A stretch of DNA of 64,000 nt from the NCBI RefSeq assembly GCF_010093595.1, contig NW_022985461.1, positions 1-64,000 of the forward strand. The letters run 5' to 3'. The first letter of the stretch is position 1, and the number at the start of each line of letters is the position of its first letter. The notes beneath the pieces are model-generated. The model was not told the DNA's origin and did no database searches. It saw only the letters and a list, made by a program, of their open reading frames with translations. This document shows positions 1 through 64,000 of the stretch, piece by piece. Source of the stretch: Mytilinidion resinicola. Taxonomy: Eukaryota > Ascomycota > Dothideomycetes > Mytilinidiales > Mytilinidiaceae. Both the position numbers and the translations under genes were made by a program.

Positions 1-414
1 AAGCATAGAGCCATGCGAGCGCTCGTCGAGCTCGAGACGCTCGAGGACTATGAGCCCGTAGAGCCATATGAGCAAGAGGTTTTCTTAGGACGGAGCTTTC
101 ATATAAGAGGACGCTCCTTTGCATAGATAGGAACCTTGTGTTCAACTTAAGACTTCAATACTACCTATTGGAAGTAACAACCCCGTCTTAGAACCTTGAT
201 TGATTATTGCCTCACCTTTTGAAGACTATTGCACCCCGACGACGACTTGCCTATACCCTGCCTTAGTGTGAGACACTTGGAAGGTATAGAAGAGACGACC
301 CGTTACAGGCAGGAGGCCGGCTAGCGGTAGTAGGCCGGTGCAGATTGCTGGAGTTATAGCAATCTGCGGTAGAATTTCGGTAGGTAGAGTATTGCAGTCG
401 ATACTATAATAATA
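1..414. other. Unassigned left edge, no gene seen
   Basis: This stretch has a more balanced base composition than the DNA to its right and begins with a CTCGAG-rich segment. I see no convincing coding frame and cannot match it to a repeat elsewhere in the window. It may be the edge of a repeat that starts outside the window. Confidence 0.3.
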
Positions 415-1175
415 CCAGGAGGTGCATCTATATATAATAGCAGGCCTAATAACCGCCGAGTATATTATATATACCTTCCGGAAGCTTATACCCTAGGTTA
501 ATACTATAAGCCTTATAAAGGCCCCTATTTAGGCTATAGCTTTATTTTTTATAGTATTAATATACGGGCCCTATTTAAGTTTAGAATCTACCTAAACCCC
601 TAGTATTTTTAGGTTTATTATAGGGCCTTTAGTAAAGCCCTATATATTAACTATAGCTTTTATATTAATAGACTTATAGGCTTTTATAAAGTATATTAGG
701 TGGTATTTATCTAGCGCAAAAACTACTCTATACTTTCTTACCTACTTTATACACCGGTTATACGCCCGTTTAATAGCCCTATAGTTTTTTTCTATACTTT
801 TACTATATATAAGGATATTTATATTATTAATAAACCTATAGGCCGTTATATTACCGCGCTATAGTATTAGTAGAAGCGTGCTAGTAAAAAAAAGGAAAAG
901 TATTAGTAATAGGGAGGAGCCCTGCAGTATTCCTATAGTAACTATAATAGGTTCTGCTATAAAGTTTCTAATAGTAAGCTTTATAGTGCAGTTCTATAGA
1001 AAGGACTTTATAAACCTAACTATCTACTCTAGTACTTATTAAATCTATAGGTTATATATTATACGTTTATATAATATATAGTTAAACGCCCCTAATATAT
1101 CTAGGCTAAAAAGTAACGCTATAAGCTATAGGTTTCCTTTTTATATAGCGTGGATTTATTTAGTATAAAAGCTAT
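415..1175 (-). mobile_element. RIP-degraded fragment of a Tad1-like LINE (copy A)
   Basis: The stretch is AT- and TpA-rich and lines up by eye with two other places in the window (from about 4185 and from about 20030). All three share blocks such as the AGCAGGCCTAATAACCGCC region near 440 and the gaagctta...taatact region near 480-500. In the fuller copies this part lies in the C-terminal half of the reverse transcriptase frame on the minus strand. No open frame survives. The copy is interrupted on its right by the pogo relic. Confidence 0.6.
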
Positions 1176-2740
1176 ATAACTAGGTAATTATAAGTAGGCT
1201 ACTATAATTAAGGCTATTAACGCTTATAGGTAGGTAATCCTGCTGTTTATTATTTTTATAGGTAAGTACTACCTTTTTATATAGTATAAAGGCAGTAATA
1301 TACTACTAGACTAGGCTATAGCAGTAAATAATAATAGCTAGATAATAAATAAGCTTAGTATTATATAGCTGCAATATTTTAATATATATATAAAGAACCG
1401 CACTATAGGTATATATTACCTACTTATTTTAGATAGCTATAAAAGCTATAACTTACTTAAATTTAAAAAGCTTTATAAGGAGAATAATATTATTATACTA
1501 TATATACTGCTGTATACTTTATATCTATTATAGCCGCTTAATATAGGCTGTTTTATACTGTTAAAAAAAGCGTATAATTGCTAAATTAAGGATTTAGTAT
1601 ATAACTATATTAACTATATTATAAAGCTTAAGTTCCTACTAGCTTTTAAAGCAGTATTTAATAACTTATTTATAAAAAGTAATATCTGCGTAAGCTTTTA
1701 AGGCGCCGGCTTTATACTACTTAATCTAGAGGTAGTACTTTTAAAGCTTAATATTATACTTTATACGCTATTACCTACTGCTATAAAAGCTTAATAGGAA
1801 TTAAAAATACTAAGTAATACTTTTAAGCTAGGCTTTTAATTAGTATTAATTTATAAGGCTAGTGCTATATATATAACCTTTTTTTACTATTTATATAATA
1901 CCTTTTTACTATTTGTATAACCTTACCCCCCCCCTGTAACCCTTTTACCGCGTTCTAATTAGCTTAGAGTAATGCGCCGGAGCTTCGGGCATTTACCTAT
2001 ATATTATATAAGGCTATACGCAAGGCCGTATATAAGCCCGTATATAAGGCTATATAAAATAGAAAAATAAGCCGTAAAATAGAGAGGCTATATAGCTTTT
2101 CTATTTTATATAGCCTTATATACGGCCTTATATACGGCCTTATATATAGCCTTACGTAATATATAGGTAAATACCTAGAGCTCCGGCGTATTGCTTTAAG
2201 CTAATTAGAACGCGGTGAAGGGGTTGTAGAGGGGGAAGGGTTATACGAATAGTAAAAAGGCATCGTATAAATAGCAAAAAAAGGTTGTATATATAGCACT
2301 GGCTATTTATAATCGCATTTAAATATATTAAAATAGCTTTTTTACTATAATTTTTAAGTTGCTTAATTTACTTATTAAAGGCGCTAAAGTATAGATATAT
2401 AGGGCTATATTATTGCGTAATTAGGTTATAAGCCTTTAAAAGGTAAATAAGGCCGCTATAAAGCGTAGAGAGCGCAAAAAAAAGCGAATTTAAAGGTAAA
2501 AAGTTTTAATAAAGGTATAGGGCTCTAAAATAATTGCTTAAAAGAAAGCTAATAAATAAATTAAGGGTAAAATACGTTAAAATAGAAGGCGCCCGGGTGG
2601 AAGTATATAGCAGTAAGCGCGCTGTAGGCGCTGCGGTAAGATAGGATATAACGCTTATATATATTAAAAAGATAAGGAAATTATTATAAATTAGACTATA
2701 AGTTATATTAAGTTAATATCTATTAGCGTTATAGAGTAAT
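1176..2740 (+). pseudogene. pogo/Fot1 (Tc1-mariner) DDE transposase relic
   Basis: The plus-strand frame, read through many stops, resembles a fungal Fot1/pogo transposase. A segment at about 1425-1500 reads as LLILDSYKSYNLLKF, matching the family's LLxLDGHxSH block that carries a catalytic Asp. It is followed by a stretch resembling the PLDVGCFxPLKKAY block. After an insertion (1857-2304) the frame resumes with a basic segment (RRERKKKRI near 2460-2490) and a decayed zinc knuckle (RCRRCGKIGYNAYIY, 2615-2660). Most stops are TAA or TAG where the family has Gln or Arg, as RIP would produce. Terminal repeats were not identified. Family assignment is firm; the edges are approximate. Confidence 0.75.
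1857..2304. repeat. 448-bp foldback MITE, hAT-like, inside the pogo relic
   Basis: Two arms of roughly 215 bp are near-perfect reverse complements around a short loop near 2083-2105. The outer ends read GGCTAGTGC on the left and GCACTGGCT on the right. The element is flanked by an 8-bp direct repeat, ATTTATAA, at 1849-1856 and 2305-2312. Such a duplication is typical of hAT-type transposition. No coding frame is present. The transposase frame of the host relic continues on both sides. Confidence 0.8.
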
Positions 2741-5700
2741 TTATATTTTATATCGCGTTTTAGTAATAGAGTAGCCTATTTACTTAGGTAGCCCGCTTGC
2801 TTATAGAGTATATTATACTTATTATTATTATTATTATTATTAGGTTCTATTAAGCCGATTTAGCTCCTATTAGGGTTTATACGGCAGTACTATCTAGGTT
2901 TTATTTATAAGGGGAAACCGTTCGCTCTATAGTAGTTAGGTAAAAACCTTATTTTCTATAGTATATAACGCCTTACGTTCCTTTTATTTCTGCGCGGCTA
3001 TAAAGGACGCGTGGCAGCTCTATAAGTATTACTATAGAGTAAGCTATTTTAATATATTTTCTAGAATCGATTCGGTGTTTATAGGCCCTAGGTTCTAGGG
3101 TTATATAGTATCTAGAAGGTTAGTAAGGTCTAGGGTCCGTATTAGGGCGCGTGTGCCCTTACTATACGCGCGTGCCCTTTTTCTTAAAAGCTAAGGTATT
3201 AAATTAAAGGATAATAGGAAATTAGGGGGGTTGCCCTATTACGGGCGTGCCTATAGTTATATAATATGCGTGCGTGTATATAGTTCTATTCTTAGGGTAT
3301 AGTTATATAAGTTAGCTAGCTATATAGCTAGCTTTTCCGTTACTATCTTTTTAGCTATAGAAAAGTAGGGTAAAAGGTCTATTTAGTGCAGGAACTATTA
3401 TAAAACGGCTTTATTTCCTTTATAGTTTTTATATAGCTATATATATATTTTTATTCTAGCTTTAAAAAATATATTACCTCTGCTATTGCGGTGTTATTTA
3501 TAGTATATTACTACGTGCTTTAGAAACTATAGTATATACCTATAGAAGTACGTAGGCGAAGGGTAATTAGGCACTTTTATATAGTGCAGGTATATATTAA
3601 GCCCTATATATTCCGTTTATAAAAGCGTAATAATTAAGTTTTCTACTTTTATAAGCTTATAATATTTAGTTACCTAATTTTTATTCTATTTTATATTAAG
3701 GGCCGGCGTAGAAGAGCCTTTTTATTTTTTTTATAGGCCTTCTATTTATTCCTCTACCTTTTCTTATATACTTCCTATATTATTTCTTATTTTAAAAGCT
3801 TATATAAGTTATCTAACTGCCTTTTATACCTTAGAGCTAGTACTATAGCCTTAACTATAAGCCTTTTTAGTATATTACGCCGGCTTAGCTTATATTTAGG
3901 CGTTTTCCTAGGCTTATAGTATTTTCTAATAGTGTTTCTAATAGTGCGGCACGTGGTTTTAATATACTTTCTAGCCTAGCCTGCGCGCGTGCAGTCCGCG
4001 TATACTACTATAAGTTCCTTTAGCTTAAGCCTTAAAAAAAGGTAAAAGGTTTTATATTTAAGCGTTTTAATATCTATTATTTTATACGCCCCTATAATAG
4101 TATAGAGGAAGTAGTTCTAGGCTATTTTAAGTTATTTAATTTTTACTTTACTAATTTATTCCTTTATACTTAGCGTTAGAAACTAGGTAGTATACCTATA
4201 TATAAGAACCGGCCTAATAACTACTAAATATATATACTATACTTTTTAGAAGCTTATACCCTATATTAATACTATTAGCTATATAAGGGCTTCTATTTAT
4301 ACTATAGCCTTTTCCTTTATAATATATATATACGGGCCCTATTTAAGTTTAAAGTCCACCTAGACTTTAAGTATATAGAGCTCTATAATTAGGCCTTTTA
4401 TAAAGCCTTAGATATTTACTATAGCCTTTATATTTACCGTATTTAAATAGCGCCTTATAAAGTATATAAGGTAATACTTATCCGGGGCAAATACTATACT
4501 ATACTTCTTCGCCCACGCTATATACTATATATACGCACTTTTAATTACCCTGTAGTTCTTTTCTATACTTCTGCTAAATATAAGGATATTAGTGTTGTTT
4601 ATAAACCTATAGGCTATTATATTACCTTTTTATAGTACTAGTAGAAGTATACTTATAAAAAATAAAAAAAGGATTAGTAAGAGTAAAAATCCTTATAGTA
4701 TACCTGTATTAACCGGGATAGTTTTAGTAATATATTTTCTAATAGAAAGTTTTATAGTTTAGTTTTATAGGAACAATTTTATAAATTAAACTATTTATTC
4801 CGGTATATATTAGACCTATAGGTTATATATTATTCTTTTATAAAATACTTTATTAAAGGCCCCTAAAATATCTAGGCTAAAAAAAAAGGTAATAAAGTAA
4901 AAGTTACTCTTTTATATAGTTTATATTTATTCTATAAAAAGTTCTAGTGCTGTCTATATAGATTATTCGGGCCTTACGCCTATTTAGCTTAGTAGGAGCA
5001 TGCCTTTCTCCTCTGCTATCTTAGATAGTTTTTATGCTATAATACGTTTAAGCAGCTTACCTACTATTTCTAGCAGTATAATTAGCCTATATAACTTTGC
5101 TATATTATAAAACGCTTTCTAAGGCTTATATAGTACTATAGTAATTAATTCTTTATACGGCTATAGGTAGTGCCCTATACGCACGCACCTGGTAAAGAAC
5201 CTAGCTAGTATTAGTACTAGCTACGTTTCGCATTTCTTAAGGATTCTGTTAGTTATTTTTATAATACCCGGGGCCTTATCCGGGGCTATTCCTATTAGCG
5301 CGGAGAGGATATCTTCTACTATAACGTTTTATAAGGACTTATACAGCTCTAGGTATTAGTATTTTTTAATATTAGAGAGGTCTGCCTTTATAAAGGGTGG
5401 GAAGAACTATTCTATAAGTATTTAGGCCTTAGTTTTATTATCTATATAGAGCGTTGCGTTATTAGGCCGTAAAAAAAAGGGGAATTAAGGCGGTAGCTGT
5501 AGTTTCTTTCTAATAGTTCTACCCTATTTAGCTAGCTTTTATACGCCTTTTAGATCTAATATAATCTTATCTACTGCGCGGCGCTATACTTTTATACTCT
5601 TTTTATATATAGCCCTTTTCTTTCTATTATACTATACTTTATACAAAATCTAGTCCTCTACTATTCTTAATAAGCGCTAGGTTCTATAGGCCCGCCTTGT

Positions 5701-7570
5701 CTCCCGCACTTCCTTAGTATACTCTATTAACCACGCAGGTAATACTTATTTTAATAGCTTTGCAAGTGGTATAGTTTTGTCTATTATAGCTTATATATAC
5801 TTATATAGGCGGTGTGCAAATATATTAAGATTTTCCTCCGTCTCCTGCGGGTTATTCCGAGTTTCTAGCTCGTCTAGCTATATTACTAGGTTTTCTTATA
5901 CTTTTTTCTATACTATATCCTTCTATAGCCTATACTGCGGGGGTTCGGCTGCTTTTAGTAGTAAAACATCGAACTCTATATATATAGGCCGGTGATTAGA
6001 GTTGCAGTTCTATTCCTCTCGTACTGTAGAGGAAATTATTTATTCTGTTAGCCACCCTATTATAAACGTAAGGTTAATTATAGACTATAATATTCCTCTT
6101 ACCTATATTTCTAGCCTTTTCTCCGTAGCTAGGTCTATGCCTGCTTCGCGCGTGATGCGGAGGAGCTCCTCTGCTTACTCCTCGATTTGTATAACTCGAA
6201 CTCCTTCCTATAGCGGATGGTGTAGGTTTATGTCTCCGATAAGGATATATTCCGCTTCGGTATTATTTAGCAGTAGGGGTAGTTCCTGTATAATACTGTT
6301 AGGGTTCGGGTTATAGATATTATAAATATAGGTTATATTATACTTATAAGCAGATTATTATAATATACGCTACCTTATCTAATAATAGCAGCGCCTTAAT
6401 TAACCTTTCTATAAACTAATACTATAACTTATTATATTCTAACTTTATAATTACCTACGCTAGTAAATAAATCTTATTATTTTAGTTGCGGCTAATAGCT
6501 ATTAAAAGAACGCCCTTATATTTATTATATAAATAGGTTCTATTAAGGCTAATCTATAGTAAGGCGTGCTATAGAAACTACCTACTTTTTTAGGCGTAAT
6601 AAAAACGCAGTTAAAGATATTATAGATAAGGTGTAGGTTAAAAGTTATACTAAAATTAACGGCCTTAAGCCGCCTTATATACTTAGGTATTTTAGTATAG
6701 TTTTCTACTGCTATTTACGCCTCTTTTCTAAGTATTTTCCTTTTTATATAGTAAGCGTACTAGGCCTATATAAGGCTACTAAAATATATTATAGCTACTG
6801 CTATAATATTTTTTATTACTATTATCTAGCTAATAGAAAGGAACTAGAATAGGTTAGTAATAAAATAGCTTATATAACTCTAGCTAGTATAGGCTAAAAG
6901 CGCTACGCTAATATAGTTATAGAGGTTGTTAACTTTTTATATAAAAACCTTACTATTAATAAAGGCGGCGTATAGCCTCTATTTATATAGCTTTTTAGCA
7001 CGGCAGTATATAAGGGTTTTAATACGCGTTGGCAGGCCTAAAGCCGGATGCGAACCTTAATAAGTTAAAAATCTATTAGTAAGCAAGCTATATACTATAG
7101 GCAGAAGATATACTCCTACTAAGCCCGCTAAATAGGGGCTAGAAATAAGGGTAAAGCCTAAGTCGTATAATAGGGGTTTATCCCCTAATATAGCAAAGCT
7201 TAAGGCGTATATTATTACTAAGGTGGACGTAAAGGGCCTAGTGCTTATTATTAGTAATATTTATATATATTTATCGTATATTATTAAAAGTTTTAAACTT
7301 TTTACCTACTTTAGAAACGCTAATAAACTCTATAGTAATAAAATAATAAGAATAGGCTAAATAAGGGTAATATAGGTAGATCTAAAGCTTTAGGTTAATA
7401 GAATTTAATAGCTATAAGGCCTATAGAATAGCACGGTAATAGGACTTTATATAGTAAGCTTATAAAGTTTTCTAGTATTAAAAAAGGTTAAGTTTATATT
7501 ACTAATATAATTTAGATAATTGCCTTATATAACTACTGCAAATTTTCGTCTATAGGCTATAATAAACCGG
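2741..7570 (-). mobile_element. RIP-degraded Tad1-like LINE (copy B), 5'-truncated
   Basis: On the minus strand, 5250-5300 reads as a decayed PDKAPG...ITNR block, the reverse transcriptase motif of Tad1-clade LINEs (family form near DKAPGPDGI). About 5000-5040 reads LSKIAEEKGML, another family landmark. The 3' end carries a simple (ATT)n tract at 2818-2842, equal to a (TAA)n tail on the element strand. An endonuclease region would fall at about 6000-7300. The gag-like ORF1 seen in copy C is not evident. The two plus-strand frames near 5777-6316 are shadows. All frames are broken by stops consistent with C-to-T decay. Confidence 0.7.
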
Positions 7571-8774
7571 AATAAGCCTATTTAGCCTCTCTCTGCACCT
7601 ACGCACTGTCCTCTACGACGTGGCAGCTTAGCATTATCCTTAATAACTTTAACACTATAAGCAACACCAAATTGGGCCTCCAGGGCACGCGGCAGCGCTC
7701 CGGAGGGCCTATATCTATTAAAGGAGTGCAGCAACTGACTCTTGGAGTGTCTCCTGCACGGGGCGATACATATTCATTGCATTAGGGCATATATTGAGGA
7801 TGTTGGCGTTGAGAGCGGTGAGGGCACGTGATGCAACACCACAAACGGGCTGTATATATTTGTGCAATGCCAGGAAACGCCTCGGAGACGCCGTGCAGCG
7901 GAGCTGATGCTCAAACAGGCTTATTTAGGCCTCAATTGGCATCGGCTCGGCGATCGGGCGTCTCCGTGGCGTTTCCTGGCATTGTAGACCAAAATGCGCC
8001 AAGTTACTGGCATTCAAGACTATTGCCCGCAACCTGGAGACATCGTGGTCACCGATCAGCAAATGCCAACCCCGACACCGCTGGGCGAGGCTGGGCAACA
8101 GGCGCGTTTGTCCTGATCTGACATGGTTGCCGACTCCAATGGCTGTCTGGCTGGGTTGGCCCACAAGACGGCGTGGGGGGCAGCATTGCGTCAGGTATCG
8201 TGGCACCCAAGCATCGACATGTCGCCGAAATTCGCTATCCCAGGATGCCGGGCACAACCCCGGTCGGACGATTCTGCGCCTCCAAGCGCGGATCTCGATG
8301 CATTTCCACAACAATACGTACGCCCCATGGACTGCCATTGATTAGGCCGGGAGAAGATGCAGGTTGCTTTCTTTTACGCTGATCTCTGCGTTGCTGATTT
8401 TCCTCCTGCTCCCCGCGCGTTCTCGCTTCTTCTCCCTGCCGCAGGGGACGCAGCCACGCAGCTTACCCCATGGTAGCCCACCTGTCGCCTGCCCAGGCCA
8501 AACGCCATCATGCCCTGGTCTGTTGTCATAAAATCTCGCTTATCCCACGTTTACTTCGCTCAACAGCACGACGATGGGACGACTCCGCCATCGCGGGTTA
8601 CATTCACCAATCTCAAAAGCAACCGTCTGACATGTCGTGCTTGCTCCTGGGCCTACACCCATGACTTCACCCCATGTCCCTCAACACCTTCGTCTTCCCA
8701 TCTCACTACAACACATCTAACACGCGACCCTTTGAATACCGCGAATTCACGCGCCAGCGGCCTTGGCCGATTTC
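7571..8774. other. Repeat-to-gene transition and upstream region of the patatin-like gene
   Basis: Base composition changes sharply near 7570-7620 from RIP-type AT-rich DNA to normal gene-like DNA. The short overlapping frames at 7828-8794 run on both strands, lack splice context and resemble nothing I know, so I do not call genes. The one clear structure is the hairpin at 7863-7986. Confidence 0.5.
7863..7986. repeat. 124-bp near-palindromic hairpin
   Basis: The arms at 7863-7910 and 7939-7986 are reverse complements over about 48 nt with a handful of mismatches. The core TGCCAGGAAACGCC on the left pairs with GGCGTTTCCTGGCA on the right. The loop is about 28 nt. It could be a short foldback MITE or a transcribed hairpin precursor. 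I see no clear flanking duplication. Confidence 0.7.
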
Positions 8775-11700
8775 ATGGAAGAGCAACAGGCTGAGCCTTT
8801 AGTGTGTCTAAGCTGCCAGAATGGCGAAGTTGAGCTTTTCTTCTGCAACGTGTGCGAGCTCACCCTGTGCGGAACATGCTGGGACCAGCAGCTTGTCCAC
8901 CGCATCAATGCTTCCGCTCACGAGAAGACCAGGCCCGACCTGGAGCGACGCATTCAAAGGGTGTTCGCACACCCATCCAACGAGTCCGACTATGAACGGA
9001 TGCACGAAGATGACGAGGGGAGCGCATGGTTTGGTGGGTCTGGCCGCTGTTTCAGTTTTGCGCCTCTAAACACTCTGCAGGCATTGGCTACTCGGAGCTC
9101 TCGGACGATATCATTTTGCGCGACTATGGGGAATACGCCCAGCTCATAAATCAAATCGGAATGGACTCGCGCCGTTGGGGCATCAGACAGCGACGACTCC
9201 GGAGCAAGAACAATTTGCCCATGCAAAGCCGTGTCGACCTGAGTTCATGCCACCCAGGACTAGTCTCGTTTGTCGGCGTGAGCGGCGCAGGGAAGAGCAC
9301 GCTGATCAAGCTGTTGATCTTGACCACCACTCTCGAGGAGACTAAATTTCCTACGCCGATTCCTGGTGCTCCGGGAAAGCATATTCCAACGTCGGATGGT
9401 ATCCATCTCTATGCTGACCCACAAACCGTGCTCTCCTCTCAGCCGATCCTATACGCTGATTGTGAGGGCTTGGACGGCGGTACCATCGATCCACAGGCGG
9501 CCAGGTACGACCGCAGAAGACTCTACGGCAATGACGCCGCGCCGCTCTCTCCAGGAACGACAGATGGATTTCCTTTTTGTGTTCAACGAAGACTGGCGTG
9601 GGCGCTTGATGATACCAGAAGGTCCAGATCGTTCGCCGTATCGCAGCTATACCCTCGGATTCTTTTTGCATTCTCTGACGTTGTCGTTTTTGTTCATCAA
9701 AATCCCAGGTTAGACCCCTCCCCCACCCGAGCCTAGAATCGAATATCACTCATAGGATTGCAGAACAATCGAAGACGTGCTGGAGAAGCTCATTTCCTGG
9801 GCTGCGAAAGCAGAGACGAGTAGCAATCAGCCTGTCCTCCCATATCTCATTTTGGTCTTGAATGGATGCGAGGAGGGCCTGGAACAATTTTACTGGGATG
9901 TCGATGCTGCCACAAACTCGCTCTTCGAGTCGCTCGCTGGCACTGTCGCCACGAATCCTGTTTTCAAGACATATGCGAAGAGTTGGAGAACCCGAGGAAA
10001 GCAGATCACGTCGCTGGAAGATCTTATTCTATGCTATTACAGCCGTCTACGAGTGAGTGGTCATGTGTTGGTTTCGAATACATGAAGCCTGCTAAACCCT
10101 TCCATCAGATGGTCCGAATTCCCGCCAATTCCCGTCCGACACTGATACACGATCAAGCATTGAAGTTACATGAAGAGATCCAACGGGGTGTCGCTCTAGT
10201 CCAAGAGAGGAAGTCAAGACTGCGTCTGCTTCTAAATGCTGTCGATTTCCAGACTTTCTTCCAACACGCTCTCGACCATTTCTGCACGACACTAGAAAAA
10301 CCCTTCGATTTCGTCCGGGCATCGTTTTGGAACAGCCGCCTTTCCTCTGATTTTAGTGAAAGCATCCTTGCCATTGCGATCACAATGAGGGATGCTACCA
10401 AGACCCCCAATGCCGTGTCGATCTTTGGTAGGCTCAGCAACCTAATAGCTTCGTGCATTATGCTCGATGCGGTCCGGAACGACATCCGAGGTTTGTGCCA
10501 CAAAGATCGCAAATAGCTCCTCGATTAACTGATTGTCCCCAGGCTCAGCAGATAGGCTCCTTCCGAAATACGCGGCCCGAATAGAGGATGCTCTCTCTGA
10601 ATTTTGTGACCGACATTGGCCTTGCGAATACGTATATATCGACCCATGGGACACTGAGGACCTGGGCTCTGGCTGGGATAACAGTGTCATGTTCACAGTC
10701 GCCAGCAAAAACTTCAAGCGCCTGCACTGTGTCAACGTAAAAGTCGCCCACGGTGATCGCGGCCACCAGCTTGCCGACGGGACGTACTTCGCTGCCGGCG
10801 AGCACTTCTCTAGGTTCTCCGTCGAGAGTCACAAGACTGTCATCTTAGACAAGATCTACTTCGTTCTACACCACCTGCTCGATAGTCTCTCTAAATGCGG
10901 CCAGCCTGGCGAATCACAGCCGGCTACGGCTCACAGACTCCATCGTGACGAGGTCCTAAGGCCGTTCTACGAGTCGATTGAGCGTACGAATGCAGGCACA
11001 AGATTTCAAAGCACAAAATTCTGCCCGTCTTGTCTGTTCGAGCAAGTGTACCAAGTGTTGCCGTGTGGGCACGCGTTCTGTCGCCACTGCATACAAGCAT
11101 ATGGTTGGTGGCAGTCAAAAACCATCCTTGAAGTATCTCAGTGTCCCCTCACGGATCGTTGTCGGTTTCCCGACCGAGGATACACCACATACATAAAACC
11201 CGAAGACGCAGGACTCCGTATCCTCGCTCTTGACGAGCAAGTATTTGGCTATTGAATCTTTTGTTCTATGCTAATAATCTATAGCGGTGGAGTCAATAGC
11301 GTGGTCCAAGTGGAGACCCTTAAGATGCTTGAAATAGAATTTCAAGGAAGACTTCCTCTTCAATGCTTCTTCGACCTTGTAGTTGGCGAAGGGTGAGGAT
11401 CCTGTAGTACCATTTCCCAGGCCCACGCTAACGAATCCAAGAACTGGAGGAGTTCTAGCTCTAGGTCTCGCGACTAAGGCTTGGACGGCACAGGACTGCG
11501 AAAAGCACCTTTTAGTTCTGCTCCACGAAATCTTAGCAAAAGCAAAGGCAGAGGGAAGGCGGTGGCCTGTCAAACTGCAAGTGCGCCCAAAACGACAGGA
11601 AACTTCCATGTACAGTGCAAAGAAGCTAGAGGAGTCCTTGAAGCACCTTTTCACCCCAACCCAGGCTATGGTTGACAACCCTTCCGACAGTACCACCCAA

Positions 11701-13319
11701 CCATCAGATGCCGTTCGCGTGGCGATTCGATCTCGCACCATTGGAGAGCAAGCTGCTATCTTCTCCAACTACCTATCAAGAACAACGCATACCGATGTGA
11801 AGGCGTGGGAATGGTAGGTCTTGCTGAGTCCATTATGAAGCATTGACTAATTGCAGTCCAGCGCAAGAGCTACCATGGCCATCAGGCCGCTGTTCAAGCC
11901 GTTTGTCTGCAAGGAGCTTGGTCCTTTATCTCTGAATGTAAAGCGTGATTCTGAGGCTATCACTATCGCAGCCCAAGAACTCGACTCTGCATTCGGAGGT
12001 AGTGACCAGCAAATCATGGATGTCATTTTATCTCTTGGCTGCACAGATAGGCATGACAGAAACCCTTCGCTTGCTCTCTCGGAGTTCATGGAAGGCACAA
12101 ATTGGCGTAGCCTACTTGAGAGAAACAAAACCAATTCATTAGGCGCCACACCCTTCCGCTTCGCAATCCGGTTGGACAAACCGCCTGCTTTCGATGACTT
12201 GTCAGCCATCAGCAAGTTGCGCGATGAGGCCATGTTCCAGATCGACTCGACAGAGGTTCGCAGCATGGCCGCGCGGCTCTTCGCTTGTCTCTTCTACGTT
12301 GAAACAGACAATACGGCGCACGCGATATCCCGGAGCAAATTCGTCGTTCAAGGTGAGTTCGTCGCTGAGCGGCAGGCTTGGCGTCACAGAAAGTGAGACT
12401 CATTCCAGATTGACGACACCTCTGGGGGTGCTTCGATGCGGTTCATGATGCCCCAAACCTCTGAAAACTTGGCCTTTCCCCAGAGAAATCTGGAGAGAGT
12501 AAATGATACGAGTTTGATCCGCCTGGGGTTTGGGGCTTCGTAAAGCTCGTTGAAGCACCCCTGACAGTGCTATCAACCTGGAGTCCCATCGTTTGTGATA
12601 GTGAGCCTGGGTGGTCATCGCTTCTCCTTTATTCATCCTCGACTTACGTGTGCTAACCAATCTTCTCTTTACCCCTGTAGCCCACCTCCTCTGCCGACTA
12701 TCAGACGGTACAAACGAGATGCCCCAACTCGGCAAACTGCTGCACTTCTCCGGTGGAACATTCAGCGGTCTTCGCTTCATCTTCCGCGAGGAAGGATACG
12801 ACGCGCAGGTCTTTGCCATCCCGCACGAATCCCTCGTCATCGATCTGATCCACTCGTCCCGATTCACCGCACCCAAATTCCCCGTGCAACTCTCGACCCG
12901 ATCGGCCGTTGTGAACGGCACAATCTGCCTGCGCAACGGTGAGGAGTTCCCGCTTAGCGGGTTCCCGAAGCAGTTGCTGAGGGAGAAGCGTCCATCTAGC
13001 AGTCGGTGTAAGTCAACCAAAAACCATAACCGTACTCCAACATAAGTGCCGCAGCTAATATAGAGACTTACATGCAGTCACATCGGCTTCTGGCTCCGGC
13101 AGCAGCTCGACTCCGACTCCTGGACAGCTATCAATGGGGGTCTGGACTGCGCCAAGTCTTATTGACATACCGAGCCCTTCGGAGCTTTCGCTTTCGTCTC
13201 TCGAGCAGGCAATGGAGGAAGCATGGTACCTGAGGGATACAAATTCGTCTCAATCGCCGTCGATAAGGGGGACGTCGGTAGGGGGCACCTCGTCTCCTCT
13301 TAGTTTGAGTCGAGCCTAG
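8775..13319 (+). CDS. B-box/GTPase/RING/patatin-like protein with lost patatin active site
   Basis: Ten exons give 1263 codons plus stop: 8775-9033, 9081-9708, 9764-10052, 10109-10490, 10543-11236, 11285-11392, 11442-11813, 11862-12352, 12681-13007, 13078-13319. Visible in order: an N-terminal Cys/His cluster (CLSC...CNVC...CGTC, residues about 10-45), a P-loop GVSGAGKST (about 152-160) with DCEG (about 213) as in GBP-like GTPases, a RING finger (CPSC...CGHAFCRHC, about 680-730), then a patatin domain. This is the layout of a large fungal family usually annotated as patatin or lysophospholipase-like. Here the oxyanion motif DGGGxRG reads DDGGVNS, the nucleophile motif GTSTG reads GEGTG (no Ser), and the DGG/DGA Asp motif is missing, so lipase activity is unlikely. 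The intron at 11237-11284 is GC-AG. The C-terminus is Ser/Thr-rich. Start is the first ATG in frame with the Cys cluster. Confidence 0.85.
12424..12562. repeat. Inverted-repeat pair (possible MITE) in the long intron
   Basis: Inside intron 12353-12680, the segment 12424-12460 is about 75 percent identical to the reverse complement of 12526-12562. The outer core is GGGGTGCTTC and the inner core is GCCCCAAACC. At 328 bp this intron is about six times longer than the gene's others (47-70 bp), so an insertion of roughly 140 bp would explain part of the excess. A target duplication is not clear. Confidence 0.5.
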
Positions 13320-14288
13320 GCTGGCTTGGCCATGTACCCCTAGAGCGTGCGGTTGCACTTGGTATTTCCCCGTGCTGAGTACTCGTCCCGGGTTCCTATC
13401 CACGGAGTTCGACGATTGCACAACTGTGTGAACGACGACGTGGAGTGTCAGAAGTTGGTGCTGCTTCGACGGGATTGTGACGGAGTTTGAATTTGCATTG
13501 AAGGAGTACTGGTTCCATTTCTTTCGTTCGCACTAGAGAGCGCATACACTGTGAGAGCAGAATCAAGGTATCTCTCTACTCTGTTTCTGGGCAATGGGAA
13601 TGGCTCGTGTCGATCTAAAGCGAGGGAATCTGAGCATCTGAGCGGATTGACGGTCAGGAGCCACTTTTTGTGACCATAAGGCAGCAATCGAGCAAGCTAT
13701 TAGTGCGAATAGGCCGAGACGCAAGAAAGCGGCAAATGAGACATGTTCAATTCCGCCTTCAGAACCTGTGGCGTTTTCCTTTGTGCTTACGAAGCGACGC
13801 TCATCCACGTACCCTGGCATCCTTGATGCTGAACAGTCAGCGAGCAAATTAGGTCAAACGCTAATACATTAATCATATAGGTGCGATGGTATCCCTGATT
13901 ACCCATGCCAGGCTTTCCAACTTACCAACCACACAGCAGCTCACTCAACATTTGCAAAACCGACTGAGCTCGCTCAAATTGAAATTAATTAAGTGGTGCT
14001 TTAGCTAAATCGAAGATCCCGAGCACCGTTATTCCGAGCCGGCGTAAGCGGTATCTATATATATGTTTGTGCCGCCCCCACCAGCCACCCTGCAGGTCCG
14101 CTGACTAAAATTACCACTGCCTTCTTTAGGCAATTCTGCTCTGCACATCACTCCCTCTGGTAGTTATACCATATGTAGGCCTTTGTCTCGCGTCTCATCA
14201 CTCGTCCAGTTGGAAGAAGGGAGGAATCGTGCGATCGGGAGGCATCTCGCGGTTACCGATCAGTAAACACCAACCGAAGAACCATAAC
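13320..14288. other. Intergenic, patatin-like gene to transcription-factor-like gene
   Basis: The segment holds the 3' region of the upstream gene and the presumed promoter of the downstream gene. The only notable frame is a small minus-strand one listed separately. I see no repeats or RNA genes. Confidence 0.4.
13563..13820 (-). CDS. Possible small membrane protein, very uncertain
   Basis: An 85-codon frame starts at an ATG at 13820. It contains one hydrophobic stretch (FLRLGLFALIACSIAALW) that could span a membrane, followed by a basic tail. No homolog is recognised and no introns are apparent. It overlaps other random frames. It may be chance. Confidence 0.15.
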   Translation of the reverse strand: MPGYVDERRFVSTKENATGSEGGIEHVSFAAFLRLGLFALIACSIAALWSQKVAPDRQSAQMLRFPRFRSTRAIPIAQKQSREIP

Positions 14289-15560
14289 ATGTCGACTTCG
14301 AACATAACACAGCAGCATGGGTTGGGTTTTTCCGATACCGGGAAAAGAGATCCGCCTGCGGATGGCAGAAAATATGAGTTCTTTGTCACTACTGGCGAAC
14401 CACAGCAGCCCGATGGGGCATCGAGGGCTATCATTCGCCGCGTTGTAATGCGCAACTTCTTCAATGACAAGAACACCAGCACTCAAGAAGAGACCCCTTT
14501 GTCTGCTCTTAACTCCTTCTCGACGGTTCAGGCGGGCAGTAACCTCAAAGGTCGATTTAGGCTCCCCAAGCCGGGCCAGACCGCATCCCCTGAAAAGCCA
14601 AGGAAGCCCCAGAAGCCCAAGGAAAGGAAGTCGACCAAACACGGGTTGGCCGCCCCAAATTTGAGTAATGAGACGAGACAAACGGATTCACAAGACGTTC
14701 TCAAGAAGCAAGGGTCGCTAACTGGTCGTGCACCAGCATGTGCAGCCATCGTCGCTCCAATCAGTAATCCCATTCGAGGCAGTCTAAATGCCCACCGCTA
14801 TGGCCCCTTCAATGTATTGCCCATTGCGGGTAGCTACAAGATTCAGCTCTTATTTTCCATGTGTGAGTCTCTCGAAATCTTCTTTCCCGGGCACTGATTG
14901 ATTACTCCCTTCCTCGAGCCGTGGCCGCGGGAGTCTAACAATTCACCCAGACAAGTCAAAGTTCAGGATCAATTCCATAGCAGTCAATGCACGGAATACT
15001 TGGTGGCCATTCATCTCGAGAGATGCTACCATGCTTCACTCAACGCTTGCTTCGGTTGCGTTATACAGTGATCTGACTACGGAGGGCATAACCTTCCGGA
15101 TTGAAGCGCTTAGACATAAGCAAGAGGCAATCAAGGGCATCAATGCCAAGCTTAACTCGCACGAGGGGATCTCGGACGAGGTCGTCGGAGCTGTGGCGAC
15201 CATAGCTAGCTTCGAGGTGTGTTCATACAGCCCTGTCCGCCGTCACTCCTTGAGGGTGTCGTCAGAATTCATCTGTTTGGATGAAAGCTCATGCAGTCAA
15301 GAACTTATACGGGGCCTACAATGCAGCCCAGCTGCACATTGATGCACTGAAGAGAATGGTTATGATGCGTGGGGGCATTAATGCATTCGCCCACAACGAT
15401 GGATTGGTCAGGGGGCTCGTCTAGTAAGTGTGGCGTTCTCATACTTCCGTTCTCACCCAGTCGAGACTCTCCCAAGTCCGTCGCCTGCATCTATTCCATG
15501 TGCGAGCCTGCCACTACCGTAGTCGTGTGTCTGGCCCCTGCTCTCTTGGAGGCTTGGTAG
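14289..15560 (+). CDS. Fungal transcription-factor-like protein (Fungal_trans_2 type), C-terminally short
   Basis: Four exons (14289-14862, 14951-15216, 15266-15423, 15461-15560) give 365 codons plus stop. The N-terminal part has the pattern FVTTGEPQQPDG...RAIIRRVVMRNFF, familiar from fungal proteins that lack a Zn2Cys6 cluster but carry the fungal transcription factor domain. It is followed by a Lys/Pro-rich linker, then WWPFISRDATMLHSTLAS, LRHKQEAIKGINAKL and MRGGINAFAHNDGLVRGLV, which match the conserved core. In relatives the domain continues well past the GGL...LV block. Here only about 33 unrelated residues follow, ending in LLEAW, about 300 bp before the repeat block. The protein is probably truncated. 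Its role as a regulator is inferred from the family only. Confidence 0.6.
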
Positions 15561-15860
15561 CATGTGTGGCACTGTAGCGAGGGATTGCGGGGGCTCAGAC
15601 GCGCTCATCCTCGAAAGCCATATGTGAGGTACCAAAGGCGCCTACAGAGTATATAGATACCTGGCGGAGCCCAGCCTCGTGCTGGCGGCCTGCCAGCCGC
15701 CTGCGTGAGGCATGCTAGTCACGTGCTCGCTTGGCGCTCGCCTTAGATAGCTGGGATCTCACAATCCTCCGGATTCTCCAAGAATTCGTCTCGTCCCTTA
15801 ATTCATCTAGCTACAGCTATTTCTACATTAATTCCATTAGAAGCTCCCTGCTATAACCCC
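15561..15860. other. Short spacer between gene island and repeat block
   Basis: Mixed composition with no gene recognised. RIP-type sequence starts at about 15860. Confidence 0.4.
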
Positions 15861-18189
15861 CCTTTTACAGCGTATAAACTTAACAACACCCCTATATTAG
15901 TTCTAGAGGTGTTAGAACAGGGCCAGCGCTGCTATACTAAGCTAATATTAGTAGAATACTAGAAAAAAGGTAGATACCTATACTACTGCAACCGCCTATA
16001 TATACCTGAATTTAATAAGCTAAAAGCCGCTCTATTATTATTATTATTATTAAATTCTATTACGCTGGTGTAGCTCCTGTTAGGGTCTATATAGCTGTTC
16101 TATCTAGGCTAGTTTATAAGGAGAAACCGTTTGCTGCTATGCAGCGTTCGGATAAAAACCCCGTCTTCTGCGGTGTATAGCGCTAAGCGCTCTTCTCGTT
16201 GTTATATAGCTATTAGGGACACGTGGTAGATCTATTAAGTCCACCACGGAATAAGCCATCGTAATGCGTTTTCCTAAATCTGTCCGGGTTTTGCAGTCCA
16301 GGCATATTATATCTAGCTAGCTAAATATATAGCAAGTTGCAAATATAAAGCTACCTGCCTAGCTTCCTTGCCACAGTTTTCCACACGGAGTGCTTCCACG
16401 GTGTCCGGCCCAGATTAAACCATCTCCCGCCTGCATATACCTGATTTGCTCCTTAAGCCTATCTTACAGCTTGCCTCTGCCTCTTAATAGACTAACACAC
16501 GTATTCGTTCTTTCGGGCTATATAGACAGTGTTACTAGCAAGGTGTTAATCCTCCTCCCTATATAATGGCCGCTAGTGAAACAGGAAGGCCGTAAAGAAT
16601 ATGCATACTTCCCGTTCTGCAGAGGTGCTGTATAGGCCTAGCCCGCGCAGCCGTGTAAAACGGGAAGTATGCACGCATACTTCCTACCACGTTCTTGCTA
16701 TATAGAGGCACTATATAAGCCGGAGCTTATATAGCTGTGCACGAGAGGACTAAAATAGGAAGAATGCATGCATACTCTGTATACTTCCTATTCCACCAGC
16801 GCCTATTACGAGTCCACCAGGCATCTGTAAAGGCCTGGAGCTAACTGTCGCTGCTATTATATACCACGCCCCACGGCCGCCAGCCCGGGCACTGGCAGCC
16901 TTTTTGCGTTACCTGTAACGTTCTTATAATAACAGGCCAACCGTGTCTTGCAGACAAAAGGTTACTATAATAACTCGACGCCGCGCAGCTATTACCCCTT
17001 GTTGTCTACTAACCAAACCGCCACTGTCCTTGCTCTTACTTTCCTAGTTCTTCTAGTTCCGGTATTATCGGGTTGCAGATATAAGGGCTTCTAACGTGGC
17101 CGGTACAGAGGTGTCCTATTATTCTATTAGAATAAAGACCTATTGCTTTGCTAGCAGATACAGGCACTAGGTGTAGCCCTAGGTTAGTATCCTAGGTAAT
17201 AGGATATCGGATGGTTATAGACGACAACCCTCTGTTTATTTTCCTATTATCTGTAGGTATTGAGTTTAGTAGTAGCAAGCCGCCAAAACCCGTGAAAACT
17301 CTGCTATTCTGGCGGCGTTGAGGACGACGTTTCCAAAAACGACCTCTAGCCACGACGCAACGCCGCTGCACCAGTAATAAACGTGATTCTCACTCTCGTA
17401 CGGGCCTTGCGGTTCGAACGAGACGGAAAGGAACGCCCGTACGACAATACGGGTCGAATTACGATTTTAGTATTCCTTTTCAGCCGCTCTATTATAAAGC
17501 TACTATAAAAGCGCAATAGCGGGCTATTTTAGGAGGTCTAAGACCTATAGTCTAATAGTATGCAACTACTACTAGCCTAGAATACTATTATATATAGAAT
17601 AGTAGGTTAGAAACTGCTATATCTATAAAAGAATAATACTATTATAAAAAGTATATAATAGCCGTGCTTAAACGTCTATTATTTAGCTAGCCTCTACCTA
17701 CTAGCTTTATTTCTTAGCTTAATTACTTTATTTTTTAGCTGCGCTAGGTTTTTATATTAGCTATATAAGGTTTACTATCTAGCTAGTCTAGCCTTACTTT
17801 ATATTTATATAGTATTACTTTTATATATTAATATAACTAATATTTTCTATATAAATTACTTTATACCCCTTTACTAGCTACTAGTTATAAGCCTAGTCTA
17901 CTATTAAGCAATTTATATATAATTTTTAATTATCTATATACGCTTTTTTCTCCCTTTCTATATTATATATATACGTATTAATTAACGTTCCTATATATTA
18001 TATAGCGCGGAATTACGTGTAATTTTTTTTAAAAATAGCAGTAAGTAATTACTTAATTACGCCGCCTCGGCTATTTACTCGAATTTCGCCGCTATAGAGT
18101 TATTATTAATTAAGCTACTTTTTACTACTAAGGTTATCCTTTTATTAGAACCTAAATAGAAGCTATAGATAAATTAGATTAAAACCTTT
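15861..18189. mobile_element. Degraded transposon remains hosting a 1.44-kb insertion
   Basis: 15861-16037 and 17483-18189 are one AT-rich relic split by the element at 16038-17482. The left part may be a decayed retroelement gag. The segment 17640-17890 is clearly related to 30690-31000 next to the copia relic (shared attatttagct..cctctacctactagcttta and following bases), so part of this is probably copia or LTR debris. No intact frame remains. Confidence 0.5.
16038..17482 (-). mobile_element. 1445-bp non-coding SINE-like element, copy 1 (little mutated)
   Basis: Both edges are set by a 12-bp target duplication, GCCGCTCTATTA, at 16026-16037 and 17483-17494. The element strand is minus. Its 3' end is a (TAA)n tail (seen as TTA repeats at 16038-16052). 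No coding frame of useful length exists on either strand. The 3' ~250 bp resembles the 3' end of the Tad1-like LINEs here. The 5' end has a GC-rich inverted pair (GTACGGGC / GCCCGTAC). The middle has several palindromes built on GCATACTTCC. It keeps normal GC content, unlike copy 2, so it is younger or escaped RIP. Confidence 0.8.
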
Positions 18190-18525
18190 ACTAAAAGCTA
18201 TTATTATTATTAAATTCTATTACGCTAGTATAGCTCCTATTAAGGTTTATATAGCTATTCTATTTAGGCTAGTTTATAAAAAGAAACCGTTTGCTGCTAT
18301 ATAGCGTTTAGATAAAAACCCTATTCTCTGCGGTATATAGCGCTAAGCGCTCTTTTTATTATTATATAGCTATTAGGAATATATAGTAGATCTATTAAGT
18401 TTACTATAAAATAAGCTATTATAATACGTTTTCCTAAATTTATCCGGGTTTTATAGTTGTCCTCCTAGGTGCAGGTTAAGTTAATTCCGGAATAGTAAGC
18501 TAGTTTAAGATTAGCGTAAGGGTAT
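18190..18525 (-). repeat. LINE 3'-end fragment, RIP-degraded, in tandem with the next
   Basis: It starts with TTA repeats and repeats the order of 18526-18860: ttctattacgct..., gtttataaa..gaaaccg, ..ccgggtttt, then gtcctcctagg..., ending gcgtaaggg. The two ~335-bp units abut head to tail. This copy carries C-to-T type changes relative to the next. Confidence 0.65.
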
Positions 18526-18783
18526 ATTATTATTATTAAATTCTATTACGCTGGTGTAGCTCCTATTAGGGTCTATATAGCTGTTCTATCTAGGCTAGTT
18601 TATAAGGAGAAACCGTTTGCTGCCATGCAGCGTTCGGATGAAAACCCCGTCCTCTGCGGCGTATAGCGCTGAGTGCTCTTCTCGTTGTTGTATAGCTATT
18701 AGGGACACGTGGTAGATCTATTAAGTCCACCACGGAATAAGCCATCGTAATGCGTTTTCCTAAATCTGTCCGGGTTTTGCAGT

Positions 18784-18793
18784 NNNNNNNNNN
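18784..18793. other. Assembly gap (10 N)
   Basis: Ten undetermined bases lie within the second of two tandem LINE 3'-end units. A run of exactly ten may be a placeholder of unknown true length. A collapsed tandem repeat is plausible. Confidence 0.95.
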
Positions 18794-19009
18794 GTCCTCC
18801 TAGGCGCGGGTCGAGTTAATTCCGGAGTAGTAAGCTGGTTTAGGATTAGCGTAAGGGCACGCGTGCTGTTATTTCGCACGCGTGCCCTTTATTAAGGCGT
18901 TGGTCCTTAAATTAAATAATATATATAGGGGTAGTGCTGTATAGGCTGCGATATATATAAGGGCTGCGGTATACAGGTAGATATAGCTATTAGGTAGGTG
19001 CGTAATATA

Positions 19010-19140
19010 GGCGGCGTAGTATGCGTAGTATATATAGTATGCGTAGTATACGTAGTATATATAGTATGCATAGTATGCGTAGTATATATAGTATACGCAG
19101 TATGCATAGTATACGTAGTATGCGTAGTATGCATAGTTAT
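19010..19140. repeat. Short tandem repeat (AGTATGCGT-type, ~9 bp unit)
   Basis: About a dozen imperfect copies of a 9-bp motif alternate as gtagtatgc, gtagtatat and gtagtatac. The minus-strand frame through it (Thr/His/Tyr repeats) is a by-product, not a gene. It lies in the 3' part of LINE copy C. Confidence 0.8.
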
Positions 19141-22100
19141 ATAAAGTTATAGAAGGTGGAATACCTATATCTCCGCCTCTGCTATTTTTCTAGCCACCGA
19201 AAGGTATAGCAGGAGGTCTGTTCTTTAGAGAAGCTATTAGGCCACGGCCTTTTTTCCTTTCTAGCTTCTGTAGAGCTGTTTATACGTCCTTATCTTAGCC
19301 TTTTAGAATAGCTCGCCCCTGCTTTTAATATGTTTTCCGCAACTTATTACAATATATTTTAGGGATTAGAGGCTATGCCCGCAAGGGTATGCCGGCGTTG
19401 GGTGGCCGGGCACTCTTATACGGTGGAGGTAACCGTTAAGCCCTATATACTCCGTCCGTAGGTTTATAATAATTATGCTCTCTACCTTCGTAAGTTCTTT
19501 ATATAGTGCCTCTTGTTATTTACTCTATTTAGTGTCGAGTGCTAGTATTAGGGGTTCTTAGCGTAGTTTTTTACGGTAGGCTTCCTATTCCTTCTTCTAC
19601 TTCTCTTCGTATTTATCCTAGATTATGCCACGCCTCGTGCGCCTATAGGATTCTTCCGATTCGCCTTTATATTATACGGCTAGCCGTAATACCTTTACCG
19701 CGAGCTTATAGAGTTCGTTGCGCCTGCTTAGGCCGTACTATAGTGTTCCTTTCGGCCTGTATTTAGTATAGACCGTTTCTTTTATACGGCTATATTAGGT
19801 TTTAATATACTTGCGGGCTGGCCCTTTATATATGCGGTCTGCGTAGGCTACTGTAAGTTTTTCTAGCTTTAGCCGGAATAGAGGGTATAATATTTTATAC
19901 TCTATTACCCTAATATTTATTATTTTATATACCCCTAAAATAGTATAAAGGCACTAGTTCTATACTATTTTAAGCTGCTTAATTTTTATCTTACTAATCT
20001 GCTCTTTTATACCTAGTATAGTATACTAGGAGGTGTATCCGTATATAATAGCAGGCCTAATAACCGCCGAGTATATTATACGTGCCTTTTAGAAGCTTAC
20101 GCCTTAGGTTAACACTGTAAGCCTTATAAGGGCCCTTATTTAGGCTATAGCTTTATTTTTTATAGTATTAATATACGGGCCCTATTTAAGTTTAGAATCT
20201 ACCTAAACCTTTAGTATTTTTAGATCTATTATAGGGCCTTTAGTAAAGCCCTATATATTAACTATAGCTTTTATATTAATAAACTTGCGGGCTCTTATAA
20301 AGTATATTAGGTAGTATTTATCTAGCGTAAAAACTGTTTTATACTTTCTTGCCCACTCTATATACTAGTTATGCGCCCGTTTAATAGCCCTGCAGTTTTC
20401 TTCTATACTTTTACTATATATAAAAATATTTATATTATTAATAAACCTATAGGCTATTATATTACTATACTATAGTATTAGTAGAAGCGTGCTAGTAAAA
20501 AAAAGGAAAAGTATTAGTAATAGGAAAAAGCCCTGTAGTATTCCTATAGTAACTATAATAGGTTCTACTATAAAGTTTTTAATAGTAAGCCTTATAGTAC
20601 AGTTCTATAAAAAGGACTTTATAAATCTAACTATCTACTCCGGTACTTATTAAATCTATAGGTTATATATTATATATTTATATAATATATAGTCGAACGC
20701 CCCTAATATATCTAGGCTAAAAAGTAATACTATAAGCTATAGGTTTCCTCTCTATATAGTATAGATTTATTTAGTAAAAAGCTTAAGTACTATCTATATT
20801 AAATATCCTAGTCGTGCCCCTATTTAACTAGGTAAAAGTATATTCTTTTCTTCCGCAATTTTTAATAGCCGCATAGCTATAATTTATTTAAATAGCTTAC
20901 CTATTATTTCTAGCAGGGCGATTAGCCTATAGGTATTTGCTGTTATATAGGACGCTTTCTAGGGCTTATATAGCACTACTATAATAGAATTTTTAAACGG
21001 CTAAAAATAGTATCCTTTATATAGGCACCTTATAAAAAACTAAGCCAGCGTAGGCGCTAGCTGTATTTCGCACTTCTTAAGAAACCTATTAGTAATCCCT
21101 ATAATACCCGGGGCTTTATCTAAGGCAGTTCCTATTAGCGCTAAAAGAATATTCTTAATTATAATATCTAGTTTTTTATAAATCGCGATAAGCGCTATAT
21201 TCTATACGCCCTCCTAGTTTTATATACTTTCTCTAAGTATTTTTCTAACTATACCGGCGATGCCTATTTTAATAGCCTTATAATAGGCACTATAGCAGCA
21301 ATTATAGCCTGTATATATTTATAGAAAAGGTATGTAAATTTATTAAGGTTTTTCTTTATATTTTAAAAGTTATTCTAGTTGTCTAGCTTATTTAGCTAGG
21401 TTTAGAGGTGCTCCCGCGCTTTTTTCTAGTTAGTATTTTTCTACAGCCGATGTTATAGCTATTCTACTGCGCTTAGTAGGGTAATATTAAACTCTATATA
21501 TATAGGGCGGTAATCTAAATTACAGTTCTATTCCTTTTATACTATATAGAAAGTAGTTTATTCTATTAGCTATTTTATTATAAATATAAAGTTAATTATA
21601 GACTATAATATTCCTCTTACCTATATTTCTATACCTTTCTCTATAGCTAGGTCTATTCCTGCTTCTATTATAATGCGGATAAGCTCCTCCGCTTACTCCT
21701 CCGTGTTTATTACTTATATTTCTCCCTATAATAGGTAATATAGGTTTATATTACCTATAAAAACATGCTCTATATTATTATTATTTAGCAGTAGAAGTAG
21801 TGCAGCTATAATTCCGTTTAGTTTCGGGTTATAGATATTATAAATTTAGATATCCTTTCTACTAGTATAGAAAGAAAGGGTAATAAGGTTTAGTAAGTAG
21901 TGCTCTACTAACTACTAGTTAATATTAAGGTTCTTATTAATATATATACACGTTTTTATATATAGGCTTCCTTTATATAAAAGGTAATAGGACTTTATAT
22001 AGAGTATTATATACTTTTATTACTATATATTCTTTTATAGCTTTTATATTACTAGCACTAGCAGTTAAGGCTAGGCTTTCTCCGCTTTTTCTAGGAACTC

Positions 22101-23999
22101 CCTTTAGGTCTTACGGCTCTTATTAATATTATACTATATAATAGTAAGTATACTAAGTTATTCTAATATTAAACTATGTCTATAGTATCTGCAGCGTTTG
22201 CTGCACCTATTTTAGTGCGTAGTTGCTAGCTTATATTATCTTCCTGTAAGGACGGTACTTAGGTAATAGTTTTAAGTTATAAAAGTCTATCTATATCTCT
22301 ATATATTATTAATTAAGTTAACTAGGTTAGAGGCTATAAGAATAGTAATATAAAGCGAGAAGTATATAGTATCTAAAAAGGCGTTTAATAGGAAGATTAC
22401 TGCGTTAAATAAGCAGTCTATATTATTCTGTTAATTTTTAGCTAGCTTAGGTTCTTATTAGAATACTTAAATATCTTTAGTTGTCCTACTTTTTTTAGTA
22501 CTATTAGCGCTAGCCCTAGTTCTATACTACCTTTGCGTGTATTATTATTAGCAGCTTTTTTTTTCCTAGACTAGGTTAAGGTTATATATACCTTTAGCAG
22601 GGTATAGGGCGTATATAAGCTCGGCCCCTTATTAGTATTATATTAGTATAGCGTCGCCCACCTTTTTAATATAGCCTATAGCTAGGCCCCTTTCCTTATA
22701 CTATATTTAGCACTATATACTAGGTGGTTTCTTTTATAGTTAGCGCACTTTTTAGTGTCTATTACCGTGTATTATTTTATATTATATTCCCCTGCGTATA
22801 CTATATATCGGATATTCTTCTTATAGTATTTTATAATATACCTATAGCTCTAGTATCTAAAGCACTATATAGCTATAAAGCCTGCTTTATATTTTAAAGC
22901 TATTAGTAATTATCTATTTATTATAAATCCCTTTATAATAGCTTTATCTGCTATTACTTCTATGCGCACGCTAGTAATAATTAAGCTAGCGTGTCGGCCT
23001 AGGTTCTCTCGCGCAGCTTTAATACCCTTTTTATTCTTCTATATTATCTTTTTAATAACTAGGCCTAGGTTAATTATTGCGTTAGCCCTAATAATATTAT
23101 CTTTAAGTGTTTAGCTTTCCAGGTTTAAGTTTTTAGGTACTCTATGCACCTTTATTAGCACTGCGGGCAGTTATATATATACCGTCTTGCCCAGCACCTG
23201 CACCTATTCCCTTTTCTTAAGCAGTGCTTTTTTTATAGCCTTATCCGTAATATATACCTTAATATTTCTACTTTATAGCTTCTTTATACCGCTAATCTTT
23301 ATTATATCCGGTAGTCCGGCTGCTTAAAGCTTCTAGGTAATAGTTATATTTATATCTGCTATAGTTATAGTTCGCTTATTATTATCCTTAATATAGATAG
23401 TAATTTTATAGATATTTATAGGTTGCCCTATATACTGCCTATTTCCTACTGCCTTTCTATATTGCGCAGCTATACCGCTTAGTATAGCTAATAGTATTAT
23501 ACCTGCTACTGCTGCTGCTGCTGCTGCAGTATACGTCTTCCTATACGTTAATAACGCGTGTACCTTCTTTTTTATATTCTTTATTATCTTTATTAGCTTT
23601 TTCTATAGTGTCTGCCGTAGGTTATTTGCAGTATCCGAAAGGCCGAATAGAACGTGTTCTGCAAAGTTATAAAGGGTTTAGACGATCGCATTTATCTTAA
23701 AGGATTAGATTAGCTTATTCCGCAGGAGGTCTTATATGCCGTGTGCTTTGTTAATAAGGTCTTAAACGTCCTAGTAGATGTTCTTAATAGGCTTCGGGTT
23801 TTAGTATTAGTTTTAGCGTTGTTATTATTGTTATTAATGCTGTTACTAGGGCGGCTGCGTGTTAGGGGTCGCAATTCGCAGTATACCTACTGCGACGCCG
23901 CCGGCACTACTTATAGGGCTTTAAGGCTGCGTATAATTGTTTGCAGGGCCTTAGATAGCCCCTAGGGGCCCTCCTTAGGTTATATTTCTAAGATGCTAT

Positions 24000-26640
24000 A
24001 GGGTTAATTACATCGTGTTTTTCCTGTAAAAATATAAAGGGTAATTAGGCACTTTTATATAGTGCAGGTATATATTAAGCCTTATATATTCTATTTATAA
24101 AAGTATAATAATTAAGCTTTTAGCTTTTATAAGCTTATAGTATTTAGTTGCCTAATTTTTATTCTATTTTATATTAAGGGCCGGCGTAAAAAAGCCCCTT
24201 TATTTCTTTTTATAGGCCTTCTATTTATTTTTCTACCTTTCCTTATATACTTCCTATATTACTTTTTATTTTAAAAGCTTATATAAGTTATCTAACTGCC
24301 CTTTATACCTTAGGGCTAGTGCTATAGCCTTAACTATAAGCCTCTTTAGTATATTACGCCGGCTTAGCTTATATTTAGGTATTTTCCTAGGCTTATAGTA
24401 TCTTCTAATAGTATTTCTAATAGTGTAGTATATAGTTTTAATATACTTTCTAGCCTAGCCTACGCGCGTGCAGTTTGTATACGCTACTATAAGTTCTTCT
24501 AGCTTAAGCCTTAAAAAAGGGTAAAAGGTTTTATATTTAAGCGTTTTAATATTTATTATTTTATACACCCCTATAATAGTATAAAGGCAGTAGTTTTAGG
24601 CTATTTTAAGTTATTTAATTTTTACTTTACTAATTTATTCCTTTATACCTAGTATTAGAAACTAGGTAGTATACTTATATATAAGAACCGGCTTAATAAC
24701 TACTAAGTATATATACTATGCTTTTTAGAAGCTTACGCCCTATATTAATACTATTAGCTATATAAAGGCTTTTATTTATACTATAGCCTTTTCCTTTATA
24801 ATATATATATACGGGCCCTATTTAAATATAAAAGTCTACCTAAACTCTAAGTATATAGAGCTCTAAAAAGAAATACTAAAATCGTGATTCAACCCGTATT
24901 ATTATACGGGCGTTCCTTTCCGTCTTGTTTAAACTGCAAGGCCTGTATAAAAGTAAGAATTACGTTTATTACTAGTGCAGCGGCGTTGCGTTATAGCTAG
25001 AGGTTGTTTTTAGAAACGTCGTTCTTAACACCGCTAGAATAGCAGAGTTTTTACAGGTTTTAGCAGCTTACTACTACTAAACTTAATACCTATAAATAAT
25101 AGGAAGATAAATAAAGGGTTATTGTCTATAACTATTTAATATCCTATTACCTAGAATACTAACCTAGGGCTACACCTAATACCTATATTTACTAGCAAAG
25201 TAATAGGTTTTTATTTTAATAGGATAATAGAACACCTTTATACCGGCTATATTAGAAGCCCTTATATTTATAACCTAATAATACCGGAACTAAAAGAACT
25301 AGAAAAGTAAAAGTAAAAATAGTAGCAGTTTAGTTAGTAGATAATAAGGGGTAATAGCTGCGCGGCGTTAAGTTATTATAGTAACCTTTTATCTATAAAA
25401 CACGGTTAGCCTATTATTATAAAAATATTACAGGTAATATAAAGGGGCTGCCAGTGCCCGGGCTGGCGGCTGTAGGGCGTGGTATATAATAGCAGTAATA
25501 GTTAGCTCTAGGCCTTTACGGATGCCTAGTAGACTTATAATAGGCGCTAGTAAAATAGGAAGTATATAAGGTATATATATATTCTTCCTATTTTAGTTCT
25601 TTTATATATAGCTGTATAAGCTCCGGCTTATATAGTACCTCTATATAGTAAGAATATAGTAGGAAGTATACGTGTATACTTCCTATTTTATATAGCTGCG
25701 CGGGCTAGGCCTATATAGCACCTCTATAGAATAGGAAGTATATATATTTTTTACGGCCTTCCCGTTTTACTAGCGGCTATTATATAGGAAGAAGGATTAA
25801 CACCTTACTAGTAATACTATTTATATAGCCCGAAAAAACAAATACGTATATTAGTCTATTAAAAGGTAGAGGTAAGCTATAAAATAGGCTTAAGAAGTAA
25901 ATTAGGTATATACAGGCGGGAGATAGTTTAATCTAGGCTAGATACTATAGAAGCACTCTATATAGAAAACTATAGTAAGGAAGCTAGGCAGGTAGCTTTA
26001 TATTTATAACTTGCTATATATTTAGCTAGCTAGATATAATATACCTAGACTATAAAACCCGGATAGATTTAGGAAAACGTATTATAATAGCTTATTCTAT
26101 AGTAGACTTAATAGATTTACTATATATCCCTAATAGCTATATAATAATAAAAAGAGCGCTTAGCGTTATATACCGCAGAGGACGGGGTTTTCATCCGAAC
26201 GCTGTATAGCAGCAAACGGTTTTTTCTTATAAACTAGCCTAGATAAAACAGCTGTATAAACCCTAACAGGAGCTACACCAGCGTAATAGAATTTAATAAT
26301 AATAATAATATAGAGCTCTATAATTAGGCCTTCTATAAAGCCCTAGATATTTACTATAGCCTTTATATTTACTATATTTAAATAGCGCCTTATAAAGTAT
26401 ATAAGGTAATACTTATCCGGGGTAAATACTATACTATACTTTTTCGCCTACTTTATACACTATATATACGCACTTTTAATTGCCCTATAGTTTTCTTCTA
26501 TACTTCTACTAAATATAAGAATATTAGTATTATTTATAAACCTATAGGCTATTATATTGCCTTTTTATAGTATTAGCAGAAGTATACTTATAAAGAATAA
26601 AAAAAGGATTAGTAAAAGTAAGAATTTTTATAGTAACTAA
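24000..26640 (-). mobile_element. Tad1-like LINE (copy D), split by a 1.44-kb insertion
   Basis: 24040-24865 aligns with copy B from about 3555 onward (ggcacttttatatagtgcagg and following). The alignment resumes at 26309 exactly where copy B continues after tatagagctctata (near 4376). The stretch between, 24866-26308, is an inserted element. All frames are RIP-degraded. Confidence 0.7.
24866..26308 (+). mobile_element. 1443-bp non-coding SINE-like element, copy 2 (RIP-degraded)
   Basis: It is flanked by a 12-bp target duplication, TATAGAGCTCTA, at 24854-24865 and 26309-26320. It is a full-length homolog of 16038-17482 in the opposite orientation, ends in (TAA)n, and differs mostly by C-to-T and G-to-A changes. 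Near-equal lengths (1443 and 1445 bp) and independent duplications show that this is a defined element. Confidence 0.8.
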
Positions 26641-27708
26641 TTATATATAGAAAGTATAGTAGCTACGCTATATATATATAAGCTATTTTATAAAGCTAAA
26701 TTAAGTATAAAAATATACAGCTTTAAAAATCGTATAACCCCTAAGTTTACCCCTAAGTTTACGCTAGATACTGCGCTAAATACTGCGCTAAATACTGTAT
26801 TAGATACTGCGCTAGATACTATACTAAATATAGCTTTAAATTTAGCCCTTAATACCGCGCTAGAGCTACTATTTCGTTTTTAGTAATAGCGGCTAGCAGT
26901 AGCTAGCTATAATTTTAATAAATTGTTATTATAATCTATAAATTAAGCTCTAAAATAGTAGAAAGGCGCTAGGAAAAGCCGTGGCTTTAATATAGCTATA
27001 AATGCAATATATATACTAATACACGAGCCTAATATAACTATAGCTATATATACTTACTATTATATAGCATTCTTAGCTATAAGCAAGCAGCAATTAAGGC
27101 TGTATTATAACGAACTTCCACCGCCGCTATAATTCTAGAAAAACCTAGGTGCGTATAGATTTAGAAAAGAATTTAAATAAGCTGCTACTATAGAATATAC
27201 AATAATTATTAGCTATAATACGTTTAAATTTATGCCGTAAAATATAGTAAAATCTTAACTAATCCTACTAATATAGGTGTTTATATATAAATTTAATAAT
27301 AATAGCTTTTTTATAAAATTTAAGGCACGGCTTATTATTAGAGGCAATCTATAAGTAGTAAGTAAAAAAAATATATATACAGCAACGTTAGCAGTATAAG
27401 CCTTCTATTATATTATATTATTAATTGCTGTATTTAACCTTAATACCTAGTAAATAGACGTATTTTTAGCCTTTATAAATAGCTATTTTAATAAAACTAT
27501 ATATATTAAATATCCTAATAGATTTATATAGCTAGGGTAATACCTTTTACTTTTTTAAGCTCTATATAGCTTACGCTGTTTACTACTTCTATAGTATAAT
27601 AATTTAATAGTAACGCTTGCGAAATTCGGCCTATATTTAATTATAGATAAGAACTATATCTAGGCTTTAAATAAATTGCTTATATTCTTCTATATTAATA
27701 ATCTTATA

Positions 27709-29557
27709 ACGTATTCCACCACTAAGCCGGCCAAACCACCGAGCCGGCCACTTTTCCTTGGCACAACCAACACCATGTGCGCGCAGTCAATTTATTCGCA
27801 ACTAGCTATAGAACTTATGTACGACACACTTAGATTAGATTTAGAAGAAGCTTCTTAATCCTTTTTGCACGTACGCGCATTATGCCCAGCCTCTCCACAG
27901 TTTCTACAGCGCCGTTGAGCTGGTAGAGCCCTATTTGCACCATCTCTACTACCCACCTTTTTCCGTGGATTAGATACTCTAGACACTTTAGCAGCTATAT
28001 ACAACGCTGCTGTACTATACTCTATTATACCGCCAGTCTGGATTCGCTTTTTTTTACAACCTTTACGCTTAGTTATCTCTGCTAGTTGCTCTTTAAGCTC
28101 TTTAACCCGGGCTTTAATAAGTATATTTTTGTATAGCATTTCTTTGGCTCCTTTAATAAGCTTTAAGAAGCCTTTTTAGGCGGTTATTAGTAACCGTATA
28201 AAGGAATTGCTTACTAGCCTTAACTATAATCTAAATTTATATATATTGCTTAGGGTTTTTAATTGCTATAGTGTTTCTAGTAGGGGTGCTAGTAGTAGGG
28301 TCTATAACCGTATATTAAGGCAATTAAAAACTACCTACATATTAATAGGAACTAATCTAGAGGCCTTAAAGGCCTTCTTATAGTTCTTATATATAAATAT
28401 ATTAAAAAACGCGTTTTTAAAGGCTGGTAGGAAGCCTTTTTTATTAATATAGTAGACGCGTTGGCGTGCTAAGTCTTATATGCGTTAAGAGTACTTTAGC
28501 TTTAATAGTAAAAAGCACACTATATTAAGTAGCTAAAGTATATATAATAAATGCGCAGGTATATAGAGGGTAAGGATTTATTATTTAATATAATAATCCT
28601 TAAAATCTTAGTTAAGGTGGCTTTTATAGCCGTCTAAAATTAGCAACCTGTATAACCCTACCTAACGCGCCTTTATATATATATTAAAGTGCTTTAACTA
28701 CTTAAAACTAAGCTTATTATTAGTCCAGCTGTTTTTAGAGATAGAGAGCTTCTAATTATATAGTATTTCTGCTTTTTTATACTATATAGAGATATAAATG
28801 CGTTTTTTATAGATAATAAATAGTAGGGTTATATATCCGGCAGTATAGATGCTCTAGATAACTGTAATCTACTCTTAGTTGCCTAGTTAAATAAGATTAG
28901 GCCTTATATATTTCTCTAAACCTGTAACAACCTTTATTATGCTAATTATACCTATTTAAAAGCCAGTTTTATTAAAGTTGTAGATGTTATCTAGGTAGAC
29001 GCTATACTTAGCTATAGTCTCTTGCACGAGAGTAAACTATATATTAATAACCTCTAGGTCTTCCTAGAGTATTCTCTAGCAGTTCTTTACCTAATTAAAA
29101 GCTATTTTAAGCTCCTTTATATAAGATATAAACTGTTAAGTCCAGTTCTTGCCTACTAGTATCCTACCACGCGCAGCCAGTACTTTATCTGCTATATCTG
29201 CCACCTTACACAACCGGGGCGCAAATCCTCGCGAGTCTAGGTCAAGGATATATTGTATAATTGTGTGCTCTTCGGTCGCAGTGAGCTTTAGGCAGTTTAG
29301 TCGTAATTAAGGTTAAAACGTGATTCCGTAGAGCCGATTAGAGAGCCGCTGATGTCGTATATTAAAGGCTGCTGCAGCGCGTCGTATAGTCCTAAATTAA
29401 CCAGAGGTAAAGGCTTAAAGCGCGAGATTAATACTGCCTTCTTGCTAAGATAGATAATCGCTGCATTGTTAATGCATTGCTGTGTGAATATAGTGTTGGT
29501 TGTGCCAAGGAAAAGTAGCCGGCTCGGTGGTTTGGCCGGCTCGGTGGTGGAATACGT
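27709..29557 (-). mobile_element. Fot1/pogo DNA transposon, 1849 bp, with 65-bp terminal inverted repeats
   Basis: Terminal repeats at 27709-27773 and 29493-29557 match at 62 of 65 positions, and all three differences are C/T or G/A. Each end starts ACGTATTCCACCA and contains two internal AGCCGGCC-type repeats. The element is flanked by TA on both sides (27707-27708, 29558-29559), the hallmark of Tc1/mariner insertion. It sits inside the copia reverse transcriptase, so it inserted later. The ends look far less mutated than the interior. Confidence 0.9.
27855..29480 (-). pseudogene. Fot1/pogo transposase, RIP-inactivated
   Basis: Near the N-terminus (29250-29130, minus) the frame reads KLTATEEHTIIQYILDLDSR and RLCKVADIADKVLAARG, the Tc5/CENP-B-type helix-turn-helix region of fungal Fot1 transposases. 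An in-frame TAA then follows NWT where relatives have Gln. The C-terminal 94 codons (28139-27855) remain open: a coiled-coil-like basic stretch, then a CCHC knuckle CRNCGEAGHNARTC. The DDE core between (28140-29100) is heavily decayed. No functional protein is expected. Confidence 0.8.
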
Positions 29558-30640
29558 TAGTATACGTATATAAGAAAAATAGTATAAAACTTAATAAACT
29601 ACGCGCCTATTTATTAGCCGTATATAAAATAAAGGAATTTCTAGAGCTTAAATAGTTTCTAAAAATTCGCATAATCTAGAACTAAAAGTATAAAAAGCTA
29701 TAGCTCTACTAAAATTCCTAAATTGTAAAAATCGCTATATAATATAAGCTTAAAAGCTACTAATAGGTATATACGCTATTAAGTATAGCAGAGCTTATAT
29801 ATAACGCGAAATAAGTAATACCTGGCGAAATTCACCTATATTAACGAAAAATCGGCGCTATAAGGCACCTATTAGTAATAACACGCCCTAATATATTATA
29901 TATAGTTTTAAAGCTTATAAAATTCCTTATAAATCTATTTATAGCGTATTAATAAGCTATAGATAGCCTTATTATATATTTATATTAAATAAAATATTAC
30001 GCAATTAAATATAGTAGTAATGCGCCTGCAGTAATTATATAAGCTAGTAATATATTATTTATAAATAATTTAGTTATAAGATATTCCTCTAAAGGCTATA
30101 TTTTTAAGCTATTTAGAGGCCCTATTAATTAGAAAGCAACTTAGTAGAAATCTATTATAAAATTATTAATAGAGGTGGAGCTTATAGCGCTTCTATACGC
30201 TATAAGCAAATTAATATATTAGTAGTAACTATTTATAAGCCTATAGCTTAAGCTTAAAAAGCCTTATAAAATTAAGTGCGATAATATATAAACTATTTAA
30301 ATTCTTACTACTTACAGGCTTTAATTATAAACTAAGCTTAAGTATATAGATATATATTATCTTTAGCTGCGCTAGTAAATATAACGAAATAATATTAATA
30401 TTAAATAGACGCCTATAGCTACTATAATAGCTAACAGCTTTATAAAAGCTCTAAATTATTAAAAATATAAGAAATTTATTAAATAGCTAGGTCTTATAGA
30501 TATTACCTATAAGCTTTAACACGGCGCTATAGTTACGCCGTAATATATAGCTATAACTACGGCTGCGCCGCTGCTTTTCCTATCTATATTACTGTTCTTA
30601 TTTTTTCTACTTTTCTTATTACGTGTTCTATATAGGTTAT

Positions 30641-30990
30641 AGCTACGCTATAACCTAGGGGGGTATAATAGCTATACTTAGATATCTATTATTTAGCTGG
30701 CCTCTACCTACTAGCTTTATTTTTTAGCTTAATTACTTTATTTTTAAGCTTAATTACTTTATTTTTTAGCTTAATTACTTTATTTTTTAGCTTAATTACT
30801 TTATTTTTTAGCTTAATTACTTTATTTTTTAGCTTAATTACTTTATCTTTTAGCTGCGCTAGGTTTTTATATTAGCTGTATAAAGTTTACTATCTAGCTA
30901 GTCTAGCCTTATTCTATATCTATATAGTATTACTTCTATATATTAATATAACTAATATCTTCTATATAAATTACTTTATATTTCTTTACT
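30641..30990. other. AT-rich spacer with possible copia LTR debris
   Basis: It joins the copia relic to the chromovirus fragment and is related to 17640-17890. It contains a 21-bp tandem array, listed separately. No gene was seen. Confidence 0.4.
30716..30853. repeat. 21-bp tandem array, about 6-7 copies
   Basis: The unit is tttattttttagcttaatta (with the final c). The related sequence at 17700-17745 has only one to two units, so the array expanded locally. Confidence 0.85.
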
Positions 30991-32164
30991 AGCTGCTAGT
31001 ATACTAAAAAGTCCTAAAGCTACTACCTATACCTAAAAAACTATAGCGCAATATAATAATAGACTTTATTATATATCTACCTAAAACTTAGAAGAAAAAA
31101 AACGCTATTTTTATAGTAGTAGACTAGCTAACTAAAATAAAACACTTTATTACTTACAATAGAACTTATAATACTAAAAGTATTACTATTCTATTTCTAG
31201 AATACGTTTAGAAGTTATATAGCCTACTAGTTTCTATTATATTTAACTAAAAATTCTAGTTTATAGCTAAGTTCTAGAAATACCTAACCTATTGCCTAGT
31301 AATTAACTACCTACTATTAACTACCTACTACCTAGAAATAGATAGCTAATCTAAAAGAGCTAATACTATCCTAGAATAGTACCTGCGAGCCTATATATTA
31401 TACCTATAAAATAATTAAAACTCCTAGCTGCTGCTAAGCAAATTTGCAATTAATACTGCCACTTCTAAGAGCACGTAGCTCTCCCTATTCTTTGCTAACT
31501 ATACCTTTTACCTATACTTAAAATTTAAACCTATAGAACTATCCTATTAACAGCCTACTAAAAATACTAAGAAATTTGCCAGCCGTATAGAGAAGATTAC
31601 TAAGTACCTAAAGTCTAAACTTACTATTATATATACTAGGTATAAAAACGCAGTAAACTGGACTTAACACCCTGCTAGAAACTACTAAGTAGGGGATATA
31701 GTATAGCTTAACGCTAGAAATATTAAGACTACCCGCCTATAAAAGAAGCTAGATTAAAAGAATCTAGGTCTCTTCTATATTAAAAGGGTTGTTAGCCTAT
31801 ATACTTACTTTCTAATACTGCCTAAAAGTATAAAGATTTACAATGTGTTCTATGTTAGCCTGTTAAGACCCGCTGCTAAGGACCCGCTGCCTGGGCAGCG
31901 TTAGGACCCGCCGCCACCTGTTGAAATTGACAGCCTAGAGGAATGGGAGGTGGAGGAGGTTATTGACTCCTGGTGGAAGCATTGAGGACGTGGGGCCCCC
32001 CAACTGAAGTACACTGTTAAGTGGGCTGGTTATAACAAGGTTACTAAAGAGCCTGCCAGCTACCTGGAGCATGCTGAGGAAGCTATCCAATTCTTCCATC
32101 GCTGATACCCTGATAAGCCTGGTCCTTAGGCCTTAACAGAGTTTGGCCTTAAGGAGGGGAGTAC
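30991..32164 (+). pseudogene. Ty3/gypsy chromovirus integrase C-terminal part and chromodomain, RIP-damaged
   Basis: 31020-31250 read through stops resembles the gypsy integrase core (DFI..LPKT, NAIFIVVD.LTK.KHFI). The last ~300 bp is much less decayed and reads EEWEVEEVIDSWWKH, then [12 protein letters not shown] and AIQFFHR.YPDKPGP, a typical chromodomain tail of fungal chromoviruses. TGA stops replace CGA at several Arg positions. The 5' part of the element is absent here. A polypurine tract (aaggagggga) lies just before the LTR. Confidence 0.8.
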
Positions 32165-32519
32165 TGTCACGGCTTGGATCAAGAACTAAAGGTTCCTGCA
32201 GATTACCAAAAACTGCTGCATACTGCTGCGTACTCCTGCATACTGCTGCATACTGCTGTGTACTGCGGCACGCTGCTGCATACTGCCGCAACTTGTAGAG
32301 CTTGATAGCGTGCCGGAACGGAGTTAAGATACTCCAGCTGTAGCGGCTTAGCGACAGAATATCTTGCAAGCGCCCCGGAGGACCTTCGTAGCTCTTCGAG
32401 CTACGTCTTGTTATTCTGCTGTCTGTCAGCACGCATAGGATCTGTAGCAATTCAATTGTCATTACCTCGCCCCTGTCTGCCTGAGTTAGCTAGGTCCCGA
32501 CCGCCCCTGCGCCGTGACA
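32165..32519 (+). repeat. 3' LTR of the chromovirus, 355 bp
   Basis: It starts TGTCACGGC and ends GCCGTGACA, a terminal inverted pair with TG...CA ends, directly after the polypurine tract. It contains about seven imperfect copies of an 11-bp tactgctgcat repeat at 32215-32290. The matching 5' LTR is not seen in the window. Confidence 0.8.
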
Positions 32520-33794
32520 GCATGGATGATAAAGTGGCCTTGTGCTGTTTTCCATTGGAGGGTAAGTTTACTCAAGAATTGGAGCCCTGAAACTGGAACC
32601 TGGCAGGCCTATGGGCCCGGAAATGGGCCTTCTGAGGCAAGGTGAGGACCCTAGTCTCAACACTCCTGTTGAATACAGGGCCCAAAACTGGGTTCCAACA
32701 AGCTGCTCAGTCTCGGCTCAGATGCGCTCAGTCTTGGCTCAGCATGCGCTTACCCAGCACAGCCACAGCTCAGGTTCCTGAACGGGAAAGGAAATTGCTT
32801 GGGTGCACATTGGGATATCGTACTACCTGTTTTAGGGCCGCAGCAAGTTCGGGAGACGAAGAAATTACCTATTTGGAGTGCGTTTGTCCGAAAAATCCAT
32901 CGGGACGCGTTTCGCACTCCTTGAGTCGAACAAGGTCTACTCCTTCTGTATGTTTGGCTTTGCACCGTTCGTTTTGCTAATTCGCTTGCAGTGAGAGTTT
33001 ACGAAGTAGCTATGATGACGTGCTCGCATCATCCCCAGTCGAGCGTCGGAAAAAGCACCAGAGCGCGTTGTTGAGGCGATCTGAGCAAGGGGGCGTGTGT
33101 GGGTTGGTGGGGTACAGCATTATAAGGGTAACTACAAAGGTAGGATCGTGGGACAAGTTAGTTCGAAAACAACACACAGTCATATACTATCTACCTCTGC
33201 TTACTCCTTCGTGTGATTTCTAGAGGTGATATCTTGAACATGGCCACTAGAGTGTGTTTCTGCAAGGCTTCCAGTAGGTCCAATAACTATATTGCCATTC
33301 TCAAGAGCCATTCTCAATATCCGAATATTGAAACGAATGCCAACCAATTCAATCTATATTGGAATAGATTCCTCGCCATGCATCCCGATATAAATCAAGA
33401 AAATAGTTCGTGAAAAGTGACCCCAATCTTCTAAGTCTGCGCCCTCCAATGCACGCCTGACACAAAGGAGAAACAATTGATGCTCATTTCAGATACAATG
33501 CCAAGTCGCTGATTTACATGTATTAACTCAGCAATGCGTGAGTTTCTTCAAGGCGCATCTTTGGGTTGCTGAACACTACCTTGTGGAGTAGCTCGTTTGG
33601 AAAAAAGGGCGATGACTAGCACCTTCGACCTTGCCTAAATTCGGCGGCAGGATGCTGGATTATGGAGACTCGATAGAAGCATCACAAGAACTCGTAAATG
33701 AGAGCACACAAACATATGGCGAGGCGATGTAAGCGTTAAACGTGATAAAAAGGAGTAGCGCCGGTTTAGCGAGAGGTCTCAAGAGACACGTCGT
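32520..33794. other. Gene-poor stretch after the LTR
   Basis: 32523-32588 resembles the last 75 bp of the window (63926-64000), so the LTR element landed in or beside a dispersed repeat. The frames at 32408-33413 show no recognisable protein and I do not call them. The rest, to 33794, shows nothing I can name. Confidence 0.4.
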
Positions 33795-34424
33795 TTACAG
33801 GAATACCCAAGGGTCCGCCCGCAATGTTATTAGACCCGGTAAGAAGTCATGTATTACTGTACAGAAGACATCATGATTCGCTGGCTGTTGTCCTTGTCGG
33901 TCCGCAAGCATGGTCAATCGAACCTGTCGGACTAAGCTTTTGGCGTCCGGACTCAATCGACGGATGAAGTCCAATACAGGAAGGTAATTGAAGCCGATGA
34001 AATGGAACTGATGCTCGGAATACAACACAGACAAGGCCTCATGGTAGATCATTCGGTTAGTTCGGAGAATCGCTAATGCCATCTTATCTGGATGGGGACT
34101 CGGTTTGCGATTCCATTTTGCGCTCGCGGCTGTAGCATCGCAGTCTGCGTAAAGGCGAAAACTCTGGGGAGAACTTGGGACGATATACCGGAAAATTTCA
34201 TGACGAATCTCCACTGGAAGTCGTAAGAAAGGCGGGCATTCATCCAAGGTCGTGATGCCCGCCGAGCTTCGGTGTCCTGGATCTGGTCGTTTCTTCACGG
34301 TGTCTAAAGCACCTGTAACGTCTTCTTCATGAGGTGACGGATGCTACGGTTGGATTGGTTAGTCCTATGATCTTCTGAAGATGACCCGACATTTTAGGCA
34401 ACTCACTCTTCTTGAGAAGCCCAT
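33795..34424 (-). CDS. Fungal F-box-like/DUF7730-like protein
   Basis: Two exons, 34424-34407 and 34343-33795, with a 63-bp intron carrying an ACTAAC branch site, give 188 codons plus stop (MGFSRR start). The core FLRLPVEIRHEIFRYIV, then ILRTNRMIYHEALSVLY and a FHFIGFNYLPVLDFIRRL region, match the many fungal proteins whose N-terminal LP.E.R..I..Y motif recalls an F-box. The function of this family is generally unknown. The protein is short for the family, and GTATTC near its end could be a further donor, so the C-terminus may be incomplete. It is divergent from CCT7 across a 467-bp gap. Confidence 0.6.
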
Positions 34425-34891
34425 AATGAAAGCTGAAACGCGAAGGAGTCAGAACAAAAGAAAGGCTGTCTGATTTGCTGGGCTTCTACTCCGAGCCAGC
34501 CAGCGAAAGTAACCTTGACGCTGCAGTCATGTGCACCGAGAGACGAGAATAGAAAGTTGGGAGATTTCGAGATAGACCATGAGAAACAAAGGTGCGAGAT
34601 GAAATAGGAGAACAATAGCGAAATATTAACATGTAGATAGATGTTGCAGTGATGTTGCCTAGAGGATCATGCCGTGAGGGAGACTCAGCCTCGAAGAGGG
34701 AGGTTGGCGGCTTGGCATCGGGCCGGGGAAACCTGCTCCGACGTGAAGGAAAACGCGTCGGATAATTTTGGTGGTGACATAGCTTGGTTGTTCCCCCACT
34801 TCGCCCTCACTGATCCAGATACTGCCTTTAAAAGACAGAGTCATATCAGAAGACCAGGTTTCAAGCTCGTATACCGTGGGCGTCTTCCAGA
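34425..34891. promoter_or_regulatory. Shared upstream region of the F-box-like gene and CCT7
   Basis: The gap lies between two divergent starts and presumably holds both promoters. I see no clear TATA box or named operator. The small frames here are shadows. Confidence 0.4.
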
Positions 34892-36792
34892 ATGTCGTTC
34901 GGAGGCCAAACACCCACTATTATAGTGTTGAAGGAAGGTTAGTTTTCACTCTGCGCTGCCTAGAACAAAACATCACCCGATGCTAACTGCTCTACAGGGA
35001 CCGACCAGGCCCAAGGGAGGGGACAAATAATATCGAATATTAATGCTTGCCTTGCTGTGCAGGAAACAATCAAAAGCACGCTGGGACCATATGGCGGGGA
35101 TCTACTTCTAGTTGATGAGAATGGCAAGCAGACTATTACGAATGATGGCGCCACGGTTATGAAGGCAAGCACTGCGACCTTCGTTGTTTATGTACCTAAG
35201 TTCTAATTCAGTCTGCAGCTTCTGGACATCGTCCACCCGGCCGCTCGAATCCTCACAGACATCGCCCGTTCTCAAGATGCAGAAGTTGGTGACGGCACGA
35301 CATCGGTTGTGGTATTGGCCGGAGAGATCCTTAAGGAGATAAAAGAGTTTGTCGAGCAGGGTGTCAGCAGCCAGACAATCATCAAGGGCTTAAGACGAGC
35401 TTCGCACATGGCTGTCAACAAAATCAAGGAGATTGCTGTGGACACAGCGGAGTCCAACCAGAGAGAGACCCTTCAAAAGCTTGCTGCGACGGCTATGAGC
35501 AGCAAGCTGATCAACAGGAATTCCGGCTTCTTCACGAAAAGTAAACCACTCTACCTGTCTCCATAAGCTGATCAGATTGCTAACGTCTGCGCGCCAAAAA
35601 CAGTGGTGGTAGACGCTGTACTGTCTCTTGACCAAGACGACCTGAACGAGAAACTCATCGGTATCAAGAAGATTACCGGCGGTGCGCTACAGGACTCGCT
35701 GTTCGTGAACGGTGTAGCTTTCAAGAAGACCTTCTCCTATGCCGGATTCGAGCAGCAACCGAAGTCTTTCAAGGACCCGAAGATCGTATGTCTCAACGTG
35801 GAGCTAGAGCTTAAGAGTGAGAAGGACAATGCGGAAGTCAGGGTGGAACAAGTTTCAGAATACCAGGCTATCGTGGATGCAGAGTGGCAGATCATCTTTA
35901 ACAAGATGGAGGCTCTGTACAAGACTGGTGCAAAGGTCGTCCTCAGCAAACTGCCAATCGGCGATCTCGCCACGCAATACTTTGCCGATCGGGATGTGTT
36001 CTGCGCCGGACGTGTCGCATCCGATGATCTGGAGCGGGTTTGCCAAGCAACAGGAGCCAGCATTCAATCAACTTGCTCAGATATCCAGGCCAAACACCTC
36101 GGTACCTGCGAGCGTTTTGAGGAGCGCCAAATTGGTGGTGAGCGCTTCAACTTCTTTGAGGGATGCCCTGCCGCAAAGACCTGTACGCTAGTGCTGCGCG
36201 GCGGCGCAGAGCAGTTCATTGCAGAGGTTGAGCGAAGTCTGCACGACGCCATCATGATCGTCAAGCGTGCGATCAAGAACAAGAACATTGTCGCTGGTGG
36301 TGGTGCCTGTGAGATGGAGATCTCTTTCTACCTACATCAGTTCGCGAACGTCAACATCCCACACAAGCAGCAGGCTATCATCAAAGCATTTGCGAAAGCG
36401 CTTGAGGTGATCCCGCGACAGCTATGCGACAACGCAGGATTTGATGCCACGGATATCCTCAACAAGCTCCGGTTCGCACACAAGCAACACAACACGTGGG
36501 CCGGTGTTGACTTTGTCCACGAGGGCGTTGCCAACAACATGGAGAAATTTGTCTGGGAACCTAGTCTGGTGAAGGTTAATGCCATCCAGGCAGCGACTGA
36601 AGCGGCTTGCCTGATCTTGAGCGTGGATGAGACGATAAGTCCGTAAAACATACTCCCACCTATAATTCTCGTGCTAACTCAGTCTTAGAGAACCAAGAGT
36701 CACAACAACCGCAAGCGCCACAGAGAGGTCTTCCGCCCGGGGCGGCGCAGCGAGCTCTGAGAGGTCGTGGGCGTGGCATGCCCCGGAGGTAA
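34892..36792 (+). CDS. CCT7: T-complex protein 1 subunit eta, cytosolic chaperonin CCT
   Basis: Five exons (34892-34937, 34998-35164, 35219-35540, 35604-36638, 36689-36792) give 557 codons plus stop, the expected length for CCT eta. The protein starts [15 protein letters not shown]. It carries the group II chaperonin nucleotide-site motifs NDGAT and [13 protein letters not shown], the eta-typical [11 protein letters not shown] and [18 protein letters not shown]-like ATP-domain sequence, and a C-terminal [10 protein letters not shown] tail. It is one of eight subunits of the CCT/TRiC ring that folds actin and tubulin in the cytosol. The intron 35165-35218 begins GCAAGC (GC-AG type); splicing there is fixed by the conserved [17 protein letters not shown]. 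No damage is seen. Confidence 0.97.
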
Positions 36793-37317
36793 ATTTCCAA
36801 CCGACGGCGACGGATCGGCTGGGGTGGAGAAAAGCATGCTGTATAGCACGTTGTAGATATACCAAGTACACATCATGCACTGGTCGTATACTCTGCATGG
36901 GTCTTGGTAACCTAGAACTCATCCGGGAGGGCGACAAGCGCACACCGCCCGTATGTAATAGTCTGTGCGCCGCTCATCGGTTGTGATGATCGAGATAACC
37001 TATAGATCTGCAACTAGCAAGTCTTGAAATAAAAAACTTCTGAATTGAGCCTGCTCATGTATGGATAGACTTATCGCGATAGATTGCTTTACGGCCATGA
37101 CACCTCGTCGATACCCGAAACAAGAGAGATAAGCAGTCTGACTGCTTTGATTGAAGCCGAGAGGAAGTGCGGGAAAAGCGTGGCCTATACGTGCACGTGA
37201 TGTGGTGTCTTTTTCGAGCGATTTGATACCAAAAATACGCGAGGCCGCTATGTAATATTCCGACGTCCTAACCGCAGCTCTGGAGATGCTTTGCAAGCTC
37301 ATGAACCCCTCTACCTC
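36793..37317. other. Intergenic, CCT7 to the 763-aa gene
   Basis: It contains the CCT7 3' region and the upstream region of the next plus-strand gene. No further feature was seen. The minus-strand frame 37000-37461 is treated as a shadow. Confidence 0.4.
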
Positions 37318-39672
37318 ATGTCCCCGCCTGCCATTGCCTGCCGTCGAGCAGTGCACCGCATTCGCCCTCCTTTGGTCGACAGTGTTTGGATCAGTGACGA
37401 GCTCCTCGCCGACGTCTACCACCGCTTTCTTCAGGCGTCCTTCTCGAGCCAGCGACGCCATGGCAGCAATGTCCCGGGGCCATTGGAAGCTAGGAAAAGG
37501 GCTTCCAAACGCCGTATGATGGATCTCGCGGCAGCTGGAGGGGGAGGTGCATTTCCCAACCCGGCCATGCTCTTTGGACCTTCATCGACTGGACCTTCAT
37601 TGACCGGCCCTTCGTCGTGGAAATATCAACCTCCTTCGAAGAGCTCGCGTACAAAACCGGGGAGTTCTGGTATGTCATGCATCAGCGTTGGGGCCTTTAG
37701 TTAAACTCGTTTACTTACGTCTACCCTTGCAGAGCTACCTATCTTGTCTCAATGGCTGCTAGATCTCTCGGCACCTGCTCCCCCTCGACCCAAACAATTA
37801 GACAATTTGGAGCAGCTTGAAGCAGAGCCGGTCCAAGATGAACCGTCCTTTGATGATCGCCTACTGTCTTTCAAGAGCCTAGTGAACAGCAGGACGGACC
37901 AAAAAATTATACGAAATCTATTCCTAGAATACTGCCCTCCTGGAGGCGAGTCCAAAAAATTCAGCCAGCTCGCATTCAAGCACATGGTGGATATTGAGTG
38001 TCCATTCGACCAGATCCTCCTATTACTACCCGAGCCCTCTATAAACGCAGCCGGGACAGGCAATGTCGAGCGTTTGCTCCGATTGTTGAACGACACTCCA
38101 ATGGAGTTGACGAATACCTCGATTGTGAGGCTGAAGCAACGCTACAATTACTTTTTTTGGACTATCTGTAAACTCAACGCACCCGGCAGCCAACGAAACA
38201 TGACCGACGGGGAGATATTAACCGTTGTTCACACACTCAAGTCTGCCAACCCTACAGTCCTCCAGGACCTCGAACGCGCTCATCTTTACAACGATTTGTG
38301 GCAATCCTGTTTTACTCGCGCGAACATAGTCTCTCCAAAGTCGTTCGATGCTGAGCTATTCCAGCAAATCACCAGGACCTTCAAGTGCCACTACGGACCG
38401 GTGCCCCTGCGGTGGATGAAATCCAAGCAGGAGCCTCTTGTGGAGGATCTAGTAGGCTTACTTCGTTGGAACTTAAAAAAAGCAAACAGGAAAAAGAATA
38501 ATGTGCTCCTCGCCTTTAACACGATCCCAATATCACTTCTGCCGAGCCTATTCAGGGCAGTCACTGCGTCCGTTGCTCGCCAGCCCGAGCCCCACCAGCG
38601 AGCTTCAGAGCTCGATTCGTGGCTACAGCTTGTAGACGCCTTCTCGAAAACTCAATTGCCTGAAAATGCACGTCGGAAGATAATAGACATGGTCTACAGA
38701 GAACTCGCCGCCCAGAACGTGGGGCCAGTAAACGTTTTAAGCTATGTTGCTAAATTTAATCTCAAGAGAACAATCCACTCTTTGATTGCGGGCTGGGCCC
38801 CAGACGTAGGTCTCCGGACGAAGCTTATGACCTGTGCGAACAGTTTTCTCAAGTCGCGAACGACATCCGATCGCAAACGTCTCGGCGGAGCTCTGGTCGA
38901 GCTTCTTGTCGAGATGGAAAGTCTAGAAGAACCCATTTCCGCTGCTGTAGATGAGTCCGTCGAGCTTGTATATCGTCAACCAGGCGGCGGAGCCAAGGCT
39001 GTAGTAGACTTCCTCACGGAGCTGGCTCTGCGAACTAGCACACAATTCAATCCCCAAATTCTCTACCGAATTGTCCTCGAGACAATGTACACCGACAGCG
39101 CTCACGCCTACAAACTCTGCGAGATTGTCTCAAGCCTCGACTTGCGTTTTAACCCCAATTTCCCGGTCCACCACATCCTCGGTGGCCTCCGCTCGATGAT
39201 GGATATGTCCCGCATTGTGCTCAATGCCCGGCGTCGCGACCATCTTCCGACGCCGTACCGTAATCAGCCACTCGTGGATCTTTACCAGATCCGCGTTGAG
39301 CTCATCCATCAGATTGCGTACCAGTACTCCCTCGACGAAAGCTTCACCCATAAGTCATCTGGCCGCGCGCTTTACTACCTCTGGAAGTATTTGAGAGTCC
39401 ATAGCCTTCCCATCGGACCACTGATGACCAAGGCTCTTGTCAATGTGTTCGTCACACGCCCATTGCTGGATCGCCGGTGGGTCAGCACACGCCGTTTTAC
39501 AATCGTCCGGGACGCGGTCGCGAGGGTCGAGGGCAAGGAGACGGCAGCAAAGCTACACGAGACTTTCTGGTATTGGAGGGGAGAGCTTATCCGTGACGCT
39601 AAAAGGCGGCATCTCATAGCTGGAGGTGAGGCAAGGGCAAGCGTTGCGGTAGTGAGGAGGCTGGGGCTTTGA
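37318..39672 (+). CDS. Fungal protein of unknown function, 763 aa
   Basis: Two exons (37318-37669 and 37733-39672) join in frame to 763 codons plus stop. An N-terminal segment CRRAVHRIRPPLVDSVWISD precedes a basic HGSNVPGPLEARKRASKRRM block and a Pro/Ser-rich linker. The rest is rich in helices (many LLxLL and RxxxxLVxLLxW stretches) and could form an alpha-solenoid. I recall similar hypothetical proteins in other fungi, but no function or named domain. No signal peptide or membrane span was seen. The start is the first ATG in the frame; the Arg-rich N-terminus leaves mitochondrial import possible. Confidence 0.75.
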
Positions 39673-39849
39673 GCGTACAGAGCCGTGGAACGTAAAGACG
39701 TAAGCGCTCCTAATAAGGCGGCAGCAGGTGGTGGATGATTTGTATAGTGTATTCATGTATATACCGGCTATATCTGCCGTAGCTACCCAGGATATAGGGT
39801 TATAAACAACACCATATATCACGAGTGTCATACGAATAACGATCGTGCT

Positions 39850-40805
39850 AGGTGATGTGAAGGTTCGGAGGGCGTGAATCGGACCTGTGTTCTTTCGTCT
39901 TTTGTGCTCCTTGATAGCGGTTTGGAATGCTCCTTGCCTATACGAAGTTCTAAGATTGTGATGTAAATGTTTGGAGGTTATTAATCGGACCTATGTTCAT
40001 GTGTATGTTGTATTGAGCACGGCGCATATTGCGTTCGTTACGGTAGAGCGCTGGAGAGTTAGATATGACTTTGAGGGGCTTCACGGTGCTGCAAGTCTGG
40101 AGGGCAATGATGTAAAGGTTTATACACCGTGAACTAGGCCTGTGTAAGTGTTCGTGTTAGGGGGCGGGATAGGTAGGACTTTAGGGGACTTCATAGTGTT
40201 GTAAGATTTTGGATCCTAGGTGTAAAGATCCGGACACTGTAAATTAGACCTTCGTTTAAGCACCAGGAAGCTTGCAAATCGGATTGTGTGAGATATCGCG
40301 CTGGGGGTATGGATAGCATGTTGGGGCACCCTTAGTGGGTATAAGAATTTTAGAACCATAATATAAAGATCTGGACACTGTGAATTAGACTTGTGTTCGT
40401 TCACTATGCACATCTCAAATCGCACCATATAAGCTGTTACGCTGGGGGTGTAGACAATACGTTGGAGGACCCCAGGACATTTAAGGATTTTAGAACCGTG
40501 ATTTCGAGTTCCAGACGTCGTGACTTAGACCTATGCTCTTGCACCAGATACCTCTTAAATCGCATTGTGAGCTATCGCGCTGGGGGTGTGTGTAGCACAT
40601 CGAAGGCCTTCAGGAGTTTTTCAAAAAAGCACGGGCGAATATCATTTCTTGGAGCGTGTGAATTGTACCTGTATTCATTCAATACTCACATCTCAAATCG
40701 CATCGTGTGAGATATCACTTTGGGGGTTGTACGCAGCCCACTTCAGGACCTTCTCAAAATTTCACGAACGAATGCCATTTCTAGAAGCGTGTGAATTAGA
40801 ACCTA
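39850..40805. repeat. Degenerate ~135-bp tandem repeat, about eight units
   Basis: A landmark gtgaattagacctgtgttc recurs near 39875, 39980, 40128, 40240, 40379, 40520, 40658 and 40789. Each is followed by a ctcaaatcgcat..gtgagatatcgcgctggggg block and a ttttagaaccgtg or tctcaaaatttcacg block. Spacing is about 100-150 bp, mostly 132-141 bp. The frames at 40216-40870 are by-products. Related units lie in the opposite orientation at 44090-44455. Confidence 0.75.
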
Positions 40806-40884
40806 GCCATCTATTTTTTTGCACCTTCTATGAAGTGTTTGTAGCCCCCTGGGGATATTCGAAGTTGTAGTGGAGAGAAGAAGT

Positions 40885-42019
40885 TTAGTTCACACCAGCG
40901 AGTCCCCAAATCTGTATAGCCACGACCTTGCCGCCTTCCGTGAACGTTCCATTCACCGGTGCGATGACTCCTCCGCAAGTGGTACCGTAGAGGGGGCCGT
41001 CTGTTCTGCTCCTCCATGCAAGAGCAGTGATGCCCGCTAGTGCCGATGAGTTCTTAGAACCAATGGTCCACACCACCTTATTGTCCTTGCCGATCACGGT
41101 CACCGTGTTTGTTGGGTTGCCTGCGGCCCATATGTTCCCGGCATAGTCGACAGCGAAGTTGTCGACGGTGAGCTTGGCTGCGAGTTGGTTGAAGACGCTG
41201 CGTGTGGCGCCAGAGGCGCGATCGATAGCCACGTTGGTCAGCGTCTGCTTCGCAGTGTCGGCATAGTAGGCGTACCAGATGTCGGAATCCCATCGTAGGC
41301 GACCTTCATGCCGTTGAGGCCGACTGGTAGTCCTGCAGCGGGGAGCGGCTTCATCGTGTCGTCGCACAGGAAGCGACCATACTCTTTTGTGTTCACATTG
41401 AGCTTCCAGATGCAACCTGCGGTGCTATCTGAGATCAGCATATTGCCGAGGATGTCCAGGTTCGTGATGTCGCTCAGGACGCCAGCTTCGGGGATATCGG
41501 CGATCTTTTCCACATGAACGTCGTTCTTTTCAGAGGTGAGGTCGACGAGCCAGACGCTGCTGCTCGAGGGTATGGCGGTGAAGGTCATAAGGGAGAAGTT
41601 GACAGCAGTGACAGCATAGCGGTCGTGATCACTAGAGTTAGCGTTGACTCCTGCGATACCCATGAGGCCCGTGGCGCCGGGGAAGCGGTAGATCAGACGA
41701 GCGTTGCCGCTCGGGTGGAGGGGAGTGCTATTGATCGGGTCAAAGACGGGATCAATCTGCCATAGCTCTGGTACATCGAGACGAGTGACAAGGAGAGCGC
41801 CCTATTTGTAGATATTTAGTGTTACACTCCAAATTCGAGATCTTCCATGAAGCCTTCTCTTACATTCTGCCGGACCGCGAGATTCTCTACCCAAGCACCT
41901 TTAGGAAACTGATGAAGAGTCTGGATGTTCGGATTGAGGGGATCTGGAGAGCCAGAGACGGGCAAGCTATGAGCACCAGAGATGCAGAGCGCGCCTATCA
42001 GTGCACAAAAGAGCTTCAT
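40885..42019 (-). pseudogene. Secreted six-bladed beta-propeller (SMP-30/gluconolactonase-like) protein, frameshifted
   Basis: Exon 1 (42019-41864) encodes a signal peptide (MKLFCALIGALCISGAHSLP) and the family start HQFPKGAWVENLAVRQNG. Exon 2 (41801-40885) continues GALLVTRLDVPELWQIDP, ATGLMGIAGV and GLNGMKVAYDG. Close to 41285-41300 the reading frame must then shift by one base to continue DSDIWYAYYADTAKQ...AIQIWGLAGVN to the stop at 40885. Total about 357 aa. Such proteins are secreted fungal propellers of the calcium-dependent phosphotriesterase superfamily, with unknown substrate here. The shift may be a real mutation or a base error in the assembly. I found no intron that explains it. 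Confidence 0.7.
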
Positions 42020-42444
42020 TGTGCGGAAGGTTGGAGCCTGTAGATTATGATAAGTAGAGGCGGTGGTGTTTTGGTAACGAAGGAAGAAGTTGGTGGTGAA
42101 GAAGCACGGGGGAGAAATGAGGAAGTATTTATAAGCCAGTGATGATAGAGGCACAGTGCTGGTTTTGGACGCTGATGACAGAGGGAGAGTGCTCGGAGTC
42201 TCTCACTGCAGAACAGTAGCAAGTGATTGATTATGCCCTTGGTTGTTCAGAAAATCTTCCTTCGCAACTACCATTTATCAAGAAGCGACTGTCGCATGAA
42301 ACGGTGACTCATTAGAAAGAATTCTATAACTATTCGGGGAAATGAGGTAAAATTACATGTTTGATGGACGCGTGAAGTGTAACGTCACTTCGGCCCACAG
42401 TTGATCCAAGACAGCTTGTAAAGTTGCGTAGGGTCGATGCTCAT
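42020..42444. other. Spacer between the propeller gene and the esterase gene
   Basis: It contains the upstream region of the propeller gene and the 3' region of the esterase gene. Nothing else was seen. Confidence 0.4.
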
Positions 42445-43899
42445 TCATAACATCGGAAGAGCCTTTCCTTCACGCTCCTTGCCAGTGATTCTCCTCTTCT
42501 GCGCCGCTCTCATTATGTCTAACGCCTCTTGGTCACTGATATCAACCAGGTTTTCCACATCGACATGTTTTTTCGCCAAGGTCTTTGCGGATATGAAATA
42601 TCCTTCGATATTGATGCTGCCCGGACTCTGCATAACGCGCTTACAGAAGTCGGTATAATCGGTGAAGCACATCCTACTGCCCTCAAGACCTTCCAATACC
42701 ATGGCGAAGCAATGTGGCATTGCCTCGAAGCGATCCCAAACGACCTTGACGCCCTGTCTTGCAAGTCGTTGCGCAAACACTGAAGCTTCGTCCGCGAGAG
42801 TCTCATCCCCTGAGACTACGAATATAGGAGGGGAATTTTCCCAGGACATTGCTGCTAGAGGAGAAACCAATGGATGACACAGTGCGCTGCCCTCACAAAA
42901 TAAGTCTACCCTAGGAGGATCGGTGGGCCAAACAAAGTCTGGAGGAAATGTGCTCTTCTCTGTGATACTGGGCGGCGGGAGATAATCGTATATAACGTTC
43001 CCTTCGATCGATGGTAGCGAGCGGGTAACGTCCAGCCAAGGCGAGAAGAGTGCTACGCCAGCGGGCAGGGGAATCGTGCAGATCTTGTTGTTCCAAGAAA
43101 CAGACGGCAGCTCATTAGGAGCACAGCTTCGGTGCAGTTGAAGCAAGAACTGAAGCAGAGCTGTAGACAGATTTCCACCAGCGGAATCGCCACCGAACAC
43201 TATTTTTTCTGGTGGGACTCCAGCATGGTAGGCGTCGTCTGGAGGGTAAAGAAGAGACATATATGCCACCAGAGCATCCAGAAGCTGAGCTGGAAAGGCG
43301 GCTTGAGGTGCTAAACGGTATCGTACGGAGTATACTCGACCGCCGGTCATTCTGGCTATCTTGCTAGTCACAGGACGATGTGTCGAGGGATCCATGAGAA
43401 AATAGGCACCGCCATGGAAATACAGCACAGTCAAGTCGCTTGTGACTTCTTTCATGAGATTCTCGTATTTCTGCTCTTCTGATATTGATGGCTCGGGCGC
43501 ATCCTTTGCTACGTTTGCGCGGTATCCGGTCCACTCGGCTTCTACTGGAAGCAGCGGCGGTTGCGTATATTTCTCATCGCCTTGTTTCATTTGGTCGATC
43601 GTCTTGAAAAGTAGTTGGCGTAAGTCGTCCTCAAGTGGCACAGGCGCAGTGACCCGACTGATCCACATGTCTCCTTTGACTCCCGGATCTTTACACGATT
43701 GATACTGTTGCTTGGATATGCTGGAAGGCTTTCCGGGATTTGCTATCAATTGGCGGAGGATGTTGATAACAAGCTCGGTCCGTAAACTCCATTTCGAAGA
43801 AGTAGGAGACAGCCATAATGAATGCAGCAGTGCTGTCTTGAACATGAAGGGAATATTAGGGGTGAGGACCTTGAGCAGTGCAGACGGGGAGGAGTCCAT
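42445..43899 (-). CDS. Alpha/beta hydrolase, hormone-sensitive-lipase (HSL) type esterase
   Basis: A single exon of 484 codons plus stop. HGGAYF at residue 162 is the HSL oxyanion-hole motif. GGDSAGGNLS places the nucleophile at Ser239. SGDETLADE gives Asp365 and MPHCFAM gives His396, a complete triad. A hydrolase acting on carboxylic esters is expected; the substrate is unknown. The ATG at 43899 is preferred, since the open frame upstream has only a TTG at 43974 and the family core lies far downstream. It is co-oriented with the propeller gene, and the two lie between inverted copies of one repeat family. Confidence 0.85.
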   Translation of the reverse strand: MDSSPSALLKVLTPNIPFMFKTALLHSLWLSPTSSKWSLRTELVINILRQLIANPGKPSSISKQQYQSCKDPGVKGDMWISRVTAPVPLEDDLRQLLFKTIDQMKQGDEKYTQPPLLPVEAEWTGYRANVAKDAPEPSISEEQKYENLMKEVTSDLTVLYFHGGAYFLMDPSTHRPVTSKIARMTGGRVYSVRYRLAPQAAFPAQLLDALVAYMSLLYPPDDAYHAGVPPEKIVFGGDSAGGNLSTALLQFLLQLHRSCAPNELPSVSWNNKICTIPLPAGVALFSPWLDVTRSLPSIEGNVIYDYLPPPSITEKSTFPPDFVWPTDPPRVDLFCEGSALCHPLVSPLAAMSWENSPPIFVVSGDETLADEASVFAQRLARQGVKVVWDRFEAMPHCFAMVLEGLEGSRMCFTDYTDFCKRVMQSPGSINIEGYFISAKTLAKKHVDVENLVDISDQEALDIMRAAQKRRITGKEREGKALPML

Positions 43900-43999
43900 G
43901 GCGGCGGCTGAAATGCAACAAAGGCACAAAATGCGAAGACAATACGAGAGAGTTAGTAGGGAATAGGACTTCAACAGAAGCAGGAAAGCATTTTCGTGG

Positions 44000-44455
44000 T
44001 GACATTCGAAGGGCGGACGTCACTTCGCCTCGGTACTTCGCCTGTGCCAGTTCTTAGCTCCCGCCACCGGGCTCTCGTGGATACGTCAGTCCATCAGGCC
44101 TTACACGGTCCAAGAAATGACATTCGCTCGTGAGATTTTGAGAAGGTCGTGAAGCCCTTCGATGTGCTGAATACGCGTCCAAAGCGATAGCTCACATAAG
44201 GCGATTTGAAACGCACCTAGTGCATAAACGTAGCTCTGATTCACAACGTCTGGAACTTGGCATCACAGGTTCAAAAGATCGCATAGGCAAGAAGCACTCC
44301 AGACCGCTATCACGCTGCGCAAAAGACGAAAGAACACAGGTCCAATTCACGACCTCTAAACCTTTACATCACAATTTCAAAATCTCGCATAGGCAAGAAG
44401 CACCATACGCCACTATCAAGGTGTGCAAAACAGAAGTTCATAATTCGTGATTCGT
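44000..44455. repeat. Inverted copies of the ~135-bp repeat
   Basis: The reverse complement of 44105-44215 matches the array unit at 40680-40790 (caaatcg..gtgag.tatc..tttggg, then cttc.ggaccttctcaaaat.tcacg..cgaatg.catttct). The reverse complement of 44240-44370 matches 39853-39960 (ggacctgtgttctttcgtctttt). About three units are present. Confidence 0.7.
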
Positions 44456-44519
44456 GACTCGTTACAAAAGGCTCCAAAGGCAACCGCTCCGAGGCCCCCT
44501 TGGGGTGCTCTCTTTTTTC

Positions 44520-44784
44520 CCAAAACGCCATGCTAAACGCTCACAAAGTGTCCACCTAATGCTCAAAAGAAACGCCAAAAGTAACCACCCAGTGGCCCTA
44601 AGAAGTGCCCAAAGCGCCCACGCAATGCCAAAAGAAGTAACCAAAACGCCCACGCAATGCCCAAAAGAAAAGCCAAAAGTCCCTACCCAGTGTGCCTAAG
44701 AAGTACCCAAACTGCCCACCCGTTGTGCGAAAAAAAGAAAACCAAAAGTACCCACCTATTGCGCCGAAGAAGAAGAAAAAGCAC
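44520..44784. repeat. Minisatellite, 32-36 bp unit, about eight imperfect copies
   Basis: The unit is of the type gcccaccCAnTGnnCnnAAGAAgnacccaaa. Successive copies begin near 44555, 44587, 44617, 44649, 44682, 44715 and 44749. It directly follows the inverted repeat array and reaches the stop codon of the next gene. Confidence 0.7.
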
Positions 44785-46551
44785 CTAAATTCCCCGCCTC
44801 AAAAATAAGAAAAAGGCCCGGAAGAGCCAGACAAACGGACGCAGAGCCAGCGACAAGGTCACGAATGGTGGCTCCGGGGCCCAGTCGTAGACTCCGAAGC
44901 CTTTCATACTTTTCGCGTACGCTGGCTGGCAGAAGTAGGTACTAAAGCAACTATTAGCACCAGAAAAAGGTACTCAGAAGGGTAGAAAGACTTACCAAAG
45001 CGTCGACTCCACGATGTACCACGCAACCAGGCCAAGAAGCAGCAGAATCAACCATGTCGGGGCAGGGTCGCGGAGGCCTCGTCGTGGTGCCATTTGATGG
45101 TAGCTTTGGCATTTGCACGCTCTGCAGGTGCTTCGGTCGCTTTTTGCGACGCTGACGCTCTCCTCCAGACGCTGCATGCCCTTGTTTGCGTCCTTTATCG
45201 AGGAACGCGTGGCGAAGAGGCGGGCGTTCATGTTGGAAAGTTGGCCCATTTCGTGGCCTCGCTGGGTGTTTTCGGTGGTTTTGGTGGTTTCAGGACCGAG
45301 AGAGGGGAGGATTTCGGTCGGAGATTCGACGGTCTCGTCATCTCCAGGCATTGCGACCATCTTCTCCAATGAGTTGATGGTCGAATCGCTGTACGCTCTG
45401 TGGCGGTTTTGGTCGGTTTTCCCGGCATTTCTCGCATCAGCAACAATGCGTGCCAACGCGGAGGTGGGTAGGTTGCGTGGTCGGGGGGTATTTGCGGGCA
45501 GTTCTTCTACGAAAGATGGGGACGTTTTCGGTGCAAGTAGGCGACTAAGGGCCCGCATCGTGTCCGCTGGATCTTCCTTTTGGACCGTCTCTGGAATCGG
45601 GACTTCAGTCTTCTCGATAACTTCCGTTTTCTTTTGCGGTACGGAGGTGTTCTTGATAATCTCCACTTTCTCCTGCGGCACGAGAGTCTCTCTGACAACC
45701 TCCACTTTCTTTTGTGGCACGGGAGTCTTCCTGGTAGTCGCAGACCGCGGAGCACCCATCTCCAGAATGCGGCGTTTCAGAGACTCAGTCGCGATCCTAT
45801 CTGGTTCGGACACAGGTGGTGAGGGGGTCTTGCATCCAGCACCCATGTACAGAATGCGGCGTTTCAGAAGGTCACTCGCGATCTTGTCTGGTTGGGACGA
45901 AGGTGGTGAGGGGGTCCTCGGTCTTTCAGCCATGTGTGCAACAGCAGGAGTCCCAGCGTCCAATTTCGAGGGCCATTGTTCCTCGGTATCTTCGACGTCG
46001 TGATTCTCGTCATGATTCTCGTCGTGATTCTCATCGTAATTCTCGTCCAATTTCTCGTCCCATTGACCATCTTGATCAGCAGCTGAAGCAATTCCGGCGT
46101 CGTAATCCCGCGGGAAAACGTGTCCGAAAGGCACGTCTTCTTCAGGTGCAACTGGAGCCTCGTCCACCGGCGTCATGAAAACGTCCACCTCGGGTATCCA
46201 TTTTGCCACTTCCTGTGAGCCATTGAATCCTGTCTGAGCAGGCTGGCGACGGGACAGAATCTCCGCAGTCAAAGCCCCATATTTGCGTGCTTTGCGGAAA
46301 GGCTCGACTCTCTTCCCGGAAAGCAGCTCTCGCAGGCGTTTCTCTGCTCGTGCGTTCTGAATCATGAGGCGGCCGAAGTCGTCTTCCGCGTCCTCCAGCG
46401 AGCTGAGGCCAGACGATGCCACCGAGACGGCAGGCGATCTGCGAGCAGCTGAGGTCCACAGGTCGGTCTCTGTGACCTCGGGTGAAGTCATCTGGGGTGG
46501 TGAAGGTCCGGAGTAGAGGTATGGTGGAGCGGGAAGACGGTAAGGAAGCAT
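44785..46551 (-). CDS. Single-TM, low-complexity protein with internal repeats, 570 aa
   Basis: Exon 1 is 46551-44996 and exon 2 is 44941-44785, with a 54-bp intron; 570 codons plus stop. The N-terminal two thirds is hydrophilic and repeat-bearing: DENHDENH acidic repeats, two copies of a ~30-residue unit (TPSPP.S.PD.IA...LKRRIL.MGA), and about four copies of a ~14-residue unit (VPQKKVEV-type). Near the C-terminus a hydrophobic segment WLILLLLGLVAWYIVESTL is followed by an aromatic, Cys-containing tail (CTYFCQPAYAKSMKGFGVYDW, PFVTLSLALRPFVWLF). That order suggests a membrane protein with a long cytosolic or nucleoplasmic arm. The function is unknown. The start is uncertain because the frame stays open upstream to 46842 without an ATG. 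Confidence 0.7.
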
Positions 46552-47812
46552 GGCGATTTCGGGGTGTTTTCTGTACGCAATTGATCGGGAGGGTAGAGTT
46601 TGAGATGAGAAGAGAGAAATTCTGATGGTGCGGGGTGTGGTTGTGGAGATCTGATAGCTGGCTGATCGCTGGCGAGAGAGTTTGTGAGGAGACGGAGGAC
46701 GACGCGTCGCGGGGAGAAGATAAACTGGCGGCCTGGCTCGTGCGCGCCCCGCCCAGTTCGGCGCGTCGACCCGCAGGGGTGGCGCGGCATGGCGGGTAGG
46801 GCTGCATATGGACCCGCAGTGAATTGCAGATCGTGGAGCCAAAAAGATTAGCGTGTGCGCGCTAGAGGCCCGAGGCTGTGGGTATGGGGAAGTTGAGGGA
46901 AGTCGCGATGGGCGGCTTCACCACCTCAGCGGGCCTGCACACTGTTACATCGGTGAATCTGCCACAATGACGCGCGGTCCACTCACTCATTTTCGTCTGG
47001 GCTGATGCTACTATCGAGGTGTTGCTTCCGTATGGGGTAGCAGGATGTGGGCGTGGTGTTGTGGTGTGGTGTGGCAGGCCTGGGTCTAGATGACGGACGC
47101 CGTTAAGAAGCTGGCTTTAGCCTTCACCGTTGATGAAAATGAGATGAGAAAGGAAGAAAGGAAGAGAGGAAGAGTTCATGTAGGCAGATATGACATGTGA
47201 TTACGAGTTTTCACCGCTTGTCCACGGGTTCAAAGGTCGACAGCCAACAGAAACTAATAGCCAAGGCAGTGGTGCAGACTTGTCTTCTACTGTTTGACGC
47301 GCTTTGCTCTCCCTTTGAAACTCGGAGGGACTGTGGAAAGGTGGCGTAAGTCATGTGATCAAGGATGACTGTCAGCCATGGGGGCAGTATACTACCCTGT
47401 CACGAGGTAGCGTAAGCATATCTACTACTTTTTAACGTGCTTCAACACGCTTTCGGGGTGCCGAGAATATGTGTTTTATCCCTTTTGGTCAGTATGGTGC
47501 CTCTTTGGACCACCTTAGACGGCGTTGCCTGCGACCTCACATTTTTTAGGGCTGGTCATATTGATCAAGTTCAGAAGTATTATTAGGTAGATCAAGTAGC
47601 AAGCATGTGTGCAAAGAATTGAATATGGGGTGTGTACGATTCCATATTGATGTCACTGTGTCTAGTTCCTGATCGTAAATCTTTCTGCCACTGTCTGCAG
47701 TGCTCCAACGCATTTCAAACTTATGTAGCAAATATAGATGTGGGGTTATGACTAGCTGAGAAATGCATCAAGGCAACCCAAACATCGTTAACCTCGAAGC
47801 GCGGACTTCCTT
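46552..47812. other. Intergenic, about 1.26 kb
   Basis: No gene, RNA or repeat was recognised. It should include the promoter of the 570-aa gene and the 3' region of the DUF3445 gene. Confidence 0.35.
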
Positions 47813-49132
47813 TCAAGTCCTCAGGAACGCCTTCACAGCCCTGCCCCATACGACTCCCCTCTTGTAAACCGCCATGCCCGGTACACTTCCACTGCTCAAA
47901 CCGTCTATCGCATCAGCCAATGCCTCTCCACTGCCCTCTTCTTTCACCGCCCTGATAGGATACTGATATGTGCGGAACGCAAATACTAGCGCCTGGCTCT
48001 TTGGCAGTCGATGTAACGTCTGACGCTCACATCTGAGCACCGTCTCATCAATATTCACCATCTCTTCCACCGCCTCTTCGCCTTCATACAGATGGTTGCC
48101 ACCTAGGCTGAACAGATTGGTATTGGTCGTGATGCTCCAATTGGTGCGGAGAACGATCTTGCCTGTGGGTAGAGTGGCAAAGAAGCGGTCCATAGACTTT
48201 TCAATCTTCGCGCCATACCCAGGCACCGGCGCATGAATTTCAGCGAGCTTGAGATTTAGCTTCTTGGGCGTGTCGAAACCGGAGGGGAAGCAAGTTATAA
48301 AGCCTTCGAGTTTGTACTTTCCCTGGTCGGTTGGAGACTCGGAAGGGAGGAGGAAAAGGAAGTCGGTATCGATGTGTTCCCCGAGCAGGCGAAGAGATAA
48401 GACTGCGTCTTCTGCGCTGATGGGAATCGTCTCGGACGTGATGCAATTGAGTAATTGCGCGCTCGTTCCTGGATATGAGGCTGGGATAAGTTTGAACATG
48501 GAACTGTACCGGCTCGGGAGATATGTCCCGAACATCCAGGCGTGAAACTCGTTGACAGCTGGCACGATGCTTGGGTTTGCTGCCAGAACATCATTAGGAC
48601 GGTCTTTGATGAGTTGACGACGGAGATTGATGCGATCGACATAGGTCTTGTCTACTGCAACGAGCTCTGACATTGTAGTATTCTGGAGCGCTACATGAAG
48701 TCAGATAGGGCTCCGAGGCCTGCTATGAAATCTTACCCATTGTTAAGTGGTATCTGGGTTTGAAGGGTCGTATCTGGAGTGGCTCTATAGTTCGCCAATT
48801 GAAGTCCAGCAACGGGTCGATCTCATTGTACACATCTTTGGTCGGCGCTTGGTGACTTTTCAAAGGCTGATGATTTGGTTGTATCTGGAAAGCTTATCAG
48901 ACATTGGTCCAAGGAAACCGACCACGGGTTGCTTGGTGGGAAGACGAAGACACTAGTAAGTCCCAGAGGCGACTTGTACGTGAGGAAAAACTGTCCGTGA
49001 CTGCACAATAGCTTGGAGCACAACCTTTTCATCTCTTTTTGTCGCCAGTGATTTGACCCCAAACCATAGTACGAGTACAACGAGGACCATGCAAACTGGC
49101 ATACCGAAAGTAGGGTTGTTAATTATATCCAT
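47813..49132 (-). CDS. DUF3445 (heme-dependent oxidative N-demethylase-like) protein with N-terminal TM
   Basis: Three exons (49132-48980, 48884-48737, 48690-47813) give 392 codons plus stop. Residues about 14-30 (MPVCMVLVVLVLWFGV) form a membrane anchor. The body shows family landmarks: IRPFKPRYHLTMALQNT, a GTYLPSRY..MF segment, CFPSGFDTPKKLNLKLAEIHAPVPGY, LRTNWSITTN and RCERQTLHRLPKSQALVFAFRTY. Bacterial relatives are alpha subunits of heme-dependent oxidative N-demethylases. In fungi the family is mostly uncharacterised, so an oxidative role is inferred. The first donor (GTACAA at 48979) is weak, so the exon 1 boundary is the least certain part. Confidence 0.8.
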
Positions 49133-49497
49133 GTCTAAACTGATTAATAGCGGAGAGTGTACTAGATGAGAGCGGAGCTGATGGTGCAGAACAAATTGTG
49201 GGAGAACTTATATAGTCTTGATAGAACAATAGCTGATCGGTTTGAAGACTTATAGATACGCCCACCCCGCGAAAAGTTTCCTATTTAGGTTAAGCGCCAG
49301 AAATCAAACTATGCCATGCAATGCGGAGTGCGAGGTATGCAGTCAGTTGAAGGGCCGGAGATAATTTATTTGAACCGAAGGCGTGATAGACGACGATAGA
49401 CATTCCACAAAGCACCAAAAAGGCTGGGGAAACAGAAATCAATTTCACATTTCGCCCAAAGTCAGGGTCTCTATTAAACGGCCTGACGGCCAGTCGG
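49133..49497. other. Intergenic
   Basis: It lies between two minus-strand genes. No further feature was seen. Confidence 0.35.
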
Positions 49498-50170
49498 CTA
49501 ATACGGCAGGAGAGCTGCCCCTCTCTTCCTTCGTTGTCGATCTGATATTTGCACGGCTCCGAGGAAGTCGAACAATGTGCACAGCTTTGCGTCCAGCGCT
49601 GTTCTCGGGCTGACGGAATCTCGTGATGTGAGTTGCAGAGAACGAAGATCAGTCGGGAGATTGTAGCTTCTCAAAATGCGATCCAATGTTGTGGGATCAA
49701 TGCACTTGACCTCTTCAAGTGTTTTCGGTGATCGAAAATCTTGTGGGAATACTCCATTTGAACACATTTTCGGCTGCAACTGTCCGTATTTCGCCGCCCA
49801 AGTGATTTGTCCATTGACGAATTGAACTAGGAGGTTTGTCCTTGAGGAAGCGAGAGGTTAGAAACTGTGCATCGTCCAAGTACTCGGGAGAGACCCACCT
49901 TCGAACAAGATCATCCACATTTGGCGGACTACAGCCCATCATCATCTCCGGGTCGAGTCCAGGTGGAGGTGGCATTCTCTGAGGAGGGCCATTCGCAAAT
50001 GGCCCTCCTATCGCACCAAAGTAGTCGGGTCCGTCCATACCCGTGCGACAAGAATCGAAAGATGCATTCATGATGCGTGGGTTTCGGGCATCCATGTCGA
50101 ATGGTGACGGAGGCAAGGAGCGATGGTAGTCGTCGTGTGGCATGGGGGAACGTAGAGTATGGGCGGCCAT
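49498..50170 (-). CDS. Hypothetical protein, 204 aa
   Basis: Exons 50170-49899 and 49840-49498 join across a 58-bp intron (GTGGGT donor, TTCTAACC branch site) to 204 codons plus stop. The N-terminal half is Pro/Met-rich and looks disordered (MPPPPGLDPEMMMG). The C-terminal half has a compact, coding-like segment (LVQFVNGQITWAAKYGQL, then EEVKCIDPTTLDRILRSYNL and LCTLFDFLGAVQI). I do not recognise the family. Without the intron the first frame would end at 49715, but the spliced model gives a better protein. Confidence 0.55.
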
Positions 50171-51262
50171 GATGACAGTGAGGTTAGATCTAGCTCAAAT
50201 ATCGCTACACCTAAAGTATTGGCGGTTTGAGTAGAGTTGAATATCCCTGTTAGCCTGGGGAGAGCATTCCTCGAGGTCTTATATGATGAGATAAGAAGCA
50301 AACATCAAGATGGCTGGCCACAAACTTGTAAAGGAGTAAACCTCGTTGTTTCATCAACGAATCGAGAGGTCAACGGAATGCAGCAGGCCGAAGCGAGTAC
50401 GCAGTATGTATAAATAGAATGAAACGGGACCATAAAATTTGGAAGGAGACGAGACGACTTTCACTGCTCTAGTAACGTACTGTCGTTCCACAATTGGAGA
50501 TCGTTCAATGGATTCGCATGTTATGAAGACTATTACGTCGCCTCATGGCGGTCAATTACCGGTGAAGCCGATCTCAAGGGCGAGCGGTGAGAAGCAAAGT
50601 ATCTAGAGCGCCGGTGGGGGTGAATGGGACCTCCGTAGATGAGCAAACAAGTCGCCTCATCGCCTCATATCATGGCGCAAGCAAACAATAGGACAACGAC
50701 TGGGCCCAACTTGTCGAATGAAAGCAACATAAACCGGCCGATCCGCTCAAAAAACCGCTCGTTGTGCCCAAGTACGTTTTGAGGATCTATGAAGGTCATC
50801 TGCAATCTAATGCCAGCTCGCCGCTCGAAAGTTCGACATGGAAAAGACCTGTCCTTATGAGATTGCTGACATGATAGTGACCAGCCGTGTTCTAGCAGAG
50901 TCGGCTAAGTGGCGAGTGTGATTGACATGTCTTCGAGCTCGTACAATTCTCTGGCCTTGCACATGACGACGTTGTCGGTGGAGACGCTGTTCACTGGCCA
51001 GATGACAATACCAAGTTCCAGGAATAGAAGTTGGTATTACACTCGGGCGAAGGCGTCCAGATTAATGGTAGCAAACTTGTGTATCTTTCGTAGCTCAAAG
51101 GCTCGTGCTACAAGGTTGCTAATCGTTGTTGCCAAATTTCACACATGAGGTGTCCGTTCCGAGTAGCCCGTGACACTGCAGTCCACTTCTCTGAGAAAGA
51201 CGGTGAGGACTCCGGCAAGAGATCGGTAGCAGATGCAAGGAAACCAATCAAGAATCTCCGTT
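50171..51262. other. Intergenic, about 1.1 kb
   Basis: Nothing supported was seen on either strand. The frame near 50909-51148 has no recognisable content. Confidence 0.35.
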
Positions 51263-51712
51263 TCAGGTACTTGAAGAGCTGTCTTCGTGCTCTTCGTGTA
51301 GTTGGCGGAGCTTCACATCCGACAGATCCGTGTGATTTGTACCACTAAATGAAGCTGGAGAGTTGCTGCCGAGAGACGAAGGCTTCCCAATACTGAAGCT
51401 TCGACGATGGCCGTTCGGTCTCGCAACGAGGCTCGGGGCCCTTGGACGTGTCTTGCCACGCGCTCGCCCCCCAAACACAGGTATCTCGTAAGCTATGGCG
51501 CGCCATATATAGAGGAAGACGTCGTAGATAAGGAGGGCGGCCCATGGCCCGATGGTTAGGATGGCGAGAAATAACTAGGGAAGGAGTCAATTAGCACCTT
51601 TCTCAATCATAAAGTACTCCAAATTCAAGCTCGGTTGGAAGCTCACGAAAATGCGGGTTGTCCATGTTTCAAAGGCACTGAGGTTGTCTGGGAGAATTGA
51701 AAAGAGCGCCAT
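51263..51712 (-). CDS. Small fungal membrane protein, 125 aa
   Basis: Exons 51712-51647 and 51574-51263 (72-bp intron) give 125 codons plus stop. After a short N-terminus (MALFSILPDNLSAFETWTTR) comes a hydrophobic span LFLAILTIGPWAALLIYDVF, then YEIPVFGGRARGK and a basic, Ser-rich tail. This order (one span, then a GGRARG motif) is familiar from small fungal proteins of unknown function. The basic tail suggests a cytosolic C-terminus. It is divergent from the BTB gene. Confidence 0.7.
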
Positions 51713-52666
51713 GGCTCAAGAGCACGGTTGGGAGAGGGTTTCGATCGGTTCGGAGAGCGTCAGTAAGATGGATTAAACGGTCTTAAATAGATTCTGGGGG
51801 ACCCGCGGGCAGCAACAAATGTTGAGAGGGCAAGGTTTGTTGTGGAGGATAGAACTACTGCTAGGGGCCTCGGGAGAAGCCCCACCAGCCGCCCGACACG
51901 CGTCACGTCTCCTGACGCCGCGTCTCCATCACCAAAGGCACTCGGAGGCATCAGAAGACGTTTCTACACAATTGTTGCCAGAAAGAAAAAGCCCATGTCG
52001 AAATAGAGTCCCATCTTTCTTATGCCATGCTACCTATTGTAATATAGCGACCCCACTCCAAGCGGGTGACTCCCGCAGCCTTCCACGGTCGAGGCTGCGC
52101 AACCAACCTGGGTTACACACAGCGATGGTCGAATAGGAAGCGTTTTAATTATGGAATATGTGCGAGCCCTGGAGACTCTAGAACCAAGGTACAGTAAGAG
52201 TTCCGTCCAGTCGTAGGCTGGAAATGCACGATGCCGGTCCCGTGGCCCGCCCCGCTCACCTCTCACTATTTGAGCTGGACAGTCTGGAACTGCCCAAGTG
52301 CTGGTGACAGAGTCATTGCTTTATATTTCCCTTCTGTGACGGGGAGTAGCTACGGAGTCAGAGAGGTGAGGCTTCGTCGACGGCTACTTACGCTGGCCGA
52401 TTGATCTGTTCTCACCATCATTGCAGCCTAATTTGACAGAGCGGAGTATTAGCGGTGCCTTGCTGTCCTCGCCGCTGTCTACGCATTCTGACAGCCTGGG
52501 GCCTCTCAACACAGCCTGGTGGAGTATTACAACCTCAGCTACTACCTCAATTCCCGTCACCTCTCACCCCTCTTCTCTCAGCCCAGACCTCTTGTTGCAT
52601 CGCGAACAGCTTGAGCGAGAACTGGCGACCACCCCTCCCCCGCAACGAATCCAAAGCTTCACCAAC
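51713..52666. promoter_or_regulatory. Divergent upstream region, small membrane protein gene and BTB gene
   Basis: The plus-strand frame of the BTB gene is open back to 52421 without an ATG and is preceded there by a TTGCAG acceptor-like site. An intron in the 5' UTR, or an upstream coding exon, is therefore possible. Otherwise nothing was seen. Confidence 0.35.
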
Positions 52667-53795
52667 ATGGCCAATTTGGATTTCCTCGCCCGGTTCCCGG
52701 CGGGCAATGCGTCCCTCAGCGTCGTCGCATCAGATGGAGTCATGACCATCCACAATCTCCATCCTGGAACCATTGGCCGCCGGTGTCCACTTCTAGAGCT
52801 ATCATTTGAGCAAGGCGCCTCTGGAATCCCTAGAGCGAGTGTCGAAGCAACGTCTGTGGACCTCGTCGTGCACTTTCTCCGCTTCTGCTACACTGGCGAC
52901 TACCTCTCCTACGATGACATGGGCGCTCTACCTTTCTCACTACTCATGCACGCTCAGCTCTGTCGCATGGCAGAGATCTTCGAAGTACCAGAACTTCAGG
53001 CTTTAGCCCATACCAATGTCATTCGAGAGACTGAGCTCGCCTGTAGCCTTCCGTCGCCACCACTTGACCTCTGCCCGGCAATTCGCTTCATATACGAGCA
53101 TCTAGCGGACCAGAGACCGCTTGTCGAAACCATTCTCCACTACTGTGTCTACTGCTTCTTACAGCATAGACTCGGGACGGACGACTCATTCCGACAAGTC
53201 GCCTTCGAGCTGCGACCATTCCACCAGGATCTATGTCGTACTAGCTTCCAGCGGGGTTTCCAAGATGACGGTGAGTTATTCTGATATTCACAATATTACG
53301 GGCACTAACAGGGGTTTAGGAGCCATTGATATCGTTCGTCTGCCTGTACAAGAATCAACCCCACACTCGATGCAGGAACTCGGCAAGCTCGCCCTCGGCG
53401 ATTTCCTCTACGGACTCTGGTCCGGCGACGTTTCCGACCTTCCCAAGGAGCTGGGCGAACAGGACCACGGCGCAGTCCTCCCGGAGAGCGAACACACTTT
53501 AGTGTACAGACCAAAAGTGGTGGATTCAAAGCGAATTGGAACTTCCGAAGACGACGTTTATGGCTACACGCTCGTCCACCTCCCGAAATACGCTTCGGAA
53601 AGCGGACCCTCCAATCTCATGTCCAATGCCCAGTCCCAGGATCCTTCGAGCGATCTTCCGCACGCCCAGCGTCCTTCAATTAGTGTACAGACCGACGCGG
53701 ACACCGAGAATCGGGAGAACTTGGAGGACTGGACGATTACATCTCCAACGACCAACAATACCTCAGACTCAGACTCAGAGTGGGCTTTCGTGTAG
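52667..53795 (+). CDS. BTB/POZ-domain protein, 359 aa
   Basis: Exons 52667-53270 and 53320-53795 (49-bp intron) give 359 codons plus stop. The N-terminal part has a BTB-like pattern: a beta-rich start (ASLSVVASDGVMTIH), then VDLVVHFLRFCYTGDY, the usual fungal BTB landmark, followed by a helical stretch around the AEIFEVPELQALA segment. The C-terminal third is acidic and Ser/Thr-rich, ending SDSDSEWAFV. Such proteins often act as adaptors, but none is assigned here. The ATG at 52667 is the first in frame; the N-terminus could be longer. Confidence 0.7.
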
Positions 53796-54745
53796 AGCGT
53801 GGCAATGGTTTCAATGTCTTCAAGGCCATTGTGGATTCCTTAAAAAATCCGCCGACACAGTTCAACTCGCTCAGATGTACTACCAGGTCAGTCAGGCTCA
53901 TCAAAAGGATGGCAAGCAGGCTGACAATCAAGTAATAAGAACCGTTTGATATATCCAGTGCCAATCCCCTTTGTTGTGGTAGATGACGCCGAGAGGGCAA
54001 GCGAGTTTACAGTCTGTTCAAATCATTGACTTACATGTGTTCCAATTTTTAGAAAGAGATGTGAGGCCCTCTTGCAAATAGAAGAAAAGTTTATAAGGAC
54101 TATTCAAGGGCGCTGTACATATGCCCGGTGGAACACGACTACGCGCGGGCCAAGTACCCGTTAGTCAACTCCCTGCGCGTAAATATGGCGCCTCACCGAA
54201 CCCTCAAACAACGCCACCTGCGCCTCTCTTTTAATACCAATCCTTGCATTACCCACTTGAAGATGTGAGCAAGCACGCAACCCCTCAATTATGTTCTGCC
54301 TTCTGCACTATGATACCCTTTTTCTGTATCTAGAACGACGGCTTATGTTGGGAGGTTTCCACTATTCACGAATGGTAACCTGGGAAGGAAAAGGCCTACT
54401 CTCAGAAAAACGAGTCGCACCCTTCCGAAAGGCGTGCAAATACGGACCGCTGAGAGAAAGTGGTTGAGCGGGAAAGGTAGACCGACTGCTAATTAGATAG
54501 AGAGGCGATATTGGAACGAATACTGCTCCGAACTTGCTAGTGAGACTCAAATGTGCCTATTTGATGTGTCTGTAATCTAATATTATAGAAATGAAATGGT
54601 GAATGGTGACAGCAAGGAGATGTGCCAAGCCACTAATTCTAGCGGGCCAAAACTCCAGCCAGCTTCCGACGAGAGAACCTTACGACCGAAGAAGCTCTCC
54701 CAGTTACCAGCAGCCCTGCACATCACCACAAACCCAAACCTCACA
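53796..54745. other. Intergenic
   Basis: 3' region of the BTB gene and promoter of the ATP synthase gene. No other feature is supported. Confidence 0.35.
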
Positions 54746-55240
54746 ATGCTCGCGCAATCACTCAGGGCCTCGGTAAGCCTCAATTGCCTGCAGTAGTCCG
54801 ACACCATCTAACAATGCCTCGCAGCGCCAATCGCTCGCCCGCGTTGCCTGGCAGCAGGGTGTCGCCGTCTCGCGTCGAACCTTCATCACGCCCACGGCCG
54901 TCCGCCAAGGTAACTTTCCATCTAGTAGAGCCCATCGCCAGGCTCAATTGCTAACGAGCGACTCCTCCCAGCCGACCTCGTCCAGGACTTGTACCTCCGC
55001 GAACTGAAGAACTACAAGCCGACCCCCGTCAAGGCCTCGGATGCCGAGGGCCACGTCCAGACGTTCTCCATCCCCAAGGCGCCGCCGTCCCCCGAGGAAA
55101 GCGACATCGCGAGCGACCTGAAGTCGTACGAGACGCAGCAGGTGGAAATTGAGGGCCAGGCGGAGAGCGGCGCCGCGCCGGTGGAGGAGGACTGGTTCGA
55201 GGCCGAGGAGGAGGAGGAGGAGGCGGCGGCTGCTCATTAG
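54746..55240 (+). CDS. ATP14: Mitochondrial ATP synthase subunit H
   Basis: Three exons (54746-54772, 54825-54909, 54972-55240) give 126 codons plus stop. An N-terminal presequence rich in Arg and Ser (MLAQSLRAS...SRRTFITPTAVRQ) precedes the mature start ADLVQDLYLRELKNYKP. SDAEGHVQTFSIPKAPPSPEE and a SYETQQVEIEG segment follow, both typical of fungal subunit h. The tail is strongly acidic (EEDWFEAEEEEEE). The protein belongs to the stalk region of the inner-membrane F1Fo ATP synthase. The tiny first exon of 27 nt is set by the start codon and a good GTAAGC donor. Confidence 0.92.
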
Positions 55241-56732
55241 ATTTGCGTGCGAGCAGGTGGTCGGATGGCACACTGGCTGGAGCGATTGTAAAACAGCATT
55301 TGTTGAATGTGACTATATCAATCTTTTGATTGAGTCTTAGCTGGAGATGCCGCGGGATGAGTGACTTGCGGTGTGTGCTTGTTATTGGGGATGAAATGAC
55401 CCAATGGCGTTCCCTTCTAATCTGTATTCACGCGTGTGCCATCGTTGGTCGGGAATTGGCTGTCCCTGTTGCTCCCTGGAAATTATACAGCGGTTTGTAT
55501 CAGGTCTTGAAAGGATCTACAGTGCATCGGCATAAGTCTATTACACTAATTACCCACCGCTTGAGATGCTCAGCCTACTTTCCAAAACACATCAGTTTAC
55601 GTGAGCTCTGCCCCTTCTTTTAAGTGGTAGCATTCGACCGTATGGGCGGCCTAAAGAGTCATCAGACTCGTCGAAGGACTGAAGTTAGGTTTCGTCTATA
55701 TCCACGGGCTCAGACCTCTAGATATACTGATTATGAAGTTGCGTTATTTCATCAAAAGCAAGGACTAGAGCCAGTATGGGCGTCCGAAATTCATCAGACC
55801 GCTTCAGCATCGAGGTTTAGTGTCGATCAGGCGATTGCTCTCTGGTTTGTATGTTGATGTAGACCTCATCTTTGGATTCTTTTTGCGTGTCCGACACCAA
55901 ATCTCGGCATGGGAGGAGAGTTGAGAGCAGTCGACAAAAGGTCGTATAGAGTTTAAAGAAGGAATCTGCATCACTTGAGATATGGAGAACCCTGCGCATT
56001 TCCGACCTGTTTACTCTGTTTAGTAATAGGCAATCGCTCTTGGTGTGCATCTTTCTAGAAGAAATGCCTGCCATAATGCGAGGGCTTGAATGGGTTGGAC
56101 TGCGGAGGATAGGGAACTTTATTGTGGAAGAGGAGAGTGCCGTAGGTAAGAGTCTGATGATGGTTTGGAACGAGCGAGAGGATAATCTTGGATCGAGGTA
56201 AAGGGCGGGGGAAAGTGACTACGGGTCCGAGTCGGTAGAAACCCTATTTATTTGTACATGTATTGAGGTGCTCTAAAACGCTCATTATTCTATCCAAGAT
56301 AGATAACAATCTAGTAAGGCTCACAGTAACCAGACAATGAGAACTCTATGAGGTGCTCTAAATGAGCAGAAGGCGACTACACGCGACTAGTGATCTAATC
56401 GCCTGCAGTAGTTACTGTCGGAAGAAGGTTATTAAGAAAGTTAATACGGTCAGAATAATGCTATTTTTAGCAACTTGACTTGGCGCATGTCGGGTCTACA
56501 CTTTTGGAAGTGTAGAAAGAGGTTAAGAGGATAGTCATGGGAGAGACTGGAGGCAGAATGTATATATTCGAGAGGGGATAGACTAGCGACTAAGACGCGC
56601 TAGGATGAAGGTGAGGAGAAGAGATGGTTGTCTCGGTTGGGCTGGTGTTCGTATTGAGGCTCGCGGAGAAACCCGACGTATCGATTTCACTTACTGTATA
56701 GTTTGAAAAAATTTGCCAGCGTCCATCAAACA
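55241..56732. other. Intergenic, about 1.5 kb
   Basis: No gene or repeat was recognised. The small frames on both strands have no family resemblance. The right end is the 5' flank of the tRNA gene. Confidence 0.35.
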
Positions 56733-56762
56733 GGCACTTTGGCGGAGTGGTTAACGCGCGGG

Positions 56763-56811
56763 GTATGCATCACCTCCAGGTCATCCACACTTCTCATACT
56801 AACAGTACTAG
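56763..56811 (+). other. Intron 1 of tRNA-Ser, 49 nt, between positions about 30 and 31
   Basis: It starts GTATGC, has ATACTAACA (branch-point-like) near 56796-56804 and ends TACTAG. It interrupts the 5' strand of the anticodon stem, not the standard site next to the anticodon (37/38). Confidence 0.75.
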
Positions 56812-56832
56812 CCTGCTAAGCCCGTTCCTTCG

Positions 56833-56882
56833 GTACGACTTCCCAAAGCTTGATGTTTGATCAGGTCACTAACAATCCTCAG
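56833..56882 (+). other. Intron 2 of tRNA-Ser, 50 nt, in the variable arm
   Basis: It starts GTACGA, has TCACTAACA near 56867-56875 and ends CCTCAG. It interrupts the loop of the variable arm. Its sequence is unlike intron 1 apart from the splice signals. Confidence 0.75.
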
Positions 56883-56926
56883 GGAGCCTGGGTTCGATCC
56901 CCAGAGGTGTCGTAAGATATTCCATA

Positions 56927-56941
56927 TTTTTGATCTTTTTT
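56927..56941 (+). terminator. RNA polymerase III terminator of the tRNA gene
   Basis: Runs of five T (56927-56931) and six T (56936-56941) begin 15 bp after the tRNA 3' end, as expected for Pol III termination. Confidence 0.75.
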
Positions 56942-57380
56942 GCCCTTGAAGACAGCCCAAGAAGCTTCACGTATGAGAAGAGAATTCAGCTAAGGTCTTT
57001 CTATTTTTATCCATTATTATATCTACGTCTCTTCGTACCTTTGTAATGCCACGCGAAGGATGCGCTTGGTCTATCCGTAAAACTTGGTGTTATATCACCC
57101 CAATGTGCACACTGCCCAATCCCCACTTCTCACGTGACGATATGCCACTGTGCCAGGCAGGTTACAGGTGGCCGGGGAGACCTTGTAAGCTTTGTCAGAT
57201 AGTCTTGGCGCACCCCACCCAACTGCACAGGCACCTGCATTCGCACCCCAACCTCACCCCACCCTCATCCTCATCACTTTACGCCATTGCCCCATTCCCT
57301 TCCGTTAACAGTTACTAAGGGCTCAAGCCCGCTGCTAGTATTACCATTCTGGTTCCCTTGGTCCCTTCTTTACCGTCGAA
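56942..57380. other. Spacer between tRNA and the 431-aa gene
   Basis: A 90-codon frame at 57046-57318 contains a CKLCQ...HRHLHSH run that recalls a zinc finger, but it lies in the likely 5' UTR and I do not call it. Confidence 0.35.
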
Positions 57381-58734
57381 ATGGAAGTTCTGGCCTATCT
57401 TCTCTCAGAGCCACTATCCACGTTGCCAGAAGTTGGCGTGGTTGACCCTCATCATACCACAACTCGAATTCTTCTCGGCATCCGAAAAACTTATGAAAGC
57501 GATGAGGAACATCTGCAACGCTTCTCTAACATCTTGCTTAATCTGGAAAAAGGTAGGTGAGTGCTGAGTCCCGACCAGGGCTTTGGTAGCGGCACTGTTA
57601 ACGTGTATAGATGTGACTTTCGACGCCTTACATAAGACTCTTCCGTTCAGGTGGTCTGATGGCGAGAGATATGACGTAGTTAATCCGTTTGGCGATGATC
57701 GTCAGTTTCAGTACCAGTCCCTCTGGACTTTCGACATCCAAAATAACGTATTACGGTACACCAATCGCGACGGCTGTAGCCAAATCCTATTTGCTCTTCT
57801 TCGAGAGCGTGCTGTGAGTTTGACCGATATGAAACCGCTCGACGGACCTATACCCTTACCTTTCGAGCCGATTTTCGATCCAGAAGGGACCTATTGGCAA
57901 CCGCAAATTAAGGTAGGTAACCGACTGCGTGCATTCACCCATCATTTGCTCCACGATTTCCATCACCAGTGGAGGCACATCCATCGGAGACGTTACAACT
58001 CCATCACTTTACGAGCACTTGGACGAGCTATTATCAGACTCTCAACTCTTGATTTTGAGGTTCGCCAGAACACAGGGGGGCATCTCCCTCTGGGAGTACA
58101 TGTATGGATTACCCAGTTGCCTGCCTGGGAGCCATTTGAGAATGATATTGTACGTGTTGGTAGCATCTACGTCGTTCTCTGCCAAGAAATTCAAGAAGGA
58201 CTGTCAATGGCCCGACGACACCTATCATCTCGAGACTTTATCAACACAACGGCTTCTGGGGAAGCGCAGGCACAGTACATGGTCCTATCAGTCAAGCATA
58301 TCATGCTTTGTCATGTCACTATACAGCATTCACTCGAATGTACTGTTCCAGAGCCTCTTTTCAATGGCATTGAACCCCCGTCGGATCTAGCACTGGATTA
58401 CCTTATCTGGGCTACCGCCTCCGCTAGACCTTGGATCTTTACACCTCTCCAATCGCTGCCTATTGAGGTCCAGAACATTATACTGGATTACGAGTCGATT
58501 GGGACAGTAGAAGCTGCTAAAGTTGGCTGCTTGCTTGGCTTGGGGTCACCATTCTTGTGGAAGGACGGTCCTCTTGAGGTTACACTAGAGGAAAGACACT
58601 TGACTCGCCCGTCAGGGTCAACTGTCGAATCCCAAATCTGGTTTGGTGAGCATAAGAGTGGAATAGTCTATTGGGCCCGAGCAAGTTCTCTCCGCCCAGG
58701 TCCCTTTGCCTCCAGCATTCTAGCGGGAAAATAA
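57381..58734 (+). CDS. Hypothetical fungal protein, 431 aa
   Basis: Exons 57381-57552 and 57611-58734 join across a 58-bp intron to 431 codons plus stop. The protein begins MEVLAYLLSEPLSTLPEVGV. It contains a central FHHQWRHIHRRRYNSITLR block, Trp- and His-rich segments, and near residue 330 a stretch LQSLPIEVQNIILDYESIG that recalls an F-box (LP.E....I). No signal peptide or membrane span was seen. I cannot name the family. An F-box-like role is only a guess. Confidence 0.65.
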
Positions 58735-59275
58735 GTCACAATATCAGCTGTCAAAAGGTAACAACGCCTCCAAGCACCATTGTTTCAGTCGGTCCGAACT
58801 AATAACGATACGGCTCTATCTAGGAACGAGACTACTGCACTCCAACAATCCATATTTCTTTAGTGGCGTCAACTACACGCTAGACCTGGCAACTGGCGTA
58901 AGAAGGTGCAATCAGTGCAGGAGACATGGAGTTATATTAGTGTGCTAATGAGTAACTATATAGTTAGAGGACGTCTAAGGAAAAAGGAAGCATAGTGAGA
59001 CAAGAGGAAGTGACAAACGTGCATCAGCAGCGTAACAGGACAGCGCAGAGTAACAGACACGTAGCAGGCGCGTCGCAAGTTCTGTAGTAGAGACAATGAT
59101 GAAGCCGTAGTGCAAAGCTAGCTTCCAAGACCACCAGGTGCTCAAACAGGCTATAGAGACAGTGTAATGAATATGGCATTCCGTCTATATAATGTCAGAA
59201 ACAACAAACTCCAAAACTCCAGTGAACCCCCAGCGTTCCCCCATACCAAGCACCTCCCATGTGCAGATTTTCTGT
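58735..59275. other. Intergenic with a second copy of the MITE family
   Basis: 58887-58975 matches 59471-59558 (TGGCAACTGGCGTAAGAAGG and gtgctaatgagt.ctatatagt). The match fades beyond about 58975, so the right end is unclear. No gene was seen. Confidence 0.5.
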
Positions 59276-60391
59276 TTATGGTAAAACCCCAAGTGGGTTG
59301 TTCTTCATGTTTGCAAGCATGGTTGTGATTCTATTGACATCGTTTCGTAGGTATAAGCCGCCGCTCAACGCCGTAAGTATCCCGTGGTTCGCAGTGAAGA
59401 ACTGAACGTGAAGCCCGATATGGATGATGCCGTAGACTTTCTTAGATGCGTTCGTTGTGCCTCCGCAGTGTGGCAGCTGGCGTAGGAAGGGCAAAGGATC
59501 AGTGAGGAAAGCATCAGTTGTATTGAGGTGCTAATGAGTGGCTATATAGTGAAGAGAGACCAGGGGTTGCAGGCAGCAACGGTGACAAAACAACAGGTGA
59601 ACCCTGTCCAGCTGAGAAGTGAACCCTGTACAGCTGAGACGCGTAGACAGACGTGCGTAGGAGCATTCTAACTGGCTGCCACAGTGTCTGCTCAAGTGAT
59701 CTCTCGTCAGAGGCCAGCTTCTATCGGCCCTCTTGCTCTCTACCAAACAGTAGTCATACGCATACATGCTACCCCCAGGGCGAGCAAGAATTTTGAGCAC
59801 CGACATGTCTGCCTGTGTTTCACCGACAGTTGTCTCCCCAAGCGACTCCTCCTGGACAACATCGAATCCTTCAGCCTCCACGAAAAAATGCTTCAAGATG
59901 GCCAAGAAGGCCCTCCGGTACAAGAACTCGTGGGATTCGGGACTTCTTTCAACAAGTTGGAGGTGCGTTTGAACATTGGGCGTGTCCAGGTAAGTGCGAG
60001 GTGCAGGGGGGTTGGGATTTGTGCGTCTGATCCGTCCAGTTCGTGCGTTGCGCCTGCATGAGACAAGGGAATTACTTCTCATCGAGATCTCCAATTACTT
60101 GTAAGCATTCCAGATGACGATTGACACTCACCATTGCACCCAAGATTTGGAGATATCAAGTGTCCATGTGTCCTGAACGGGATCAGCACAGCTCGCTTCT
60201 GTTAAGATCTAGCATATACACACCGCTGCTACATCCTCCCACCCAGCCGGGATTGCAAACTGCGTAGACCCAGTATCTACCCGTTCGTAATAGTCTTCTC
60301 CGGCAGCATTTGCCCATTGTCTCCAGCCACCGCCAACAAAGGTTCCGAGTGCATATGCCGAGGTGGAGGGAGGCGGAAAGGGGGCAGCCAT
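59276..60391 (-). pseudogene. WW-like/PD-(D/E)XK-like protein gene disrupted by a MITE
   Basis: Exon 1 (60391-60224) encodes MAAPFPPPSTSAYALG and a WW-like segment (GWRQWANAAGEDYYERVDTG). Exon 2 is 60173-60133. Exon 3 runs from 60053. Its frame gives FLYRRAFLAILKHFF, VVQEESLGETTVGETQADM and YAYDYCLVESKRADRSW; the D...ExK pattern resembles the PD-(D/E)XK nuclease fold seen in many fungal proteins. At RHC the frame enters the insert 59471-59681 and stops at 59531. Past the insert the frame continues GGTTNASKKVYGIIHIGLHV to the stop at 59276. Removing the insert and one 5-bp duplicate gives exactly 256 codons plus stop. As it stands, the last ~50 residues would be foreign. Confidence 0.75.
59471..59681. 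mobile_element. 211-bp MITE inserted in a coding exon
   Basis: The ends are TGGCAGC and GCTGCCA, with a weaker match further in (about 17 bp). A direct duplication CAGTG flanks it at 59466-59470 and 59682-59686. It contains a near-repeat ctgtccagctgagaagtgaa / ctgtacagctgagac at 59607-59640. It is related to 58887-58975. No coding capacity. Confidence 0.85.
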
Positions 60392-62333
60392 TTCAAAGAT
60401 ATGTGATGTTGAATGCGTAACTGTCAAGATTGGCCGGTATTGAAAATGCGTGGATAAAGATATTGAAGTTGCGTGGATGTTGAGACTGAGTAGATATTGG
60501 GAATTGGAGAGGTGTACTGGGCATATATACTTACTATCGTACCTACTTCGCTTTCTAGATACATATTCCGTTTCATCTTTCATCATATCAAACAAGGCAC
60601 AGGGCTTCATCTGCGTGTCCCTCGTTCTATAATTGGTTGAATACTGCTAGAGGAGAAGATGCGGCGTATGCAGCGTTTCCCTTCTACCGGTACAACGCGC
60701 GCGCGTAGGATCCCAAAATAGATAGTTCGATTCATGAAATGCATGGGCAGAGCAATCAAGGAGCTAGATATCTACTAGTCACATGCGGCGAGTTCCATAA
60801 TTTTCTCTACTGAAGCTGGAGGCACGATTGTCCTTCGCGTAATGATACTGCCTGCTTGCTAGCGCTAGGGAGCTGTGCAGAAACATTTGCTCCCCTAGCT
60901 CAGTTTGGACAGACGCATTCTTGAAAGCAGCTGGCACTAGAAATCTCTTGTGGTGAACTCACTCTGTCTACCCAAAGACTTGAGATGGCACGCGAGTGCT
61001 GGTAGTAGAAACAAGGCGATGAACGAGTGGATCTAGTGAAGCCGATGGGGCGCAGGTTCATGTCTAACCCTAAACTTGCCGCAAGCAGCCAGACGATACG
61101 AGCAGGAAACACCCTAGCTCCCATTGTTGGTAGGTTTTGACGCACCGTTATTTAAGGTGTGGCGTAACGCGTTTGCCGCAGCGCGGGCGGCCAGAGTAGC
61201 AGGACTTGCCAAGGCTCTGAACAGTTCGTTCGGTGGATTCATGATCAGTTCAACCTCCGGACGATGCTCAAAGCTAAAGCGCGCCCCAAGCTGTGCGCGA
61301 CGTCGAACGAAGGGGGTAGGTACTCCCACACCACCTTTGTTTACTCGAGGATGAATTATCACGCCTTTCACTCGTCCCAGCGCTCTCTGCTACCAAGATT
61401 ATTCACCCTTTCCTACCGCCCGCGAATGGCGAATACTCTGCTACCTGTGCCGCCTCCGTCGGTACGCGCTTAATCGCTCCTCGGTTTCAGGTTCCCTTAT
61501 TCTCCGCTTTCTCCCCTCAGGTTCACCTTGGAGGAGTTTCGGATCGGCGTCTCTTGGTGGTTTGTGGCTTCGTCTCAGTGATAGCGCCAATAAGGCGGCT
61601 ATGTATCTAAAGAAGTGGTTGGATATGCCCTCTTCCATTTCACGACTGACTTAGTCATGCCAGATGATCGTTAGTGAACGGAATTTTGACGATCGAGATC
61701 TAAGACCGCTATGAAAACTTTATCAACTCATCCGCTTTTCGGATATGTGGCTTAATATATGCACAGAAAATCCTCGGAGCAAGGACTCGTAGAAGTTTCG
61801 TCGATGGCCATTCTCTTGCTAACATGTTGATACTAGAAGTAAAACGGCCGGAGAAGATACCTCTTCCTGAGGAGCGCCTAATGTCAATGCCGCTGACATT
61901 GCCCTACTCGGCGACCTGTTGAAACAGAACAAAACCTTGTGGGTCCACTCCTGTGGGGCTATTGTGCCGTTCCTTCTACATATCTGTTAATGCATCGTAA
62001 GGATACGCGCGCGTGGGGTGGCACAGCTTTTGTGGAGTCATGCTAGCGGCAGGCAGGATCGTTGCGAAACGGGTGTCTACACTGGACGGTGGACCTCTGC
62101 CTTGTACCTCTTTCATGGAGAAAACGTGCCACGACTTTGGTCAAGAGCGGCGTGGCCTGTAGTTATCTGTCAGGATACATAGGCCGTGTGTCGCTGAGAT
62201 AGATGTTAAGTTTCCAAGCAGCAACGCAGCTACGAGCAGCACAAGGCTCGATCATCCTATAATACATAGGACAAAAGGCAAACACTTGCACTGACTGGAA
62301 TTGTCTCTCGTTGTGTTCTACGTAGATCTAAAT
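60392..62333. other. Intergenic, about 1.9 kb
   Basis: No gene is supported. The overlapping frames at 60900-61638 show no family resemblance. No repeats or RNA genes were recognised by eye. Confidence 0.3.
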
Positions 62334-63289
62334 ATGTCTATCTCTACTCAGATGCGTAAGTTTCTATCCGAAGACTTCCTTGGTTTTGTTGTTGATTTTG
62401 TTGATTAGAGAATGTCAACGTTCGGCTTTGCGTTTACCTCCTACCTATCCCAATTGCTGTCTTCTATTGTAAGATCCCTACATATCCATGACCTTGAGAC
62501 TCTGCTTATTTTCGTATAGCCTTGTGTCTTACTGGCTGCGTATCTAATTCGCCCGGCATTCCGAACATCTTTGCTGTAAAGCTAGAAGGGAGAAACCCTT
62601 TAATCATTTCGGAGATATGAGTGGCTTACTTTGGTACTTCTATCACTTGCTGATTTTAAGGAAGTGCTAATTAATGACTAGGTATCTGCATTCTTCCCTC
62701 AGAAAAGATGACCTGTCAGTCCACCTCTGGCAAGATGGTTGATACTCTCCTCAAATCCATCGCCGAAAACTCTGACGCGATCGTCGCGGACCCCATGGGT
62801 CTGGTATCTTTGGCCCTGAATATTCAATCCAAGATTATCTTGTACCTCCTCGCGGCCGCCGGTGTTCTCTTCCTTAATGGGATGATTCTGACGCTCTTAT
62901 TAAAGCGACAACTTAAGGCATCAACAAAGGACAACGCGATTGCACTGAAGCGGAAGAAGATGTTGAGAAGCGCTTCCCTAACAACGATCTGGATATCGGT
63001 TGGGCTTGTCCTAGCGTCTTCTATTGCAATCAGCCAGGCAACCGGAGCGATGGCATTCATCACTCAACGAGATACTGTCTCGACGATTCGCATTACTGCT
63101 GGAAAGACGCTGAGTGTTCTCCAGTGGTTGACCTTCTCATTCTCCTTGATCTTTGCTGTTGGTATATCAGCAATATTCCAGAAACAGGGCGGTGTGATCG
63201 AATCAGCTGGTTCAACCGGACCTCCCCGGCCCATGGCCGCTGTGGGTGGTCCTCCACCCCCACCCCCACCTCCCTCATACTTTGCCTAA
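62334..63289 (+). pseudogene. Fig1-family membrane protein with an in-frame TGA
   Basis: Exons 62334-62355, 62409-62468, 62520-62633 and 62682-63289 total 268 codons including the stop. The first membrane span is LCVYLLPIPIAVFYSLCL. It is followed by LTGCVSNSPGIPNIFAVKLEG, a clear Fig1 signature, then VAYFGICIL and CQSTSG, and three more spans (ILYLLAAAGVLFLNGMILTL, SLTTIWISVGLVLASSIAIS, LQWLTFSFSLIFAVGISAIF). The C-terminus is poly-Pro. Fig1 proteins act in calcium uptake and membrane fusion during mating. Codon 62618-62620 is TGA between SEI and VAYFG, where relatives commonly have Arg or Lys; CGA to TGA is one C-to-T change. No intron removes it. Either a pseudogene or read-through. Confidence 0.75.
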
Positions 63290-64000
63290 GTGAAGATTTA
63301 GGACGTTGGAGAGCGATCGCGGACGGTTGGTACAGTTCAGCGTGGTTTGTAAGCCGTCCAATTCTCAATCCATCCGGCCGCCGGATCGACAATCCACACC
63401 CCTTCTAGTCTAGTCCAATCAAATCCGTGACCTATCACGGTCCAATCGGTTATCAATCCGACTGATCGTTTAGATCTATATAGCTTTAGTGTTGAAGTTC
63501 ACGTGATGATGTTCTTGAAGGATCAAAATACTTTGATGTGACGATGCCACAATCTCATACCCCGACGGCACGGAAATAAGCTACAGCGGTACGGGAATGA
63601 GGTCCTCACATTTTGTAACATGCCTTCCGGCCTAATACGGATAAGATGGCCATTAGTTTGGTGTTGGTGAAGGCCCTAGACGCCTTGGGATCTGCTTTTA
63701 AAGAAGACAAGCCTATTTCAGGCGTAGCAGGTTCGGTAGAGGTACTAAGACTTACAACATGCTTAAAAGTATTATTAGATATTTCCCTGTCGTCGCTGTT
63801 GCAAATGCTATCTGATCTAGTAGTAGTATTGTACGAGGGTTCCGCCGGACGTGAATTCGTATCATGAGTGGAGGCATCCTTACCCTTGTATGTCCCCCAA
63901 ATTCTCGGTCGCTGTAGCAACACTTGATGATAAAGTGGCGCAGATCAGCCTTAAGCTAATTTTCATTGGAAGGCTAGTTTACTCAAGAATTGGGGCCCTG
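63290..64000. other. Right edge, no gene called; dispersed repeat at the end
   Basis: 63926-64000 resembles 32523-32588 (gatgataaagtggc, then cattgga.gg, then gtttactcaagaattgg.gccctg) and appears to continue beyond the window. A minus-strand frame at 63606-63923 has no recognisable content. Confidence 0.45.

Follow-up and report, generated by a model that had tools for sequence, protein, structure and literature searches.

Spliceosomal-type introns in nuclear tRNA genes of the fungus Mytilinidion resinicola

Results

The window, a stretch of 64,000 nucleotides from the 47-Mb genome of Mytilinidion resinicola (a Dothideomycete of the order Mytilinidiales), contains an interrupted serine tRNA locus. 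Joining positions 56733-56762, 56812-56832 and 56883-56912 gives an 81-nt molecule that ARAGORN calls tRNA-Ser(GCT). Once both intervening pieces are removed, the cloverleaf is complete, with a long variable arm and a GCU anticodon, and the acceptor (G-U pairs included), D, anticodon and T stems all pair. The locus is composed of the following features:

56697..56700, forward strand: TATA-like element, about 36 nt before the first nucleotide of the mature tRNA (read from the sequence)
56733..56762, forward strand: exon 1 of tRNA-Ser(GCU), comprising the acceptor 5' strand, the D arm and anticodon-stem nucleotides 27-30
56740..56750, forward strand: A box TGGCGGAGTGG, unbroken in the DNA (read from the sequence)
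56763..56811, forward strand: putative intron 1, 49 nt, GTATGC...CTAAC...TACTAG, between nucleotides 30 and 31 (placed by a removal scan)
56799..56803, forward strand: branch-site motif CTAAC of intron 1, 9 nt before its end
56812..56832, forward strand: exon 2, comprising nucleotide 31, the anticodon loop CTGCTAA, the 3' anticodon stem and the 5' half of the variable arm
56815..56817, forward strand: anticodon GCT
56833..56882, forward strand: putative intron 2, 50 nt, GTACGA...CTAAC...CCTCAG, in the variable-arm loop (placed by its signals and by the variable arm of the Ser(AGA) gene L125)
56869..56873, forward strand: branch-site motif CTAAC of intron 2, 10 nt before its end
56883..56912, forward strand: exon 3, comprising the remaining variable arm, the T arm, the acceptor 3' strand and the discriminator G
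56891..56901, forward strand: B box GGTTCGATCCC, unbroken in the DNA
56927..56931, forward strand: T5 run, candidate Pol III terminator (read from the sequence)
56936..56941, forward strand: T6 run, candidate Pol III terminator (read from the sequence)

The sequence-only reading of this locus had described a GT start, a CTAAC box about 10 nt before the end and an AG end in both pieces, and all of these are seen, with CTAAC 9 and 10 nt from the respective ends. Neither piece occupies position 37/38, the site of the canonical nuclear tRNA intron; they lie at 30/31 and in the variable arm. ARAGORN and Rfam at gathering scores reported no tRNA in the whole window. With introns allowed, ARAGORN read the unspliced locus as Val(AAC) with a 104-nt intron, and Rfam at E-values up to 10 gave no tRNA between 56600 and 57050; the sole loose Rfam match, mascRNA-menRNA (56852-56911), was rejected at 19.4 bits against a cut-off of 42.5. 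One result counts against the locus: at its energy minimum, the spliced RNA without modifications does not fold into the cloverleaf (z -0.98).

The removal scan evaluated all pairs of 35-70 nt deletions without requiring splice signals (1,217,412 pairs, giving 724,741 distinct products). The top score, 81.0, was shared by 89 products, 88 of which remove 56763-56811 or a one-base slide of it; three points below the top, intron 1 is used by 109 of 199 products. Because structure by itself nearly fixes intron 1, its GT-AG ends are an independent result. GT-AG at both introns occurs in a single one of the 89 top products, the one that removes 56763-56811 and 56833-56882. Intron 2, by contrast, is not fixed by structure, since the variable arm may vary freely. 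The placement of intron 2 rests instead on its GT, CTAAC and CAG and on the variable arm restored by its removal. That arm, TTCCTTCGGGAGC, which had been said to be rebuilt in this way, is indeed the arm of Ser(AGA) L125 (13 of 13 nt), and it agrees with that of Ser(GCU) L116 at 12 of 13 nt.

For a comparison with shuffled sequences, the real locus was scored at 71.0 after the intron penalty. When the 5' 26 and 3' 25 nt were kept, 0 of 300 shuffles reached 71 (best 68.0; 6 of 300 at 65 or more), and when the upstream 305 nt were shuffled, none of 300 scored as high as 60, the best being 55.5. The possibility that these removals fold no better than shuffled ones, raised in the sequence-only reading as fatal to the structure, is therefore contradicted by the shuffles, and the removal scan agrees.

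As a yardstick for mRNA introns we used four introns of one gene, CCT7, a small sample, whose protein (P0121) maps exactly to the window:

34938..34997, forward strand: CCT7 mRNA intron 1, 60 nt, GT-AG, CTAAC (exact P0121 mapping)
35165..35218, forward strand: CCT7 mRNA intron 2, 54 nt, GC-AG, CTAAT (P0121 mapping)
35541..35603, forward strand: CCT7 mRNA intron 3, 63 nt, GT-AG, CTAAC about 20 nt before the end (P0121 mapping)
36639..36688, forward strand: CCT7 mRNA intron 4, 50 nt, GT-AG, CTAAC (P0121 mapping)

Judged against this one gene, the tRNA introns appear to fit the class of its mRNA introns in length and signals. The earlier statement that mRNA introns of the window are of equal length to the tRNA introns is roughly right: one is 50 nt long, but the others measure 54, 60 and 63 nt. 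A strong-motif intron scan of the window found 26 matches (both tRNA introns included) against 21-33 in five shuffles; because its matches were no more numerous than in shuffles, it was dropped and CCT7 was mapped instead. Serine codons of the CCT7 coding sequence include AGC/AGT in 11 of 28 cases, and to our knowledge AGC/AGU codons are read by Ser(GCU) only.

We surveyed the genome by B-box and Rfam searches, and part of the tRNA-like places were fetched and read (L followed by a number labels a locus). The survey is a sample and not exhaustive. It comprises 57 clear tRNA genes: 30 without a spliceosomal intron (score at least 67), nine above the Rfam cut-off that the B-box scan missed (L138, L139, L140, L143, L147, L148, L150, L151 and L152), and 18 intron-bearing genes, namely 17 curated genes (L115 included) and L158. 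The decayed L159 was left out, and the tRNA-like loci L092, L107, L113 and L142/L153 stand outside the counts, as do another two stretches within L146.

The window locus is not one odd gene; interruption of this kind is a feature of many tRNA genes in the M. resinicola genome. Overall, 23 spliceosomal-type introns were found in 18 of the 57 surveyed genes (one perhaps decayed):

Two introns each: Ser(GCU) of the window, Leu(CAA) L012, Thr(TGT) L089, Ile(TAT) L123, Leu(AAG) L124
One intron each: Gly(GCC) L091, Ala(TGC) L093, Asp(GTC) L094 and L104, Val(CAC) L110, Leu(TAA) L115 (perhaps decayed), Ser(GCU) L116, Arg(CCG) L119, Ser(AGA) L125, Ile(AAT) L133, Arg(ACG) L137 and L158, Arg(TCT) L149

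These introns are 49-57 nt long and lie in the D, anticodon, variable and T arms, at sites ranging from nucleotide 10/11 (L093) to 55/56 (L158). Twenty have GT-AG ends, two GA-AG and one GC-AG, with AG in 23 of 23. The donors are GTAAG (12), GTATG (4), other GT (4), GA (2) and GC (1), and the acceptors CAG (10), TAG (9), AAG (3) and GAG (1) (n = 23 in both cases). In 22 of 23 introns (mean in shuffles 2.2) a branch-site motif lies 9-14 nt from the 3' end, although all these signal counts are partly built in, because the scan demanded GT or GC, AG and a looser motif (YTNAY) over a wider range (6-32 nt from the end). Intron 2 of L089 shows no clear branch motif.

Manual placement or adjustment was applied to the introns of L115, L123, L124, L149 and L158 and to the donors in L116 and L125. 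For the latter two genes the scan itself selected GT donors lying 3 nt downstream, whose use would leave four extra nucleotides in the T loop; the GA donor is preferred because it restores the T arm. The T-stem intron site with this donor (CAG|GAAAGT) is common to Ser(GCU) L116 and Ser(AGA) L125, and the intron interiors have diverged. Both are candidates for GA-AG splicing in a fungus; GA-AG introns with an upstream AG and a downstream A are reported from two animals (PMC7072748).

After splicing, cloverleaf scores reach 72-82 in 14 of 17 genes, 68 in L115 and 58 in the two Asp genes, in which the canonical intron was misplaced in scoring; unsplit tRNA genes score 67-80 in the same survey. 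L012 has a T.T mismatch in the anticodon stem. Of 26 other tRNA genes examined, 24 have the canonical 37/38 intron, seemingly a high share, and so do 12 of the 18 genes with spliceosomal-type introns, the other six being without it. Spliceosomal-type introns occur in decayed copies too (L159, perhaps L115): the Leu tRNA relatives L115 (C24) and L159 (C18:447690-447950) carry a similar D-loop intron, the arms of L159 are decayed, and L115 has mismatches and a TTTTT in its intron.

Evidence independent of the splice signals comes from paralogues, since copies lacking the intron exist for three isoacceptors, Gly, Ile and Asp. Gly(GCC) L091, with the intron, and L020, with no spliceosomal intron, are identical in mature sequence, and the L091 intron is therefore a precise insertion relative to L020. 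Similarly, Ile(AAT) L133 differs from L132, which has no spliceosomal intron, at 1 of 74 mature nucleotides. The two intron-bearing Asp genes, L094 and L104, are identical in mature sequence, and their introns have diverged except for GTAAGC, CATGCTAACGGATGTT and CAG. Selection for the spliced tRNA and for the splice signals would produce such a pattern; a weaker alternative is that the Asp exons underwent recent gene conversion. Arg(ACG) L137 and L158 carry introns at different T-arm sites and share 65 of 72 mature nucleotides. By our reading of the alignment, the base pairs 3:70, 5:68 and 49:65 account for six of the seven differences. These paired changes keep stems across the introns, and they may predate them. 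In several genes the intron ends do seem to restore letters of the A or B box, but this observation was set aside as drawn from a biased sample, because the survey searched mainly by B box.

Intact, intron-free Ser(GCU) genes elsewhere in the genome, together with a lack of spliced reads from this locus, would, according to the sequence-only reading, speak for a pseudogene in the window. No such gene was found by pattern and BLAST searches of the genome, although these have gaps. The spliced 81-mer matched its own exons only. A D-arm-to-anticodon pattern, which misses genes with canonical introns, gave 17 matches (control 12); none of the 17 gave a tRNA in the survey scan. An anticodon-to-T-arm pattern, which allows canonical introns of up to about 25 nt, gave 67 matches (control 132), all of which were checked (3 + 64). 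Five T-stem pairs (G-U included) were present in 2 of the 64, about chance level: L168 and L194, the latter with TTTTT between anticodon and T arm. These searches could have overlooked a Ser(GCU) gene whose canonical intron is longer or whose T loop is unusual. The one other Ser(GCU) gene found, L116, has an ordinary 37/38 intron in addition to its T-stem intron with the GA donor.

A further BLAST search, with ten joined spliced tRNAs and informative for close copies only, gave no unsplit match over the full length of Ser(GCU) L116, Ser(AGA), Ala(TGC), Val(CAC), Arg(CCG), Ile(TAT), Arg(ACG) or Arg(TCT). It recovered the own loci of nine of the ten queries, and missed both the Thr(TGT) L089 locus and the diverged intact Thr(TGT) gene L146.

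Other small RNA genes were also noted. Four full-length U6 snRNA genes recognized by Rfam (L128, L130, L031 and L034) have no intron; each has a TATATA-like element upstream and, after a T run, a downstream B box, GGTTCGA. Two U5 snRNA genes, L127 and L129 (Rfam 60.1 and 62.2 bits), are laid out like Pol III genes, with TATATA upstream, a T run and a B box on the downstream side; U5 is usually transcribed by Pol II. A multicopy family (L098, L100, L103, L105, L111 and L122) has a TATATATTTC-like sequence, a common core around ACTAACCAGCAGGAA...TTGCCC, a T run and a downstream B box. No Rfam family matched its members L100, L103 and L111, and the family is possibly a new Pol III RNA.

Discussion

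The observed sequence and structure, the splice signals, their recurrence, and the paralogues with and without introns lead us to regard the window locus as very probably a working nuclear tRNA-Ser(GCU) gene with two U2-type spliceosomal introns, which the spliceosome would remove after Pol III transcription. Because the A and B boxes are unbroken and T runs lie downstream, we infer that Pol III probably transcribes the gene from these internal boxes and would stop at the T runs. The splice signals are likewise our grounds for inferring actual splicing and the machine that performs it: the spliceosome would recognize GT, CTAAC and AG and release both introns as lariats, and the resulting 81-nt tRNA would then undergo the usual end-processing.

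Across the genome, spliceosomal introns would have entered about one third of the surveyed tRNA genes, beside ordinary 37/38 introns, which are presumably still removed by the tRNA endonuclease. The ordinary splicing route is probably present, because 37/38 introns occur in 24 of the 26 genes checked and the genome has two loci with the endonuclease domain PF01974. Dependence on the spliceosome was one of three options that the sequence-only reading had offered, and it is the one supported by recurrence, as 18 genes share the splice signals. Since this recurrence is joined by Gly, Ile and Asp copies without the introns, the spliceosomal reading is strongly supported.

A related explanation is that Pol II reads the split tRNA genes, alone or within longer transcripts, which are then spliced like mRNAs. 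It is compatible with spliceosomal introns and differs in the polymerase alone, and for this reason its odds overlap those of Pol III transcription followed by spliceosomal removal; we consider Pol II transcription unlikely. Splicing is usually coupled to Pol II, and some introns fall within the A box region (L093, L119 and L123) or split the B box (L158, at 55/56). Two introns also hold T runs (TTTT in L149, TTTTT in L115), and the depletion of TTTT expected if Pol III reads through the introns was not significant (2 of 22, shuffled mean 2.5). However, the window locus has an A box, a B box and downstream T runs, and a T4 or longer run starts no more than 15 nt downstream in 15 of the 17 curated genes, the two Asp genes having T4 further on. 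That U6 is called a Pol III RNA in a published abstract also weighs against a need for Pol II. TATA at -55 to -21 shows no clear difference between intron-bearing (11 of 16) and other tRNA genes (15 of 26), counted where 60 nt of upstream sequence was available.

It is improbable, in our judgement, that the introns sit in dead copies, disused tRNA genes whose work is done by intact isoacceptors elsewhere. Decayed relatives do exist (L159, perhaps L115), some of the intron-bearing genes have counterparts free of spliceosomal introns (Gly L020, Ile L132, Asp L025, Leu(CAA) L138, Leu(AAG) L005 and Thr(TGT) L146), and the searches for intact copies are gappy, with the L089 locus and Thr(TGT) L146 missed by BLAST. 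This explanation is nevertheless weakened because the pattern and BLAST searches found no intron-free Ser(GCU) and because the second Ser(GCU), L116, is split too and needs a non-canonical removal. Eight of the joined BLAST queries, L116 among them, likewise gave no full-length unsplit match among close copies, the spliced cloverleaves of 14 of the 17 genes score in the range of unsplit genes or above (72-82 vs 67-80), and the Asp exons are identical while their introns have diverged.

The tRNA splicing endonuclease is not known to need uniform length, GT donors, CTAAY motifs or AG ends. That this enzyme or a relative cuts the non-canonical sites, as in archaea, red algae and nucleomorphs, with GT-AG coincidental or secondary, is very improbable: the two PF01974 loci and the canonical introns would fit it, as would the non-canonical tRNA introns described for Cyanidioschyzon and nucleomorphs (PMC4090602), but the uniform length and shared signals argue against it, and the bulge-helix-bulge (two 3-nt bulges at the cut sites, flanking a 4-bp helix) is not supported, with the full central helix in 0 of 23 introns and 3 bp in 4 of 23 (random 0.3 and 2.1).

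Our literature search, with subscription papers and preprints mostly outside it, found no report of spliceosomal introns in tRNA genes, in keeping with the earlier remark that no well-described nuclear precedent was known; U6 and U3 are precedents among small RNAs. As far as this search shows, what is new is tRNA genes as hosts, spliceosomal introns themselves being known. Canzler and others have reportedly studied U6 introns. According to PMC5832005, frequent interruption was known among small structured RNAs for U3 and U6 only, and fission yeast U6 carries an mRNA-type intron (PMC10484740). Fungal U6 snRNA and U3 snoRNA genes hold spliceosomal introns within small structured RNAs, as we propose for the genes described here, but the present introns interrupt tRNA genes of many isoacceptors, at scattered positions and up to twice per gene.

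Canonical nuclear tRNA introns (37/38, endonuclease) also interrupt tRNA genes and are present in the same genome, whereas the introns considered here lie elsewhere, with spliceosomal signals and uniform length. Eukaryotic tRNA genes are described as limited to one intron in PMC8450103. Nuclear tRNA introns are treated as endonuclease substrates in PMC4090602, with nucleomorphs and Cyanidioschyzon merolae as exceptions. Removal of nuclear tRNA introns is generally ascribed to the tRNA splicing endonuclease together with a ligase. The introns of archaea, C. merolae and nucleomorphs resemble those described here in sites such as 30/31 and 53/54 and in occurring several per gene (PMC4090602), but those of archaea and C. 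merolae depend on the bulge-helix-bulge, whose full central helix is absent from all 23 introns here, and those of the Guillardia nucleomorph are 3-24 nt long, against 49-57 nt.

Introner-like elements of Dothideomycetes (PMC4457414) are a case of spliceosomal intron gain in the same fungal class. They are near-identical copies, whereas the tRNA introns are mostly dissimilar. An introner family among the tRNA introns was considered and is not supported: in 231 pairs among 22 introns, z was 7.4 for the Asp pair, 4.9 for L104/L115, 3.8 for L133/L149 and lower for the rest.

If the spliceosomal reading is true, the spliceosome can process pre-tRNAs as a routine step, and intron gain is not confined to mRNA genes. 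tRNA annotation can miss such genes, as the window gene went unreported by ARAGORN and Rfam. Insertions with intron-free paralogues would in turn be a clean record of spliceosomal intron gain. The sequences suggest that in M. resinicola the mRNA splicing machine is also needed for making tRNAs. We consider it reasonably likely that spliceosomal introns have spread through the nuclear tRNA set as a second, parallel pathway, with rare GA-AG introns in Ser tRNAs, and that the decoding of some codons, AGC/AGU above all, would be wholly dependent on the spliceosome via Pol III pre-tRNAs.
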